Translations under genes and position numbers: made by a program | Notes under the pieces: model-generated | The model's database searches: none | Told to the model about the DNA's origin: nothing | The model's input: only the letters and a program-made list of their open reading frames with translations | Shown: positions 1-64,000 of the stretch, one piece after another | Numbering within the stretch: position 1 is the stretch's first letter | Layout of the letters: each line of letters starts with the position of its first letter | NCBI RefSeq assembly: GCF_035978755.1 | Contig: NZ_CP108414.1 | Coordinates: forward strand, 6,138,001 to 6,202,000 | DNA length: 64,000 nt | Reading direction: 5' to 3' | Source of the DNA: Streptomyces sp. NBC_01298 | GTDB taxonomy: Bacteria > Actinomycetota > Actinomycetes > Streptomycetales > Streptomycetaceae

Positions 1-1055
1 TCGGCGAGGTGGGCTACATCATCACCGGCGTGAAGGACGTCCGTCAGTCCAAGGTCGGTGACACCATCACCAGCCTGAACAACGGCGCGACCGAGGCCCT
101 CGGCGGCTACAAGGACCCGCGCCCGATGGTCTTCTCGGGCCTGTACCCGCTCGACGGCTCGGACTACCCGGACCTGCGCGAGGCCCTGGACAAGCTCCAG
201 CTCAACGACGCCGCGCTGGTCTACGAGCCCGAGACCTCGGCGGCGCTGGGCTTCGGCTTCCGCGTCGGCTTCCTCGGCCTGCTGCACCTGGACGTGGTGC
301 GCGAGCGCCTGGAGCGCGAGTTCGGCCTCGACCTGATCGCCACCGCGCCCAACGTGGTCTACCGCGTCGTCCTGGAGGACGGCAAGGAGGTCACCGTCAC
401 CAACCCGAGCGAGTTCCCCGAGGGCAAGATCAGGGACGTGTTCGAGCCGGTCGTACGGGCCACCCTGCTCGCGCCCTCCGAGTTCATCGGCGCGATCATG
501 GAGCTCTGCCAGCAGCGCCGCGGCACCCTCCTCGGGATGGACTACCTCTCCGAGGACCGGGTCGAGATCCGCTACACGCTCCCGCTCGCGGAGATCGTCT
601 TCGACTTCTTCGACCAGCTGAAGTCCAAGACGCGCGGCTACGCCTCCCTCGACTACGAGCCCACCGGCGAGCAGTCCGGCAGCCTGGTCAAGGTCGACAT
701 CCTGCTGCACGGCGACAAGGTCGACGCCTTCTCCGCCGTCTGCCACAAGGACGCGGCCTACGCCTACGGCGTGCGCCTGGTCGCCAAGCTGCGCGAGCTC
801 ATCCCGCGGCAGGCCTTCGAGATCCCGATCCAGGCGGCCGTCGGCTCGCGGGTCATCGCCCGCGAGACCATCCGCGCCATCCGCAAGGACGTCCTCGCCA
901 AGTGCTACGGCGGTGACATCTCCCGTAAGCGGAAGCTGCTGGAGAAGCAGAAGGAAGGCAAGAAGCGCATGAAGATGGTCGGCTCCGTGGAGGTCCCGCA
1001 GGAGGCCTTCATCGCCGTCCTCTCCAGTGACGAGTCCGGCGGCAAGAAGAAGTAG
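1..1055 (+). CDS. lepA: Elongation factor 4 (LepA), 3' part
   Basis: Translational GTPase that back-translocates or remobilises stalled ribosomes; cytoplasmic. The window opens inside the gene: codons run in frame from base 3 ([13 protein letters not shown]), so about 350 C-terminal residues are visible and the GTP-binding G domain lies upstream of the window. What remains covers the end of domain II, the EF-G-like domains ([20 protein letters not shown]) and the LepA-specific C-terminal domain with the basic stretch [19 protein letters not shown]. The first GTG at base 9 is internal and not a start. A G+C-rich hairpin follows the stop. Identification is secure. Confidence 0.97.
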
Positions 1056-1080
1056 CCGCGGCGAAGCCATTGGATGCGAA

Positions 1081-1115
1081 GCAGGCCCCCGTGCTCCGGC
1101 GCGGGGGCCCGCTGC
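1081..1115 (+). terminator. Probable terminator after lepA
   Basis: Arms at 1084-1094 and 1099-1109 pair over 11 bp (one G-U) around a 4-nt loop TCCG, with a further GC/GC extension at the base. It has no U-tract, as is usual for streptomycete terminators. It lies 25 bp after the lepA stop. Confidence 0.6.
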
Positions 1116-1231
1116 GTATCCGGCCACGGAGCGGAACGCGGGTCGCGGGCGTCCGCTTCGTTATGAATCGGCGTCCCAGGGGCCCTTACGCGCCAGGCGG
1201 AGGGCCCCTAGTCTGATCACTGCTCGTTGGT

Positions 1232-1246
1232 TACTCGCCAGTTACA
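1232..1246 (+). promoter_or_regulatory. Candidate regulatory motif upstream of the acyl-CoA ligase
   Basis: TACTCGCCAGTTACA forms an imperfect inverted repeat (GTTACT..AGTTAC). It matches 14 of 15 bases of a motif at 51117-51131 upstream of ppdK. Its function is not known from the sequence alone. Confidence 0.35.
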
Positions 1247-1286
1247 AGTCCTGTACATGCCCTGCCGCGTGGTCCGGAGGATGTCC

Positions 1287-3179
<1,893 letters not shown>

Positions 3180-3260
3180 CACCGGGCCCGGTCCGAGGCC
3201 CGGTCAGGGGCCCGGTCAGGGTCGCCGCGCGGGACCGTAAACGACCTTGGGGCAGTGCGG

Positions 3261-3275
3261 GACAATGGGCCCATG
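3261..3275 (+). promoter_or_regulatory. Probable leaderless promoter of hemW
   Basis: A -10-like hexamer GACAAT (3261-3266) is followed by six bases and then ATG 3273, so transcription would begin at or next to the A of the start codon. No Shine-Dalgarno sequence is present. The same 18-nt sequence precedes and includes the recO start at 36509-36526. Confidence 0.5.
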
Positions 3276-4505
3276 CCTTCCGCACTGCCCGACGGTGAAC
3301 CCATGCCCGAAGACGGCTCCCTGCCGCCCCACGCCCTGGCGGGAGCGGGCGAGCGGCCGCTCGGGTTCTACCTGCACGTTCCGTACTGCGCCACGCGCTG
3401 CGGGTACTGCGACTTCAACACCTACACGGCCACCGAGCTGCGGGGCACCGGCGGCGTGCTCGCCTCCCGGGAGAACTACGCCGACACCCTGATCGACGAG
3501 GTCAGGCTGGCCCGGAAGGTGCTCGGGGACGACCCGAGGGCCGTCCGGACCGTGTTCGTGGGCGGCGGCACGCCCACGCTGCTGCCCGCCGGCGACCTCG
3601 TACGGATGCTCGCGGCGATCCGCGAGGAATTCGGGCTGGCCGAGGACGCCGAGGTCACCACCGAGGCCAATCCGGAGTCGGTGAACCCGGAGTACCTGGC
3701 CGAGCTGCGCGCGGGCGGCTTCAACCGGATCTCCTTCGGCATGCAGAGCGCGAAGCAGCACGTCCTGAAGGTGCTGGACCGTACGCACACCCCCGGCCGG
3801 CCCGAGGCCTGCGTCGCGGAGGCGCGGGCGGCGGGCTTCGAGCACGTGAACCTGGACCTGATCTACGGGACGCCCGGGGAATCGGACGAGGACTGGCGGG
3901 CGTCGCTCTCGGCCGCCCTGGGGGCCGGGCCCGATCACATCAGCGCCTATGCGCTGATCGTGGAGGAGGGCACCCAGCTCGCGCGGCGGATCCGGCGGGG
4001 CGAGGTCCCGATGACGGACGACGACGTCCACGCGGACCGGTACCTGATCCTCGACGCGGTGATGGCCGAGGCGGGGTACTCCTGGTACGAGGTCTCGAAC
4101 TGGGCCACCTCCGAGGCCGGGCGGTGCCTGCACAACGAGCTGTACTGGCGCGGGGCCGACTGGTGGGGGGCCGGGCCCGGGGCGCACTCGCACGTGGGCG
4201 GGGTGCGGTGGTGGAACGTGAAGCACCCGGGCGCGTATGCGGCCGCGCTGGCGGAGGGGCGGTCGCCCGGGGCCGGGCGGGAGCTGCTGTCCTCGGAGGA
4301 CCGGCGGGTCGAGCGGATCCTGCTGGAGCTTCGGCTCGTGGACGGGGTGCCGCTGTCGTTGCTCGCGGCGGCGGGGCTGGCGGCCTCTCGCAAGGCCCTC
4401 GCGGACGGGCTGCTGGAACCGGGGCCTTACGAGGCGGGGCGTGCCGTCCTGACCCTGCGGGGGCGGCTCCTGGCCGACGCGGTGGTCCGCGACCTGGTCG
4501 ACTGA
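3273..4505 (+). CDS. hemW: HemW-like radical SAM protein (heme chaperone)
   Basis: 410 residues, homologous to oxygen-independent coproporphyrinogen III oxidase but of the HemW class, which binds and delivers heme. The radical-SAM cluster motif CATRCGYCDF (CxxxCxxC) is near residue 39. It is followed by VFVGGGTPTLL, the TTEANPES segment, and NRISFGMQSAKQHVLKVLDRTH, all typical of HemN/HemW. ATG 3273 is preferred over the in-frame GTG 3255 and ATG 3303: it gives the usual N-terminus MPSALPDGEP and fits a leaderless promoter. Proximity to lepA and hrcA-dnaJ is a common arrangement in bacteria. Confidence 0.92.
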   Translation: MPSALPDGEPMPEDGSLPPHALAGAGERPLGFYLHVPYCATRCGYCDFNTYTATELRGTGGVLASRENYADTLIDEVRLARKVLGDDPRAVRTVFVGGGTPTLLPAGDLVRMLAAIREEFGLAEDAEVTTEANPESVNPEYLAELRAGGFNRISFGMQSAKQHVLKVLDRTHTPGRPEACVAEARAAGFEHVNLDLIYGTPGESDEDWRASLSAALGAGPDHISAYALIVEEGTQLARRIRRGEVPMTDDDVHADRYLILDAVMAEAGYSWYEVSNWATSEAGRCLHNELYWRGADWWGAGPGAHSHVGGVRWWNVKHPGAYAAALAEGRSPGAGRELLSSEDRRVERILLELRLVDGVPLSLLAAAGLAASRKALADGLLEPGPYEAGRAVLTLRGRLLADAVVRDLVD

Positions 4506-4529
4506 CCCCGTTCCCGGGAGGCGGCCCTG

Positions 4530-4790
4530 TGGGGGAGGAGTTCCCCTACCCGCCCTTCGCCCGTTCCCCGGGCTCCGCCCGGACCCGCTGCCGCGTGCGG
4601 CGCCGTTGCCGGGGACCAGTCCCCGGACCCCTGCTCCTCAAACGCCGGAGGGGCTGGATTTTGCCCGGTCGGGGCTGGATTGCCCGCAGGGCAATTCCAG
4701 CCCCGCCGGCGTTTGAGGCGCGGGGTCTGGGGCGGAGCCCCTGGGAACGGCGGAAGGGCGGGTAGGGGACGGCCCCGCAGGGTTCGCCTC
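4530..4790. repeat. CTCAAACGCCGG intergenic repeat, inverted pair (locus A)
   Basis: The interval between convergent hemW and the DUF3097 gene holds two facing copies of a streptomycete intergenic repeat. Core copies are at 4637-4658 (plus) and 4696-4717 (minus), starting CTCAAACGCCGG and ending GGGGCTGGA. Each is flanked by CCCCTACCCGCCCTTCGCC-type arms, so the whole interval can fold back on itself. Related copies are at about 12216, 15179, 24974/25039 and 63905. No gene is seen here. Confidence 0.7.
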
Positions 4791-4800
4791 GCGCCCGGGG

Positions 4801-5598
4801 CTACGCCGTCACGTGGTCGATCAAGTGCTCCACCGCGCCCAGCAGCGTCGGCTCCAGGTCCTTGTACGAGGTCACGCGCGACAGGATGTGCTGCCAGGCG
4901 GCTCCGGTGTTCTCCGGCCAGCCCAGGGCGCGGCAGATGCCCGTCTTCCAGTCCTGGCCGGGCGGGATGACCGGCCAGGAGCGGATGCCCAGGGCGGAGG
5001 GTTTCACCGCCTGCCAGACGTCCACGTACGGGTGGCCCACGATCAGGACGTGCGGGGAGGTCACCGCGGCGGCGATGCGGGACTCCTTGGAGCCCGGGAC
5101 CAGGTGGTCCACCAGGATGCCGAGCCGGGCGTCGGCCGCGGGGGCGAAGTCGGCGACGACGGAGGGGAGGTCGTCGATGCCCTCCAGGTACTCCACCACG
5201 ACCCCCTCGATCCGCAGGTCGTCGCCCCAGACCCGTTCGACGAGTTCGGCGTCGTGGCGGCCCTCCACGTAGATCCGGCCCGCCCGGGCCACCCGTGCCC
5301 GGGCGCCGGGCACGGCGAGGGAGCCCGAGGCCGTACGGGCCGGTGCGGCCGGTCCCCGGGCCGGGCGGGTCAGGGTCACCACGGCGCCGTCCAGGAGGAA
5401 GCCGCGGGGTTCGAGGGGGAACACGCGGCGCTTGCCGAAGCGGTCCTCCAGGGTCACCGTGCCCGCCTCGCAGGCCACCACCGCGCCGCAGAAGTCCGTA
5501 CCCGCCACCTCGACCACCAGGTCCGGATCGGCCGGCACCTCGGGGACGGGCTTGGAGCGCTTCCACTGCGGGGTCAGGTCGGGGGAGTACTCGCGCAT
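4801..5598 (-). CDS. DUF3097 family protein
   Basis: 265-residue soluble protein of the actinobacterial DUF3097 family; no biochemical function is established. The sequence begins [20 protein letters not shown], followed by a beta-rich N-terminal half ([23 protein letters not shown]). The C-terminal half contains [20 protein letters not shown] and [18 protein letters not shown]. That pattern of EGRHD and later DHLVPGSKE resembles a TOPRIM-like fold, which is my inference. ATG 5598 is used because upstream in-frame codons run antisense to the conserved end of the neighbour. It is transcribed towards hemW and separated from it by repeat locus A. Confidence 0.85.
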
Positions 5599-5626
5599 CC
5601 GGCCGAGGGTAGGAGAGCGGGCCCGC

Positions 5627-6352
5627 TCACGTGTCCGACACGCCGAAACGGGCCGCCAGTGTGTCGCGTTGGGCACGGACGAAGGCCGCGTCGACCACCG
5701 CTCCGTGACCCGGCACGTACAGAGCGTCGTCCCCGCCCAGGGCGAGGAGCCGGTCCAGTGCCGCGGGCCACTGCCGGGGCACCGCGTCCAGGCCCGCCTG
5801 CGGCTCGCCCGACTCCTCGACGAGGTCGCCGCAGAAGACCACCTCGCGCGCACCGGGCACGAAGGCCGCCAGATCGTGCCGGGTGTGTCCCGGGCCCACG
5901 TTCGCCAGCAGGACCTGTACCCCGCCCAGGTCCAGCGTCCACTCGCCCGACACCAGGTGCCGGGGGAGCACCAGCAGGTCCGCCGCCTCGGCCGCCTCCG
6001 CCTCCGCGAGGCCGTGCCGCACCGCGTCGGCCCGCAGCTCGTCCCGGCTCACGGAGAGCAGGGCGTCCAGCCCGACCGGGCCGTAGACCTCCGCCCCCGC
6101 GAACGCCGCTCCGCCCAGCACGTGGTCGAAATGTCCGTGTGTGAATGCGAGATGGGTCACGCGCCGCCCCGCCAGCCGCTCCGCCTCGGCGCGCACCAGC
6201 GCGCCCTCCCGCAGGGAGGACCCGGGGTCGATCAGAAGGGCCGAATCCTCGCCCACCACCAGTCCCACGGTGCAATCCCACACCGGCAGGCGCTTGCGGC
6301 CGGCCCGTTCGGTGAGCCGTTCCCAGCCCGCCTCTTCCCAACGCACGTCCAT
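5627..6352 (-). CDS. MBL-fold metallo-hydrolase
   Basis: 241-residue metallo-beta-lactamase-fold protein with the dinuclear metal motif THGHFDH (HxHxDH) near residue 85, a downstream metal histidine in [16 protein letters not shown], and the terminal PGHG segment. The family hydrolyses esters or thioesters of many kinds and the substrate cannot be told from sequence. No signal peptide. It lies 28 bp upstream of the DUF3097 gene on the same strand, so the two are probably cotranscribed, and it diverges from hrcA. Confidence 0.85.
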
Positions 6353-6380
6353 GCCGCGACGCTACCTTGGCGGGCCGCCC

Positions 6381-6411
6381 TTGCTAGGGGTGTACCACCC
6401 CGCCGTACACT
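6381..6411 (+). promoter_or_regulatory. Candidate hrcA promoter
   Basis: TTGCTA (6381-6386) and TACACT (6406-6411) are spaced 19 nt apart, slightly longer than optimal. The predicted start point falls just ahead of the CIRCE element, as expected for HrcA control. Confidence 0.4.
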
Positions 6412-6424
6412 GACCGGGGGATCT

Positions 6425-6451
6425 CTGGCACTCGAACGCTCAGAGTGCCAG
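6425..6451 (+). promoter_or_regulatory. CIRCE operator (HrcA-binding site)
   Basis: A perfect inverted repeat CTGGCACTC-N9-GAGTGCCAG matches the CIRCE heat-shock operator (TTAGCACTC-N9-GAGTGCTAA) with the exact 9-nt spacer. It precedes hrcA-dnaJ and implies autoregulation by HrcA. Confidence 0.9.
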
Positions 6452-6505
6452 CAGGCAGGGCCTGCCGAAGCCGCGAACGACGGAAACGATGGAGGTGTGC
6501 GCGCG

Positions 6506-7522
6506 ATGCTCAGCGAACGCAGACTCGAAGTGCTGCGTGCCATCGTCCAGGATTACGTCGGGACGGAGGAGCCGGTCGGCTCCAAGGCGCTCACCGAGCG
6601 GCACCGGCTCGGCGTCTCGCCCGCCACCGTGCGCAACGACATGGCCGTGCTGGAGGACGAGGGCTACATCGCGCAGCCCCACACCAGCGCGGGCCGGATC
6701 CCCACCGACAAGGGCTACCGACTCTTCGTCGACAAGCTGGCGGGGGTCAAACCGCTGTCGACGCCCGAGCGCCGGGCCATCCAGAACTTCCTCGACGGGG
6801 CCGTTGACCTCGACGACGTCGTCGGCCGTACGGTGCGGCTGCTCGCGCAGCTGACCCGGCAGGTCGCCGTCGTCCAGTACCCCTCGCTCACCCGGTCCAC
6901 CGTCCGGCACGTGGAACTGCTCTCGCTGGCCCCGGCCCGCCTGATGCTGGTCCTCATCACGGACACCGGCCGGGTCGAGCAGCGGCTCGTCGACTGCCAG
7001 ACCCCCTTCGCGGACACCTCGCTCGCGGACCTGCGGGCCCGCCTCAACAGCATTGTCGTCGGCCGCCGGTTCACCGACGTGCCGCCGCTGGTGAAGGACC
7101 TTCCGGAGTCCTTCGAGACCGAGGACCGGGTGACGGTGAAGGCCGTCCTCGACACCCTCCTCGAAACGCTGGTCGAGGAGGCGGAGGAGCGGCTGATGAT
7201 CGGCGGCACCGCCAACCTCACCCGCTTCGGACACGATTTTCCCCTGACGATCAGGCCGGTGCTCGAAGCGCTGGAGGAGCAGGTCGTGCTCCTCAAGCTG
7301 CTGGGCGAGGCAAGTGAGTCGGGAATGGCCGTAAAGATCGGGCATGAGAACGCCTACGAGGGACTGAACTCCACGTCCGTCGTCTCGGTCGGCTACGGTT
7401 CGGGCGGCGAAGCAGTCGCCAAACTCGGCGTGGTCGGACCGACCCGCATGGACTACCCCGGAACGATGGGAGCGGTACGCGCAGTGGCACGTTACGTCGG
7501 ACAGATCCTGGCGGAGTCGTAA
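6506..7522 (+). CDS. hrcA: Heat-inducible transcriptional repressor HrcA
   Basis: 338-residue repressor that binds CIRCE elements and is modulated by GroEL. The N-terminal winged helix reads [29 protein letters not shown] and contains the conserved [22 protein letters not shown] helix-turn-helix. The dimerisation and GAF-like domains follow, ending in the [15 protein letters not shown] and [17 protein letters not shown] signatures. ATG 6506 is chosen because GGAGG (6491-6495) is 10 nt upstream; the GTG at 6497 abuts it. A CIRCE element lies 54 bp upstream. The stop is directly followed by the GTG of dnaJ, so the two are translationally coupled. Confidence 0.96.
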
Positions 7523-8659
7523 GTGGCCACGGACTACTACGCCGTTCTCGGCGTGCGCCGCGACGCATCGCAGGACGAGATCAAGAAGGCCTTCCGGCGG
7601 CTCGCACGCGAGCTGCACCCGGATGTGAACCCCGATCCCAAGACGCAAGAGCGTTTCAAGGAGATCAACGCGGCCTACGAGGTCCTCTCGGACCCGCAGA
7701 AGAAGCAGGTCTTCGACCTCGGCGGCGACCCCCTGTCCTCCTCGGGCGGCGGCGGGGCCGGCGGCTTCGGAGCGGGTGGCTTCGGCAACTTCTCCGACAT
7801 CATGGACGCCTTCTTCGGCCAGTCCTCGCAGCGCGGACCGCGCTCGCGGACCCGCCGCGGCCAGGACGCCATGATCCGCCTCGACCTGGAACTGGACGAG
7901 GCCGCCTTCGGCACGACCAAGGACATCCAGGTCGACACGGCCGTCGTCTGCACCACCTGCTCCGGTGAGGGCGCCGCCCCCGGCACCTCGGCGCAGACCT
8001 GCGACATGTGCCGCGGCCGCGGTGAGGTCTCGCAGGTCACCCGGTCCTTCCTGGGCCAGGTCATGACCTCGCGCCCCTGCCCGCAGTGCCAGGGCTTCGG
8101 CACCGTGGTCCCGACCCCGTGCCCCGAGTGCGCGGGCGACGGCCGGGTCCGCTCCCGCCGCAGCCTCACGGTCAAGATCCCGGCCGGCGTCGAGAACGGC
8201 ACCCGGATCCAGCTCGCGGGCGAGGGCGAGGTCGGCCCCGGCGGCGGCCCCGCCGGCGACCTGTACGTGGAGATCCACGAGCTGCCGCACCCGACCTTCC
8301 AGCGGCGCGGGGACGACCTGCACTGCACGGTCACCATCCCGATGACCGCGGCGGCCCTGGGCACCAAGTGCCCGCTGGAGACCCTGGACGGCCTGGAGGA
8401 GATCGACATCCGGCCCGGTACCGGGTCCGGGCAGGCGATCCCGCTGCACGGGCGCGGCGTCACCCACCTGCGCGGTGGCGGGCGCGGCGACCTGATCGTG
8501 CACGTCGAGGTCACCACCCCCGGCAAGCTGGACCCGGCGCAGGAGGACCTGCTGCGCCAGCTGGCCAAGCTGCGCGGCGAGGAGCGGCCGATGGGCCAGT
8601 TCGCGCCGGGTCAGCAAGGCCTGTTCAGCCGCCTGAAGGACGCCTTCAACGGGCGCTGA
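7523..8659 (+). CDS. dnaJ: Chaperone protein DnaJ
   Basis: 378-residue Hsp40 co-chaperone that stimulates the DnaK ATPase. The N-terminal J domain carries HPD (ELHPDVNPD, about residue 34). A Gly/Phe-rich linker follows (SGGGGAGGFGAGGFGNF). The zinc-binding region has four CxxCxGxG-type repeats (CTTCSGEG, CDMCRGRG, CPQCQGFG, CPECAGDG). A C-terminal substrate-binding domain completes it. The GTG start directly follows the hrcA stop. No grpE or dnaK is adjacent, so this is the hrcA-linked second DnaJ typical of streptomycetes. Confidence 0.96.
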   Translation: MATDYYAVLGVRRDASQDEIKKAFRRLARELHPDVNPDPKTQERFKEINAAYEVLSDPQKKQVFDLGGDPLSSSGGGGAGGFGAGGFGNFSDIMDAFFGQSSQRGPRSRTRRGQDAMIRLDLELDEAAFGTTKDIQVDTAVVCTTCSGEGAAPGTSAQTCDMCRGRGEVSQVTRSFLGQVMTSRPCPQCQGFGTVVPTPCPECAGDGRVRSRRSLTVKIPAGVENGTRIQLAGEGEVGPGGGPAGDLYVEIHELPHPTFQRRGDDLHCTVTIPMTAAALGTKCPLETLDGLEEIDIRPGTGSGQAIPLHGRGVTHLRGGGRGDLIVHVEVTTPGKLDPAQEDLLRQLAKLRGEERPMGQFAPGQQGLFSRLKDAFNGR

Positions 8660-8690
8660 GCCGCGCGCGGAGCAGCGTACGAGAACACCT

Positions 8691-8727
8691 GCGAGCCCGG
8701 TCCGGGGATGCCCCGGACCGGGCTCGC
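8691..8727 (+). terminator. Terminator of hrcA-dnaJ
   Basis: A perfect 17-bp stem (8691-8707 with 8711-8727) with a 3-nt loop ATG lies 31 bp after the dnaJ stop. Confidence 0.85.
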
Positions 8728-8850
8728 GGCATGCGGGGCGGCGGGGCGGCGGCAGGGCGGCGGCGGTATTCGGGCACCCCGGTGAAGGGGACTATGCCAG
8801 GCGAATGCCGTGATTCGGTCCCGTGAGCGGGACATGGCACGATGCAGCTC

Positions 8851-9942
8851 ATGTCCTCCGCACCGAACGGTCTCTTCGCGTACCCGATCGTGCAGGCGCC
8901 CATGGCGGGCGGCGCGTCCTGCCCGCCGCTCGCGGCCGCCGTGTGCGAAGCGGGTGGGCTGGGCTTCCTCGCCGGCGGTTACAAGACCGCCGACGGCATG
9001 TACCAGGAGATCAAGCGGCTGCGCGCGCTCACCCGCCGTCCCTTCGGCGTCAACCTCTTCCTGCCGCAGACCTCCCACGTGGACCCGGCGGCCCTGGAGG
9101 CCTACCGCGGGCACCTCGCCAGCGAGGCGTCCTGGTACGAGATCTCCCTCGCGGACGAGGACATCATCGGCACCAGCGACGACGGCTACGACGCCAAACT
9201 GGCCATTCTCATCGAGGACCCGGTACCCGTGGTCTCGTTCACCTTCGGCCTGCCCGCGCCCGCGGCCTTCACCTGTTTGCGCAAGGTCGGTACGTACACG
9301 ATCGCCACCGTCACCTCCGTCGAGGAGGCCCGCGCCGCCCAGGCGGCCGGCGCCGACGCCGTGTGCGTCCAGGGCGTGGAGGCGGGCGGCCACCAGGGCA
9401 CCCACCGCGACGACCCGCAGGGCGACGGCACCGCCGGGGTCGGCCTGCTCGCGCTCGTCGCGCAGGTGCGCGAGGCCGTGGCCCTCCCGATCATCGCGGC
9501 GGGCGGCCTGATGCGCGGCTCGCAGATCGCCGCGCTGCTCGCCGCGGGCGCGGAGGCCGCGCAGCTCGGCACGGCCTTCCTGGCCTGCCCGGAGTCGGGC
9601 GCGCACCCCCTGCACAAGAAGGCCCTGACCGACCCGCTGTTCGTCCGGACGGAGCTGACCCGGGCCTTCTCGGGGCGGCCGGCCCGCGGACTGGTCAACC
9701 GGTTCATGCGCGAGCACGGCCCGTACGCCCCGGCCGCGTACCCGGCGGTCCACCACCTCACCGCGCCGCTGCGCAAGGCCGCCGCCGCGGCCGGGGACCC
9801 GCAGGGCATGGCCCTGTGGGCGGGCCAGGGGCACCGGCTGGCGCGGGCCCTGCCGGCCGGGGAACTGGTGGAGGTGCTCGCGGCGGAACTCGGCGCGGCA
9901 CAGGACGCGTTGAAGGCAATGCAGATGAGGAGTGCGTCATGA
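8851..9942 (+). CDS. Nitronate monooxygenase family flavoprotein
   Basis: 363-residue TIM-barrel FMN protein of the NMO/2-nitropropane dioxygenase family, which oxidises alkyl nitronates; some relatives are enoyl reductases. Visible features are the N-terminal PIVQAPMAGG, the phosphate-binding GGLMRGSQIAALLAAGAEAAQLGTAFLACPE, and the central GVEAGGHQGTHRD with the conserved catalytic-region histidine. ATG 8851 is preferred over ATG 8842 because a -10-like CACGAT ends 7 nt before it, fitting a leaderless start. Its last codons overlap the rsmE start (ATGA), so the two are coupled. Confidence 0.87.
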   Translation: MSSAPNGLFAYPIVQAPMAGGASCPPLAAAVCEAGGLGFLAGGYKTADGMYQEIKRLRALTRRPFGVNLFLPQTSHVDPAALEAYRGHLASEASWYEISLADEDIIGTSDDGYDAKLAILIEDPVPVVSFTFGLPAPAAFTCLRKVGTYTIATVTSVEEARAAQAAGADAVCVQGVEAGGHQGTHRDDPQGDGTAGVGLLALVAQVREAVALPIIAAGGLMRGSQIAALLAAGAEAAQLGTAFLACPESGAHPLHKKALTDPLFVRTELTRAFSGRPARGLVNRFMREHGPYAPAAYPAVHHLTAPLRKAAAAAGDPQGMALWAGQGHRLARALPAGELVEVLAAELGAAQDALKAMQMRSAS

Positions 9943-10682
9943 CCGCCCCGGTGTTCGTGGTCGAAAAGGTTCCCGCGGGGCCGGAGTTCGTCCTGGACGG
10001 CTCCGAGGGCCGCCACGCGGTCTCCGTGAAGCGGCTGGCCCCCGGCGAGGCGCTCGTGCTGACAGACGGCCGGGGAGGCTGGGCCGAGGCCGTCGTGACG
10101 GCAGCCGAGGGCAAGGACCGCCTCGTCGTCTCCGTGTCCGGGGTCTTCGAGGAGCCGGAGCCCGCCGTCCGGATCACCGTCGTCCAGGCCCTGCCCAAGG
10201 GGGACCGGGGCGAGGTCGCCGTCGAGACCATGACGGAGACCGGCGTCGACGCGATCGTGCCCTGGCAGGCCTCGCGCTGCATCACCCAGTGGCGCGGCGA
10301 CCGGGGCGCCAAATCCCTCGCCAAGTGGCGGGCCACCGCACGCGAGTCCGGCAAGCAGTCCCGCCGGGTCCGCTTCCCCGAGGTCGAGGAGGCGCTGTCG
10401 ACCAAGCAGGTCGCGACGCTGCTCGCGGAGGCCGACCTCGCGATGGTCCTGCACGAGGACCGGGACGCCCCCTCGGGCGCGCTGGCCACCGCGGAACTGC
10501 CCGCCGCCGGCTCCGTCGTCCTGGTCGTCGGACCCGAGGGCGGGGTCTCCCCGGACGAACTCGCCGCCTTCGCCGCGGCCGGTGCGCACCCGTACCGGCT
10601 GGGCCGCTCGGTGCTGCGCACCTCGACGGCGGGCACGGCCGCGGCGGCGGTGCTGCTGGCGCGGACGGGTCGCTGGTCCTGA
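9939..10682 (+). CDS. rsmE: 16S rRNA (uracil(1498)-N(3))-methyltransferase RsmE
   Basis: 247-residue SPOUT methyltransferase that modifies U1498 of 16S rRNA. The N-terminal PUA-like domain contains GSEGRHAVSVKRLAPGEALVL-type sequence. The C-terminal trefoil knot has VLVVGPEGGVSPDELAAF and LGRSVLRTSTAGTAA, the SAM-binding signature. The start ATG 9939 overlaps the upstream stop (ATGA) and has GAGGAG at good spacing. Confidence 0.94.
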   Translation: MTAPVFVVEKVPAGPEFVLDGSEGRHAVSVKRLAPGEALVLTDGRGGWAEAVVTAAEGKDRLVVSVSGVFEEPEPAVRITVVQALPKGDRGEVAVETMTETGVDAIVPWQASRCITQWRGDRGAKSLAKWRATARESGKQSRRVRFPEVEEALSTKQVATLLAEADLAMVLHEDRDAPSGALATAELPAAGSVVLVVGPEGGVSPDELAAFAAAGAHPYRLGRSVLRTSTAGTAAAAVLLARTGRWS

Positions 10683-10782
10683 CGGCCGTGACGGCCGTGA
10701 CGGGCTGTCGGCCCTGACGGGGCCGGTGGGCGGTGGTGGATACGATGCCGGAATCGATCACCCGTCACGAAGGGCTCAGCAC

Positions 10783-11142
10783 ATGGCCGGGGAACCGCAG
10801 GCCGACTGCCTGTTCTGCAAGATCGTCGCGGGGACCATCCCCGCCACGGTCGTCCGCGAGACGGACACGACCGTCGCCTTCCGCGACATCAACCCGCAGG
10901 CGCCCACCCACGTCCTCGTCATCCCGAAGGCGCACTACCCCGACGCCGCCTCCCTCGCGGCCGCGGAGCCCGGGATCGCCGCCGACGTCCTGACCGAGGC
11001 CGGCCGGGTCGCGGCGGACGAGGGGCTCCCCGACCACGCCTACCGGCTGGTCTTCAACACCGGCGCCCGCGCCGGCCAGGTCGTCTTCCACGCCCACGCG
11101 CACGTCCTCGGCGGCCGTGGCTTCGAATGGCCCCCGGGATAA
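10783..11142 (+). CDS. HIT family (histidine triad) nucleotide-binding protein
   Basis: 119-residue HIT/HINT protein, a purine nucleoside phosphoramidase-type hydrolase. The N-terminus CLFCKIVAGTIPATVV, DINPQAPTHVLVIPK, and the histidine triad VVFHAHAHVLGG (HxHxH) are all present. ATG 10783 has GAAGGG upstream, and a -10-like TACGAT lies at about 10742. The next gene (RNase Z) starts 3 nt after the stop, so they form one unit. Confidence 0.94.
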   Translation: MAGEPQADCLFCKIVAGTIPATVVRETDTTVAFRDINPQAPTHVLVIPKAHYPDAASLAAAEPGIAADVLTEAGRVAADEGLPDHAYRLVFNTGARAGQVVFHAHAHVLGGRGFEWPPG

Positions 11143-11145
11143 ACC

Positions 11146-12063
11146 GTGTCCGCAAGAGAATTCGTGGTGCTGGGCACCGCCAGCCAGGTGCCCACCCGCC
11201 ACCGCAACCACAACGGCTACCTGCTGCGCTGGGACGGCGAGGGCATCCTCTTCGATCCCGGCGAGGGCACCCAGCGCCAGATGCTCCGCGCCGGGGTGGC
11301 CGCGCACGACATCAACCGGATCTGCGTCACCCACTTCCACGGTGACCACAGCCTCGGTCTCGCCGGGGTCATCCAGCGGATCAACCTGGACCGGGTCCCG
11401 CACCCCGTCACCGCCCACTACCCGGCCTCCGGGCAGAAGTTCTTCGACCGGCTGCGGTACGCCACGGCTTACCACGAGACGGTGCGGCTCGCCGAGGAGC
11501 CGGTGGCCGAGGACGGGGTCCTGGCGCGCGGGGACGCGTACACCCTGGACGCCGTACGGCTCTCGCACCCGGTGGAGTCCTTCGGCTACCGGCTCACCGA
11601 GCCCGACGGGCGCCGGATGCGGCCCGAACTGCTCGCGCTCCACGGCATCAAGGGGCCGGACGTGGGGCTGATCCAGCGCGAGGGCAGCCTCGGCGGAGTC
11701 ACGCTCGACGAGGTCAGCGAGGCGCGCGCCGGACAGCGGTTCGCCTTCGTCATGGACACCCGGCTCTGCGAGGGCGTCGAGGAGCTCGCGGCGGGCTGCG
11801 ACATGCTGGTCATCGAGTCGACCTTCCTCGACGAGGACGTCCGACTGGCCACCGACCACGGGCACCTCACCGCCGGACAGGCCGCCCGGGTGGCCCGGGA
11901 CGGGGGCGTGCGGCACCTCGTGCTGACGCACTTCTCGCAGCGCTACACCGACCCGTCGGAGTTCGAACGCCAGGCCCGTGCGGCCGGGTTCGAGGGCGAG
12001 CTCACGATCGCGGCGGACCTCGTACGGGTTCCCGTGCCGAAGCGGGCCGGACAGCCCGGGTAG
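11146..12063 (+). CDS. rnz: Ribonuclease Z
   Basis: 305-residue MBL-fold endoribonuclease that removes tRNA 3' trailers. The metal motif is [13 protein letters not shown], with N-terminal [37 protein letters not shown] and a C-terminal [11 protein letters not shown]. Length and motifs fit the short bacterial tRNase Z, although the canonical N-terminal LGT.G..P is slightly altered. It starts with GTG directly after the HIT gene. Confidence 0.93.
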
Positions 12064-12129
12064 CGCGGCCCCGCGGGGCCGCCCGCGGCGGCTTGCGCGG
12101 AGCCCTTCCCCGGCCGCGACCGTTCCGCT

Positions 12130-12245
12130 GCGCGGGGCGGAGTTCCCCTACCCGCCCTTCGCCCGTTCCCCGGGCGGCGCCCGGACCCCCTGGGGCTCCG
12201 CCCCAGACCCCGCGCCTCAAACGCCGGCGGGGCTGGATGTGGCTG
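12130..12245. repeat. CTCAAACGCCGG intergenic repeat (locus B)
   Basis: A single copy of the repeat described at 4530-4790: a CCCCTACCCGCCCTTCGCC arm at about 12145, then a CTGGGGCTCC/CCCCAG hairpin, then the core at 12216-12237. It lies between the convergent rnz and MFS genes. Confidence 0.7.
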
Positions 12246-12259
12246 ACGCCGCCGGTGGC

Positions 12260-13744
12260 CTAGACGCCCGTGCGGGTCCGGCGGCGGGTGCGGTCCCGGC
12301 CGCGGCGGGCCGCCGCCGGGGAGAGCAGCAGGACCCGGAGCGGCGGCAGGCGCAGGGGGCGGGGCCGGAGCTGCGGGAGTTCCACGACCTCCAGCTCCTG
12401 CGCGCCGACCCGCGGCACCGAACCGGCCGGCGTCCCGGCTCCGGCGGCGAGCACGGCCGCCGGGGCCCCGCCGCGGCGTCGCACCGAGCCCGGGGTCAGC
12501 GGGCGGCCGCCGACGTGCAGGGCGACCCCGGCCATCGGCCCGGCCACCGCCAGCAGCAGGATGCCGAGGCCCAGCCCCATGCCGGGGAACCCCGCGGCCT
12601 CGGCGAGCAGGCTCCCGGTGACGGGCCCGCAGGCCACGCCGAGCGAGGACGCGGAACCGACCAGGACGGCCCACCGCCCGCGCGGGTCGAGGGCGGCGGC
12701 GAGGCCGATGGCGTAGGAGAGCACGACGGGGTAGACCGCGTTCCACAGGATCTCCCCGGCGGCGAAGGCGCCCAAGTCCCGCGCCTGCGAGGCGAGCACC
12801 ACGCAGCAGGCGATGACCACCGTGCCCACGCCCACCGGGACCGCCCGCCCGAGCCGGGACCCGAGCAGGGAGGCGCCGGTGACCCCGAGCAGCCCGGCGC
12901 CGAGCGCGGCCGCGAAGACGATGCCGAGGGTGACCTCGGACAGGCCCGCCTGCTGCGCGCCGATGCGGCCGCTGACGCCCCACAGGGCGTTCTGGGCCAG
13001 CGACCACAGCATCAGGGCCCCGGCGAGCACCACCCCGGCGCGCGGGTACGGGAGCCGCCCGGAGGCCCGTACGGCCGGGCCGCCGCGGTCGCCGAGGCCG
13101 GTGCGGCGGGCGAGGTCCGCGGCCTCCGTGGCCTCCGTGCGATCGGCCCCGGGCAGGCGGCCCGTCGCCGGCCAGCACACCAGCGCGACCAGGGCGATCG
13201 CCGCGAACGGCAGCCCGTGCCCGCCGCCCAGCCGGGGCAGGGTCAGGTACAGGGCCCCGGCCGTGGCCGACACCGACAGCAGCCCCAGCGAGGAGGTCCG
13301 GTGCGGGTCGCGCTGCGCCGCGATCCCGGAGGCGGCCACGGCCGTGGCCGTGCCCGAGCCGAAGCCGCCGACGACGGCGCCCGCGATGACGAGGGGCAGC
13401 TGCGCGGTGGCGGCGGCCGTGCCGTACCCGAGGACGGCGAGCAACAGCCCGAGCCGGGCCAGCGGGCGGGGCCCGAGGCGCGGGATGCGGGAGGCGAGGG
13501 TGAATCCGGCGGCGGCCGAGCCGAGCAGCAGGACCGAGCCGATCAGTCCGGCCTGCGCGGGGCTCAGCGGGAGGTGCGCGTCGAGCCGGCCGACGACGGT
13601 CGGCAGCAGGTACGGGGCGACGTAACCGGAGGTGAAGAGCGCGACGAGCGGCCAGGCGGCGGGCGGCGCGGGGGTGCGGTCGGGCACGGGTGTTCCAGGA
13701 TGTGCAGGTGGAGCGTGAGATTCCGCAAGACCGCGGGGGCTCAT
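12260..13744 (-). CDS. MFS transporter
   Basis: About 494 residues with some 12 hydrophobic segments, e.g. LVALFTSGYVAPYLLPTVVG and VTLGIVFAAALGAGLLGVTG. Short basic loops such as SRIPRLGPRPLARLG in the A-motif position identify a major facilitator. The substrate is unknown. The C-terminus is an unusually long Arg/Pro-rich cytoplasmic tail of about 70 residues. ATG 13744 gives a sensible cytoplasmic N-terminus, but GGAGG lies 10 nt before an upstream TTG (about 13753), which could be the true start. It diverges from the PfkB kinase gene. Confidence 0.78.
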   Translation of the reverse strand: MSPRGLAESHAPPAHPGTPVPDRTPAPPAAWPLVALFTSGYVAPYLLPTVVGRLDAHLPLSPAQAGLIGSVLLLGSAAAGFTLASRIPRLGPRPLARLGLLLAVLGYGTAAATAQLPLVIAGAVVGGFGSGTATAVAASGIAAQRDPHRTSSLGLLSVSATAGALYLTLPRLGGGHGLPFAAIALVALVCWPATGRLPGADRTEATEAADLARRTGLGDRGGPAVRASGRLPYPRAGVVLAGALMLWSLAQNALWGVSGRIGAQQAGLSEVTLGIVFAAALGAGLLGVTGASLLGSRLGRAVPVGVGTVVIACCVVLASQARDLGAFAAGEILWNAVYPVVLSYAIGLAAALDPRGRWAVLVGSASSLGVACGPVTGSLLAEAAGFPGMGLGLGILLLAVAGPMAGVALHVGGRPLTPGSVRRRGGAPAAVLAAGAGTPAGSVPRVGAQELEVVELPQLRPRPLRLPPLRVLLLSPAAARRGRDRTRRRTRTGV

Positions 13745-13955
13745 ATCTATCAAAATGCCCGATCCTCCGAGAAGGGCGTTCGGGCGGTGATCTGCGTCAC
13801 ACTGTATTCCGGGTCGGCCCGGGAGGGAGGGCCCGGAGGCGGTCGTGGGTTGAATCCCATCAGGAAGTCCGATCGGGAAGCCCATGGAAGAACGACCCGC
13901 TGAAGAAACGAACCGCCAAGCTCAGAACGCGCACCGACCGAACGGGGAGTACATC

Positions 13956-15053
13956 GTGACCAGTCGCAGCAGCCGGGACAGCCTCGACTCCGCCGTGGAC
14001 CCGCTCGGTCCGCTGCGCGACCCCCATGAACCCGGCTGCGACGTCTTCCTGACGGGAACGGTCTTCCTCGACATCATCTTCACCGGCCTCGAATCGGCCC
14101 CCGTGCGCGGCACGGAGTCCTGGGCGCGCGGCATGGGTTCCAGCCCCGGCGGCGTCGCCAATATGGCCACCGCCCTCGCCCGGCTCGGCCTGCGCACCTC
14201 CCTGGCCGCCGCCTTCGGGGACGACCACTACGGGGAGTACTGCTGGGACGCGCTCGAACAGGGCGAGGGCATCGACCTGTCGATGTCGCGGACCGTGCCC
14301 GGCTGGCACAGCCCCGTCACCGTCTCGATGGCCTACGAGGGCGAGCGCACGATGGTCTCCCACGGCCACGAGGCCCCGCCCCCGGCGGGCCCCGGACCGT
14401 TCCCCCAGTGCCCGCCCCGCGCCCGCGCGGCCGTGGCCTCGCTCGGCCCGGGCGGCGGCGAGGCCTGGGTCGCCGAGGCGGCCCGGCGCGGGGCCCGGGT
14501 CTTCGCCGACGTCGGCTGGGACGACAGCGGGCGGTGGGACCTCGGGGCGCTGGCCGACCTGGAGCACTGCGAGGCCTTCCTGCCCAACGCGGGGGAGGCG
14601 ATGGCCTACACGCGCACCGACTGCCCGCGCGCGGCGGCCCGGGCGCTGGCCGAGAAGGTGCCGATCGCGGTGGTGACGATGGGCGCCGAGGGCTCGTACG
14701 CGGTGGACGGGCGGACCGGGGAGACGGCCGAGGTGCCCGCGATCGCGGTCGACGCGCTGGATCCGACCGGGGCGGGCGACGTGTACGTGGCGGGGTTCCT
14801 CACCGGCACCCTCGCCGAGTGGCCCCTCGCGGACCGGCTCGCCTTCGCGGGCCTGACGGCCGCGCTGTCGGTGCAGGAGTTCGGCGGCTCCCTGTCGGCC
14901 CCCGGCTGGACGGAGGTCGCCCACTGGTGGCGCACCGCCCCGGAGGCCCTGCGGGGGCGGTACGGCTTCCTGGACGACATCGTCCCGCGGGCCGCGGAGC
15001 CCGCCAGCCGGCGCCGGGCGGTCCCGACGATCGGCTTCCGGCAGTCGGCGTAG
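13956..15053 (+). CDS. PfkB family carbohydrate kinase
   Basis: 365-residue ribokinase-family sugar or nucleoside kinase. It has the N-terminal substrate motif SSPGGVANMATALARLGLRT, GDDHYGEYCWDALE, and the C-terminal PfkB signature DALDPTGAGDVYVAGFLTG with its catalytic aspartate and anion hole. The substrate is not deducible. GTG 13956 is preceded by GGGGAG at 6 nt spacing, so the longer frame from 13884 is not needed. It is monocistronic. Confidence 0.87.
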   Translation: MTSRSSRDSLDSAVDPLGPLRDPHEPGCDVFLTGTVFLDIIFTGLESAPVRGTESWARGMGSSPGGVANMATALARLGLRTSLAAAFGDDHYGEYCWDALEQGEGIDLSMSRTVPGWHSPVTVSMAYEGERTMVSHGHEAPPPAGPGPFPQCPPRARAAVASLGPGGGEAWVAEAARRGARVFADVGWDDSGRWDLGALADLEHCEAFLPNAGEAMAYTRTDCPRAAARALAEKVPIAVVTMGAEGSYAVDGRTGETAEVPAIAVDALDPTGAGDVYVAGFLTGTLAEWPLADRLAFAGLTAALSVQEFGGSLSAPGWTEVAHWWRTAPEALRGRYGFLDDIVPRAAEPASRRRAVPTIGFRQSA

Positions 15054-15069
15054 GCCTGGCCGGCCCGGG

Positions 15070-15240
15070 GAACGCGTACGGGGCGTGCGGGGCCTCGCCC
15101 CCGACCCCGGGCGGTCCGGGCCCGGGTGGTCAGGCCGGGTGCGGCGCCGTTGCGGGGGCCGGCCCCCGAGCCCCGCTCCTCAAACGCCGGAGGGGCTGGT
15201 TTGGGCAAACGCCGGCGGGCTGGATCGGGCCGGCGGCCCC
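15070..15240. repeat. CTCAAACGCCGG intergenic repeat (locus C)
   Basis: Degenerate copy between the kinase gene and phoH. The core is at 15179-15200, followed by a partial second AAACGCCGGCGGGCTGGA at about 15208. A GCGGGGGCCGGCCCCCG hairpin precedes the core. Confidence 0.6.
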
Positions 15241-15368
15241 GGCGCCCGTAGGGGACCCCGTAAAACCCCTCGGGGATGGCGCGGCGGCGACGTAGGCTTG
15301 GAAGTCCGGTGGCCGTCGATCGGCGCGGCCCCTCAGTGGGAGGTATGCGCAGGCCACAGTGCCGGCCC

Positions 15369-16415
15369 ATGACTCAGACACCGACAGCCAAGACCCCCGC
15401 GCCGGGGCAGGCAAGAGCCCACTTCTCCGTACCGGCCACGCATCCGATGGTGTCCGTCCTCGGTTCGGGCGACGCCCTGTTGCGCGTGATCGAGAAGGCC
15501 TTCCCGAAGGCCGACATCCATGTTCGGGGCAATCAGGTCAGCGCGATCGGCTCGACGGCGGAAGTCGTGCTGATCCAGCGACTGTTCGACGAGATGATGC
15601 TGGTGCTCCGCACCGGGCAGCCGATGACGGAGGACGCAGTGGAACGCTCGATCGCCATGCTCAAGTCGAGCGGCAACGGCGGGGGCCCGGACGAGACGCC
15701 CGCCGAGGTGCTCACCCAGAACATCCTCTCCAGCCGCGGCCGGACCATCCGCCCGAAGACCCTGAACCAGAAGCGCTACGTCGACGCGATCGACAAGCAC
15801 ACGATCGTCTTCGGCATCGGCCCCGCCGGTACCGGCAAGACCTACCTCGCCATGGCCAAGGCGGTCCAGGCCCTGCAGTCCAAGCAGGTCAGCCGGATCA
15901 TCCTGACCCGCCCGGCGGTGGAGGCCGGCGAGCGCCTCGGCTTCCTCCCCGGCACCCTCTTCGACAAGATCGACCCCTACCTGCGGCCGCTCTACGACGC
16001 CCTGCACGACATGATCGACCCGGACTCGATCCCGCGGCTGATGGCGGCGGGCACGATCGAGGTGGCGCCGCTGGCGTACATGAGGGGTCGCACTTTGAAT
16101 GAGGCGTTCGTCGTGCTCGACGAGGCGCAGAACACCACCCCCGAGCAGATGAAGATGTTCCTGACCCGGCTCGGGTTCGACTCGAAGATCGTCGTCACCG
16201 GCGACGTGACCCAGGTGGACCTTCCGGGTGGCGCCAAGAGCGGTCTGCGGCAGGTGCAGGACATCCTCGAAGGAGTTCCGGACATCGCCTTCTCGCGGCT
16301 CACGTCCGAGGATGTCGTCCGGCACAAGCTGGTCGGCCGTATCGTCGACGCGTACGAGAAGTACGACGACAGCCAGGACGCGAAGCAGTCGCGGAACGGC
16401 TTCCAGCGGAAGTAG
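15369..16415 (+). CDS. PhoH family protein (PhoL-type ATPase)
   Basis: 348-residue P-loop protein. It has a KH-like N-terminal domain ([19 protein letters not shown]), Walker A GPAGTGKT (about residue 157), [22 protein letters not shown] and Walker [12 protein letters not shown]. PhoH/YbeZ proteins act with YbeY in rRNA and RNA metabolism, and the YbeY gene follows 13 bp downstream. ATG 15369 gives the usual MTQTPTA N-terminus. No Shine-Dalgarno sequence is visible there. Confidence 0.93.
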
Positions 16416-16428
16416 ACACAAGCGCACC

Positions 16429-16926
16429 ATGTCGATCGACGTCAACAACGAGTCCGGAACCGATGTCGACGAGCGGGCGATCCTCGACATCGCCCGCTAC
16501 GCACTCGCCCGGATGCGGATCCACCCGCTCTCGGAGCTCTCCGTCATCGTCGTGGACGAGGACGCGATGGAGCAGCTCCACATCCAGTGGATGGACCTGC
16601 CCGGACCCACCGACGTCATGTCCTTCCCGATGGACGAACTGCGTCCGCCGAAGAAGGACGAGGAGGAGCCCCCGCAGGGGCTCCTCGGTGACATCGTGCT
16701 CTGCCCCGAAGTCGCCAAGAAGCAGGGCGAGGACGCGCCGACGCAGCACTCCATGGACGAGGAGCTCCAGCTCCTGACCGTCCACGGGGTGCTGCACCTG
16801 CTCGGGTACGACCACGAGGAGCCGGACGAGAAGGCCGAGATGTTCGGGCTCCAGGCCGCCATCGTCGACGGATGGCGCGACGAGAACGGCGTGACCGGCC
16901 CGTCCCCGGCCCCGACCGTCTCATGA
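16429..16926 (+). CDS. ybeY: Endoribonuclease YbeY
   Basis: 165-residue single-strand endoribonuclease for 16S rRNA maturation and ribosome quality control. The zinc motif [13 protein letters not shown] (HGxLHLxGYDH) lies near residue 123, and [16 protein letters not shown] is also conserved. It is cotranscribed with phoH, and its stop overlaps the next ATG (ATGA at 16923). Confidence 0.96.
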
Positions 16927-18230
16927 CCGGTGATCTCCAGCTGATCACCGGGGCCGTCCTGCTGGTGGTGGTGGCCTGGTTCGCCGCGTGCGCCGAGTCC
17001 GGGATCGCCCGGATCTCCGCCTTCCGCGCCGAGCAGGCCGTACGGGAGGGCCGGCGCGGCAGCGCGAAGCTGGCGCAGGTCGCCGGCGACCCCACCCGCT
17101 ACGTCAATGTCGCCCTGCTGGTCCGGGTCACCTGCGAGATGGCGGCGGGCGTGCTCGTCACGTACGTCTGCCTCGACGAGTTCGGGGAGAACTGGACCGC
17201 ACTGCTCGTGGCCATCGCCGTGATGGTGCTCGTGTCCTACGTGGCGGTCGGCGTGTCCCCGCGCACCATCGGCCGGCAGCACCCGCTGAACACGGCGACG
17301 GCGGCCTCGTACGTCCTCGTGCCGCTCGCCCGGATCATGGGGCCTGTCCCGCAACTGCTGATCCTCCTGGGCAACGCGCTCACACCCGGAAAGGGCTTCC
17401 GCAAGGGGCCCTTCGCCTCCGAGGCGGAGCTGCGCGCGATGGTCGACCTCGCGGAGAAGGAATCGCTGATCGAGGACGACGAGCGCCGCATGGTGCACCA
17501 GGTCTTCGAGTTGGGCGACACCCTCGTGCGCGAGGTCATGGTGCCGCGCACCGACCTGGTCTGCATCGAGCGGTACAAGACGGTCCGTCAGGCGACCACG
17601 CTCGCGCTGCGGTCCGGGTTCTCGCGGATCCCGGTGACCGGGGAGAACGAGGACGACATCGTCGGCATCGTGTACCTGAAGGACCTGGTCCGCAAGACGC
17701 ACATCAGCCGGGACGCGGAGAGCGACCTCGTCTCCACCGCGATAAGGCCCGCGGTGTTCGTGCCGGACACCAAGAACGCGGGCGACCTGCTGCGCGAGAT
17801 GCAGTCGGTGCGCAACCACGTGGCGGTCGTCATCGACGAGTACGGCGGCACCGCCGGCATCGTCACCATCGAGGACATCCTCGAGGAGATCGTCGGTGAG
17901 ATCACCGACGAGTACGACCGGGAAATCCCCCCGGTGGAGGAGCTGGGCGGGGACCGCTACCGGGTCACCGCGCGCCTCGACATCACCGATCTCGGTGAAC
18001 TGTTCAAGGTGGACTCCTTCGACGACGAGGACGTGGAGACGGTCGGCGGACTGCTCGCCAAGGCGCTGGGCCGGGTCCCGATCGCCGGCGCCTCGGCGGT
18101 GGTGGACCTGCCCGACGGGCGGCCGCTGCGACTGACGGCGGAGTCCCCGGCGGGACGGCGGAACAAGATCGTGACCGTGCTGGTGGAGCCGGTGGCTCCC
18201 GCGGAGGAATCGGACGGGGAGACGGAATGA
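16923..18230 (+). CDS. Hemolysin family / CNNM-CorC membrane protein
   Basis: 435-residue integral membrane protein with an N-terminal DUF21/CNNM transmembrane domain (four hydrophobic segments within about residues 1-150). Two CBS domains follow ([16 protein letters not shown] and [21 protein letters not shown]), with [25 protein letters not shown] between them and the CorC/HlyC domain. Relatives transport or sense Mg2+/Co2+. It is translationally coupled to ybeY upstream and the MmcQ gene downstream (ATGA overlaps at both ends), an arrangement conserved upstream of era. Confidence 0.93.
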
Positions 18231-18589
18231 CGCCGGCGGAGCTGCGCGACTTCTGCCTGGGGTTCAACGCGGCCGTGGAGGAGTTCCCCTTCACCCCGGA
18301 GACCTCGGTGTTCAAGGTGCTGGGGAAGATGTTCGCGCTCAGCGCGCTGGACGGCGAGCCGCTGAAGGTCAACCTCAAGTGCGATCCGGAGCGGGCGGTG
18401 GCGCTGCGGGCGGAGCACGAGGCGATCGTGCCGGGCTGGCACATGAATAAGCGGCACTGGAACACCGTGACCGCGGGCGGGCCGGGGGCCCTGGCCGACG
18501 CGCTGGTGCGGGAGCTGGTCGAGGACTCGTACGACCTGGTGGTCGCGGGCCTGCCGAAGGCGGAGCGGCTGCGGCTCGACCGGCCGTAG
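18227..18589 (+). CDS. MmcQ/YjbR family DNA-binding protein
   Basis: 120-residue protein of the MmcQ/YjbR (CyaY-like fold) family. Conserved features are the N-terminal LRDFCLGFNAAVEEFPF, VFKVLGKMFALSAL, LKCDPERAVALR, and the W-N-T region HMNKRHWNTV. Function is poorly defined; DNA binding was proposed from structure. It overlaps the CNNM gene by 4 bp and ends the phoH-ybeY-CNNM operon. Confidence 0.9.
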   Translation: MTPAELRDFCLGFNAAVEEFPFTPETSVFKVLGKMFALSALDGEPLKVNLKCDPERAVALRAEHEAIVPGWHMNKRHWNTVTAGGPGALADALVRELVEDSYDLVVAGLPKAERLRLDRP

Positions 18590-18822
18590 GGGCGGGGGCC
18601 GCCCGGGGTCGGCCGGGGCCGGGGTTTCCGGCTCCCGGCTTTCCTGCTCACCGGCTTCCCCGCCCCCGGCTTCCCGGCGCTCCGGCGTTCCGGGTCGTGG
18701 AATCCGGGAAGGGTCCAAGGTCATCGATCACGGGACCTTCGGGGCCGCGCCCGCGCTTACGCAGCGCTTAGTTTTATCCCTGCGCCACCAAGATCCCGGG
18801 GGGACACCGGGGGTGGAGGGGA

Positions 18823-18865
18823 GAGCGCGTCGGCGGGGTCGTCGTGCGGCCCCGCCGACGCGCTC
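18823..18865. terminator. Perfect hairpin ahead of the deaminase-like gene
   Basis: Arms 18823-18838 and 18850-18865 form a perfect 16-bp G+C-rich stem with an 11-nt loop. It ends the MmcQ operon but stands only 15 bp before the next start codon. It would abut or overlap the -10 region of the gene at 18881. Confidence 0.7.
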
Positions 18866-18880
18866 CATATGCTTCGGGCT

Positions 18881-19237
18881 ATGACCGACAGCACCGGGAT
18901 CGACCCCGAAGACACCAAGATCATCACGTTGGCGCGCAGCGCCCGGGCCCGCAACGGCGTGCCCGAGGGGGCGGCGGTCCGGGACGAGACCGGCCGTACG
19001 TACGTCGCCGGAACCGTGGCGCTGGATTCCCTGAAGCTGAGCGCCCTCCAGACGGCCGTCGCGATGGCCGTGGCCAGCGGCGCCCAGTCCCTGGAGGCGG
19101 CGGCCGTCGTCAGCGCCGCCGAGGCCCCCTCCGACGCCGATCGCGCGGCGGTCCGCGACCTCGGCGGCCCGGACACCCCGGTCCTCCTGGCGGGCCCGGA
19201 CGGCACCCTGAAGTCGACGACTGCGGCCGGATCCTAG
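18881..19237 (+). CDS. Cytidine deaminase-like protein lacking the zinc/catalytic residues
   Basis: 118 residues resembling the N-terminal part of cytidine deaminases (ITLARSARARNGVPEGAAVRDETGRTYVAGTVAL). The alpha-2 segment reads SALQTAVAMAVASGA where active enzymes have a C/H-A-E motif, and the later PCxxC is absent. The protein contains no cysteine and no histidine, so zinc-dependent deamination is excluded. Proteins of this kind sit beside era in streptomycetes. ATG 18881 is preferred over the in-frame ATG 18869: the TATGCT at 18868-18873 looks like a -10 box for a leaderless start. The TAG stop lies at the edge of a foldback element. Confidence 0.85.
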   Translation: MTDSTGIDPEDTKIITLARSARARNGVPEGAAVRDETGRTYVAGTVALDSLKLSALQTAVAMAVASGAQSLEAAAVVSAAEAPSDADRAAVRDLGGPDTPVLLAGPDGTLKSTTAAGS

Positions 19238-19301
19238 GGCCTGTCGTCAAACTCTCGTCGTCGCCCGAAGCGCGGCAGGCGGGAGTTTGACGACAGGCCC
19301 C
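19237..19301. mobile_element. 65-bp foldback (MITE-like) element with TA flanks
   Basis: Inverted arms of about 18 bp (GGGCCTGTCGTCAAACTC at the left, its complement with one extra C at the right) extend to a roughly 28-bp stem. The extension has one bulge and three U-G pairs in the plus-strand RNA. CTAG flanks both ends: 19234-19237, which carries the TAG stop of the deaminase-like gene, and 19301-19304, shared with the IS. No coding capacity. It may serve as a transcription terminator for both sides. Confidence 0.6.
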
Positions 19302-19303
19302 TA

Positions 19304-20202
19304 GGCCGTTTCCTTCGGATCATCTGATCGTTGGTTGATGTGTGTCGTTGACTGATGCGCAGTGGGCGCGGATCGAGCCGTTGTTGCCGGAGCGGACGCC
19401 GAAGAGGGGTGGTCGGTGGCGTGATCACCGGCAGGTGATCGACGCGATCGCGTTCAAGTACCGGACCGGGACGCCGTGGATGGACCTGCCCGAGTCCTTC
19501 GGGTCGTGGAAGGGCGCTCACAACCGACTGCGGAAGTGGGCCGCCGACGGAACCTGGGAAAGGGTCTTCACCGCCCTGCTGGCCCAGGCCGACGCCGAAG
19601 GCGACCTCGACTGGGTCGTCTCGGTCGACTCCACGATCGTCCGTGCCCACCAGCACGCTGCCGGGGCCCGCCAAAAGGGGCCCCGGACGGCGAGCCCGCC
19701 GACCATGCCCTCGGACGATCCCGCGGCGGACTGACCACGAAAGTCCACCTGGCCGCCGACAACCGCTGCCGGCCTCTGGCCTTCGTCATCACGCCTGGCC
19801 AATCCGGTGACGCACCTGCGTTCCCGCAGCTCATGGCCCGCTTGCGGGTTCCCCGGCCAGTCGGCAGACCGAGAGCGAGACCGGACGTGGTCCTGGCCGA
19901 CAAGGCGTACTCGTCCCGCGCGATCCGTTCCCACCTGCGTCGGCGCGGGATCCGCGCGGTGATCCCGCAACCCGCCGACCAACTCGCCAACCGCAAACGC
20001 CTCGGCAGCCGTGGCGGCAGGCCACCGGCCTTCGACCGCGAGGCCTACAAGCAGCGGAACACCGTCGAACGCTGCATCAACAAACTCAAGCAATGGCGCG
20101 GCCTGGCCACTCGCTACGACAAGACCGCCACCATCTACCTCTCCGGACTCCACCTCGCCGCCATCCATATCTGGTCAGCGAGGTGATCCGAAGGAAACGG
20201 CC
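19304..20202 (+). mobile_element. IS5-family insertion sequence
   Basis: About 899 bp bounded by inverted repeats GGCCGTTTCCTTCGGATCA (19304-19322 and the complement at 20184-20202). Both ends are flanked by TA, read as CTAG (19301-19304 and 20202-20205), fitting the TA/CTAG target preference of IS5-type elements. It contains one transposase split between two frames. Right of the element begins an ankyrin gene whose TAG stop (minus strand, 20204-20202) comes from the same CTAG. Confidence 0.88.
19342..20186 (+). CDS. IS5-family DDE transposase, expressed through a probable -1 frameshift
   Basis: The first frame (GTG 19342 to 19734) encodes the DUF4096-type N-terminal part (LTDAQWARIEPLLPER, FKYRTGTPWMDLPE) and the first catalytic Asp (SVDSTIVRAH). 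The second frame runs to 20186 with GGLTTKVHLAADNRCRP, the second Asp (VVLADKAYSS) and the C-terminal Glu region (RNTVERCINKLKQW). The frames join at a slippery heptamer A_AAG_GGG (19674-19680). A -1 slip there yields GARQKG-APDGEPADHALGRSRGG, matching the family consensus. The fused product would be about 281 residues, the usual size, so the element looks intact. A sequencing or mutational frameshift is the alternative. Confidence 0.85.
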
Positions 20203-20726
20203 TAGGCCCGGGGCCGGGCCGCCGGCCCGGCGGCCCGGGTGCGCAGGAACTCTGCCGTCCCGGTGTGGCCGAAGCGGGTCGCCCACTCGGCGGGGGTCAG
20301 TGCCTTCCAGCGGATGCCCGGATCGGCTCCGTGCTCCAGCAGGACCCGGGCCGTCTCCGTGTGGCCCTCGGCCCCCGCACGGCCCAGCGCGGTGGCGCGC
20401 AGCCCATTGGCGCGGTCGGGGTCGGCGCCGGCGGCGAGCAGCTGTCGCACGATGCCGGTGTGGCCCCTGGTCGCCGCCTGGACCAGCGGCAGTTCCTCGT
20501 CGTACGGGCCCGTGACCTGCTCGGGGTCGGCGCCGGAGGCGAGGAGCAGGAGCACCACGCCGTCCCGGCCCTCCCGCACGGCGGTGTCCAGCCCCGTCCA
20601 CCCGTCGGCGTCGCGTGCGTCCACGGCGACGCCCCGGCTCAGCAGCCGCGAGACCGTGGCGCCGTCCCCGGCCCGCGCCGCCCGTACCAGCTCGTCCGCC
20701 GCCGCTGCCCCGCCCGTGTCGTCCAC
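20202..20726 (-). CDS. Ankyrin repeat protein
   Basis: 174-residue soluble protein built of about four ankyrin repeats. Repeats such as DGWTGLDTAVREGRDGVVLLLLASGAD, ELPLVQAATRGHTGIVRQLLAAGAD and LRATALGRAGAEGHTETARVLLEHGAD each carry the G-H/D-hydrophobic-LLxxGAD signature. Such proteins mediate protein contacts and the partner is unknown. It starts at GTG 20726. The stop TAG is formed by the CTAG at the IS junction, after a short Ala/Pro/Arg tail. Confidence 0.85.
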   Translation of the reverse strand: MDDTGGAAAADELVRAARAGDGATVSRLLSRGVAVDARDADGWTGLDTAVREGRDGVVLLLLASGADPEQVTGPYDEELPLVQAATRGHTGIVRQLLAAGADPDRANGLRATALGRAGAEGHTETARVLLEHGADPGIRWKALTPAEWATRFGHTGTAEFLRTRAAGPAARPRA

Positions 20727-20772
20727 GGGCTCATCCTGGCAGCGAAGGCGCGGCCCCGTACCGGGGCGGTCG

Positions 20773-22161
20773 TCAGGCCGCGACCGCCCCGACGGCGTCG
20801 GCGGGGGTCCGGCGGCGGATGATCATCGCCATCAGGGCCGCCATCGCGCACAGGGCGCCCGAGGCGTACCAGACGGGGTCGTACGAGCCGAAGGCGTCGC
20901 GGGCCAGGCCGCCGAGGAAGGCCACCAGTGCGGCGCCGACCTGGTGCGAGGCCAGGACCCAGCCGAAGACGATGGCGCCGTCCTCCCCGTAGTGCTCGCG
21001 GCACAGCGCGATCGTCGGCGGGACCGTCGCGACCCAGTCCAGGCCGTAGAAGACGATGAAGAACACCATCGGCGGGTGCACGGTCGGGGCCAGCAGCATC
21101 GGGAGGAAGAGCAGGGAGATCCCGCGCAGGGCGTAGTACACGGCCAGCAGGCGGCGCGATTCGAAGCGGTCCGTCAGCCAGCCGGAGAACACCGTGCCGA
21201 TGACGTCGAAGACGCCGATCACGGCGAGCAGCCCGGCCGCCGCCGTCACCGGCATGCCGTGGTCGTGGGCCGAGGGCACGAAGTGGGTCTTCACCAGGCC
21301 GTTGGTGGAGGCCCCGCAGATCGCGAAGGTGCCCGCCAGCAGCCAGAAGGGGCCGGTCCGGGCCGCCTTGAGCAGGACGCCCACGGCCCGGCGGGCGGCG
21401 CCGGGCACGGGCGGCGGCTTGGGCGTGTACGGGCCCCCGTACGGGGTGGTCCCGATGTCCGCCGGGTGGTCGCGCAGCAGCAGCCAGACGAAGGGCACGA
21501 CGGCCAGCGCCGCCAGCGAGACGGTGACGGCCGCGGGGCGCCAGCCGTGGTTTTCGACCAGCCAGGCCAGCAGTGGCAGGAACACCAGCTGGCCGGAGGC
21601 CCCGGCGGCGGTCAGGATGCCGGTGACCAGGCCGCGCCGGGCGGTGAACCAGCGGTTGGTCACCGTCGCGGCGAAGGCCAGGGCCATCGAGCCGCTGCCG
21701 AGCCCGACGAGGACGCCCCAGTAGAGGACCAGTTGCCAGGAGGCGGTCATCCACACGGTGGCCACCGTGCCGCCGGCTATGACGGTCAGCGCGATCGCGA
21801 CGACCCGGCGGATGCCGAAGCGGTCCATCAGGGCGGCGGCGAACGGCGCGGTGAGCCCGTACAGCGCGAGGTTCACGGAGACGGCGAGGCCGATCGTGCC
21901 CCGCGACCAGTCGAACTCCTCGTGCAGCGGCTCGATGAGCAGGCCGGGGAGCGAGGCGAAGCCGGCGGCGCCGATGATCGTCACGAAGGCGACGGCCGCG
22001 ACGAACCAGGCGCGGTGGACGCGGTGCCGCCGGGGCGGCGGTGCGTCGGCGGGGGCGCCGGTGCCGGTACCGGCGCGCGTGCCGGAGGTGGGCGTCGGTG
22101 CGGGGGAGGGGCCGGTGGAAGCGCCGGAGGCGGGGCCGGGGCCCGGTTCTGTCTGCGTCAC
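20773..22161 (-). CDS. MFS transporter (monocarboxylate/OFA-like)
   Basis: 462 residues. A long Pro/Ala/Gly-rich cytoplasmic N-terminus of about 45 residues is followed by 12 predicted TM segments in two halves with a central loop of about 40 residues. FDWSRGTIGLAVSVNLALYGLTAPFAAALMDRFGIRRV is typical of oxalate/formate- or monocarboxylate-type MFS permeases, where W/S-R follows the first loop. The substrate is unknown. GTG 22161 is the only good start. It diverges across 71 bp from a GlxA/AraC regulator that may control it. Confidence 0.8.
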   Translation of the reverse strand: MTQTEPGPGPASGASTGPSPAPTPTSGTRAGTGTGAPADAPPPRRHRVHRAWFVAAVAFVTIIGAAGFASLPGLLIEPLHEEFDWSRGTIGLAVSVNLALYGLTAPFAAALMDRFGIRRVVAIALTVIAGGTVATVWMTASWQLVLYWGVLVGLGSGSMALAFAATVTNRWFTARRGLVTGILTAAGASGQLVFLPLLAWLVENHGWRPAAVTVSLAALAVVPFVWLLLRDHPADIGTTPYGGPYTPKPPPVPGAARRAVGVLLKAARTGPFWLLAGTFAICGASTNGLVKTHFVPSAHDHGMPVTAAAGLLAVIGVFDVIGTVFSGWLTDRFESRRLLAVYYALRGISLLFLPMLLAPTVHPPMVFFIVFYGLDWVATVPPTIALCREHYGEDGAIVFGWVLASHQVGAALVAFLGGLARDAFGSYDPVWYASGALCAMAALMAMIIRRRTPADAVGAVAA

Positions 22162-22220
22162 GACGACAGTTTCCGGCCGCCGGGTGCCCGTACGACAGTG
22201 GCCTGACCGACATGCTTCGA

Positions 22221-22235
22221 TATGATCGGGCCATG
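22221..22235 (+). promoter_or_regulatory. Probable leaderless promoter of the GlxA-type regulator
   Basis: TATGAT (22221-22226), a near-consensus -10 box, lies exactly six bases before ATG 22233, and no Shine-Dalgarno sequence is present. Confidence 0.55.
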
Positions 22236-23297
22236 GAGCCTCACGCGCACCGGGTCCACCGGGTCCACCGTGTCGTCGTACTCGCCCTCGCCGGGCTGCT
22301 GCCCTTCGAGCTCGGGATCCCGCACCGGATCTTCGGGCGGGCGAAGGACCCCGCGACCGGGCGGCCGCTCTACGAGATCCTCACCTGCGGGCTCGCCCCC
22401 GGCCGGGTGCTCACGGACGCCGACTTCGACATCCACGTCGAGCACGGCCCCGAACTGCTGGCCACGGCCGACACCGTGGTCGTCCCCGCCTCCTACGAGC
22501 TGGGCCCGGTCCACTCGGAGGGCCGGCTCACCCCCGAACTGGCCGCCGCCCTCGCGCACATCAGGCCCGGCACCCGGCTCGTCTCCATCTGCACGGGCGG
22601 CTACGTGCTCGCCGCCGCCGGGTACCTGGACGGCCGTCGGGCCACCACCCACTGGTCCGCCGCCGGGCACTTCCAGCAGACCTTCCCGGCCGTCCTGGTC
22701 GACCCGGACGTGCTCTACACCGACGACGGGGACGTGCTCACCTCCGCCGGAGTCGCCGCCGGGATCGACCTGTGCCTGCACATCGTGCGCCGCGACCACG
22801 GTGCGGCCGTCGCCAACCAGACCGCCCGGTACACCGTCGTACCGCCGCACCGCGACGGCGGGCAGGCGCAGTTCATCGACCGCCCGGTGCCCGAGCCGCA
22901 GCAGGCGAGCACCACCGCGGCCCGCGCCTGGGTACTGGACCGGCTGCACGAACCGCTGCGGCTGAGTGACCTGGCCCGGCAGGAGGCCATGTCGGTACGG
23001 ACCTTCACGCGCCGGTTCCGCGAGGAATCGGGGCTCAGCCCGGGCGAATGGATCACCGGGCAGCGGGTCGAGCGGGCCCGGGCCCTGCTGGAGCAGACCG
23101 AGCTGCCGATGGAACACGTGGCCCGGGAGGCGGGATTCGGGACCGCGCAGTCCCTGCGCAAGCACGTTCAGGCGGCGCTCGGCGTGAGCCCGACGTCCTA
23201 CCGGCGGACCTTCAGGGCGGCCGCGCCGGGTACCGCGTTCGACGGCACCCTGCCATCTCCTGATGGGACATCAGTTCCTGCGGGGTCCGTGCATTGA
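22233..23297 (+). CDS. GlxA family transcriptional regulator (DJ-1/PfpI + AraC)
   Basis: 354 residues. An N-terminal DJ-1/PfpI-like domain carries TVVVPASYELGP and the nucleophile-elbow segment LVSICTGGYVLAAAGYLDGRRATTHW (about residues 115-140). The C-terminal AraC-type double helix-turn-helix contains LSDLARQEAMSVRTFTRRFREESGLSPGEWI and MEHVAREAGFGTAQSLRKHV. Regulators of this class control adjacent transport or catabolic genes. The divergent MFS gene is the natural target (inference). The start is supported by the TATGAT-N6-ATG arrangement. Confidence 0.9.
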   Translation: MEPHAHRVHRVHRVVVLALAGLLPFELGIPHRIFGRAKDPATGRPLYEILTCGLAPGRVLTDADFDIHVEHGPELLATADTVVVPASYELGPVHSEGRLTPELAAALAHIRPGTRLVSICTGGYVLAAAGYLDGRRATTHWSAAGHFQQTFPAVLVDPDVLYTDDGDVLTSAGVAAGIDLCLHIVRRDHGAAVANQTARYTVVPPHRDGGQAQFIDRPVPEPQQASTTAARAWVLDRLHEPLRLSDLARQEAMSVRTFTRRFREESGLSPGEWITGQRVERARALLEQTELPMEHVAREAGFGTAQSLRKHVQAALGVSPTSYRRTFRAAAPGTAFDGTLPSPDGTSVPAGSVH

Positions 23298-23360
23298 CTT
23301 ATCCCCCCGCCCGCTCGTGAATGTCCCCCTGGCGGGGTACGGGATCCCAGGGGGCGGTCA

Positions 23361-24854
23361 GTGCGGACTTCGGCGCGAACGACGGCGCGGCACAGAGGAT
23401 GGTCGGCGGCCGTCGGCATGGCGGTACTGGCCGCGGCGACCGGGGGCGCGCTGAGCACCCCCGCGGCGGCGGAGGGGGAGACGCCTCCCGGGCAGGTCGA
23501 GTTCCCGACGCACTGCCTGCCGCCCCAGGAAGCCGGACTGCCGCCGGCCGACGGGCCCACCACCGCCCGGGTCACCGTGGACGACGTGACGCCGCGCGTG
23601 GGCGACACCGTCACCGTCACCTACCAGGTGGCCCGGACCCCCGCCGTGAACCCCCTCTCGGTCGCGCTGCCCGGCGACGCCCTCACCCCGACCGGGCGGA
23701 TCGTCCTCGGAGGCGCGCAGCAGGGCGAGGTCACGGTCGTCGGAGCCAAGCGCAACGACCCCGTCGCGGTGGGCGGGGCGCTGCCCGCCGTCACCATGAC
23801 CGGCACCTTCACCGTCACCGCTCCCGGCGAGATCACCCTGGCCCCGGGCGGCTACACCCTGCACACCGGGCACCTCCTCGAACTCGACACCGTGTGCGCG
23901 GTCGCCGGGGGCGTGGAGCCGGGACCGGAGCCTTCCGCGTCGGCGTCGGCTTCGGAGTCGGCTTCGGCCTCGGAGGTGCCGCCGCCTCCAACGCCGTCCC
24001 CGTCGGCCTCGTCGTCTCCGGGGCCGCTGCCGCTGCCGGCGCCGGCTCCGCTCCCGGGCGGGGCCCCGGTGGCGCAGCGGATCACCGCGAGCCCGCTGCC
24101 GACGGCCAACGTGCGCGCCGTCGCGCTCGGCACGGCCGCGGGCGGCCCGGGCGCCAAGGTCAAGGTCACCGGAGCCGGCTTCGTGCCCGGTGCGGAGGTC
24201 ACCGTGGCGGGCCGGGCGGGTGCGGCGGAGACCGCCGACCGGGTCACCGCCAAGGCCGACGAGCTCGGCGTGGTCCTCGCGGAGCTGCCGGTCACGGACC
24301 GGGCGACCACCGCCGTCGTGGCGTACGAGGGCGCGGCCTGGACTCCGGAGCGGGGCTCCGGCCCGGCCGCGTACACGGTGATCGTCGCCGTTCCGCTGCC
24401 GCCGGGGAGCCAGACGGTGACGGCGGTCGTGGAGCCGGGCGAGCTGGGCATGACCCAGGAGGGCGACGCCGTGACCCTGGCCGCGGTCCCGTACGGGGAC
24501 GGTGGCGCGGCGGCCGGCCGGATCGGCACCGTCACCGTCAAGGACGCCCGCGGCGGGCCGGCCGGGTGGTCCCTGATCGGCAAGGTCACCGATTTCACGG
24601 GTGCCGGCGGGCTCCGCATCCCGGGTGCCTCCCTGAGCTGGACCCCGACGTGTGAGGCCGCGCCCGGCAGCCCCAGCGCGTGTGCGCCGGGCAGCGCGGG
24701 CACGGTCGGGCCCGACGGCGCGGTCCTGGCCTCGACCGGTGACGCCACCCTCGTCGGCGGCACCTTCACCGTCGACGCGGCCGTCACCCTCCAGGTCCCC
24801 CCGTACACCCCGCCGGGCGCCTACACGGCGGTGCTGACGCTGACGTTGTCGTGA
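23361..24854 (+). CDS. Secreted WxL-domain-like surface protein
   Basis: 497 residues. A signal peptide (MRTSARTTARHRGWSAAVGMAVLAA...STPAAA) cleaves near residue 38. A beta-rich N-terminal domain (VTPRVGDTVTVTYQV) leads to a Ser/Ala/Pro linker of about 45 residues (ASASASESASAS, PPPPTPSPSASSSPG). A second beta domain then precedes a C-terminal region with the WxL hallmarks: a VTVKDARGG-GWSLIGKVTDF strand pair (about 385-413) and a final GAYTAVLTLTLS. WxL proteins bind peptidoglycan non-covalently and pair with DUF916 proteins. The next frame encodes exactly that and overlaps the stop (GTGA at 24851), supporting the call. No sortase signal. Confidence 0.75.
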   Translation: MRTSARTTARHRGWSAAVGMAVLAAATGGALSTPAAAEGETPPGQVEFPTHCLPPQEAGLPPADGPTTARVTVDDVTPRVGDTVTVTYQVARTPAVNPLSVALPGDALTPTGRIVLGGAQQGEVTVVGAKRNDPVAVGGALPAVTMTGTFTVTAPGEITLAPGGYTLHTGHLLELDTVCAVAGGVEPGPEPSASASASESASASEVPPPPTPSPSASSSPGPLPLPAPAPLPGGAPVAQRITASPLPTANVRAVALGTAAGGPGAKVKVTGAGFVPGAEVTVAGRAGAAETADRVTAKADELGVVLAELPVTDRATTAVVAYEGAAWTPERGSGPAAYTVIVAVPLPPGSQTVTAVVEPGELGMTQEGDAVTLAAVPYGDGGAAAGRIGTVTVKDARGGPAGWSLIGKVTDFTGAGGLRIPGASLSWTPTCEAAPGSPSACAPGSAGTVGPDGAVLASTGDATLVGGTFTVDAAVTLQVPPYTPPGAYTAVLTLTLS

Positions 24855-26185
24855 CCCGGCCCAGCCCCTCCGCAGCCCCTGCGCCGCTGCGCGGGGCCGT
24901 CTCCCCGCCCCGCCCTTCGCCGGTTCCCCGGGCTGTGACCGGACCCCCTGGGGCTCGGTCCCAGACCCCGCGCCTCCAACGCCGGCGAGGCTGGATCTGG
25001 CCGGCGCCGGCCTGTTTGTGCGGGCCACATCAGCGAAATCCAGCCCCTCCGGCGTTTGAGGAGCGGGGGTCCGGGGGTTGGCCACCGGGAACGGCGCCGC
25101 ACCCGGCAACGGGTCCGGGGCGGAGCCCCGGGGAACGGGGGAGTGGCGGGGCGGGGAGAGGAACCCCGCGGGACCGCCCCGGGCGCGCGTCCCACCGGCG
25201 TGCCGCAGGCGAGGAACCGGCACCGGCACCGGCACCGGCTGCGCGGGCGTGGCCGCGCCGGGCCGGGTCGGCGGCCGCCGCCGTGCTCGTGGGGCTCGGC
25301 ATGCTCCTGCTCGGCGGAGCCGGACCCGCCGCCGCCGCCGACAACGGGCAGTGGTCCGTGCTGCCCGCCGCCAACACGATCGGGCAGCGGCCGTACTTCT
25401 ACCTCGCCGCCGGCCCCGGCCAGAGCGTCACCGACTCCGTCACCATCGCCAACCGCACGGACCGCCCCCGCACCTTCCGCCTCTACGCCGCCGACGCCTA
25501 CAACACCGCCCGCGACGGCGGCTTCGCCCTGCGCGGGCCCGAGGAGCCGCGCACCGCCACGGGTGCCTGGACGGCGCTGGCGCGGGAGCGGATCACCGTC
25601 CCGGCGAAGACGGCGGTCGACGTCGGCTTCACCCTCACCGTCCCCGACCGGGCCGAACCCGGCGACCATCCTGGAGCCGTCGTCGCCCTGGAGGACCGGC
25701 CGGGCGCCGCCACTCAGGGGATAGGGATTCAGCAGGCCGTCGCCGCCCGCGTCTACCTGCGGGTCACCGGTCCCACCGCCCCCGCCCTGGCGGTCGAGGA
25801 CCTCCGCACCGCCACCGCCCGCGGCGCCGCCGCCGGCGCGGAGATCTCGTACACGCTCCACAACCTCGGCAACGTCACCCTGCGCCCCCGCGCCACTCTG
25901 ACCGCCTCCGGGGCGCTGGGCCGGAAACTGATCTCCCGTCCCCTCACCGGCCTGCCCGCCGAGCTGCTGCCCGGCCAGCGGGTCCGGCTCACCGCGCACT
26001 GGGCGGACCCGCCCGCCCTGGAATGGGCCGAGGTCGCGGTGGTGGCGCGGGCCGACGGCACGGCCGCCCGGGCCGCCGCCGGACACGCCGCGCACCCCGC
26101 CCTGAACGTCCTGCTCGCGACCGCTCTGGCCCTCCTGGCGGCGGCCTGGTCGGCGCTGGGAGCCGCATCGGGGAGAATGGCCCGT
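24851..26185 (+). CDS. DUF916 (WxL-associated peptidoglycan-binding) protein, no stop before era
   Basis: The recognisable protein begins near base 25265. A signal-like core (AAAAVLVGLGMLLLGGAGPAAAA) precedes a DUF916 domain, whose visible segments include NGQWSVLPAAN, PYFYLAAGPGQSVTDSVTIAN, FTLTVPDRAEPGDHPGAVVAL and VAARVYLRVTGP. The DUF916 domain is followed by a C-terminal TM helix (ALNVLLATALALLAAAWSALGA). DUF916 proteins are type I membrane proteins working with WxL partners. Both ends are abnormal. The only upstream in-frame starts are GTG 24851, which overlaps the WxL stop and reads through repeat D, GTG 24935 and TTG 25016; GTG 25200 is out of frame. At the 3' end no stop occurs and the frame enters era, 758 codons in all. 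A +1 frame would end in TGA overlapping era ATG. Confidence 0.7.
24856..25195. repeat. CTCAAACGCCGG intergenic repeat, inverted pair (locus D)
   Basis: Facing core copies at 24974-24995 (one substitution: CTCCAACGCC) and 25039-25060 (minus orientation). Outer arms resemble those of loci A and B and end in a run of GGGGAACGGGGGAGTGGCGGG. The repeat separates the WxL gene from the recognisable part of the DUF916 gene and, unusually, stays open in the DUF916 frame. Confidence 0.7.
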
Positions 26186-26188
26186 ATG
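26173..26188 (+). promoter_or_regulatory. Probable leaderless promoter of era inside the DUF916 gene
   Basis: GAGAAT (26173-26178) stands seven bases before ATG 26186. GGGGAG at 26170-26175 could instead act as a Shine-Dalgarno sequence at 10 nt. Either signal would allow Era to be made as a separate protein. Confidence 0.4.
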
Positions 26189-27127
26189 AGCGATCGTTCC
26201 CCCGAGACCACCAGCCCGCACCGTGCGGGCTTCGCATGCTTCGTCGGCCGTCCCAACGCGGGGAAGTCGACCCTGACCAACGCGCTCGTGGGTACCAAGG
26301 TCGCGATCACCTCCAACCGGCCGCAGACCACCCGCCACACGGTCCGCGGCATCGTGCACCGCCCCGACGCCCAGCTCGTCCTGGTCGACACGCCCGGCCT
26401 CCACAAGCCGCGCACGCTGCTCGGCGAGCGGCTGAACGACGTCGTGCGCGCGACCTGGTCCGAGGTCGACGTGATCGGCTTCTGCCTGCCCGCGGACCAG
26501 AAGCTCGGCCCCGGTGACAAGTTCATCGTCAAGGAGCTCGCGGGGATCAAGAAGACCCCCAAGATCGCCATCATCACCAAGACCGACCTCGTCGAGTCGA
26601 AGGTGGTGGGCGAGCAGCTCATCGCCGTGCACCAGCTCGCCGAGGAGCTCGGCTTCGAGTGGGCCGAGATCGTCCCCGTCTCGGCGGTCGGCGACACCCA
26701 GGTCCAGCTGCTGGCGGACCTGATCGCGCCCATGCTGCCGAAGAGCCCGCCGCTGTACCCGGAGGGCGACCTCACCGACGAGCCCGAGATGGTGATGGTC
26801 GCGGAACTGATCCGCGAGGCCGCGCTGGAGGGCGTACGGGACGAGCTCCCGCACTCCATCGCCGTGGTCGTCGAGGAGATGATCCCCCGGGAGAACCGCC
26901 CGGCGGACCGCCCCCTGCTGGACATCCACGCCAACCTCTACATCGAGCGGCCGAGCCAGAAGGGCATCATCATCGGCCCGAAGGGCGCCCGGCTGAAGGA
27001 GGTCGGGATGAAGTCGCGCAAGCACATCGAGGCGCTGCTCGGCACCCCGGTCTTCCTCGACCTGCACGTGAAGGTCGCCAAGGACTGGCAGCGCGACCCC
27101 AAGCAGCTGCGCAAGCTGGGCTTCTAG
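26186..27127 (+). CDS. era: GTPase Era
   Basis: 313-residue essential GTPase for 16S rRNA and 30S subunit maturation. The G domain has G1 GRPNAGKST, the G2/switch I segment NRPQTTRHT, G3 DTPGLHKP and G4 TKTD, followed by VSAVGDTQV. The C-terminal KH domain shows GIIIGPKGARLKEVGMKSRKHIE. ATG 26186 (MSDRSPETT) is preferred over ATG 26177, which abuts the purine-rich stretch. The upstream DUF916 frame continues in frame into this gene. An internal start must produce normal soluble Era, while a membrane-tethered fusion is formally possible. Confidence 0.95.
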   Translation: MSDRSPETTSPHRAGFACFVGRPNAGKSTLTNALVGTKVAITSNRPQTTRHTVRGIVHRPDAQLVLVDTPGLHKPRTLLGERLNDVVRATWSEVDVIGFCLPADQKLGPGDKFIVKELAGIKKTPKIAIITKTDLVESKVVGEQLIAVHQLAEELGFEWAEIVPVSAVGDTQVQLLADLIAPMLPKSPPLYPEGDLTDEPEMVMVAELIREAALEGVRDELPHSIAVVVEEMIPRENRPADRPLLDIHANLYIERPSQKGIIIGPKGARLKEVGMKSRKHIEALLGTPVFLDLHVKVAKDWQRDPKQLRKLGF

Positions 27128-27236
27128 CCCGTTCCCGCCCGTCCGGATCGGGCGAGGCCCCTTCGGCGGACGGAGTCCGACGCAGCGCCCCCGAAGCCCG
27201 GGAGGCCCGCCAGGGCCGACCGGTGCGAGGGGCGCA

Positions 27237-27908
27237 TCAAGAGGAGAGCCGCCGCACCTTCACCGCGTTGTCCGTACGGGTCCCGGGCCGGCCGTCAGGC
27301 TGGTTCTGGACCCGTACGTGTTCCTCCGCCAGCAGGACCTCCCAGGCGCCGGCCTCCAGTTCCAGCTGGGCGAGGACATCGTCCGGGGTCGGGAAGTCCA
27401 CCTCCGGGCGGTCCTCCTGCCAGGACGGCCAGCCCGCGTGGCCGACGACGAGCAGGATCCCGCCGGGGGCCACGGCCGCGGCGGCCCGGCGCAGGATCCG
27501 GTCGCGCGGGAAGTCCCCGAAGGTGTGCAGGAAGCACGCGGAGACCAGGTCGTACTCGCCCGCCGGGAAGGACTCCGCGAGGTCGTGCCGCTCCCAGGCG
27601 GTGCGGTCCGCGACCCCGGCCTCGGCGGCGTGGGCCGCGGCCCGCTCCAGGGCGACCCCGGAGATGTCCGTCCCGGTGACGTACCAGCCCTGCCGCGCGA
27701 GCCACACGGCGTCGCCGCCCTCTCCGCAGCCGAGGTCCAGGGCCCGGCCGGGAGCGAGCGGGGCGGTCTCCCGGGCCAGCACGACGTTGGCGTCGCCGCT
27801 CCAGATCCTGTCGCTCTCGCGGTAGCGGGAGTCCCAGAACTCCTCGCCCGCGAAGTCGCCCTCGGGAGCGTTCGGGGACTGCGGGGCGTGGTCGTGCGCG
27901 TGCGCCAT
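27237..27908 (-). CDS. Class I SAM-dependent methyltransferase
   Basis: 223 residues with motif I ALDLGCGEGGDAVWLARQG, motif II VTGTDISGVALERA, YDLVSACFLHTFGDFPRDRIL, and the motif III area APGGILLVVGHAG. It resembles the UbiE/thiopurine S-methyltransferase-like group. The His-rich N-terminus (MAHAHDHAPQ) could bind metal, but this is speculative. The substrate is unknown. It is convergent with era. Confidence 0.85.
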   Translation of the reverse strand: MAHAHDHAPQSPNAPEGDFAGEEFWDSRYRESDRIWSGDANVVLARETAPLAPGRALDLGCGEGGDAVWLARQGWYVTGTDISGVALERAAAHAAEAGVADRTAWERHDLAESFPAGEYDLVSACFLHTFGDFPRDRILRRAAAAVAPGGILLVVGHAGWPSWQEDRPEVDFPTPDDVLAQLELEAGAWEVLLAEEHVRVQNQPDGRPGTRTDNAVKVRRLSS

Positions 27909-28015
27909 TTCGGCCTCTTTCCGGTCGGTACGGGTACGGATGCCCGTGCCTGCGATGCTCCGCCCGGACGGCGGGCCCGGCCAAGCGGTCTTGCCGTTCC
28001 CGCAAAAGAACGGGC

Positions 28016-28663
28016 TCAGAATTGCGCGGGACGCCCCCAGTCCGGCGGCAGCAGGTCCGAGAGGTCGCCCAGGCCGCGCTCCCGCCACTGCCCGAAGGTC
28101 AGCGGGGCCGCGCCGCCCGGGTGGTCCAGGGACAGCGGCACGATCAGGTCGCAGGTGGCCCGGCCGTCCCACCAGACCGTCCCGGCCAGCGGTCCCGCGA
28201 GCGCGAGCAGGGTGGCGAAGCCGCAGCCGTTGTCCCGCAGCACCACGCAGCCGGCCGTCTTGCGGTCCTCGAACTCGTCGCCCTCGGCCTCGTTCCAGGC
28301 CTGCCGGGCCGTCCGGAGGGCGGCCTCGTCGGGGAAGTCCTCCTCGCGGGGGAACCGCTCCCACAGCGCCGCGTCCGCCTCGACGTAGGAATCGGGGTGC
28401 GGGAAGGGCGCGGGCAGCAGATCGCGCCGCGTGTCCGGGTTCCCCGCCCACCACCAGCCGTCCGGGCCCCGCTCCAGCGGGTGCAGCGGGCCGCCCGCGC
28501 CGACGTCGAGGAGGTACGAGCGGTACGCGGGAGGGAAGCGGATGCCGAGCTCCGCCTCCGCCTGTTCCACCTCGGCTCCGGTCAGCGGCGCCGGCGCGGC
28601 GGGCCGTCCAGCGGCCGGGTCCCGGGGCCACGTGCGGCGGCGGCCCAGCAGCCGGCCGATCAC
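28016..28663 (-). CDS. SMI1/KNR4 family protein
   Basis: 215 residues with the SMI1/KNR4 core: LTGAEVEQAEAELGIRFPPAYRSYLLDVGAGGPLHPLE, then a C-terminal WDGRATCDLIVPL region. In bacteria this superfamily includes many toxin-immunity proteins, but no toxin gene adjoins, so the role is open. GTG 28663 is the start. A 17-bp tandem duplication at the junction places it 13 bp after the upstream GNAT stop rather than overlapping it. Confidence 0.85.
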   Translation of the reverse strand: MIGRLLGRRRTWPRDPAAGRPAAPAPLTGAEVEQAEAELGIRFPPAYRSYLLDVGAGGPLHPLERGPDGWWWAGNPDTRRDLLPAPFPHPDSYVEADAALWERFPREEDFPDEAALRTARQAWNEAEGDEFEDRKTAGCVVLRDNGCGFATLLALAGPLAGTVWWDGRATCDLIVPLSLDHPGGAAPLTFGQWRERGLGDLSDLLPPDWGRPAQF

Positions 28664-28680
28664 AGCAGCCGGCCGATCAC
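28647..28680 (-). repeat. 17-bp tandem duplication at a gene junction
   Basis: On the minus strand GTGATCGGCCGGCTGCT occurs twice head to tail. The first copy contains the GNAT stop (TGA) overlapping a GTG. The second copy supplies the GTG start actually open for the SMI1/KNR4 gene. Confidence 0.85.
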
Positions 28681-29498
28681 AGCGGCCGGTCCGCGATCAG
28701 GGCCGTGCCGACCGAGCGGAAGCCGAGGCGGGCGTAGAGGCGGGCCACGTCCTCGTCGCCCGCCGACAGGAAGACCGTGCGGGCTCCGCGCTCCAGGGCG
28801 TCGGCGACCAGGGCGGCCGTCACCGCGAGGGCCAGGCCCTGGCGGCGGGCCGAGGGCAGGGTGCCGACACCGACCACCTCGGAGACGTCGCCGACCGGGA
28901 TGTACTGGCCGGAGCACAGGACGGCGCCGTCGCGCACGGCCGCGGCCAGGGCGGTGCGGCCCGACTCGATCATCCCCGCGACCCGGATCCGGCGGCCCTC
29001 GGAGGCCGGCTCCCGATCCGCGACCGCCAGCTCCGCCGCTCCCGCCTCGCCCACCGCCGTGCCGGGATCGGCGAAGGCGAGCATCGGCACCGTCACGGCC
29101 GGGCGCAGCAGCGGGTCGGCCGCGCCGAGTACGCGTACGTCCGGATGCGCGGGGAGCCGCGGCGCCGCCGGGTCGAGCACCATCAGCGGATGCGCGTGCA
29201 CGGTCAGCCCGGCGGCCTCCGCGGCGGCGCGCAGGGAGGGGGTGGTTTCGGCCACCCACTCGAAGGCCTCGGGGACCTTCAGCTCCCGCTGCCGGGCCAG
29301 CACCCCCTCGACGTCGGCCACGGTGACACCATCGGCGGAGGCGGCGCCGAGCGCGGGCCGTGCGTAGTAGGGCCAGCCGTCGCTCTCCTGGACGAACAGG
29401 GTCAGCGGGCCGAAGTCCTCGGCCCGCGCCCCACCGGCCCGGGGCGCGGTGTCGTAGTAGCGTTCGAGCTCGGGCAGGCGGTCGGAAGACGTGATCAT
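28677..29498 (-). CDS. GNAT family N-acetyltransferase
   Basis: 273 residues. The C-terminal GNAT domain contains VVGVGTLPSARRQGLALAVTAALVADALERGARTVFLSAGDEDVARLYARLGFRSVGTA, with the acetyl-CoA pyrophosphate loop RRQGLA. The N-terminal half is a degenerate GNAT-like domain. The substrate is unknown. ATG 29498 is preferred: a TTGGAT hexamer six bases upstream suggests a leaderless start, and the upstream TTG at 29510 adds four residues only. It is the first gene of a likely pair with SMI1/KNR4. Confidence 0.85.
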   Translation of the reverse strand: MITSSDRLPELERYYDTAPRAGGARAEDFGPLTLFVQESDGWPYYARPALGAASADGVTVADVEGVLARQRELKVPEAFEWVAETTPSLRAAAEAAGLTVHAHPLMVLDPAAPRLPAHPDVRVLGAADPLLRPAVTVPMLAFADPGTAVGEAGAAELAVADREPASEGRRIRVAGMIESGRTALAAAVRDGAVLCSGQYIPVGDVSEVVGVGTLPSARRQGLALAVTAALVADALERGARTVFLSAGDEDVARLYARLGFRSVGTALIADRPL

Positions 29499-29525
29499 CC
29501 GGCTATCCAAGCAAGTTCGGGCTGC

Positions 29526-29795
29526 TCAGGCACCTTCTTTGAGGACGCGCGAGATCAGCGAGCGCTGCGCGTCCGAAAGGTTCGGATCCCGGCAGAGCAC
29601 CGTCCGGCCGTCGACCGTGATCGTGTACGAGAAACCGTCCCGGATCCGGTCCGCCGGTTCCCCCGGCGGACCGTCCCGCAGGGCCAGCCGGGCCAGGTCC
29701 TGCCACTCGTCCTCGTCGGGCAGGCCCGAGGTGTCCACCTCGCCGCGCCGCTCGATCCCCGCGAAGCCGCCCGTCCGCACCACCTGAATCCGCAT
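29526..29795 (-). CDS. Emfourin (protealysin inhibitor) family protein
   Basis: 89-residue protein beginning MRIQVVRTGGFAGIERRGEVDT and ending DPNLSDAQRSLISRVLKEG, the pattern of emfourin, the cognate inhibitor encoded beside protealysin-like M4 peptidases. The M4 peptidase gene lies immediately upstream on the same strand (68-bp gap), so protease and inhibitor are probably cotranscribed. Emfourins inhibit by binding the active-site cleft (established for Serratia). No signal peptide, consistent with intracellular control. Confidence 0.88.
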   Translation of the reverse strand: MRIQVVRTGGFAGIERRGEVDTSGLPDEDEWQDLARLALRDGPPGEPADRIRDGFSYTITVDGRTVLCRDPNLSDAQRSLISRVLKEGA

Positions 29796-29863
29796 GACGG
29801 CCCTCCTACCCCGCGCCCGTCCCCCCACGCCTGCCGCCCCGAGCCCGCCGCTCCGGAGGCCCG

Positions 29864-30922
29864 CTACCCCAGGCCGACCGCCGACCAGGCCTTCTGCAGG
29901 GCCTGGTGTTCCGTGCCGCCGTCGCCGTACCGGGTGACGGCCGCGGCGGTCGTCAGGGCGGCGAACCGGGCGAAGTCCGCCTTCGGGCCCAGCTCCCCGC
30001 CGGTCAGGGTGTCGTACCAGATCCGCCCGGCCCGCTCCCAGGCCTTGCCGCCGAGCTCGGTGGCCACCAGGTAGAAGGCGTGGTTGGGGATGCCGGAGTT
30101 GATGTGCACCCCGCCGTTGTCGCGGGAGGTGCGGACGTAGTCGTCCATCGTGGCGGGCTGCGGGTCCTTGCCCAGCTCGTCGTCCTCGTACGCCGTTCCG
30201 GGCGCCTTCATCGACCGCAGAGCGAAGCCGCTGTCCACGGAGGGGCCGAGGAGCCCGGCGCCGATCAGCCAGTCGGCGTCCCCGGCGGTCTGGTCCAGGG
30301 TGTACTGCTTGATGAGGGAGCCGAAGACGTCGGACATGGACTCGTTGAGGGCGCCGGACTGGCCGTAGTACTCCAGGTCGGCGGTGTGCTGGGTGACCCC
30401 GTGGGCGAGCTCGTGCCCGATGACGTCCACGGACACGGTGAAGTCGAGGAAGAGGTCGCCGTCGCCGTCGCCGAACACCATCTGGCTGCCGTCCCAGAAG
30501 GCGTTGTTGTACAGCCGGTCGTAGTGGACGCTGGCGTTCAGCGGCAGACCGGCGTCGTCGATGGAGTGGCGGCCGAAGGCCTTGAAGAAGAGCTCGAAGG
30601 TGGCTCCGAGCCCGGCGTAGGCGCGGTTGACGCTGGCGTCCTGGCCGGCGTCCTCGCCTTCGCCGCGGACCTTCTTCCCGGGCAGCCGGGTCCGGTGCTC
30701 GGCGTCGTAGACGGTCCGCTCGGGGGTGTCGGACGCAGTCTCCCCGGCGGGGGGCGGGAGCACCGCCATCAGGCGCCGTACCCGGTGCGAGGCGTCCAGT
30801 TCGAGGGTCCGCCGCGCGGCGGCGGCCCGGGCGGGGTCCTCGGACCGGGCGATCTTGTCCAGGAGGTGCGGCGGCACCACGGTGCAGAAGACGGGGCGAC
30901 GGGGCGTGAGGAAGGCATCCAT
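29864..30922 (-). CDS. M4 family metallopeptidase (protealysin-like)
   Basis: 352-residue thermolysin-fold zinc protease. Catalytic motif VIGHELAHGVTQ (HExxH), third ligand Glu in GALNESMSDVFG, and proton-stabilising His in GGVHINSGIPNHAFYL are all intact. Instead of the long signal-FTP-PepSY region of secreted thermolysins it has a short propeptide with FCTVVPPHLLDKIA (the protealysin precursor motif) and no signal peptide. The protein is therefore of the protealysin class. ATG 30922 gives the typical MDAFLTPRRPVFC start; 40 more in-frame residues upstream are not family-like. It pairs with the emfourin gene downstream. Confidence 0.92.
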   Translation of the reverse strand: MDAFLTPRRPVFCTVVPPHLLDKIARSEDPARAAAARRTLELDASHRVRRLMAVLPPPAGETASDTPERTVYDAEHRTRLPGKKVRGEGEDAGQDASVNRAYAGLGATFELFFKAFGRHSIDDAGLPLNASVHYDRLYNNAFWDGSQMVFGDGDGDLFLDFTVSVDVIGHELAHGVTQHTADLEYYGQSGALNESMSDVFGSLIKQYTLDQTAGDADWLIGAGLLGPSVDSGFALRSMKAPGTAYEDDELGKDPQPATMDDYVRTSRDNGGVHINSGIPNHAFYLVATELGGKAWERAGRIWYDTLTGGELGPKADFARFAALTTAAAVTRYGDGGTEHQALQKAWSAVGLG

Positions 30923-31049
30923 GCCCGGCAATGTGGCAGCGGGTGATGCCGCTGTCACTAGCTGCGACCATGATTCATTCGCTCGTCTGAAAGCGGTGGC
31001 GCCGCATTGACGGATCAACCGGACATCGGGCCGGGTGGCCAAGAGCTAA

Positions 31050-33062
<2,013 letters not shown>

Positions 33063-33082
33063 CCGCCCGTCTCGTCCGTGGA

Positions 33083-33112
33083 CCCCGCTCCTCCTTCCGG
33101 AGGGGCGGGGTT
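33083..33112 (+). terminator. Terminator after leuA
   Basis: 13-bp stem (33083-33095 with 33100-33112, one G-U pair) and a 4-nt loop TTCC, 20 bp after the leuA stop. The following 280 bp to the TerB-like gene hold no gene that I can see. Confidence 0.8.
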
Positions 33113-33391
33113 CCGCCGTTCCCGGGGGCGGCGGCGTCAGCGGGCAGGGTGGCCGCCGTCCCCCGGCGAACTTCTCGTTCACGCGGCCGGGTGCGGGGAA
33201 GCCGGGGGGCCGCCGTGGGGGACGGGCGCGCAGGTGGGGCCGGGTGCGGGGCCGGATGCGGGCAGGGGCGCAGATCGGCCAAGTACGGGGGCCGGACGAT
33301 GTTGTCTTGTCACACGGCTGACGCATCCTCACCGATGTGGCTAACATCACGCCAACCCGGCGATGTTGCCGGAAGGTTACGGAGGTGCGAC

Positions 33392-34087
33392 GTGCTGCCA
33401 GTTCGGGGTGGGGACGGCCGGAAGCTGACGGTCTGGGGTATCCGCACCACCTGGAGCACCGTGGGTGACGGGGAGTTCTTCTGCCCCGACTGCGGTGGCG
33501 ACCGCAATTACCGCCGGCGCACGGGGCGCCGCCGGTTCACCGTCCTGGGCGTGCCGCTGCTGCCCCGCGGGCAGGCGGGTCCCGTCGTCGAGTGCCAGGG
33601 CTGCCGTGAGCGCTTCGGCACCGAGGTCCTGGACCACCTCACCACCACCCGCTTCACCGCGCTGCTGCGCGACGCCGTGCACACCGTGACCCTGGCCGTG
33701 CTGGCCGCCGGGGGGACGGCCTCGCGCAGCGCGCTGGAGGCCGCCGTGGGCGCCGTACGGTCCGCCGGTTTCCAGGACTGCTCCGAGGAGCAGCTGGAGT
33801 CCCTGGTCGAGGGACTGGCCGCCGAGGAGGGCAGGCTCGGGCTCTACGACGGCCCCGACTGCTACGGCGCCGCGCTCTCGATCGAACTGCACGAGGCCCT
33901 GGAGCCGCTGGCCCCGCACCTGGCCGGCCCGGGCCGCGAATCGATCCTGCTGCAGGGCGCGCGCGTGGCGCTGGCCGACGGCCCGTACATCCCCGCGGAG
34001 CGCGAGGTGCTGGCGACCGTGGGCGCGGCGCTGCGGATCGACGCCGACGAGGTCGCCCGGCTGCTGTCGGCGGTCCGGGCGCCGTAG
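33392..34087 (+). CDS. TerB family tellurite-resistance-like protein with zinc ribbon
   Basis: 231 residues. The N-terminal zinc ribbon has FFCPDCGGDRNYRRRTGRRRFTVLGVPLLPRGQAGPVVECQGC (CxxC..CxxC). The C-terminal half contains a TerB-like helical domain (LQGARVALADGPYIPAEREVLATVGAALRIDADEV), the DG..D/E pattern of TerB metal sites. The role is unknown. GTG 33392 lies 7 nt after GGAGG (33381-33385). It follows leuA in the order common in Streptomyces. Confidence 0.85.
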   Translation: MLPVRGGDGRKLTVWGIRTTWSTVGDGEFFCPDCGGDRNYRRRTGRRRFTVLGVPLLPRGQAGPVVECQGCRERFGTEVLDHLTTTRFTALLRDAVHTVTLAVLAAGGTASRSALEAAVGAVRSAGFQDCSEEQLESLVEGLAAEEGRLGLYDGPDCYGAALSIELHEALEPLAPHLAGPGRESILLQGARVALADGPYIPAEREVLATVGAALRIDADEVARLLSAVRAP

Positions 34088-34123
34088 GGTCCCGCCACGG
34101 GGCGCGGGCGGCCCGTACGCCTC

Positions 34124-34245
34124 TCAGCCAGCGCCCCGCGCCACGGGGGCGGGGCGTGCCGCGGTGAAGCGGCGCAGCGCCTCGGACAGCCCCCGGGGCC
34201 GTACCGGCGCAGGGCCAGATCGTGCGGGATCGGCTGCTTCGCCAT
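34124..34245 (-). pseudogene. Small frameshifted gene (about 40 codons)
   Basis: On the minus strand MAKQPIPHDLALRRYGPGG reads from ATG 34245 into a run of five G, after which the sensible continuation LSEALRRFTAARPAPVARGAG-stop lies in another frame. Adding one G to the run restores a 40-codon protein over 122 bp. It could be a true frameshift, a homopolymer sequencing error, or a coincidence. A GGGAGG sits only 1 nt from the ATG, which weakens the start. Confidence 0.35.
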
Positions 34246-34875
34246 GCCTCCCGGGATACGCGGCCACGGGCATGAAGCAGATGGTGGCGGCGGCGCAGGC
34301 CATCGTTCCGGCCGCGTTGACGGTTTCGGACGCGGCCGCGTCTCACGGTGTGGTCGAAAACGGCACAATCCGAGGTAACGATCGGGCCTCGCGGACCCGA
34401 TTCGGAGATCCTTCCGCGTGCCGTGAACCGCGGAGGCTTGCCATCCGTACGGGGTGTTTCCACCAGGTGGACGGCCGGAGCGGGGGCTTCATCTTTGCGT
34501 GGCCGAACGGCCCGCGGTGCTCTAACCCGCACGTCACCGCGCATGGCCTTCGCGTTCGCGCAGGAGGAAGCGGCCGTTCGTCGAAGCGTTGGCCATAGTC
34601 GACGCCGGGGGTCTCCACCACTGGAGAAACCTCCAGATCCCGCACCGGTCCCGGTCAACATTTTGTAGAAGTTGACGATATCTGTGAGCGGCCCCACAGG
34701 CGTTCAATTCCGGTCACACGAGGAGACGCCGCCGGTAACACCGCGGAGCTTCGATTCACGTGGACGTACTGATCACCCTGTCGGATCAACGGGCTAACGA
34801 CCCACTTCGGCCAGGGACAAGCAGCTTCCTCCAGCTTCTTCTCAGTTACCTACCTCATTGAAGGGCAAGGCAGAG
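34246..34875. other. Long non-coding interval upstream of the nucleobase permease
   Basis: About 630 bp with no convincing gene on either strand. It has noticeably lower G+C than its surroundings, e.g. the stretch AACATTTTGTAGAAGTTGACG around 34660. Short hairpins such as CTCCA-CCA-CTGGAG near 34612 are present. It must carry the permease promoter and a long 5' leader; I recognise no riboswitch class in it. Confidence 0.5.
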
Positions 34876-36390
34876 ATGGCACGTGTCGCCGCACCGCTTT
34901 CCGCCACCGGAAAGCAGAGCACGCACCCGGTCGACGAGGTGCTCCCCCTCCCCAAGCTCGCGCTGTACGGCTTCCAGCACGTACTCGCGTTCTACGCCGG
35001 TGCGGTGATCGTTCCGATCATCGTCGGTGGTGCCCTCGGGCTCACCACCGAGCAGCTGGTCTACCTGATCAACGCCGACCTCTTCACCTGCGGTATCGCC
35101 TCGATCATCCAGGCGTGGGGCATCGGCCGGGTCGGCGCGCGGCTGCCCCTGATCCAGGGCGTCACCTTCACCGCGGTGTCCCCGATGATCGCCATCGGTC
35201 TCGGCGCGGGCGGCGGGACGGCGGGCCTGCTCGTCATCTACGGCGCGGTCATCACGGCCGGCATCGCCACCTTCGCCTTCGCCTGGCTGCCCCCCAAGGC
35301 CTTCCGCACGATCATGCGGCTCTTCCCGCCGGTCGTCACTGGCACGGTGATCACCGTCCTCGGCATCGTGCTGATCCCGGTCGGCCTCAACGACGCCGCG
35401 GGCGGCCTGGGCAGCCCCGACTTCGGTGACCCGAAGAACTTCGCCTACGCCGGCGGCACGATGCTCTTCATCCTCATCCTGATGAAGCTCGGCAAGCCCT
35501 TCCTCAACAGCATCTCCATCCTGCTCGGCCTCGTCGGCGGCACCGCCGTCGCCTTCCTGCTCGGCGACGCCAAGTTCGGCGACGTCAGCAACTCGGACTG
35601 GATCGGCATCACCACGCCGTTCTACTACGGTGCGCCGAAGTTCGAGTGGTTCCCGATCGTGCTGATGCTCATCGTCATGCTGATCACCATGGTCGAGACC
35701 ACCGGTGACACCTACGCCGTCGGTGACATCGTCGGCAAGGAGATCGACAGCGAGACCGTGGCCCGCGCCCTGCGTGCCGACGGCGCCGCGACCGCCCTCG
35801 GCGGTGTCCTGAACTCCTTCCCCTACGTGGCCTTCGCCGAGAACGTCGGCCTGGTCCGCATGACGAAGGTCAAGAGCCGCTTCGTCGTGGTCGCCGCGGG
35901 TGTCTTCATGATCGTGCTCGGCATGATCCCCAAGGCCGCCGCGATCGTCGCCGCCGTTCCGCACGGAGTGCTCGGCGGCGCCGCGACCGTGATGTTCGCG
36001 ATGGTCGCCCTCGCGGGCATCCAGACCCTCGCCAAGGTGGACCTCAAGGAGGAGAAGAACGCCCTCGTCGTGGGTGTCTCCCTGGCCTTCGCGCTGCTCC
36101 CCGCCACCGTCCCGGTCCTCTTCAAGGACCACATGAACGCGGACCTCTCCTCGCTCCTCAACAGCGGTGTGACGCTCGGTGCCACGGCCGCGATCGTCCT
36201 GAACCTGATCTTCAACGGTCTGGGCAAGGACGGTGCGCACGACGCCCCGCTCGCCGACTCCCTGCTGGCCGACGCCCCGGCTGACGGCGCAGCGGCGGCG
36301 GACGCCTCCCCGGCGGCGGACGACGAGCCCACGGCAGCCATTCCGGCCCAGTCGGGCGAGGGCGAGCCCGCCCCCGCACCGACTGCCTGA
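34876..36390 (+). CDS. NCS2 family nucleobase permease (xanthine/uracil type)
   Basis: 504 residues, about 14 TM segments. The N-terminal LALYGFQHVLAFYAGAVIVPIIVG and QGVTFTAVSPM are NCS2 signatures. The segment VETTGDTYAVGDIVG is typical of the xanthine/urate branch, with NSFPYVAFAENVGLV after it. The Ala/Pro/Asp-rich C-terminal tail of about 50 residues is cytoplasmic. The probable role is purine (xanthine or urate) uptake by cation symport; uracil is less likely. ATG 34876 gives the usual MARVAAP start. Confidence 0.9.
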   Translation: MARVAAPLSATGKQSTHPVDEVLPLPKLALYGFQHVLAFYAGAVIVPIIVGGALGLTTEQLVYLINADLFTCGIASIIQAWGIGRVGARLPLIQGVTFTAVSPMIAIGLGAGGGTAGLLVIYGAVITAGIATFAFAWLPPKAFRTIMRLFPPVVTGTVITVLGIVLIPVGLNDAAGGLGSPDFGDPKNFAYAGGTMLFILILMKLGKPFLNSISILLGLVGGTAVAFLLGDAKFGDVSNSDWIGITTPFYYGAPKFEWFPIVLMLIVMLITMVETTGDTYAVGDIVGKEIDSETVARALRADGAATALGGVLNSFPYVAFAENVGLVRMTKVKSRFVVVAAGVFMIVLGMIPKAAAIVAAVPHGVLGGAATVMFAMVALAGIQTLAKVDLKEEKNALVVGVSLAFALLPATVPVLFKDHMNADLSSLLNSGVTLGATAAIVLNLIFNGLGKDGAHDAPLADSLLADAPADGAAAADASPAADDEPTAAIPAQSGEGEPAPAPTA

Positions 36391-36406
36391 TCCTCCCAAG
36401 GGGTGT

Positions 36407-36435
36407 CCCCCGCCGGGCCTCGCGCCCGGCGGGGG
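36407..36435 (+). terminator. Terminator after the permease
   Basis: Perfect 12-bp stem (36407-36418 with 36424-36435) and a 5-nt loop, 16 bp past the stop. Confidence 0.8.
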
Positions 36436-36511
36436 TCGCTGCCGTTCGGAGGCGGCCGCCGTCCGCGAGGCCGCTGCCGTTCGGGGCGGCCGTCCTGTCG
36501 GTGGCGTACGG

Positions 36512-36526
36512 GACAATGGGCCCATG
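36512..36526 (+). promoter_or_regulatory. Probable leaderless promoter of recO
   Basis: GACAAT (36512-36517), six bases, then ATG 36524. The 18 bases ending at the start codon are identical to those at hemW (3258-3275). Confidence 0.5.
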
Positions 36527-37270
36527 AGCCTGTTCCGCGACGACGGCATCGTGCTGCGCACCCAGAAGCTGGGTGAGGCGGACCGCATCATCACGCTCCT
36601 GACCCGGGGCCACGGCCGGGTCCGGGCCGTCGCCCGCGGCGTCCGGCGCACCAAGTCCAAGTTCGGCGCCGGGCTGGAACCCTTCTCCCACGCCGACGTG
36701 CAGTTCTTCTCGCGCAGCGGCGAACTGATCGGCCGCGGCCTGCCGCTCTGCACACAGACCCAGATCATCGCCCCGTACGGCAACGGCATCGCCACCGACT
36801 ACGCCCGCTACACCGCCGGCACCGCGATGCTGGAGACCGCCGAGCGGTTCACCGACCACGAGGGCGAGCCCGCCGTCCAGCAGTACCTGCTGCTCGTCGG
36901 CGCCCTGCGCACCCTCTCGCGCGGCGAACACGCCCCCAACCTGATCCTCGACGCCTTCCTGCTGCGCTCCCTCGCCGTCAACGGCTACGCGCCCAGCTTC
37001 GACGACTGCGCGAAGTGCGGGATCCACGGCCCCAACCGGCACTTCTCCGTCGCCGCGGGCGGAGTCATATGCGGCGACTGCCGCGTCCCCGGCAGCGTCG
37101 TACCCTCGTCGGAGGCCATCGCCCTGCTCAGCGCCCTGCTGACGGGCGACTGGGGGCATGCCGACGCGTGCGAGGCGCGTCACGTGCGGGAGGGCAGCGG
37201 GCTGGTCTCGGCCTACTTGCACTGGCATCTGGAGCGCGGGCTACGCTCGCTTCGGTACGTCGAGAAATAG
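36524..37270 (+). CDS. recO: DNA repair protein RecO
   Basis: 248 residues. RecO helps load RecA at gaps in the RecFOR pathway. An N-terminal OB fold ([42 protein letters not shown]) leads to a helical region and a C-terminal zinc finger (CAKCGIH...GGVICGDC). The start fits a leaderless promoter. uppS follows 11 bp downstream, the standard actinobacterial order era-...-recO-uppS. Confidence 0.95.
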
Positions 37271-37281
37271 GAGCTGGGCAC

Positions 37282-38103
37282 ATGGCACGACGCGGGATTC
37301 TGGGGCGCTCTCGCCGGGAGTACAAGGTTCCCGAGCCGCATCCCTCGGGTGAGCGCCCGCCGAAGATCCCCGGCGAGCTCGTCCCGAACCACGTCGCGAT
37401 CGTCATGGACGGCAACGGCCGCTGGGCCAAGGAGCGCGGACTGCCGCGCACCGAGGGCCACAAGGTGGGCGAGGGCGTCGTGCTCGACGTGCTCAAGGGC
37501 TGCCTGGAGATGGGCGTCAAGAACCTCTCCCTGTACGCCTTCTCGACGGAGAACTGGAAGCGCTCGCCCGATGAGGTGCGCTTCCTCATGAACTTCAACC
37601 GCGACGTCATCCGGCGCCGCCGCGACGAGATGAACGAGCTGGGCATCCGCATCCGCTGGGTCGGCCGCATGCCGAAGATGTGGAAGTCGGTCGTCCAGGA
37701 GCTCCAGGTCGCACAGGAGCAGACCGTCGACAACGACGCGATGACCCTCTACTTCTGCGTCAACTACGGCGGCCGCGCCGAGATCGCGGACGCGGCGCAG
37801 GCCATCGCCCGCGATGTCGCGGCGGGGAAGCTGGACCCCTCGAAGGTCAACGAGAAGACCTTCGCGAAGTACATCTACTACCCGGACATGCCGGACGTGG
37901 ACCTCTTCCTGCGCCCGAGCGGCGAACAGCGCACCTCCAACTACCTGCTCTGGCAGAGCGCGTACGCCGAGATGGTGTTCCAGGACGTCCTGTGGCCCGA
38001 CTTCGACCGCCGCAACCTGTGGCAGGCCTGCTACGAGTACGCCCAGCGCGACCGCCGCTTCGGCGGGGCCGTCCCGAACCAGGGCGAGGACGCCACCGGC
38101 TGA
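37282..38103 (+). CDS. uppS: Isoprenyl transferase (cis-prenyl diphosphate synthase)
   Basis: 273 residues; makes long-chain cis-polyprenyl diphosphate, the undecaprenyl-type carrier precursor for cell wall synthesis. Conserved regions are [24 protein letters not shown] (catalytic Asp, substrate loop), [32 protein letters not shown], and the C-terminal [26 protein letters not shown]. It is in an operon with recO (11-bp gap). Confidence 0.96.
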
Positions 38104-38126
38104 CCCCGGCCGTAGGCTCCGCTGTC

Positions 38127-38696
38127 ATGGACACGAACATGCATGCGGAACAGGCGGCGACGCCGGGCGGCCGGGCGGTCGAACTGGTCTACGTGACGAC
38201 CCGGCCGGAGCTCGTCGAGGCGCTGCGGGCCCGATCCGCCTCGACGCCCGCGGGGCGACGCCTGCGCTGGATGTATCCCGTGCTGGGGACGCTGTTGGTG
38301 CTGGTCGGGGCGCTGCTCATGGTGGTGGACGGGGTCGACACGGGCCTGTCCGCGGGCCTTGCCGTCTCCGGGGTGGTGCTGTGGGCGCTCTCGCCGCTCG
38401 TTCCCCGGCTGACGCCCTGGCTGCTGGCGCGGGCGCTCGGCAGCTACGTGGAGAAGGCGGGGGAGACCCGGGTCCTCGTCGACGACTCCGGAGTCCGGGT
38501 GACGACGAACGACAGCGAGGCGCGCATCGGGTGGAGCGCGCAGCCCACGTACGTGGAGACGCCGGGCTCGTTCGTCATGCTCAGCGACGACAAGGCGGCG
38601 GTGGCCGTCACGGTCCTGCCCAAGCGGGGCATCCTCCCCCCGGCAGACGCCGACGCCCTGCGGGCGATCCTGGACCGGAACCTGCGCAAGCTCTAG
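38127..38696 (+). CDS. YcxB-like membrane protein
   Basis: 189 residues. A cytoplasmic N-terminus (VELVYVTTRPELVEALRAR) is followed by two TM helices (MYPVLGTLLVLVGALLMVV, LSAGLAVSGVVLWALSPLV). A C-terminal beta-rich domain (GETRVLVDDSGVRVTTNDSEARIGWSAQPTYVETPGSFVMLSDDK) resembles YcxB. No known function. TAGGCT ends 8 nt before ATG 38127, so it may be leaderless. The stop TAG is the left CTAG of a foldback element. Confidence 0.78.
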   Translation: MDTNMHAEQAATPGGRAVELVYVTTRPELVEALRARSASTPAGRRLRWMYPVLGTLLVLVGALLMVVDGVDTGLSAGLAVSGVVLWALSPLVPRLTPWLLARALGSYVEKAGETRVLVDDSGVRVTTNDSEARIGWSAQPTYVETPGSFVMLSDDKAAVAVTVLPKRGILPPADADALRAILDRNLRKL

Positions 38697-38858
38697 GCCG
38701 TCTCTTTCGGATCTTGTCGGGCCCGCGACGCCTGGCACCGCGCCTGGCCGCACTGCCGAGGCGACCACGTACGCCCAGTACGCGAGCGCCCCGACAGCAC
38801 GCCCAGGCACGGCACCAGACGCCGCGGACTCGGCCGACAAGATCCGAAAGAGACGACC
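38696..38858. mobile_element. 163-bp foldback (MITE-like) element related to the IS5-family IS
   Basis: Terminal repeats are GGCCGTCTCTTTCGGATCTT (left) and GGTCGTCTCTTTCGGATCTT (right, complement). Imperfect complementarity extends to the centre (loop GCCCA, 38773-38777). The first 18 terminal bases match the IS at 19304 at 16 positions. Both ends are flanked by CTAG (38693-38696 and 38858-38861). The left CTAG carries the stop of the YcxB-like gene and the right one the stop of zur. No coding potential. It may act as a bidirectional terminator. Confidence 0.75.
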
Positions 38859-39289
38859 TAGGCGGCGGCCGCCGCGCAGTCGGCGCAGGTGCCGAAGATC
38901 TCCACCGTGTGGGCGACGTTCACGAAGCCGTGCTCCGCCGCGATGGTCTCCGCCCACTTCTCCACCGCCGGGCCCTCCACCTCGACGGCCTTGCCGCACT
39001 TGCGGCAGACCAGGTGGTGGTGGTGGTCCCCGGTGGAGCAGCGCCGGTAGACGGACTCGCCGTCGCTGGTGCGCAGCACGTCGACCTCGCCGGCGTCCGC
39101 CAGGGACTGCAGGGTGCGGTAGACGGTGGTCAGACCCACGGAATCACCGCGGTGCTTGAGCATGTCGTGGAGTTCCTGGGCACTGCGGAACTCGTCCACC
39201 TCGTCCAGCGCCGCCGCGACGGCGGCCCGCTGTCGGGTGGATCGTCCTCGTACTGGCGCGGTATTCATCTCGCCAGGCGCAGTCGCCAC
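38858..39289 (-). CDS. zur: Zinc uptake regulator, Fur family
   Basis: 143-residue Fur-type repressor. The winged helix RSTRQRAAVAAALDEVDEFRSAQELHDMLKHRGDSVGLTTVYRTLQSLADAGEVDVLR is followed by the dimerisation domain, with HHHHLVCRKCGKAVEVEG and TVEIFGTCADC (two CxxC giving the structural zinc). It is last in the znuA-znuC-znuB-zur order, and a Zur-type box precedes znuA. GTG 39289 is chosen for AGGAGG at 5 nt spacing; ATG 39268 is an alternative. The stop TAG is formed by the CTAG of the foldback element. Confidence 0.92.
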   Translation of the reverse strand: MATAPGEMNTAPVRGRSTRQRAAVAAALDEVDEFRSAQELHDMLKHRGDSVGLTTVYRTLQSLADAGEVDVLRTSDGESVYRRCSTGDHHHHLVCRKCGKAVEVEGPAVEKWAETIAAEHGFVNVAHTVEIFGTCADCAAAAA

Positions 39290-39348
39290 CGGTTCCTCCT
39301 CGTTTCGGTCTCGGCCCATTGTGCCAGGCGGCCGACTGCCCGAACCCG

Positions 39349-40212
39349 TCACACCTTTACGTCGTCCCGCGTACAGACTTCCTCGGCGGCGCGGGCGGCC
39401 CTGGCCCGGCGCCGGGCCAGGGGGGTGGACACCGCCGTCAGCACGACGAAGACCGCGATGGCCATCAGTACGATCGAGGCACCCGAAGGGGCGTCGATGT
39501 AGTAGGTCACGGCCGTGCCGCTGAGGGCGACGGTCGTGCTGATCGCCATGGCGAGGCCGAGGGTCGCGGCGAAACCGCGGGTCAGCCGCTGGGAGGCCGC
39601 GACCGGGATCACCATCATGGCGCTGACCAGGAGCAGTCCGACGATCCGCATGGCGACCGTGACGGTGACCGCCGCGGTGATCGCGATCAGCAGGTTGAGG
39701 GCGCGTACCGGCAGTCCGGTGACCCGGGCGAACTCCTCGTCCTGGCACACGGCGAAGAGCTGGCGGCGCAGACCGATCGTGACGGCGAGGACGAAGACGG
39801 CCAGGATGACCATCGCGGTGACGTCCTGGGTGGAGACGGTGGTGATCGAGCCGAACATCGAGCCGAGCAGCATCGAGGTGGATCCGCCACCCAGATTGAT
39901 GATCATGACGCCGCCGGCCAGTCCGCCGTAGAAGAGCATGGCGAGTGCGACGTCGCCGCTGGTCTTTCCGCGCGAGCGGATCAGTTCCATGCCGACGGCG
40001 CCGATGACGGTGACCAGCGTGGCCATCCACACGGGACTGGTGTTCATCACGAAGCCGAGCGCGACACCGGTCATGGCGACATGGCCCAGGCCGTCGCCCA
40101 TGACGGCCTGGCGGCGCTGCACAAGGTACGTGCCGATCGCGGGGGCCGTGATGCCGACCAGGGCGGCGGCGATGAGGGCCCGCTGCATGAAGGCGTAGTC
40201 GAGGAGGTCCAT
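39349..40212 (-). CDS. znuB: Zinc ABC transporter permease ZnuB
   Basis: 287 residues, about eight TM segments, ABC-3 family ([53 protein letters not shown]). It moves Zn2+ across the membrane with ZnuC and ZnuA. It overlaps the znuC stop by 1 bp and precedes zur. Confidence 0.93.
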   Translation of the reverse strand: MDLLDYAFMQRALIAAALVGITAPAIGTYLVQRRQAVMGDGLGHVAMTGVALGFVMNTSPVWMATLVTVIGAVGMELIRSRGKTSGDVALAMLFYGGLAGGVMIINLGGGSTSMLLGSMFGSITTVSTQDVTAMVILAVFVLAVTIGLRRQLFAVCQDEEFARVTGLPVRALNLLIAITAAVTVTVAMRIVGLLLVSAMMVIPVAASQRLTRGFAATLGLAMAISTTVALSGTAVTYYIDAPSGASIVLMAIAVFVVLTAVSTPLARRRARAARAAEEVCTRDDVKV

Positions 40213-41039
40213 CAGCTCAGCAGTCCCGTCCGGAGGGGCTCGGCGTCGTGCGCGGAGTGCGGGTGTACGTGGTCGTGGCCGGGCAGCGCGTGCTGGCCCA
40301 GGGCCTCCGGGGGCGGGCCGTCGTGCGTGACGCAGCCGTCGCGCAGGACGACGGCGCGGTCGATGAGCGGCTCCAGCGGGCCCAGCTCGTGCAGCACCAG
40401 CAGCACGGTGGTGCCGGCGGCGACCTGGCTGCGCAGGGCGTTCGCCAGGACCTCCTGATTGGCCAGGTCCACGCCGGCCATCGGCTCGTCCATGATCAGC
40501 AGTTCCGGTTCGCCGGCGAGCGCGCGAGCGATGAGCACCCGCTGGTGCTGGCCGCCGGAGAGGGCGTTCACGGAGGCGTCGGCGTGGGAGCCCATGTCGA
40601 CCAGGTCCAGCGCGCGCTCCACGGCGGCCTTGTCGGCCTTGCGCAGGAACCCGAAGCGGGTCCGGGCGAGCCGGCCGGCGGAGACGACCTCGCGGACGGT
40701 GGCGGGCACGCCGCTGGCGGCGGTGGTGCGCTGGGGGACGTACCCGATGCGCGACCAGTCGCGGAAGCGCTTGAAGTCGGTGCCGAAGAGGGAGAGGGCG
40801 CCGTCGCTCAGCGGGACCTGGCCGACCACGGCGCGGACGGCCGTGGACTTGCCGGAACCGTTGGCGCCGAGCAGGGCGACGACCTCACCGCTGCGCACGG
40901 TGAGGTCGATGCCGCGCAGCACGGGGCGCGAGCCGAGCGAGGCCGTGGCCCCGCGCAGGGATATGACGGGCTGGTCCAGGGCCTGTGTGGGCGTGGACTC
41001 CATGGCTCGCGCCTCCGATGCCGCTACTGCTGTTGCCAT
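40212..41039 (-). CDS. znuC: Zinc ABC transporter ATP-binding protein ZnuC
   Basis: 275 residues. Walker [11 protein letters not shown]-loop YVPQR, signature LSGGQHQRV, Walker [13 protein letters not shown] and switch His in LVLHELGPL are present. The His-rich C-terminus ([12 protein letters not shown]) suggests zinc binding. The start overlaps the znuA stop (TAATG). Confidence 0.93.
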
Positions 41040-42013
41040 TACTTGGTGCCGAGTGCCTTCTGCAGGTTCTTCAGGTTGGCCCGCATGACCTCGAAGTAGT
41101 CAGCGCCCTGGGACTTGTCCGTGATTCCCTCCAGGGGATCCAGGACGTCGGTCTTCAGGCCGGTGTCCGTCGCGAGGGTCTTGGCCGTCTTGTCGCTGGC
41201 CAGGGTCTCGAAGAACACCGTCGACACATTGTCCTGCTTCGCGAGGGTCTGCAGCTCCTTCATCCGGGCCGGGCTGGGCTCGGACTCGGGGTCGACGCCG
41301 GAGATGCCCTCCTGGTCGAGGCCGTAGCGCTCGGCGAGGTAGCCGAAGGCGGAGTGGGTGGTGATGAAGGTCTTGGAGGCCGTGTTCTTCAGGCCGTCCT
41401 TGAACTCGGTGTCGAGCGCGCCCAGTTTGGCGACGAGGTCGTCGGTGTTCTTCTTGTAGTCCGCCGCGTGGTCGGGGTCGGACTTCTCCAGGGCCGCGCC
41501 GACGCCCTTGGCGATCTCCGCGTACTTGACCGGGTCGAGCCAGACGTGCGGGTCCTCGCCGGCTTCGCCGTGGCTGTGGTCGTGGCCGTCGCCCTCGGCG
41601 GCGTGCTCGTGGTCCCCGTGGCCGGAGGTGCCGTGCACCTCCAGCTTGGTGAGGGTGGCGGCGTCGACGACGTTCTTCACGCCGGACTGGGCGACGGCCT
41701 TGTCGACGGCGGGCTGCAGCGTCTTGAGGTAGAGGACGACATCGGCCTCGCCGAGCTGCGCGGTCTGCTTCGGGGTGATCTCCAGGTCGTGCGGCTCGAC
41801 CCCGGGCTTGGTGAGGGTGTCGACCTTCACGTGGTCCTTGCCGATCTGCTCGGCGAGGAACTGCATCGGATAGAACGACGCCATCACGTCGAGCTTGCCG
41901 TCCTTGCCCTCGGCGGCTCCGGCGGCGCCCGAGCAGGCGGTCAGGGCGGTGGCGGCGAGGGCAACGGCTCCGGCGAGGGCGGCGGTGGGTATGAGGCGTC
42001 GTCGTACGTTCAT
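41039..42013 (-). CDS. znuA: Zinc ABC transporter substrate-binding lipoprotein ZnuA
   Basis: 324 residues. A lipoprotein signal peptide ends in the lipobox LTACSG. The cluster A-I binding protein has [11 protein letters not shown] (first His), a His/Asp/Glu-rich loop ([35 protein letters not shown]) typical of zinc rather than manganese binders, and [18 protein letters not shown] 42013 is chosen over the in-frame codons from 42031. It is the first gene of the operon, with a Zur-type operator 22 bp upstream. Confidence 0.93.
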
Positions 42014-42034
42014 GACATCCATTTTCATCAAAGA

Positions 42035-42049
42035 TGGAAACGATTGTCA
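42035..42049 (-). promoter_or_regulatory. Zur-type operator upstream of znuA
   Basis: On the minus strand TGACAATCGTTTCCA is a 7-1-7 imperfect inverted repeat resembling the streptomycete Zur box (TGaaAATcaTTTTCA type). It lies just upstream of the first gene of the zinc operon that itself encodes Zur. Confidence 0.75.
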
Positions 42050-42169
42050 AAAACCCTGGTCGGAGGGGTGTGGAGCGCCCGTGGAAGGGGGTCCCGATTT
42101 GAAAGGGGGGGTGCGGGCGCCGGTAACCTTGAGGCTTCGCCGTTCGTCCTCGTAAATGAAGAGAGCACC

Positions 42170-43552
42170 GTGGCCGCCGACAAGATCGAAACCATCGTCA
42201 GCCTGAGCAAGCGCCGTGGCTTCGTTTTCCCGTGCAGTGACATCTACGGCGGCTCGCGGGCTGCCTGGGATTACGGTCCGCTCGGTGTCGAGCTCAAGGA
42301 GAACATCAAGCGCCAGTGGTGGAAGGCGATGGTCACCGGGCGTGAGGACATCGTCGGCCTCGACTCCTCCGTGATCCTGGCCCCCGAGGTCTGGGTGGCC
42401 TCCGGTCACGTCGGCACCTTCTCGGACCCGCTGACCGAGTGCACCTCCTGTCACAAGCGCCACCGCGCCGACCACCTGGAAGAGGCGTACGAGGCCAAGC
42501 ACGGCCGTGTGCCCGCCAACGGCCTGGCCGACATCAACTGCCCCAACTGCGGTGTGAAGGGCCAGTTCACCGAGCCCAAGCAGTTCTCCGGCATGCTGGA
42601 GACCCACCTCGGCCCGACCCAGGACACCGGCTCCAAGGCGTACCTGCGCCCCGAGACCGCCCAGGGCATCTTCACCAACTTCGCCCACGTGATGACCACC
42701 TCGCGCAAGAAGCCCCCCTTCGGCATCGCGCAGATGGGCAAGTCCTTCCGCAACGAGATCACCCCCGGCAACTTCATCTTCCGCACCCGCGAGTTCGAGC
42801 AGATGGAGATGGAGTTCTTCGTCAAGCCGGGCGAGGACGAGCAGTGGCAGGAGTACTGGATGCAGGAGCGGTGGAACTGGTACCGCGACCTCGGCATCCG
42901 CGAGGAGAACATCCGCTGGTACGACCACCCGAAGGAGAAGCTGTCCCACTACTCGAAGCGCACCGCCGACATCGAGTACCGCTTCAACTTCGGTGGCAAT
43001 GAGTTCTCCGAGCTCGAAGGCGTCGCCAACCGCACCGACTTCGACCTCAAGGCGCACTCCGCCGCCTCCGGCTCGGAGCTCGTGTACTTCGACCAGGAGA
43101 CCAAGGAGAAGTACACCCCGTACGTCATCGAGCCGGCCGCCGGTGTCAACCGCGCGATGCTCGCCTTCATGCTCGACGCGTTCAACGAGGACGAGGCCCC
43201 CAACGCCAAGGGCGTCATGGAGAAGCGCACCGTGATGCGCTTCGACCCGCGCCTGGCCCCGGTCAAGGTCGCCGTCCTGCCGCTGTCCCGCAACGCGCAG
43301 CTGTCGCCGAAGGCCAAGGGCCTCGCCGCCGACCTGCGCAAGCACTGGAACATCGAGTTCGACGACGCGGGCGCCATCGGCCGCCGCTACCGCCGTCAGG
43401 ACGAGATCGGCACGCCGTTCTGCGTCACCGTCGACTTCGACACCCTCGACGACAACGCGGTGACCGTGCGCGAGCGCGACACCATGAAGCAGGAGCGCGT
43501 CTCCCTGGACCAGATCCAGAGCTACCTCGGCAGCCGTCTGCTCGGCTGCTAG
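42170..43552 (+). CDS. glyS: Glycine--tRNA ligase
   Basis: 460-residue class II aminoacyl-tRNA synthetase of the single-chain alpha2 type. It has a zinc-knuckle insertion CTSCHKRH...CPNCGVKG, motif 2 [34 protein letters not shown], motif 3 [18 protein letters not shown], and a C-terminal anticodon-binding domain ([23 protein letters not shown]). GTG 42170 has GAGAG upstream. It is divergent from the zinc operon. Confidence 0.97.
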
Positions 43553-43572
43553 GTTCCGCCGCCAATGCGGCA

Positions 43573-43603
43573 GTGGCCCGGTGCGCATCGCGCACCGGGC
43601 CAC
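43573..43603. terminator. Terminator between glyS and the VC0807 gene
   Basis: Perfect 14-bp stem (43573-43586 with 43590-43603) and a 3-nt loop ATC, between convergent genes. Confidence 0.85.
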
Positions 43604-43621
43604 CGCCGTCTTCCGGGCCGG

Positions 43622-44353
43622 TTACGCCGGCGCCGGGCTGCCGGCCTCCGCGGCTGCCGCCGCCGCTGCCGCGGCCCTGCCCCTGGCCTGGCCCTCGGCC
43701 TGGGTGCGCTTCGAGAACCGGATGGTCCAGACGATCAGCGAGACCAGGAAGCCGTAGATCAGGAGTGGGCTGACCCAGACCATCGTGTCGACGCTCAGCG
43801 CGTACGCCAGCACCAGCCGCAGCGCGGCCTCCACCAGGTACGCGACGCCCCAGACGATGGTCATCCGCCGCATCGCCCCGCGGAAGTCCGGGTACTGCCA
43901 GAGCCCGTTGAAGTACGCCACGCCCTCCGTGGTCCCGTCGGTCCCGAACTTGCGGCCGAAGTAGAACATCAGCGGCCGCGGAGTGAACAGGGTGGCGACG
44001 CAGAGCACGCCGAACAGACCCGTCACCCCCGAGTCCTTGATGAGCAGGGCACGCGCCGAGTGCGTGCCGATCAGCGTGACGAGAGCGGTGATCACCAGGA
44101 AGAACAGGGTGACCACGGCGAACTCGTCGACCTTGCGGCGCCAGGCGAGGTGGACGACGGAGTCGACCACCGGCCAGACGCCGCTGACCAGGAGCGCGGC
44201 GAACTCGCTCCAGCCCCGGTCGGTCAGCGTGTTGTACGTGAGGATGGGCGCGACCACGTTGAAGGCGATGGTCAGGACCCAGCCGATGGCGGCGGCCGAT
44301 CCGGACCTGGCCGGCGGCCCGGACTGCGCTGCCGGTTCTTGCTGAGCGGACAA
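43622..44353 (-). CDS. VC0807 family membrane protein
   Basis: 243 residues with about six TM helices (AIGWVLTIAFNVVAPILTY, EFAVVTLFFLVITALVTLIG). The hallmark central segment is PLMFYFGRKFGTDG. The family is of unknown function. The C-terminus ends in a poly-Ala/basic tail. TTG 44353 is the best start: AGGGGGAA lies 7 nt upstream, and no ATG/GTG is well placed. Confidence 0.82.
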   Translation of the reverse strand: MSAQQEPAAQSGPPARSGSAAAIGWVLTIAFNVVAPILTYNTLTDRGWSEFAALLVSGVWPVVDSVVHLAWRRKVDEFAVVTLFFLVITALVTLIGTHSARALLIKDSGVTGLFGVLCVATLFTPRPLMFYFGRKFGTDGTTEGVAYFNGLWQYPDFRGAMRRMTIVWGVAYLVEAALRLVLAYALSVDTMVWVSPLLIYGFLVSLIVWTIRFSKRTQAEGQARGRAAAAAAAAAEAGSPAPA

Positions 44354-44456
44354 AGTGTTCCCCCTGGAACGACCTGATGATGTGCGGTAAGGGGAACGTA
44401 GGAATACGGAAAGCCGCACGGCAAGGGCCCGCCGCGCCAAATGCTGATCAAGCTGT

Positions 44457-44491
44457 CCGGACTGGCCGATTCCGGACTGGCCGATTCCGGA
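44457..44491. repeat. 15-bp direct tandem repeat
   Basis: CCGGACTGGCCGATT occurs twice head to tail, followed by CCGGA. It lies just past the TetR gene stop (minus strand). Confidence 0.8.
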
Positions 44492-44493
44492 CG

Positions 44494-45087
44494 TCAGGGG
44501 CGCAGGCCCCGTACGACCAGGGCGGTGACCGCCTCGAACTCGGCGGTGATGGTCGGCGCCAGCCAGTCCGCCGCGTACTGCGGATCGTGGAAGCGGCCGG
44601 TGGCATCGAACACCGCGCGCGCGGCGGCCGGTACGTCGGGCGCGCTGAGCGATCCCGCCGCGACTCCCTCGCCGATGATCCGGGAGAGCTGCCCGATCAA
44701 CTCGGTGATGTGGTGCTCCACCACGCCGCTGCTCTCGTCGAGCAGCACGATGTACGTCGCGAACAGCTCCGGGTCGTCACCGGCCTTGTGGCGCTTGGCC
44801 TCGAACAGTGCCTCCAGCCACGACTCCAGCTTGGAGGGGGCCGGCTCGGCCGGCGCCGAGGCGATCTCCTCCAGCATGACCACGCTCTTGGTGAGCCAGC
44901 GCTCCGTGACGGCCTCGCGCAGCGCGGCCTTCGAGGGGAAATGCCGGTACACGCTGCCGTGGCTGACGCCCAGGGCGCGCGCCACGTCCACCACGGTCGC
45001 CTTGGTCGGGCCGAAGCGGCGCAGCACTTCCTCGGTGGTTTCGAGGATGCGTTCGGGGGTGAGGGGCTCGGCTGCTGCGGGTGGCAT
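44494..45087 (-). CDS. TetR family transcriptional regulator
   Basis: 197 residues. N-terminal HTH: ILETTEEVLRRFGPTKATVVDVARALGVSHGSVYRHFPSKAALREAVTERWL. The helical ligand-binding C-terminal domain is variable. It lies 22 bp downstream of the aldo/keto reductase gene on the same strand, so it likely belongs to that unit and may control it. A TACGGT box 7 nt before ATG 45087 and a GTACG-AC-CGTAC inverted repeat there suggest its own promoter with autoregulation. Confidence 0.9.
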   Translation of the reverse strand: MPPAAAEPLTPERILETTEEVLRRFGPTKATVVDVARALGVSHGSVYRHFPSKAALREAVTERWLTKSVVMLEEIASAPAEPAPSKLESWLEALFEAKRHKAGDDPELFATYIVLLDESSGVVEHHITELIGQLSRIIGEGVAAGSLSAPDVPAAARAVFDATGRFHDPQYAADWLAPTITAEFEAVTALVVRGLRP

Positions 45088-45108
45088 GAGTACGACCGTA
45101 CAGCCGGA

Positions 45109-46167
45109 TCAGTGCTCGCTGTCCAGGTGGGCCATCTGGGCTGCGGGGTATCGATCGCCCGCGGCCGCGCCGGCCGGAACCGCGTCCTCGATGGCGGCCA
45201 GGTCGGCGGCGGTCAGGGTGACCTGAAGGGCGCCCAGTGCCTCGCCGAGCCGGTCCCGGCTACGGGCGCCGACCAGCGGCACGATGTCCTCACCCCGTGA
45301 GAGCACCCAGGCGATGGCCGTCTGGGCGACGCTCACGCCCTTCTCGTCGGCGACCTTGCGCAGCGCGTCGACCAGGTCGAGGTTCCGGTCGAGGTTGTCG
45401 CCCTGGAAGCGCGGGCTCATTCCGCGGAAATCGCCCGGAGCCAGTGCCCGGTCGCGGGTGAAGTGGCCGCTGATCAGGCCGCGGGACAGCACGCCGTACG
45501 CCGTGACGCCGATGCCCAGCTCGCGGGCGGTCGGCAGGATCTCCTCCTCGATCCCGCGCGAGATCAGGGAGTACTCGATCTGGAGGTCGGCGATCGGTGC
45601 CACGGCCGCGGCCCGGCGCAGGGTGTCCGCGCCGACCTCGGAGAGCCCGATGTGCCGGACGTGCCCGGCCGTGACGGCCTCGGCGATGGCGCCGACGGTC
45701 TCCTCGATCGGCACGTCGGGGTCCACGCGGGCGATGCGGTAGACGTCGATGTGGTCCCGGCCGAGCCGCTGGAGGGAGTAGGCCAGGAAGTTCTTGACGG
45801 CCTCCGGCCGCCCGTCGTAGCCGGTGAAGCCACCCTCGACCGTGCGCAGGGCGCCGAACTTCACGCTGGTCAGCGCCTTCTCGCGGGCCGCGGCGGGGGC
45901 GGTGCGCAGGGCTTCGTTGATGAGGAGCTCGTTGTGCCCCATGCCGTAGAAGTCGCCCGTGTCGAGCAGGGTGACCCCGGCGTCCAGGGCGGCGTGGATG
46001 GTGGCGAGGGACTCCGCCCGGTCGGCCTCGCCGTACAGGGCGGACATCCCCATGCAGCCCAGGCCCAGGGGGAAGACGCTGGGTCCGGTCCTGCCGAGGG
46101 TGCGGGTGCCGGTCGGTGAGGTGCCGGTCGGTGAGGTGCCGTGTGAGGTGCTCTGGTTCGTCGTCAT
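45109..46167 (-). CDS. Aldo/keto reductase
   Basis: 352-residue NADPH-dependent oxidoreductase, YakC/AKR13-like. Catalytic tetrad positions are visible: Asp in LLDTGDFYGMGHNE, Tyr in the same segment, Lys in LTSVKFGAL, with the usual final His context changed to RIARVDPD. C-terminal VPLVGARSRDRLGEALGAL binds NADPH. The substrate is unknown. The Thr/Ser-rich N-terminus holds the tandem repeat SPTGTSPTGT. CATTCT six bases before ATG 46167 implies a leaderless mRNA. Confidence 0.88.
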   Translation of the reverse strand: MTTNQSTSHGTSPTGTSPTGTRTLGRTGPSVFPLGLGCMGMSALYGEADRAESLATIHAALDAGVTLLDTGDFYGMGHNELLINEALRTAPAAAREKALTSVKFGALRTVEGGFTGYDGRPEAVKNFLAYSLQRLGRDHIDVYRIARVDPDVPIEETVGAIAEAVTAGHVRHIGLSEVGADTLRRAAAVAPIADLQIEYSLISRGIEEEILPTARELGIGVTAYGVLSRGLISGHFTRDRALAPGDFRGMSPRFQGDNLDRNLDLVDALRKVADEKGVSVAQTAIAWVLSRGEDIVPLVGARSRDRLGEALGALQVTLTAADLAAIEDAVPAGAAAGDRYPAAQMAHLDSEH

Positions 46168-46173
46168 AGAACG

Positions 46174-46214
46174 AGAATGGCATGACGGGTGACAGATTTC
46201 AATATCTGTCACCC
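46174..46214 (-). promoter_or_regulatory. Promoter and 11-bp inverted-repeat operator of the aldo/keto reductase gene
   Basis: A perfect inverted repeat GGGTGACAGAT-N6-ATCTGTCACCC spans 46187-46214. Its centre contains -35 TTGAAA (46197-46202, minus strand), which is spaced 17 nt from -10 CATTCT (46174-46179). The start codon follows six bases later. Binding here would block RNA polymerase; the adjacent TetR or MarR protein is the likely repressor. Confidence 0.75.
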
Positions 46215-46227
46215 GTTCGTGCAAGAA

Positions 46228-46254
46228 AGCCCCGCCCGCAAGGCGGACGGGGCT
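46228..46254 (-). terminator. Terminator of the SRPBCC-MarR unit
   Basis: Outer stem AGCCCCG/CGGGGCT plus inner CGC/GCG pairing, between the MarR stop at 46277 and the reductase operator. Confidence 0.65.
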
Positions 46255-46276
46255 GTGGGTCAGGGCCTGGGGAGCA

Positions 46277-46705
46277 TCAGGACTCGGGGTGGGCCAGGCG
46301 GCTCAGCAGGGCGACGGCGTCCCCGCGCGGGACCGGCCGGAAGAACTCCTCGTCCACTCCCTCGACGGCGGCGATCGCCCGCGGCGCCAGCTCGGCCCCG
46401 GCAGCGGTGACGCGCAGCCGCTTGGCGCGGGTGTCCGCCGGATCGACCTCGCGGGCGAGCAGCCCCTTCTGTTCCAGGGTGCGCACCACCTGCGAGGTCA
46501 TCTTCACGTCGGTGCCCGCCTGGCGTGCGAGCGCCTGCTGGTTGGGATGCTCGCCCTGTTGGTTGAGCCACCAGGCGCAGGCGAGGAGGACGAACTGCAC
46601 GTGGGTCAGGCCCAGGGGCCCCAGCGCCGCGGCGATGCCCCGCTGCCAGCGCAAGGTGGCGTGCCAGAGCAGGAAACCGGGGCTCTCGCCCGGGGTCAGG
46701 GCCAT
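46277..46705 (-). CDS. MarR family transcriptional regulator
   Basis: 142 residues with a winged HTH (HPNQQALARQAGTDVKMTSQVVRTLEQKGLLAREVDPADTRAKRLRVTAAG) and dimerisation helices (LTHVQFVLLACAWWLNQQ). The start ATG 46705 overlaps the stop of the SRPBCC gene (TGATG), so the two are translationally coupled. Confidence 0.91.
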   Translation of the reverse strand: MALTPGESPGFLLWHATLRWQRGIAAALGPLGLTHVQFVLLACAWWLNQQGEHPNQQALARQAGTDVKMTSQVVRTLEQKGLLAREVDPADTRAKRLRVTAAGAELAPRAIAAVEGVDEEFFRPVPRGDAVALLSRLAHPES

Positions 46706-47121
46706 CAGCCCCGGGCCGCCCGGACCAGTGCGGCCAGGGTGTCGGGCCAGTCGGCCGTGATGGCCGGGCCGATCTCCGGGCCCGCCTCGGCCGCGCCCTC
46801 GCCGCTGATCTCCATCCGGTACACCACCCGGCTGAGCGCCGGGTCGAGCCGGTCGATCCGGTGGGTGGTCCGCAGGACCAGGCCGCCGAAGCGCGCCTCG
46901 TCGACGAACATCTCACCCTCGGCGGCCTCGGCTACGAGCAGTTCCACCGGGTCCTGGCCGGCCGGGGTCATGGTGATCTCCGCGCCCGCCGCGAAGGCGC
47001 CGCGGAGCTCGATCTTCTCGATGTCGGCGTTCCAGGCGCCCCAGTTCTCGACGTCGGCCCACAGGGCCCAGATCGCCTCGGGTGCGGCGGTGGTCTCGAT
47101 GCCGTGCTCGTACTCCCACAT
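46705..47121 (-). CDS. SRPBCC family protein
   Basis: 138 residues of START/SRPBCC fold (polyketide cyclase/dehydrase-like). Conserved features are IETTAAPEAIWALWADVENWGAWNADIEKIEL and a C-terminal helix ADWPDTLAALVRAA. It could bind a hydrophobic ligand and serve as partner of the coupled MarR gene. AGGAGG at good spacing supports ATG 47121. Confidence 0.85.
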   Translation of the reverse strand: MWEYEHGIETTAAPEAIWALWADVENWGAWNADIEKIELRGAFAAGAEITMTPAGQDPVELLVAEAAEGEMFVDEARFGGLVLRTTHRIDRLDPALSRVVYRMEISGEGAAEAGPEIGPAITADWPDTLAALVRAARG

Positions 47122-47141
47122 GGGGGCCTCCTGGTAGATGT

Positions 47142-47168
47142 TCTTCGCGCAGATTATCTCCGCGAAGA
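47142..47168 (-). promoter_or_regulatory. Inverted-repeat operator upstream of SRPBCC-marR
   Basis: TCTTCGCG-N11-CGCGAAGA, a perfect 8-bp inverted repeat whose interior contains GATAAT on the minus strand, a candidate -10 box. Likely autoregulatory site of the MarR protein encoded downstream. Confidence 0.6.
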
Positions 47169-47250
47169 CTAACTGTCCAGGAGGCCGGGCGCGGCTCGGG
47201 GCGTGGTGGGGCCGCGGCGGGGGCGTGGCGGGGGCGCGGCGCCCGCCGTG

Positions 47251-47595
47251 TCAGGCTGCCGCGCGCAGGATCAGGGCGGCCGCCGCGATCAGCAGGAGGA
47301 CGGCCGCGGGGGCGAGGGCGTAGTCCTTCGCGCGCAGGTGGAAGACGATCGCGCCGAGGAAGTAGAGGGTCACGCCGACGGCCGCGGCGATGCCCAGCGG
47401 GGTCAGCCACAGGCCCGTGAGCAGGCCTATCGCCCCGGCCGCCTTGAGGGCGGCCAGTCGGGGGAGCCAGGAGTCCGGCACTCCGACCTTCACCATGTTC
47501 TCCGTGATCGCGGGGTTGCGCTGGAGGGTGAAGGTCGCGGACGCGGCGAGCACGAGGGCGAGCAGTCCGGCGACGACGGCATAGGCGATGAACAT
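47251..47595 (-). CDS. DoxX family membrane protein
   Basis: 114 residues, four TM helices (MFIAYAVVAGLLALVLAASATF, AAGAIGLLTGLWLTPLGIAAAVG). The DoxX-like pattern MVKVGVPDSWLPRLAALKAAGAIGLL is present. These proteins are poorly characterised and often controlled by MarR regulators. ATG 47595 has GGAG upstream. It is divergent from a MarR gene at 47686. Confidence 0.83.
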   Translation of the reverse strand: MFIAYAVVAGLLALVLAASATFTLQRNPAITENMVKVGVPDSWLPRLAALKAAGAIGLLTGLWLTPLGIAAAVGVTLYFLGAIVFHLRAKDYALAPAAVLLLIAAAALILRAAA

Positions 47596-47673
47596 GATGG
47601 GCTCCAACGATCGGCGATGTACAACCATTGAATACCATCAACGATTGTCCGGCCGCAATCATTTCCCGGTTGT

Positions 47674-47688
47674 TACGATGTGGACATG
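47674..47688 (+). promoter_or_regulatory. Probable leaderless promoter of the second marR gene
   Basis: TACGAT (47674-47679) lies exactly six bases before ATG 47686. An imperfect inverted repeat AACGATTG..CAATCATT (about 47640-47663) just upstream may be the operator shared with doxX. Confidence 0.5.
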
Positions 47689-48141
47689 ACGGCGATTCAG
47701 GACCCCACGCACCCGCCGCAGCGGCTGGGCATGCTGCTGGCCTGGCACGGATCGATCACCCAGACCCGCATGAAGCAGGCGCTCAGCGCCGCCGGACTCA
47801 CCCCGCGCCACGCGATGGCCCTCACGCACCTGGACGGCGGGCCCATCGGTCAGCGCACGCTGGCCGAGCGGCTGGAGGTGGACCCCAGCGTGCTCGTCGG
47901 GATCCTCAACGACCTGGAGGGCGACGGGCTCGTCGAGCGCCGCCGGGACCCGGCCGACCGCCGCCGCCACAACGTCGCCATCACCGACGCCGGCACCGCG
48001 GCCCTCGCGAAGACGAACGCGGCCCTCGACGCGGTGGAACTCGCACTGTTCGCCCGCCTCTCGGACCGGGACCAGGAGGCGCTGCGCGGCCTGCTGGACC
48101 GGATCGACTCGAACAGCGAGGACTTCGCCTGCGGGGAGTAA
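47686..48141 (+). CDS. MarR family transcriptional regulator
   Basis: 151 residues with winged HTH GPIGQRTLAERLEVDPSVLVGILNDLEGDGLVERRRDPADRRRHNVAITDAG. It diverges from doxX, with about 90 bp between the two starts, and probably represses it. ATG 47686 is preferred over GTG 47680 because of the TACGAT-N6-ATG spacing. It is convergent with the DHA2 efflux gene. Confidence 0.91.
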   Translation: MTAIQDPTHPPQRLGMLLAWHGSITQTRMKQALSAAGLTPRHAMALTHLDGGPIGQRTLAERLEVDPSVLVGILNDLEGDGLVERRRDPADRRRHNVAITDAGTAALAKTNAALDAVELALFARLSDRDQEALRGLLDRIDSNSEDFACGE

Positions 48142-48213
48142 GGCGGCCGGGCGCTCAGGTGCTCAGGCACTCAGGCGCTCGGACGGGCACGCGAGCAGCC
48201 GCCCGGCCCCGGC

Positions 48214-49674
48214 TCAGTGCCGCGGCGAGGCGCCCGTGCGCGCGGGGCCGGCCTGCGGCTCCAGCGCGCGGGCCGTGCGCAGGGCCGTCTCCCGGGCCCA
48301 GCCGCCACTGGTGGCGAAGCCGACGCACAGGACGAGCAGTCCGCACACCGTGATGATCCACCAGGCCGGCCGGGCCGCGGAGACGAAGTCTGCGGCGGAG
48401 CCGGACCCGCCGGCCATCCCGGCGGCCAGGACGGCGCCCACGATCGCCACGCCCAGCGCCCCGCCGGTCTGCCGGCTGGTGGAGGCCACCGCCGCGGCCA
48501 GGCCGGCCTGGGAGCGCGGCATCCCGGAGACCGCGGTGTTGGTGATCGGCGCGTTCACCAGGCCGAACCCGATGCCGAAGAGCACGTACCCGCAGAACAG
48601 CATCGGCGTCGAGCTCTCGGCCGAGAAGGCGGCGAACAGCAGTCCGCTCGCCCCCATCGTCCCGCCCGCGACCAGCAGCGGCAGCCGCGGTCCCCGGGTG
48701 GCGACGAGCCGTCCCGACACGGGGGCGCAGAGGAAGGCGAAGGCCGCCATCGGCAGCATGTACAGGCCCGCGTCCAGGGCGTCCAGGCCCCGTACGTCCT
48801 GGAGGTAGAGGGTGTTCAGGAACAGGAACCCGGACAGTGCGGCGAAGGCGCCGACCGCGATGACGGTGGCCCCGCTGAAGGGGGCGCTACGGAAGAACCG
48901 CGGGTCGATCAGGGGCTCCGCCCGCCGTGACTCGTAGGCCAGCAGCCCGCCCAGGGAAAGGACGGCGACGAGCGCGCAGCCCAGGATCAGCGGGGAGCGC
49001 AGTCCGGCGGAGGGGGCCTCGATGATCCCGAACGTGACCGAGCCGAGCAGCCCCGCGACCAGCAGCTGTCCGACCGGGTCCGGGCGGCGCGGGTGGTCGG
49101 CCCGGGACTCCGGGATGTAGCGAAGGGTCAGTACGAGGGCGAGGACGCCGACGGGCAGGTTGATCCAGAAGATGGACCGCCAGCCGACCGAGTCCACGAG
49201 CAGGCCGCCGATCAGCGGGCCCGCGGCCATGGAGAGGCCGACGACCGCACCCCAGACGCCGATGGCGCGGGCGCGCTCCTTCGGGTCGGTGAACGTGTTG
49301 GTGATGATCGACATGGCGACCGGGTTGAGCATCGAGCCACCGACGGCCTGGATCATCCGGAAGGCGATCAGCCAGCCCAGGCTGGGCGCGAGCGAGCAGA
49401 GCACCGAGCCGGCGGTGAAGAGCACGACGCCGGCCGTGAAGACCTTGCGGCGGCCGATCCGGTCCGCGGTGGAGCCGGCCAGCATCAGGAGCGAGGCCAG
49501 GACCAGCGTGTACGCGTCGATCGTCCACTGCATGCCGGCCACGGAGGCGTGCAGATCGCGGCGCATGGCGGGGAGCGCGACGTTCAGGACGGTGTTGTCC
49601 AGGCTGACGATGAGCAGGCTCATGCAGCAGATCGCCAGGATCAGCAGGCGCCGCCGCTGGGTCAGCTCGTCCAT
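48214..49674 (-). CDS. DHA2 (14-TMS) family MFS multidrug efflux transporter
   Basis: 486 residues with EmrB/QacA architecture. TM1 carries the antiporter motif LDNTVLNVALPAM, and motif A is AGSTADRIGRRKVF. Motif C falls in GAVVGLSMAAGPLIGGLLVDSVGWRSIFWINLPVG. There are about 14 hydrophobic segments. It exports drugs or endogenous antibiotics by proton antiport; the substrate is unknown. TACTAT ends 7 nt before ATG 49674, so it is possibly leaderless. It is divergent from dusB. Confidence 0.9.
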   Translation of the reverse strand: MDELTQRRRLLILAICCMSLLIVSLDNTVLNVALPAMRRDLHASVAGMQWTIDAYTLVLASLLMLAGSTADRIGRRKVFTAGVVLFTAGSVLCSLAPSLGWLIAFRMIQAVGGSMLNPVAMSIITNTFTDPKERARAIGVWGAVVGLSMAAGPLIGGLLVDSVGWRSIFWINLPVGVLALVLTLRYIPESRADHPRRPDPVGQLLVAGLLGSVTFGIIEAPSAGLRSPLILGCALVAVLSLGGLLAYESRRAEPLIDPRFFRSAPFSGATVIAVGAFAALSGFLFLNTLYLQDVRGLDALDAGLYMLPMAAFAFLCAPVSGRLVATRGPRLPLLVAGGTMGASGLLFAAFSAESSTPMLFCGYVLFGIGFGLVNAPITNTAVSGMPRSQAGLAAAVASTSRQTGGALGVAIVGAVLAAGMAGGSGSAADFVSAARPAWWIITVCGLLVLCVGFATSGGWARETALRTARALEPQAGPARTGASPRH

Positions 49675-49726
49675 GGGGCCGATAGTACGCCTAACTAACG
49701 ACATGCGATCAACGGCGCGGCTGGGC

Positions 49727-49741
49727 CACAATGGTGGGATG
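49727..49741 (+). promoter_or_regulatory. Probable leaderless promoter of dusB
   Basis: CACAAT (49727-49732), six bases, then ATG 49739. The arrangement is the same as at hemW and recO. Confidence 0.45.
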
Positions 49742-50881
49742 ACCACGCTCCCCCCGCCTCTCGCGATCGGCCCGCACACCGTGCAGCCCCCGGTGGTGCT
49801 CGCGCCGATGGCCGGCATCACCAATGCCCCGTTCCGTACGCTGTGCCGCGAGTTCTCGGGCGGCAAGGGGCTGTTCGTGAGCGAGATGATCACGACCCGG
49901 GCCCTGGTCGAGCGCAACGAGAAGACCATGCAGCTGATCCACTTCGACGAGACCGAGAAGCCCCGCTCGATCCAGCTGTACGGAGTCGACCCCGCGACGG
50001 TCGGCAAGGCGGTCCGCATGATCGTCGAAGAGGACCGCGCCGACCACATCGACCTCAACTTCGGCTGCCCGGTGCCCAAGGTCACCCGCAAGGGTGGCGG
50101 CTCGGCCCTCCCGTACAAGCGCAACCTGCTGCGCGCGATCCTGCGCGAGGCCGTCGCGGGCGCCGGTGACCTGCCGGTGACGATGAAGATGCGCAAGGGC
50201 ATCAACGACGACCACCTCACCTACCTCGACGCCGGCCGGATCGCCGTCGAGGAGGGCGTCACCGCCATAGCCCTGCACGGCCGCACCACCGCCCAGCACT
50301 ACGGCGGCACCGCCGACTGGGAGGCCATCGCACGGCTCAAGGAGCACGTGCCGGAGATCCCGGTGCTCGGCAACGGAGACATCTGGTGCGCCGAGGACGC
50401 GCTGCGGATGGTCCGCGAGACGGGCTGCGACGGCGTGGTGGTGGGACGCGGCTGCCTGGGGCGCCCGTGGCTGTTCAACGACCTGGTCGCGGCCTTCGAG
50501 GGCCGCCCCGAGGACTTCCACAAGCCGACCCTTCGCGAGGTCGCACGGACGATGCTGCGCCATGCCGAGCTGCTGGGGGAGTGGATCGGCGACGAGGCGC
50601 GCGGGGTGATCGACTTCCGTAAGCACGTGGCCTGGTACACCAAGGGCTTCTCGGTGGGCTCGGAGATGCGGCAGAAGCTCGCCGTGACCTCCTCTCTGGC
50701 CGAGCTGGATGCTCATCTGAGCGAGCTGGACTTGGACCAGCCCTGGCCGGACAGCGCGGACGGCCCCAGGGGTCGTACGTCCGGAAACAACCGAGTTGTC
50801 CTGCCCGAGGGCTGGCTGAACGATCCGTACGACTGCGCGGGCGTGAGCGAGGACGCCGAACTGGACACGTCCGGAGGCTGA
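49739..50881 (+). CDS. dusB: tRNA-dihydrouridine synthase
   Basis: 380-residue FMN enzyme reducing uridine to dihydrouridine in tRNA. TIM-barrel signature [19 protein letters not shown], catalytic Cys in [45 protein letters not shown] and [32 protein letters not shown]. It has a C-terminal extension of about 50 residues. Position and length fit the DusB-type of actinobacteria. Confidence 0.94.
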   Translation: [380 protein letters not shown]

Positions 50882-50977
50882 GAAACGGGTGGCAAAACGT
50901 GCCGTCGGTGGCGTGACATACGCCACGCATGGGTGAGGTTTCGCTCAGATGAGCACTGTAGTCACGGATAAGACTTT

Positions 50978-51006
50978 CAAAGGGTGGCACTGGGTGCCAC
51001 CCTTTG
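50978..51006 (+). terminator. Terminator after dusB
   Basis: Perfect 13-bp stem (50978-50990 with 50994-51006), loop TGG, followed by a modest U-rich stretch (TTCGTTCAACTCTT). Confidence 0.88.
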
Positions 51007-51256
51007 TTCGTTCAACTCTTGAACGCAAATGGATCGATGATCGCTCATCCGAGCGCAAACAAGCCTCGGTGAGCACCTCATCCTTCGGGATCTGAAGGGT
51101 CTTCGTAGGTTTTGGCTACTCGTCAGTTACATTCGATTGGCTGGCACCCAGGTGGTTAAGGCCATATGACGGCCAAGTGGACGTACCCATAAGCCTTCGA
51201 TCTGGGTATGTTCCTGGCCGTCAGGGCAGCCACCGAGCCTCGAGGAGTCGAGACCC
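51007..51256. other. Leader/promoter interval upstream of ppdK
   Basis: About 250 non-coding bases with lower G+C than average. The only recognisable signal is TACTCGTCAGTTACA (51117-51131), 14 of 15 identical to the motif upstream of the acyl-CoA ligase at 1232. GAGGAG at 51241-51246 serves the ppdK start. Confidence 0.45.
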
Positions 51257-53965
<2,709 letters not shown>

Positions 53966-54433
53966 CCCCTCCGCGGCCCCGATGCCGGGGCCCCCATTGA
54001 CCGCGCCTGCCCCCGGGTTCCCTGACGTCCGGTGGCAGGCGCGTCTATTTCCCCGGCCTTCCGGGGCGTTCCGGGGCGGTGTTCCCCGCTGTTCCCCGGC
54101 GTTCCCCCGGCCCAGTATTGGTTCAATGTTGTTCCAGATGCCTTAACGGCAACAGGCGGTGGACGGATCCCCACCCGTCCACCGCCTGCCGCCAATCCGC
54201 CGGACACGTCGGCGCTTCCCGGTGCGACCGACCGCCAGGCCCCGCAAAGCCCCCCACGGCCTTCGCGGAGCGTTTCGGTCGCGCCGGAGTGTGCCCGGCG
54301 GAGTACAGGATTTCGGTTGTCACACCTTCGCCGAAAGGGGTTTCAACTGTGGCTGAAAGGCCATGGTGACCACGTGTGACGGCGTGCATACTCAAGGGGC
54401 GGGGGGATTGCGGTTGCACAGGTGGGGGTTCGG
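53966..54433. other. Non-coding interval with TTCC/GGGG repeats and a terminator
   Basis: About 470 bp between ppdK and the ArsR-like gene. A stretch at about 54048-54110 reiterates TTCCCCGG/TTCCGGGG words; the ppdK hairpin lies at 54153-54188. Short open frames here have no protein-like features. Confidence 0.5.
54153..54188 (+). terminator. Terminator after ppdK
   Basis: Perfect 14-bp stem (54153-54166 with 54175-54188) and an 8-nt loop. It lies about 190 bp after the stop, so a long 3' UTR is implied unless another signal lies earlier. Confidence 0.7.
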
Positions 54434-55519
54434 GTGCTGCGTATCCATTTCACTGGAGTGGACCTCGCGCGCGTAAGGATGGCAGGGCGTCCGGATGCGT
54501 TGTGGGAAACCATCTTGAGTTTTCACCGCTTAAGGGACCGGCGCGATACCCGGCTCTTCGGCGATTGGCGTGCGGAAACACGCACCAGGTTGAATGGTGA
54601 AACACGACTTCTCGGCGCGCTGATACCGAGCCGCGGGTATTTCCCCGATTTTCTGACCCCCACGGAGGGGCAGTACGGGTGGGACGTGGGCCTCGACGCG
54701 CTGCGCGGGATCCGCCCCGAGCGGCTGCGCCGCGAGCTCACCCTCCTCGGGCGGGGCGTGGAGGCCGGCTCGGGCATGGCCGCGGCCTTCGGGATGCCGG
54801 GGACGGCCGACGGGGGTGCGCACCGCGGCTCCGAGAGCCCGGTGCCCAGGCGGCTGCGGGACTTCATGGAGGGCGACACCGCGCACCTGCCCCGGCTGCT
54901 GGGGGAGCTGCGCGGGTACCACCGGGCGGCCGTGGAGCCGTACTGGAGCCACATCCAGGCGCAGATCGAGGCCGAGCGTGCCGCGCGGGGGCGGGCGCTG
55001 CTCGACGGGGGAGCGGACGAGCTGCTGGCCTCGCTGCCGCCGATGCTGCGCTGGCGGGCGCCGGTGCTGGAGTGCGACTACCCGGTGGAGCGGGACGTAC
55101 GGCTCCGCGGGCGCGGGCTGCTGCTCCAGCCCTCCTTCTTCTGCCGGCGCACGGCCGTGACCCTGCACGATCCGGAGCTGGCGCCCGTGCTGGTGTATCC
55201 GGCGGCGGCCGAGCTCTCCTCCGCGCAGGCCGGCGGCGAGGCGGCCCGGCCCGCGGAGGAGCGGCGCAGGCACCGCCAGCTCACCCTGGGCAAGCTCGTC
55301 GGGCACACCCGGTCGGTGGTGCTCCAGGCGATCGGTGACGGGGCCACCACGAGCGAGCTGGCGCGCAGGGCCGGGGTGTCGCTGGCCTCCGCGAGCCAGC
55401 ACGCCGGGGTGATGCGGGAGGCCGGGCTGGTCACCACGCTGCGGCGCGGCAACGCGGTGCTGCACACGGTGACGCCGCTGGGCGCCGCGCTGCTCAAGGG
55501 CGGGGCCGTGATGTCGTGA
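54434..55519 (+). CDS. ArsR/SmtB-like winged-helix transcriptional regulator
   Basis: 361 residues. The N-terminal 240 residues (LRIHFTGVDLARVRMAGRPDALWETILSFHRLRD) are of the kind found in a streptomycete group of large ArsR-like regulators. The C-terminal winged HTH reads RSVVLQAIGDGATTSELARRAGVSLASASQHAGVMREAGLVTTLRRGNAVLHTVTPLG. No metal-binding CVC motif is present. GTG 54434 is chosen over GTG 54422; the G-rich GTGGGGG just before could act as ribosome-binding site. Its early codons are less G+C-biased than average. Confidence 0.82.
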   Translation: MLRIHFTGVDLARVRMAGRPDALWETILSFHRLRDRRDTRLFGDWRAETRTRLNGETRLLGALIPSRGYFPDFLTPTEGQYGWDVGLDALRGIRPERLRRELTLLGRGVEAGSGMAAAFGMPGTADGGAHRGSESPVPRRLRDFMEGDTAHLPRLLGELRGYHRAAVEPYWSHIQAQIEAERAARGRALLDGGADELLASLPPMLRWRAPVLECDYPVERDVRLRGRGLLLQPSFFCRRTAVTLHDPELAPVLVYPAAAELSSAQAGGEAARPAEERRRHRQLTLGKLVGHTRSVVLQAIGDGATTSELARRAGVSLASASQHAGVMREAGLVTTLRRGNAVLHTVTPLGAALLKGGAVMS

Positions 55520-55565
55520 CCGGCCGCGCCCCGGCGGGTTCGTGAGCCCGCCGGGGCGCGGCCGG
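55520..55565. terminator. Bidirectional terminator between arsR-like and phoX genes
   Basis: Perfect 19-bp stem (55520-55538 with 55547-55565), loop TTCGTGAG, directly after the TGA of the ArsR-like gene and between convergent genes. Confidence 0.88.
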
Positions 55566-55582
55566 ACGCGGCGCCGTCGGGG

Positions 55583-56749
55583 TCAGGTGCGGAAGGGCCC
55601 CGTCACCTCGTAGGTGATGCCGCCCGTGGAGCTGCCGCTCGTGCCGCGCTGGCTGCTGAAGTAGAGGCGGTTGCCGGCGGGGGAGAAGGCCGGGCCGGTG
55701 ATCTCCGAGGAGGACTGGCCGGTGACCCGCAGGAACGGGGCGACCACGTCGTCCGGGGTGATCACGCAGATCTCCAGGTTGCCGCCGTCCTCGGCGACGT
55801 ACAGGTCGCCGTACGAGGAGCCCGTGACGTTGTCGACGCCCGTCAGGGGGGCGTTGCCGCCGGGGACCAGGGAGTCGTCGTAGGCCAGCTCGTAGGTGCT
55901 GTTCGCGAGGTTGAGCTGCCAGACCCGGTTGTCGCCCTTGGTCGTGAACCACACGGTGTCGTTGGCGTAGTGGCAGCCCTCGCCGCCGTTGAACTTCTTC
56001 GAACCCGAGACCTGGGTGCGCGTGGTGGTCGGCGAACCGTCCGGGTCGGGGACATTGGCCCAGGTGAAGGAGCCGGAGGTGGCGGTGCCGGCCTTGAGGA
56101 CCTGGAGGGTGCCGGAGGAGAGGTTGCCCCAGGTGGTGGGGATGAAGCGGTAGAAGCAGCCGCTGGTCTCGTCCTCGGTCAGGTAGACGACCTGGCGGAC
56201 CGGGTCGGCGGCGGCCGCCTCGTGCTTGAAGCGGCCCATCGCGGGGCGCTGCACGGCCGCGTTCACCCCGTAGGGGTCGGTCTCGTAGACGTAGCCGAGG
56301 CTGACCTCCTCGCAGGACAGCCAGGTGTTCCACGGGGTCTTGCCGCCCGCGCAGTTCTGCCGGGTGTTGGAGAGGATCCGGTAGGCGCCGGTGACGGTGC
56401 CGGAGGAGTCGAACTTCACCGCGCTCGCCCCGCCGGAGGGGTTGATCTCCGAGTTCGACACGTAGATCCAGCCCGTGCCGTCGGCGAAACAGGCGCCGCC
56501 GTCGGGGGCGCTGTGCCAGCTGTACGAGGTGCCGGGGACCGTCTGGCCGGAGCGGGCTATCACCCGGCTGCTGAAGCCCGCGGGCAGCATGATGCCGTTG
56601 GCGTCGGCGGCGCCGAGCGCTCCGTAGGGTCCAGCGCCGGGCTGGGCGGGGGCCGCGTAGGCCGCGCCGTGCATCAGCGTGCCGCCGAAGGCGGCGGCGG
56701 AGGAGCCGATGACGGCCCCGCGAAGGAAGGTACGACGTTCCACGGTCAC
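55583..56749 (-). CDS. PhoX family (DUF839) secreted phosphatase-like protein
   Basis: 388 residues. A twin-arginine signal (ERRTFLRGAVIGSSAAAFGGTLMHGAAYA) is followed by a beta-propeller-like domain. The visible pattern SCEEVSLGYVYETDPYG, MGRFKHEAAAADPVRQVVYLTEDETSGCFYRFIP and GNLEICVITPDDVVAPFLRVTGQSSSEITGPAFSPAGNRLYFSSQRG is that of PhoX/DUF839 calcium-dependent alkaline phosphatases. Export by Tat is expected. No PHO box was recognised upstream. GTG 56749 or GTG 56743 could be the start. Confidence 0.85.
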   Translation of the reverse strand: MTVERRTFLRGAVIGSSAAAFGGTLMHGAAYAAPAQPGAGPYGALGAADANGIMLPAGFSSRVIARSGQTVPGTSYSWHSAPDGGACFADGTGWIYVSNSEINPSGGASAVKFDSSGTVTGAYRILSNTRQNCAGGKTPWNTWLSCEEVSLGYVYETDPYGVNAAVQRPAMGRFKHEAAAADPVRQVVYLTEDETSGCFYRFIPTTWGNLSSGTLQVLKAGTATSGSFTWANVPDPDGSPTTTRTQVSGSKKFNGGEGCHYANDTVWFTTKGDNRVWQLNLANSTYELAYDDSLVPGGNAPLTGVDNVTGSSYGDLYVAEDGGNLEICVITPDDVVAPFLRVTGQSSSEITGPAFSPAGNRLYFSSQRGTSGSSTGGITYEVTGPFRT

Positions 56750-57006
56750 TCCTGTGGAGGAGGGGCTCCGCGCCCGGTCGGGCGGGAGTCACGCACGCGT
56801 GGAGGAACCTAGGAGCGTGGAGTTGACGCGACATCAATTCCACATGACGCGGGAGCGACCGGCACGAGGTCAATGAGCCCGGGGGATTTCCGGAAATCGG
56901 AGAGGGTGCGAGAGAGCCGCCGAAGCGGTATCGAAGCGGCTCTGGACGGCTTAATGCGGGACTTTCTGCCCTGGGGAGGGGCCCGGTGCGGGAGCATGGT
57001 GGAGTG

Positions 57007-57471
57007 ATGAACCCCCATGCCGCCGTCACCGACATCACCGGCCGCGCCGACCTCGACCTCGTCCTGCGCCGCTTCTACACGGCGGCCTTCGCCGATCCGC
57101 GCATCGGGCCCTTCTTCACCGAGATCGCCGGTACCGACCTCGACGTGCACCTGCCCCGGATCACCGACTTCTGGGAGCGGGCCCTCTTCCGCAGCGCCGA
57201 CTACCGGCGCGACGCCTTCGCCCCGCACGCGGCGCTCCAGTCGGCCCGCGCGATGACCGCCGCGGACTTCGGCCGCTGGGTGCAGCTGTGGCGGGCCACG
57301 ATCGACGGACTGCACCGGGGGCCGAACGCGGAGCGGGCCAAGGCCCAGGGCGAGCGGATCGCGCTGACCCTGCACAAGCGGCTGGCCGGCGCCGACGCCT
57401 CGCTGGAGAGCGCCGACGGGCTGGGCTTCGTACCGCTGGCGGCCCTGGAACTGCGCTCGATGACGGCCTGA
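57007..57471 (+). CDS. Group III truncated haemoglobin
   Basis: 154 residues with a 2-over-2 globin pattern: LVLRRFYTAAFADPRIGPFFTEIAG, HLPRITDFWERALFRSADYRRDAFAPHAAL (proximal His in PHAAL) and FGRWVQLWRATID. The family binds O2/NO and is proposed to protect against nitrosative stress. GGAG precedes ATG 57007 closely. The nitrite reductase cluster lies about 1 kb downstream, which is suggestive only. Confidence 0.85.
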   Translation: MNPHAAVTDITGRADLDLVLRRFYTAAFADPRIGPFFTEIAGTDLDVHLPRITDFWERALFRSADYRRDAFAPHAALQSARAMTAADFGRWVQLWRATIDGLHRGPNAERAKAQGERIALTLHKRLAGADASLESADGLGFVPLAALELRSMTA

Positions 57472-57594
57472 CCTGCACGTCCGTCGCGCGTCGAGGAAAT
57501 CTCGAAAAAACTTCGCCGGGAGCGATGAGTTCCCCGAGCCCCCGCGGTCTACCTCTCGAAAGCAACGGAACGCGCCGAGAGAAGAGAGACCCCG

Positions 57595-58011
57595 ATGTCC
57601 TCCACGTCGTCCACCATGATCTTCGTCAACCTGCCGGTCAAGGACCTGGAGGCCACCAAGACCTTCTGGGGCAAGCTCGGATACGGCTTCAACGCCCAGT
57701 TCACCGACGAGAACTGCGCCTCGATGCCCATCACCGACTCGATCGTGGCCATGTTCCTGACCGAGGCCCGGTACAAGGACTTCACCCACAAGGACATCGC
57801 GGACGCGACCAAGACCTCCGAAGTGCTGCTGTGTCTGAGCGCCGAGAGCCGCGACGCCGTCGACGAGCTCGTCGACGGGGCCCTGGCGGCCGGCGCCACC
57901 GAGCCCCGTCCCGCACAGGACCACGGGGTCATGTACGGCCGCGCCTTCGACGACCTCTCCGGTCACACCTGGGAGATCATGTGGATGGACCCGTCGATGG
58001 TCCAGGGCTGA
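57595..58011 (+). CDS. VOC family protein (glyoxalase/extradiol dioxygenase fold)
   Basis: 138 residues of two beta-alpha-beta-beta-beta units: MIFVNLPVKDLEATKTFWGKLGYGFNAQF and GVMYGRAFDDLSGHTWEIMWMDP with the C-terminal metal Glu. It matches the YaeR/glyoxalase-like group of unknown substrate. GAGAGA is the ribosome-binding site. Convergent with nirD. Confidence 0.87.
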   Translation: MSSTSSTMIFVNLPVKDLEATKTFWGKLGYGFNAQFTDENCASMPITDSIVAMFLTEARYKDFTHKDIADATKTSEVLLCLSAESRDAVDELVDGALAAGATEPRPAQDHGVMYGRAFDDLSGHTWEIMWMDPSMVQG

Positions 58012-58021
58012 GTCTCAGACC

Positions 58022-58351
58022 TCAGGTCGCGGCGGTCCGTACCGGGTACGTCCGGACCGCCACCTCCTCGTCGTCCAGGCAGTGCCCCGACTCCAGGTCG
58101 AAGCGCTGCTTGAGCAGCGGCGAGGCCACGAAGAGCCGTCCCGAGGCCGAGCCGACCAGCCCGCGCGAGAGCACCTGCGCCCCGGTGAAGGGGTCCCGGT
58201 TGCCGATGGCGTACGGGCGTCCCGCACGGTCGACGAACACGGCGGCCTGGCTCCCGTCGGGCAGCAGCGCCGCCACCCCGCGCCCGGGGATCAGCGCCGA
58301 CAGCTCGCACACGGTGAGCCATCCCTCCGCCACCTGCAGTTCCACGGTCAT
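58022..58351 (-). CDS. nirD: Nitrite reductase (NADH) small subunit NirD
   Basis: 109 residues of Rieske-like fold, partner of NirB. AVFVDRAGRPYAIGNRDPFTGAQVLSRGLVGSASGRLFVASPLLKQRFDLESGHCLDD is typical NirD; the Rieske Cys/His ligands are absent, as usual in this subfamily. ATG 58351 overlaps the nirB stop (ATGA), so the two are translationally coupled. Confidence 0.93.
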   Translation of the reverse strand: MTVELQVAEGWLTVCELSALIPGRGVAALLPDGSQAAVFVDRAGRPYAIGNRDPFTGAQVLSRGLVGSASGRLFVASPLLKQRFDLESGHCLDDEEVAVRTYPVRTAAT

Positions 58352-60927
58352 CGGGTGCCTCCCAGGGGTTCCAGGGTCAGGACGGTCAGGTCGGGCTTGA
58401 CCTGGCCGCGTTCGGGGACGAACTTCACGCTGGGGTCGGGGGCGCCCGGGGCGTTGACGAAGGACACGAACCGGCGCAGCCGTTCCGGGTCGTCCAGGGT
58501 CTCGGCCCATTCGTCGCGGTAGTGCGCCACGTGGTCGGTCATCTGCGACTCCAGCTCCGCGCACAGCCCGAGCGAGTCGTGCACGATCACGTCCCGCAGG
58601 TGGTCGAGGCCGCCCTCCAGCCGGTCCAGCCAGGTGGAGGTGCGCTCCAGCCGGTCGGCGGTGCGGATGTAGAACATCAGGAACCGGTCGATGAGCCGGA
58701 CCAGTTCGGCGTCGGACAGGTCCTGGGCGAGGAGGTCGGCGTGGCGCGGGGTGGCCCCGCCGTTGCCGCCGACGTAGAGGTTCCAGCCGCTCGCCGTCGC
58801 GATGATCCCGAAGTCCTTGCTCTGCGCCTCCGCGCACTCGCGGGCGCAGCCGGAGACCGCCGACTTGAGCTTGTGCGGGGCGCGCAGGCCCCGGTAGCGC
58901 AGCTCCAGGTCGATGGCCATCCGTACGGAGTCCTGGACCCCGTAGCGGCACCAGGTCTGGCCCACGCAGGACTTCACCGTCCGCAGGGCCTTTCCGTACG
59001 CGTGCCCGGACTCGAAGCCGGCCTCGACGAGCCGGGCCCAGATGAGGGGGAGCTGGTCGATGGCGGCGCCGAAGAGGTCGATGCGCTGCCCGCCGGTGAT
59101 CTTCGTGTAGAGGCCGAAGTCGCGGGCCACCTCGCCGATCACGATGAGCTTGTCGGGGGTGATCTCGCCGCCGGGGATGCGCGGGACGACCGAGTACGAG
59201 CCGTTGCGCTGCAGGTTGGCGAGGAAGTGGTCGTTGGTGTCCTGGAGGGCGGCCTGCTCCCCGTCCAGGACGTAGCCGCTCGCGCCGAGGGTGGGGGCGA
59301 GCGAGGCGATGATCGAACCGACGGTGGGCTTGCAGACCTCGCAGCCCTCGCCGCCGCGCGCCTCCTCGCGGCCGTGGCTGTCGAGGAGCTTCTCGTACGA
59401 GGTCACGCGCAGGGTGCGGACGATCTCGTAGAGCTCGGCGCGGGTGAAGGAGAAGCAGTCGCAGAGCCCCTTGTCGGCGGCCGGCGGCATCAGCTGGCCG
59501 ATCACCTTCAGGCAGCTCCCGCAGCCGGTGCCCGCCTTGGTGCACTTCTTCACCTCGGGGACCGTCGTGTAGGCGGTGATCGCCGTCTTGGTGACGTTGT
59601 GGCAGGAACAGATCACCGCACCGTCCGGGAGCGAGGCCGGGCCGAGGGCGACGGGTGCGCCGGCGCCGGCGGGCAGCACCAGCTGCTCGGGGGTGACGGG
59701 CGGTACGGAGCCGGTGAGCGGGCGGAGCAGACCGTAGGAGTCGGCGTCGCCGACCAGGACGCCGCCGAGCAGCACACCCTCGGAGGAGACGACGACCTTC
59801 TTGTAGACGCCGGAGCGGGAGTCGGAGTAGACGACGTCGAGGCTGCCGGCGGTGGCGCCGTGGGCGTCGCCGAAGGAGGCCACGTCCACGCCGAGGAGCT
59901 TGAGCTTGGTGGACAGGTCGGCGCCGGTGAACTCCTTCTCGCGGCCCAGCAGGTCCGCGGCGGCCGTCTCCGCCATCTCGTAGCCGGGGGCGACCAGGCC
60001 GTAGACGCGGCCGTCGGAGGCCAGCGCGCACTCGCCGATGGCGTAGACGTGCGGGTCGGAGGTGCGGCAGTGGGCGTCGACGGAGATGCCGCCGCGTTCG
60101 CCGACGGTCAGGCCGCTGTCGCGGGCGAGCTGGTCGCGGGGGCGGACGCCGGCGGAGAAGACGACCAGGTCGGTGGCGACGCTGGAGCCGTCGGACAGCT
60201 TCATGCCGCTGACCGAGCCGTCCTCGCCGGTCAGGACCTCCTGGGTGCCGACGCCCGTGTGGACGGTGAGTCCCATGTTCTCGATGGTGCGCAGCAGGGC
60301 CGCGCCGCCGCCCTCGTCGACCTGGACGGGCATCAGCCGGGGCGCGAACTCCACGACGCGGGTGGCGAGGCCGAGGCCCTTGAGCGCGCCGGCGGCCTCC
60401 AGCCCGAGCAGGCCGCCGCCGACCACGGCGCCGGTGGTCCGCGTCTTGGCGTACTCCTCGATCGCGAGGAGGTCCTCGATGGTGCGGTACACGAAACAGC
60501 CCGGGGCGTCCTTGCCGGGGACGGGCGGCACGAAGGGGTAGCTGCCGGTCGCCAGCACGAGGACGTCGTACGGGAACACCTGCCCCGAGCGGGAGGTGAC
60601 GGTCTGGGCCTCGCGGTCGATGCTCTCGGCGGGGTCGTCGAGGTGCAGGGCGATCCCGTGCTCCGCCATGAAGGAGGCGGGGGTGAGGGAGAGGTCCTCG
60701 GGGGTGCTGCCGGAGAAGTACGAGGTCAGGTGCACGCGGTCGTAGGCGGGCCGCGGCTCCTCGCAGAGCACGGTGATCCGGTGCGTGGCGGTGGCGCCGA
60801 GTTCGGCGAGCGCCTCCAGGTAGCGCTGGCCGACCATGCCGTGACCGATGAGCACGAGGGCGGGCGCGGTGGCGGGGGAGGTGGCCTGGGCGGTGGCCGG
60901 GGCGGGATGGGGCGTGGCTGCGGCCAT
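58348..60927 (-). CDS. nirB: Nitrite reductase (NADH) large subunit NirB
   Basis: 859 residues; assimilatory reduction of nitrite to ammonium. The N-terminal FAD/NAD domain has LVLIGHGMVGQRYLEAL and the NAD loop GAVVGGGLLGLEAAGAL. A BFD-like [2Fe-2S] domain follows (ICSCHNVTKTAI ... CTKAGTGCGSC), then a second cysteine set CDCFSF ... CEVC. The C-terminal sirohaem/[4Fe-4S] domain has CVGQTWCRYG (CX5C) and SGCARECAEAQSKDFG (CX3C). It is cotranscribed with the flavoprotein upstream (2-nt gap) and nirD. A GlnR-type site heads the operon. Confidence 0.95.
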   Translation of the reverse strand: MAAATPHPAPATAQATSPATAPALVLIGHGMVGQRYLEALAELGATATHRITVLCEEPRPAYDRVHLTSYFSGSTPEDLSLTPASFMAEHGIALHLDDPAESIDREAQTVTSRSGQVFPYDVLVLATGSYPFVPPVPGKDAPGCFVYRTIEDLLAIEEYAKTRTTGAVVGGGLLGLEAAGALKGLGLATRVVEFAPRLMPVQVDEGGGAALLRTIENMGLTVHTGVGTQEVLTGEDGSVSGMKLSDGSSVATDLVVFSAGVRPRDQLARDSGLTVGERGGISVDAHCRTSDPHVYAIGECALASDGRVYGLVAPGYEMAETAAADLLGREKEFTGADLSTKLKLLGVDVASFGDAHGATAGSLDVVYSDSRSGVYKKVVVSSEGVLLGGVLVGDADSYGLLRPLTGSVPPVTPEQLVLPAGAGAPVALGPASLPDGAVICSCHNVTKTAITAYTTVPEVKKCTKAGTGCGSCLKVIGQLMPPAADKGLCDCFSFTRAELYEIVRTLRVTSYEKLLDSHGREEARGGEGCEVCKPTVGSIIASLAPTLGASGYVLDGEQAALQDTNDHFLANLQRNGSYSVVPRIPGGEITPDKLIVIGEVARDFGLYTKITGGQRIDLFGAAIDQLPLIWARLVEAGFESGHAYGKALRTVKSCVGQTWCRYGVQDSVRMAIDLELRYRGLRAPHKLKSAVSGCARECAEAQSKDFGIIATASGWNLYVGGNGGATPRHADLLAQDLSDAELVRLIDRFLMFYIRTADRLERTSTWLDRLEGGLDHLRDVIVHDSLGLCAELESQMTDHVAHYRDEWAETLDDPERLRRFVSFVNAPGAPDPSVKFVPERGQVKPDLTVLTLEPLGGTR

Positions 60928-60929
60928 GA

Positions 60930-62207
60930 TCAGGAGCCTCCGTCGTCGGTGAGCAGGTGGTGCAGGTCGGTGGGACCGTGCTGGTCGGTGAGGGGCGCGC
61001 CGTCCTCCCAGCTGCGGGCGAGGGCGCCCACGCTGGAGAGTTCGCCGAGCAGGACCCCGCCGACGAGGCGGTCGCCGCGGATGACGACCTTGCGGTAGGT
61101 GCGGCGGGTGGCGTCGGTGAGCCGGACCACGTCGTCGCCGGGGAGCGGGGTGGTCTCGCCGAAGGCGGCGAGATCGAGGGGCCGGTCGCCGCCGGCGGTG
61201 AGGGTGAGGCGGGTCAGGGCGCGGGTGCCGCCGTAGGCGGGGTCCGCGGCCAGTCCCCGGCCGGTCCCGATGAGGACCCCGGCGAGCGCGTCGGCCTGTT
61301 CGAGGGCGGGGCCGGCCAGGCCGTACACCCGGCCCGCGTGCTCGGCGCAGTCGCCGATGGCGTGGACGCGGGGGTCGCTGGTGCGCAGCTCGTCGTCGAC
61401 GAGGATGCCGGTGCGGACGTCCAGGCCGGCGGCGAGGGCCAGTCCCGTGCGGGGGCGGACGCCGCAGGCCAGTACGACGAGGTCGGCGTCGAGGCGGTAG
61501 CCGACGGCGAGGTCGACGCCGGTCACCCGGCGGGGCGTTCCGGGCTCTGCCTGGGACCGCTCCTCGAACGCCGTCGACAGGCCGCGGACCCGGCATTCCG
61601 TGTGGATCTCGACGCCGAGGGTGGTCAGGTGCTCGTGCAGGAGCTCCGAGGCCTCGGCGTCCAGCTGGCGTTCCATCAGGCGTTCGCCCTGCTGCGCCAG
61701 GACCACCTGGGCGCCCCGCTCGGCCAGGGCGCGGGCCGCCGAGACGCCGAGGAGGCCGCCGCCGATCACCACCGCGCGCACGCCGGGGCGTACGGCCGCC
61801 GACAGGGCCAGGCAGTCCTCCATGGTGCGGAACGCGTGGACACCCGCGGGGAGCTCCCGGCCCTGGGGTTCGAACAGGCCGCGCAGCGGAGGGAGGACCG
61901 GGTTCGACCCCGTGGCCAGCACGAGGGTGCCGTACCGCTCGACCGAGCCGTCGTCGCAGTGGACCACCTGCTCCGCCCGGTCGATCCGTACCGCCCGCAC
62001 GCCCCGGCGCAGCGCCGGGCCGGGGGCCGGGAGGGCCGCCACCTCCGGCGCGTACCGGCCGGCCAGGACCTCCGCGAGGAGGACCCGGTTGTAGGGGGCG
62101 TGCTCCTCCTCACCGAGGACGCGGACGTCCCCGCCCAGCCGGGCGGCGAGCCGCAGGCCGGCGAGGCCGCCGCCGATCACCACCACGCGTTGCTGTTCCG
62201 AGGTCAT
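60930..62207 (-). CDS. NirB-linked FAD-dependent oxidoreductase
   Basis: 425 residues with an N-terminal FAD motif RVVVIGGGLAGLRLAARLGG, an NAD motif AVVIGGGLLGVSAARALAERGAQVVL and the second FAD motif VHAIGDCAEHAGRVYGL. It resembles the flavoprotein half of NirB and the NasB/NasC electron-transfer proteins but lacks any iron-sulphur cysteines. A role in feeding electrons to nitrate or nitrite reductase is inferred from operon position (first gene, 2 nt from nirB). Confidence 0.9.
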   Translation of the reverse strand: MTSEQQRVVVIGGGLAGLRLAARLGGDVRVLGEEEHAPYNRVLLAEVLAGRYAPEVAALPAPGPALRRGVRAVRIDRAEQVVHCDDGSVERYGTLVLATGSNPVLPPLRGLFEPQGRELPAGVHAFRTMEDCLALSAAVRPGVRAVVIGGGLLGVSAARALAERGAQVVLAQQGERLMERQLDAEASELLHEHLTTLGVEIHTECRVRGLSTAFEERSQAEPGTPRRVTGVDLAVGYRLDADLVVLACGVRPRTGLALAAGLDVRTGILVDDELRTSDPRVHAIGDCAEHAGRVYGLAGPALEQADALAGVLIGTGRGLAADPAYGGTRALTRLTLTAGGDRPLDLAAFGETTPLPGDDVVRLTDATRRTYRKVVIRGDRLVGGVLLGELSSVGALARSWEDGAPLTDQHGPTDLHHLLTDDGGS

Positions 62208-62229
62208 GACACGAGAGTGCGCGGCCGCT

Positions 62230-62267
62230 GTTTCCCCACGGCATCGCCGTTGTTTCCCCGACGGAAC
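62230..62267 (-). promoter_or_regulatory. GlnR-type operator upstream of the nitrite reductase operon
   Basis: On the minus strand GTTCC-N6-GAAAC-N6-GATGC-N6-GAAAC reproduces the actinobacterial GlnR box (gTnAC-n6-GaAAC repeated) with exact 6-nt spacing. Both GAAAC half-sites are perfect and the two others diverged. It lies 23 bp before the first start codon. Confidence 0.8.
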
Positions 62268-62362
62268 CTCGACCTCAGCGTGCGGGTTAAGGGTCCGTGA
62301 GGCGTTCCTCAAGGCCGCCTTAAGGATCACCGGGAGGGCCCGGGAGAGCGCCGGAGCGCCCG

Positions 62363-62377
62363 TAGCGTGGCCGTATG
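62363..62377 (+). promoter_or_regulatory. Probable leaderless promoter of the ferric-reductase-like gene
   Basis: TAGCGT (62363-62368), six bases, ATG 62375. This supports 62375 over the internal ATG 62390. Confidence 0.45.
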
Positions 62378-63676
62378 CGAGAGCGGGACATGGCGGTTCG
62401 GGTCAAGGGCGGAATACTCGGCGGGGCGGGGACCGTCGCCCTGCTGTGGGCCGTGCAGGTGCGGCCCTCGGCCCGGCTGGACGCGCTGTTCGCGACCGCC
62501 GCGCACCTGTCCGGGCTGCTCGCCGGGTACGGGGTGCTCGTCCTGCTGTTCCTCATGGCCCGGGTCCCCGCCGTCGAGCACGGGGTGGGCGCGGCCCGGC
62601 TCGCCCGCTGGCACGCGCTGGGCGGCCGCCACGTCCTGCTGCTCTGCTTCGGGCACGCGGCCTTCGCGCTCTGCGGCTACGCCGTGCACGAGGGGGCCGA
62701 CGTGCTCTCGGCGGTTCGGGAGCTGCTCGGATACCCGGCCCTGGCCGCCGCGGCGATCGGGACCGTCCTCCTGGTCGCCGTCGGCATCACCTCCGCCCGC
62801 TCCGTACGCCGCCGGGTCAGCCACGAAACCTGGCGCGGGGTCCACCTCCTGGTGTACCTCGCCGCCGCCCTCGCCTTCGGGCACCAGCTCGCCGGGCCCG
62901 ACCTGGCCCTCGTCGTCTGGTTCTGGGCCCTCGCCCATGCCGTGGTCGCCGTCCTGCTGCTCTGGTACCGCGCCGTGGTGCCCGTACGCCAGGCCCTGCG
63001 GCACGCGCTGCGCGTCGCCGAGGTCCGCGCGGAGGGGCCCGGGGTGGTCTCCGTCCTCGTCTACGGGGAGCACCTCGCGGAGCTGCGCGCGGAGCCGGGG
63101 CAGTTCCTGCGCTGGCGGTTCCTCCAGCGCAGGCTGTGGCACACCGCGCTGCCGTTCTCGCTGTCGGCGCCGGTCCGCGGGAACACCCTGCGCATCACCG
63201 TGAAGGCCCTCGGCGGCCACTCCCGCCGGATCCGCCGGCTGCGGCCCGGCACCCGGGTCCTCGCCACCGGGCCCTTCGGGGCGCTCACCGCGGCCCGGCG
63301 GACCCGGACCAAGGTGCTGCTGATCGCCGGCGGGGTCGGGATCACCCCGATGCGGGCCCTGTTCGAGACGCTGCCCGGCGGGCCGGGGGACATCACCCTG
63401 CTCTACCGGGCGGGTGCCGAGGAGCACCTCGTCCTGCGCTCCGAGCTGGAGGCCATCGCCGCCGAACGGCAGGCCGGGCTGCACTACCTGCTCGGGCCGT
63501 CGGGCGCCGCCTTCGACCCGCTGGCCCCACAGGCGCTGGCCGCGCTGGTCCCGGAGCTGGCCGAGCACGACGTGTACCTGTGCGGGCCGCCCGGGATGGC
63601 GGACGCCACCCAGTCCGCGCTGCTGCGGGCGGGGGTGCCGGCGGGGCGGATCCACGCGGAGTGCTTCGGCTTGTGA
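62375..63676 (+). CDS. Ferric reductase-like transmembrane flavoprotein
   Basis: 433 residues. The N-terminal half has six TM helices with conserved histidines for haem b (ARWHALGGRHVLLLCFGHAAFALCGYAVH, ETWRGVHLLVYLAAALAFGHQLAG). The C-terminal ferredoxin-reductase-like half binds FAD (HTALPFSLSAP) and NAD (LLIAGGVGITPMRALFE, VYLCGPPGMADATQ), ending in ECFGL. Likely electron transfer from NAD(P)H across the membrane to haem or an external acceptor. In streptomycetes an FMN-binding lipoprotein gene often follows; here a repeat follows. Confidence 0.88.
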   Translation: MRERDMAVRVKGGILGGAGTVALLWAVQVRPSARLDALFATAAHLSGLLAGYGVLVLLFLMARVPAVEHGVGAARLARWHALGGRHVLLLCFGHAAFALCGYAVHEGADVLSAVRELLGYPALAAAAIGTVLLVAVGITSARSVRRRVSHETWRGVHLLVYLAAALAFGHQLAGPDLALVVWFWALAHAVVAVLLLWYRAVVPVRQALRHALRVAEVRAEGPGVVSVLVYGEHLAELRAEPGQFLRWRFLQRRLWHTALPFSLSAPVRGNTLRITVKALGGHSRRIRRLRPGTRVLATGPFGALTAARRTRTKVLLIAGGVGITPMRALFETLPGGPGDITLLYRAGAEEHLVLRSELEAIAAERQAGLHYLLGPSGAAFDPLAPQALAALVPELAEHDVYLCGPPGMADATQSALLRAGVPAGRIHAECFGL

Positions 63677-63804
63677 GCCCGCCCTTGGTCGGCCGCCGCG
63701 GCCGAGTCCGCTTTCGTCCCCGCGGTCGAGCCGCTTCCGCATCCGCTTTCCGAAAGGCCGCCGCCCCTATGCGCCACCCGCTGCACGTCGCCCTGCCCGT
63801 GTCC

Positions 63805-63945
63805 CTTGCCGCTGCGCGGGGCGTGTCCCCTACCCGCCCTTCGCCCATCCCCCAGACTCCGTCCGGGGGGACCCCCAGCCGGGGCTCAGCCCCGGACCCC
63901 GGTCCTCAAACGCCGGACGGGCTGGATTTGGCTGCGCCCGGCCCC
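63805..63945. repeat. CTCAAACGCCGG intergenic repeat (locus E)
   Basis: Single copy: the arm CCCCTACCCGCCCTTCGCC at about 63829, a GGGGCTCAGCCCC hairpin, and the core at 63905-63926 ending GCTGGATTTGGC. It begins inside a short frame from ATG 63769 (MRHPLHVALPVSLAA), which looks like the beginning of a signal peptide and then runs into repeat sequence. Confidence 0.7.
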
Positions 63946-64000
63946 GGCCCCGGCCCCAGACCCGCCCCCGGTGTTCGGGTGCCGGAGCGGCCGAAGGGGG

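Follow-up and report, generated by a model that had tools for sequence, protein, structure and literature searches.

In a window of 64,000 nucleotides from Streptomyces sp. NBC_01298, the whole stretch of DNA analyzed here, the gene for an exported surface protein of the WxLIP (DUF916) type leads into the gene for the GTPase Era, which raises the question of whether the two form a single gene and in which form Era is then made. Translation of positions 24851 to 27127 on the forward strand bore out the initial annotation, which had placed the DUF916-transmembrane frame in phase with Era without a stop. The frame encodes 758 amino acids from GTG 24851 and has a single terminal stop (794 amino acids from stop to stop; Table 1). 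ATG codons at 26177 and 26186 both lie in this frame, and ATG 26186 is overlapped by a TGA in the +1 frame (ATGA), as had also been noted. The locus is likely a genuine gene fusion, probably of single origin, that yields two products, a tethered and a free Era.

Table 1. Features of the WxLIP-Era locus (positions in the window)
Feature	Position	Strand	Remarks
Upstream partner gene (WxL-like surface protein, 497 aa)	23361..24854	+	TGA overlaps next start
Fused WxLIP-TM-Era frame	24851..27127	+	758 aa from GTG 24851
GTGA shared by WxLIP start (GTG) and WxL stop (TGA), candidate site of translational coupling	24851..24854	+	
Interspersed-repeat region, frame stays open	24893..25166	.	Between coupled start and signal peptide
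Signal-peptide-like stretch before mature DNGQWSV	25241..25339	+	Judged by eye; AF2 helix 10-24 of stretch
DUF916/WxLIP peptidoglycan-binding domain	25361..25681	+	PF06030, 35.7 bits (cut-off, 27.3)
Predicted transmembrane helix, runs into promoter-coded residues	26096..26167	+	AF2, hydropathy
Conserved block coding WSALGAASGRMAR, holds era start signals	26147..26185	+	
-35-like TGGTCG, weak consensus match, 20-nt spacer	26147..26152	+	In all 21 clade loci and 8 of 56 others
GGGGAG, possible Shine-Dalgarno site, 10 nt upstream of ATG 26186	26170..26175	+	
-10-like GAGAAT, 7 nt before ATG 26186, leaderless-type spacing	26173..26178	+	
Era GTPase, 313 aa	26186..27127	+	NF000908, 350.2 bits (cut-off, 237)

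An extended open frame ahead of era was not accepted as proof by itself. Openness alone is weak evidence because the genus is GC-rich and the era frame is often open upstream outside the fusion clade, for at least 100 codons in 25 of 56 era loci and for at least 300 in 7 of them. What goes beyond chance is that the coding frame of WxLIP itself is open into Era in all 31 sampled clade genomes still carrying WxLIP sequence (30 fused genomes and L038, with a degraded gene), whereas the phase of WxLIP relative to era is spread 8/5/8 in the 21 unfused relatives scored.

The WxLIP-transmembrane-Era arrangement in one frame was found in 30 distinct genomes of one Streptomyces clade, present strain included, which comprises S. 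lavendulae, S. virginiae, S. xanthophaeus, S. avidinii, S. katrae, S. goshikiensis, S. cirratus, S. bambusae, and others. In the tree, these 30 genomes group with three that have lost WxLIP and the degraded one as a single clade (support, 99/95), and no sampled clade genome had a WxLIP with a stop before era. A protein database search returned 41 clusters of full-length fusions (602 to 653 amino acids); P0044 (487 amino acids), a WxLIP piece with an Era of the unfused type, was excluded from the fusion count. The survey was a sample and not exhaustive: era was searched in 17 fused genomes and 80 others out of 295 genomes of the genus, and 60 of these 80 loci were fetched. Counts over 77 loci omit L028 and L029 (repeats of L046 and L065) and L032 (era cut by the locus end). 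The clade tree used L098 to L117, taken from 80 named loci, and 7 of these 20 duplicate other loci.

WxLIP is being lost in the clade, with 6 of 34 genomes disrupted or without it. The gene is absent from L039, L040, and L041, degraded in L038, and interrupted by a one-base frameshift in L020, and its N-terminal part was not found in L022. Despite the missing WxLIP, the block upstream of era persists in L039, L040, and L041.

The initial annotation had suggested that the fusion could stem from a one-base indel between once-overlapping genes and had raised the possibility of a missed base. Such a recent indel, or a sequencing error joining two overlapping genes, is extremely improbable and was rejected. 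The ATGA overlap in the +1 frame would suit it, as would another membrane protein of outgroup L090 that ends exactly at the TGA of the ATGA, but the identical frame in 30 genomes answers the sequencing doubt, and among the 21 relatives scored that lack the fusion, the WxLIP stop lies 30 to 253 nt upstream of the era ATG, with no overlap in any of them. In NRRL S-87 (L116), a deep member of the clade, the helix and basic tail are kept, still without a stop. NRRL S-87 and the distances in unfused loci agree better with a history in which the stop was lost first and the tail was trimmed later than with an indel.

The upstream WxL-like protein scored 20.8 bits against PF13731, below the 25-bit cut-off, and had no NCBIfam match. 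Its stop is overlapped by a GTG or ATG start of WxLIP in 27 of 27 fused genomes scored, and the frame from this start to Era is kept in 26 of them, although the distance from start to mature protein ranges from 28 to 231 codons and at least 23 length changes in this interval were placed on the tree. The phase is thus constrained, and WxLIP, where translated, should end in Era. Of the 31 rows (30 fused genomes and L038), four gave no WxL end (L011, L014, L022, and L038), although L011 and L014 do show the in-frame start. Among unfused loci, 4 of 20 have GTG at the WxL stop, and in 10 of 20 the codon at the overlap shares the frame of WxLIP (n = 20, as the WxL end was not found for L049 of 21 loci); this occurrence outside the clade counts against the two-product reading.

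The present strain has about 130 codons more than L009 between GTG 24851 and the mature protein, largely interspersed repeat with 40-nt inverted arms (24893-24932 and 25127-25166; 83% complementary). The signal-peptide-like stretch, recognized by eye, lies some 130 to 140 codons past the overlapping start here and close to the start in relatives such as L009 and L018. S. lavendulae and S. virginiae have an intact fusion that is free of such a long N-terminal insertion. The added codons make it less certain how large the product of the present strain is and whether it is exported, and the insertion is a further point against two products.

The DUF916 domain gave a weak profile match with the solved EfmWxLIP1 (E, 0.017), and Foldseek matched the model to 9i25_C and 9i1y_A with low TM-scores, the model being long and partly poor. 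No DUF3324 match was obtained in a Pfam search of the fused protein; AF2 placed further confident beta strands after DUF916. The AF2 helix spans residues 286 to 309 (mean pLDDT by block, 81, 88, and 71) and continues through the conserved block. Hydropathy averaged over 19 amino acids was 1.6 or higher in 51 of 59 sequences with the block and 24 of 59 without it, in a set of 17 loci and 42 proteins (P0002 to P0043) that partly repeat the same species. A helix and basic tail of their own occur in 33 of 34 unfused WxLIP loci. The ectodomain dN/dS was 0.37 in 7 close genomes and 0.57 in 17 genomes, and the helix part before the block was weakly constrained (0.57 and 0.74, respectively); the 7-genome values are more trustworthy, as the larger set includes the broken ectodomains of L020 and L022. 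The proposed topology, with the DUF916 ectodomain outside and Era on the cytoplasmic face, is supported as a prediction. The arginines of GRMAR were rejected as a positive-inside signal acquired after fusion, because the same bases occur in clade genomes without WxLIP.

Besides the match in Table 1, the Era domain scored 214.9 with TIGR00436 (cut-off, 116.25) and 54.8 with KH_2 (cut-off, 22). It is encoded in single copy, no other era having been found in the genome, and probably acts in small-subunit assembly of the ribosome, judging from its family. We take SCO2539 to be era. AF2 modeled Era poorly, and that part was left uninterpreted (whole-model mean pLDDT, 57.6; alignment nearly invariant across Era).

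The block holding the era start signals also encodes WSALGAA, which makes up the latter half of the predicted membrane helix of WxLIP. GA[GC]AAT precedes the era ATG in 77 of 77 loci; the gap measures 7 nt in 75 of them and 6 nt in the other 2. Relative to the TANNNT consensus, GAGAAT keeps A2 and T6 and has G in place of T1, with the AUG and 7-nt spacing of leaderless genes; the departure at T1 and the poor -35-like site count against the two-product reading. RRGGAG served as the Shine-Dalgarno consensus for comparison (PMC6742748). The leaderless-type internal start envisaged for free Era is thus present as a candidate in the sequence. Because these signals constrain the block, its lack of stops does not independently prove that fusion has been selected for.

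Translation of WxLIP would be driven from the start overlapping the WxL stop (GTGA), and ribosomes, meeting no stop after WxLIP, would run on into Era. The product would be a type I membrane protein with WxLIP outside, one helix, and a cytoplasmic Era about 17 residues from the membrane. Free Era would arise from start signals of its own, located within the 3' portion of the WxLIP reading frame, the candidates being the leaderless-type promoter ahead of ATG 26186 and possibly the GGGGAG ribosome site. By being co-opted to encode the latter half of the helix, the promoter block may have entrenched the fusion, and the tether would be a tolerated by-product rather than an adaptation.

This two-product reading is favored because phase is kept through length changes, the fusion is clade-wide, and helix and block coincide as described. 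An unlikely alternative is that the frame is passively open, with WxLIP barely or never translated, stops excluded by the era signals and GC-rich composition, and all Era free. Open frames are indeed common in GC-rich DNA, the block is conserved as DNA even in genomes without WxLIP, and both the disruption or loss of WxLIP in 6 of 34 genomes and the weakly constrained helix segment upstream of the block fit such a passive frame and count against two products. However, a passive frame does not agree with the phase kept from the start at the WxL stop in 26 of 27 genomes, with the ectodomain dN/dS of 0.37 in close genomes, or with hydrophobicity retained as the sequence changes. Release of Era by cleavage of the full-length product near the membrane, making WxLIP expression an additional source of Era, is very unlikely; solely the short linker and continuous frame speak for it, and an internal start already accounts for free Era.

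It is also rather doubtful that the tether is adaptive, holding Era beside a wall-binding WxL complex so that the state of the surface controls small-subunit assembly or local translation. The in-frame fusion is maintained in 30 genomes, and membrane binding of Streptococcus pneumoniae Era was the subject of earlier study, going by titles cited in PMC10582724. Three separate losses of WxLIP that keep the era start signals nevertheless suggest that the tether is dispensable, and Era fusions are described there as extremely rare, probably for steric reasons. A similarly doubtful idea is that a WxL/WxLIP envelope complex has Era as its cytoplasmic domain, through which the state of the envelope could adjust membrane-located 30S assembly; the free form would come from a promoter whose bases also encode half of the helix. 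If so, one locus would serve two compartments, and the promoter would at the same time code for transmembrane residues.

With the two-product reading, a domain combination that was hard to interpret becomes a testable case of stop loss followed by recruitment of essential-gene start signals into membrane-helix coding, with natural reversions in three lineages. Proteins of about 630 amino acids annotated as GTPase Era in species of the fusion clade probably conceal two products, with an internal start for the free form.

The same domain architecture is already in print as 'DUF916 in certain Streptomyces sp.', taken from InterPro and called difficult to interpret; that passage of PMC10582724 mentions no membrane helix, nested promoter, species range, losses, or two products. 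In the literature searched, we found no account of the nested promoter, helix co-option, or history of the fusion, nor did papers on a membrane-tethered Era from Streptomyces or on such a nested promoter turn up. The YbeY-Era and RNase III-Era fusions described in PMC10582724 likewise join Era to another domain in one polypeptide, with YbeY N-terminal, but those partners belong to RNA metabolism or ribosome biogenesis, whereas WxLIP is an exported surface protein. With WxLIPs as presented in PMC10599100 (DUF916-DUF3324-TM; solved relatives, 9i25 and 9i1y), the protein shares DUF916 and one predicted helix; it also has a signal-peptide-like stretch and a candidate WxL-like neighbor, and a second beta domain is predicted here. 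Those proteins consist of two domains and a helix; here Era follows without a stop, and the helix is partly coded by the block with the era start signals. As the helix is not the last domain, the protein is a WxLIP-Era fusion, not a plain WxLIP. The passages on leaderless genes in PMC4895711 and PMC6742748 do not mention era, and SCO2539 occurs nowhere in the main text of PMC4895711. In leaderless Streptomyces genes, about 20% of transcripts according to these passages, the -10 element lies a few bases ahead of the AUG; here, in contrast, the promoter-like site is embedded in frame within a coding sequence that starts upstream.

The frame that opens at the GTG overlapping the upstream TGA was translated over 758 aa, which bears out the initial annotation that DUF916 coding sequence reaches Era without a stop. 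Profile searches and AF2 placed a DUF916/WxLIP domain (PF06030), a predicted membrane helix and a complete Era along it in that order. The upstream gene is WxL-like by a weak profile match, below the cut-off. A search of this genome found no second era, and the three other matches (29 to 33% identity) covered parts of the GTPase. In this strain, an interspersed repeat whose inverted arms are 40 nt long separates the overlapping start from the putative signal peptide, and the frame was kept through its insertion. The stretch from start to mature protein measures 165 codons here versus 35 in the fused relative L009; L005 to L007 likewise keep the frame despite stretches of 135, 231 and 136 codons. 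Export of the window's own fusion protein is less certain than that of the L009 or L018 proteins.

Features of the fused locus and its surroundings (window positions)
Feature	Position	Strand
TCAAACGCCGG..GGGCTG copies elsewhere in the window	4638, 4698, 12217, 15180, 63906	
AraC/DJ-1 type regulator, upstream of WxL gene	22041-23297	+
WxL-like gene	23361-24854	+
WxLIP-Era frame (GTG start at 24851)	24851-27127	
Interspersed repeat	24893-25166	
TCAAACGCCGG..GGGCTG copy inside WxLIP frame, frame still open	25041-25059	-
Conserved block	26147-26185	
era ATG	26186	
SMI1/KNR4 (SUKH) family member, 3' of era	28016-28663	-

The interspersed motif TCAAACGCCGG..GGGCTG had 6 matches in the window versus a mean of 0.00 in 100 shuffles. 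Two more WxLIP-domain frames (L001 and L003) are open over 581 and 684 aa elsewhere in this genome, with no era within 3.3 kb around either.

Open frames upstream of era are frequent in the genus: of the 56 era loci that lie outside the fusion's clade (34 sampled genomes, including S. lavendulae, S. virginiae and S. bambusae), 25 have one of at least 100 codons. In contrast to such chance openness, it is the WxLIP frame itself that is open here. With the WxLIP part as query against 295 Streptomyces genomes, matches were found in 200, and 17 genomes (the window's included) aligned stop-free to the residue preceding the era methionine. Together with 13 named genomes, the comparison with other Streptomyces having DUF916 beside era, proposed earlier, thus yielded the same fused frame in 30 genomes. 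A protein search returned 66 proteins, 41 of them (P0002 to P0042) full-length fusions of 602 to 653 aa, several bearing the database name GTPase Era. P0044, a predicted 487-aa protein from outside the clade, joins a WxLIP piece to an unfused-type Era, seemingly through a shift of frame; it is either an independent fusion or an error of gene calling.

In the era-DNA tree, the 30 fused genomes fell into one clade (support 99/95) that also holds L039, L040 and L041, which lack WxLIP, and L038, with a degraded copy. The two lineages that branch deepest in it (with weak support for which split first) retain more of the old WxLIP tail. L018 (S. bambusae) is fused, yet keeps the helix plus RR; L116 (NRRL S-87) is fused, yet keeps helix, basic tail and linker. 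The LLPG motif is in the era frame in 30/30 fused genomes, 103, 81, 74 or 70 codons from the era methionine (at least 4 changes on the tree). As the deepest branches are fused with more of the old tail present and all LLPG-era distance changes are in frame, these sequences suggest that stop loss came first and tail trimming later.

The WxL end was located in 27 of 31 rows tried (fused genomes and L038). The WxL stop overlaps a GTG (ATG once) in 27/27 fused genomes with this end located, and the frame from that codon is stop-free into Era in 26/27, the exception being L020. Among these 26 genomes, the start-to-mature stretch has 23 different lengths (28 to 231 codons), for which the tree demands no fewer than 23 changes, every one of them preserving phase; were each change phase-free, the chance of this would be about 1e-11, a rough figure that takes the changes as independent. 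In 21 unfused relatives serving as control, WxLIP phase relative to era was 8/5/8; CTG stood at the WxL stop in 16/20 and GTG in 4/20, this codon sharing the WxLIP frame in 10/20. The dN/dS of the WxLIP ectodomain was 0.37 (7 close genomes) and 0.57 (17 genomes), while the helix part preceding the conserved block was looser (0.57 and 0.74, respectively). WxLIP thus looks to be kept translatable under moderate constraint, although its loss or damage in 6/34 clade genomes counts against this. Unless ribosomes drop off the mRNA, translation of the stop-free WxLIP frame must yield a product that contains Era. In L020, WxLIP is broken by a one-base frameshift, and the WxLIP N-terminal part was not found in L022 and L038, the latter also having a shortened C-terminal part; in all three the frame into Era is still open, and the breaks could reflect either errors in draft assemblies or decay of the gene.

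GA[GC]AAT precedes the ATG in 77/77 era loci examined (by 7 nt in 75 and 6 nt in 2), whichever gene adjoins era 5'. The -35-like TGGTCG is found throughout the clade (21/21 loci) and in just 8/56 loci outside it, and L039 to L041 retain the TGGTCGG-to-ATG block despite WxLIP loss. This spacing and retention fit a leaderless-type promoter as a source of free Era; GGGGAG, 10 nt 5' of the ATG, could also be a candidate ribosome site. Translated in the fused frame, the block reads WSALGAASGRMAR. A complete helix together with a basic tail is encoded in 33/34 loci with an unfused WxLIP. Among fused sequences, 51/59 contained a 19-residue window with mean hydropathy of at least 1.6 when the block was included versus 24/59 when it was left out, and AF2 predicted a single helix extending through WSALGAA. 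In L090 (G089), a different membrane protein directly upstream of era reads the block as SGRMAA and ends at the TGA overlapping the era ATG, an ordinary overlapping-gene state. In L041, a frame resembling (by eye) the AraC/DJ-1 regulator adjoins era 5', WxL and WxLIP being gone.

We think that both Era forms are made, and that the membrane tether is tolerated and entrenched rather than needed, as three lineages lost the tether yet retained the start signals that belong to era. Tethered Era might also act in signalling, a less likely reading. The literature searched, limited to the main text of open-access papers, held nothing on a DUF916-Era helix, a nested promoter or two products. In S. coelicolor, leaderless messages arise from 21.0% of primary starts and the -10 consensus is TANNNT (PMC4895711), the first T of which is unmatched in the -10-like hexamer at era. 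A 2023 review lists a fusion of Era 'with DUF916 in certain Streptomyces sp.' and regards it as hard to interpret (PMC10582724).
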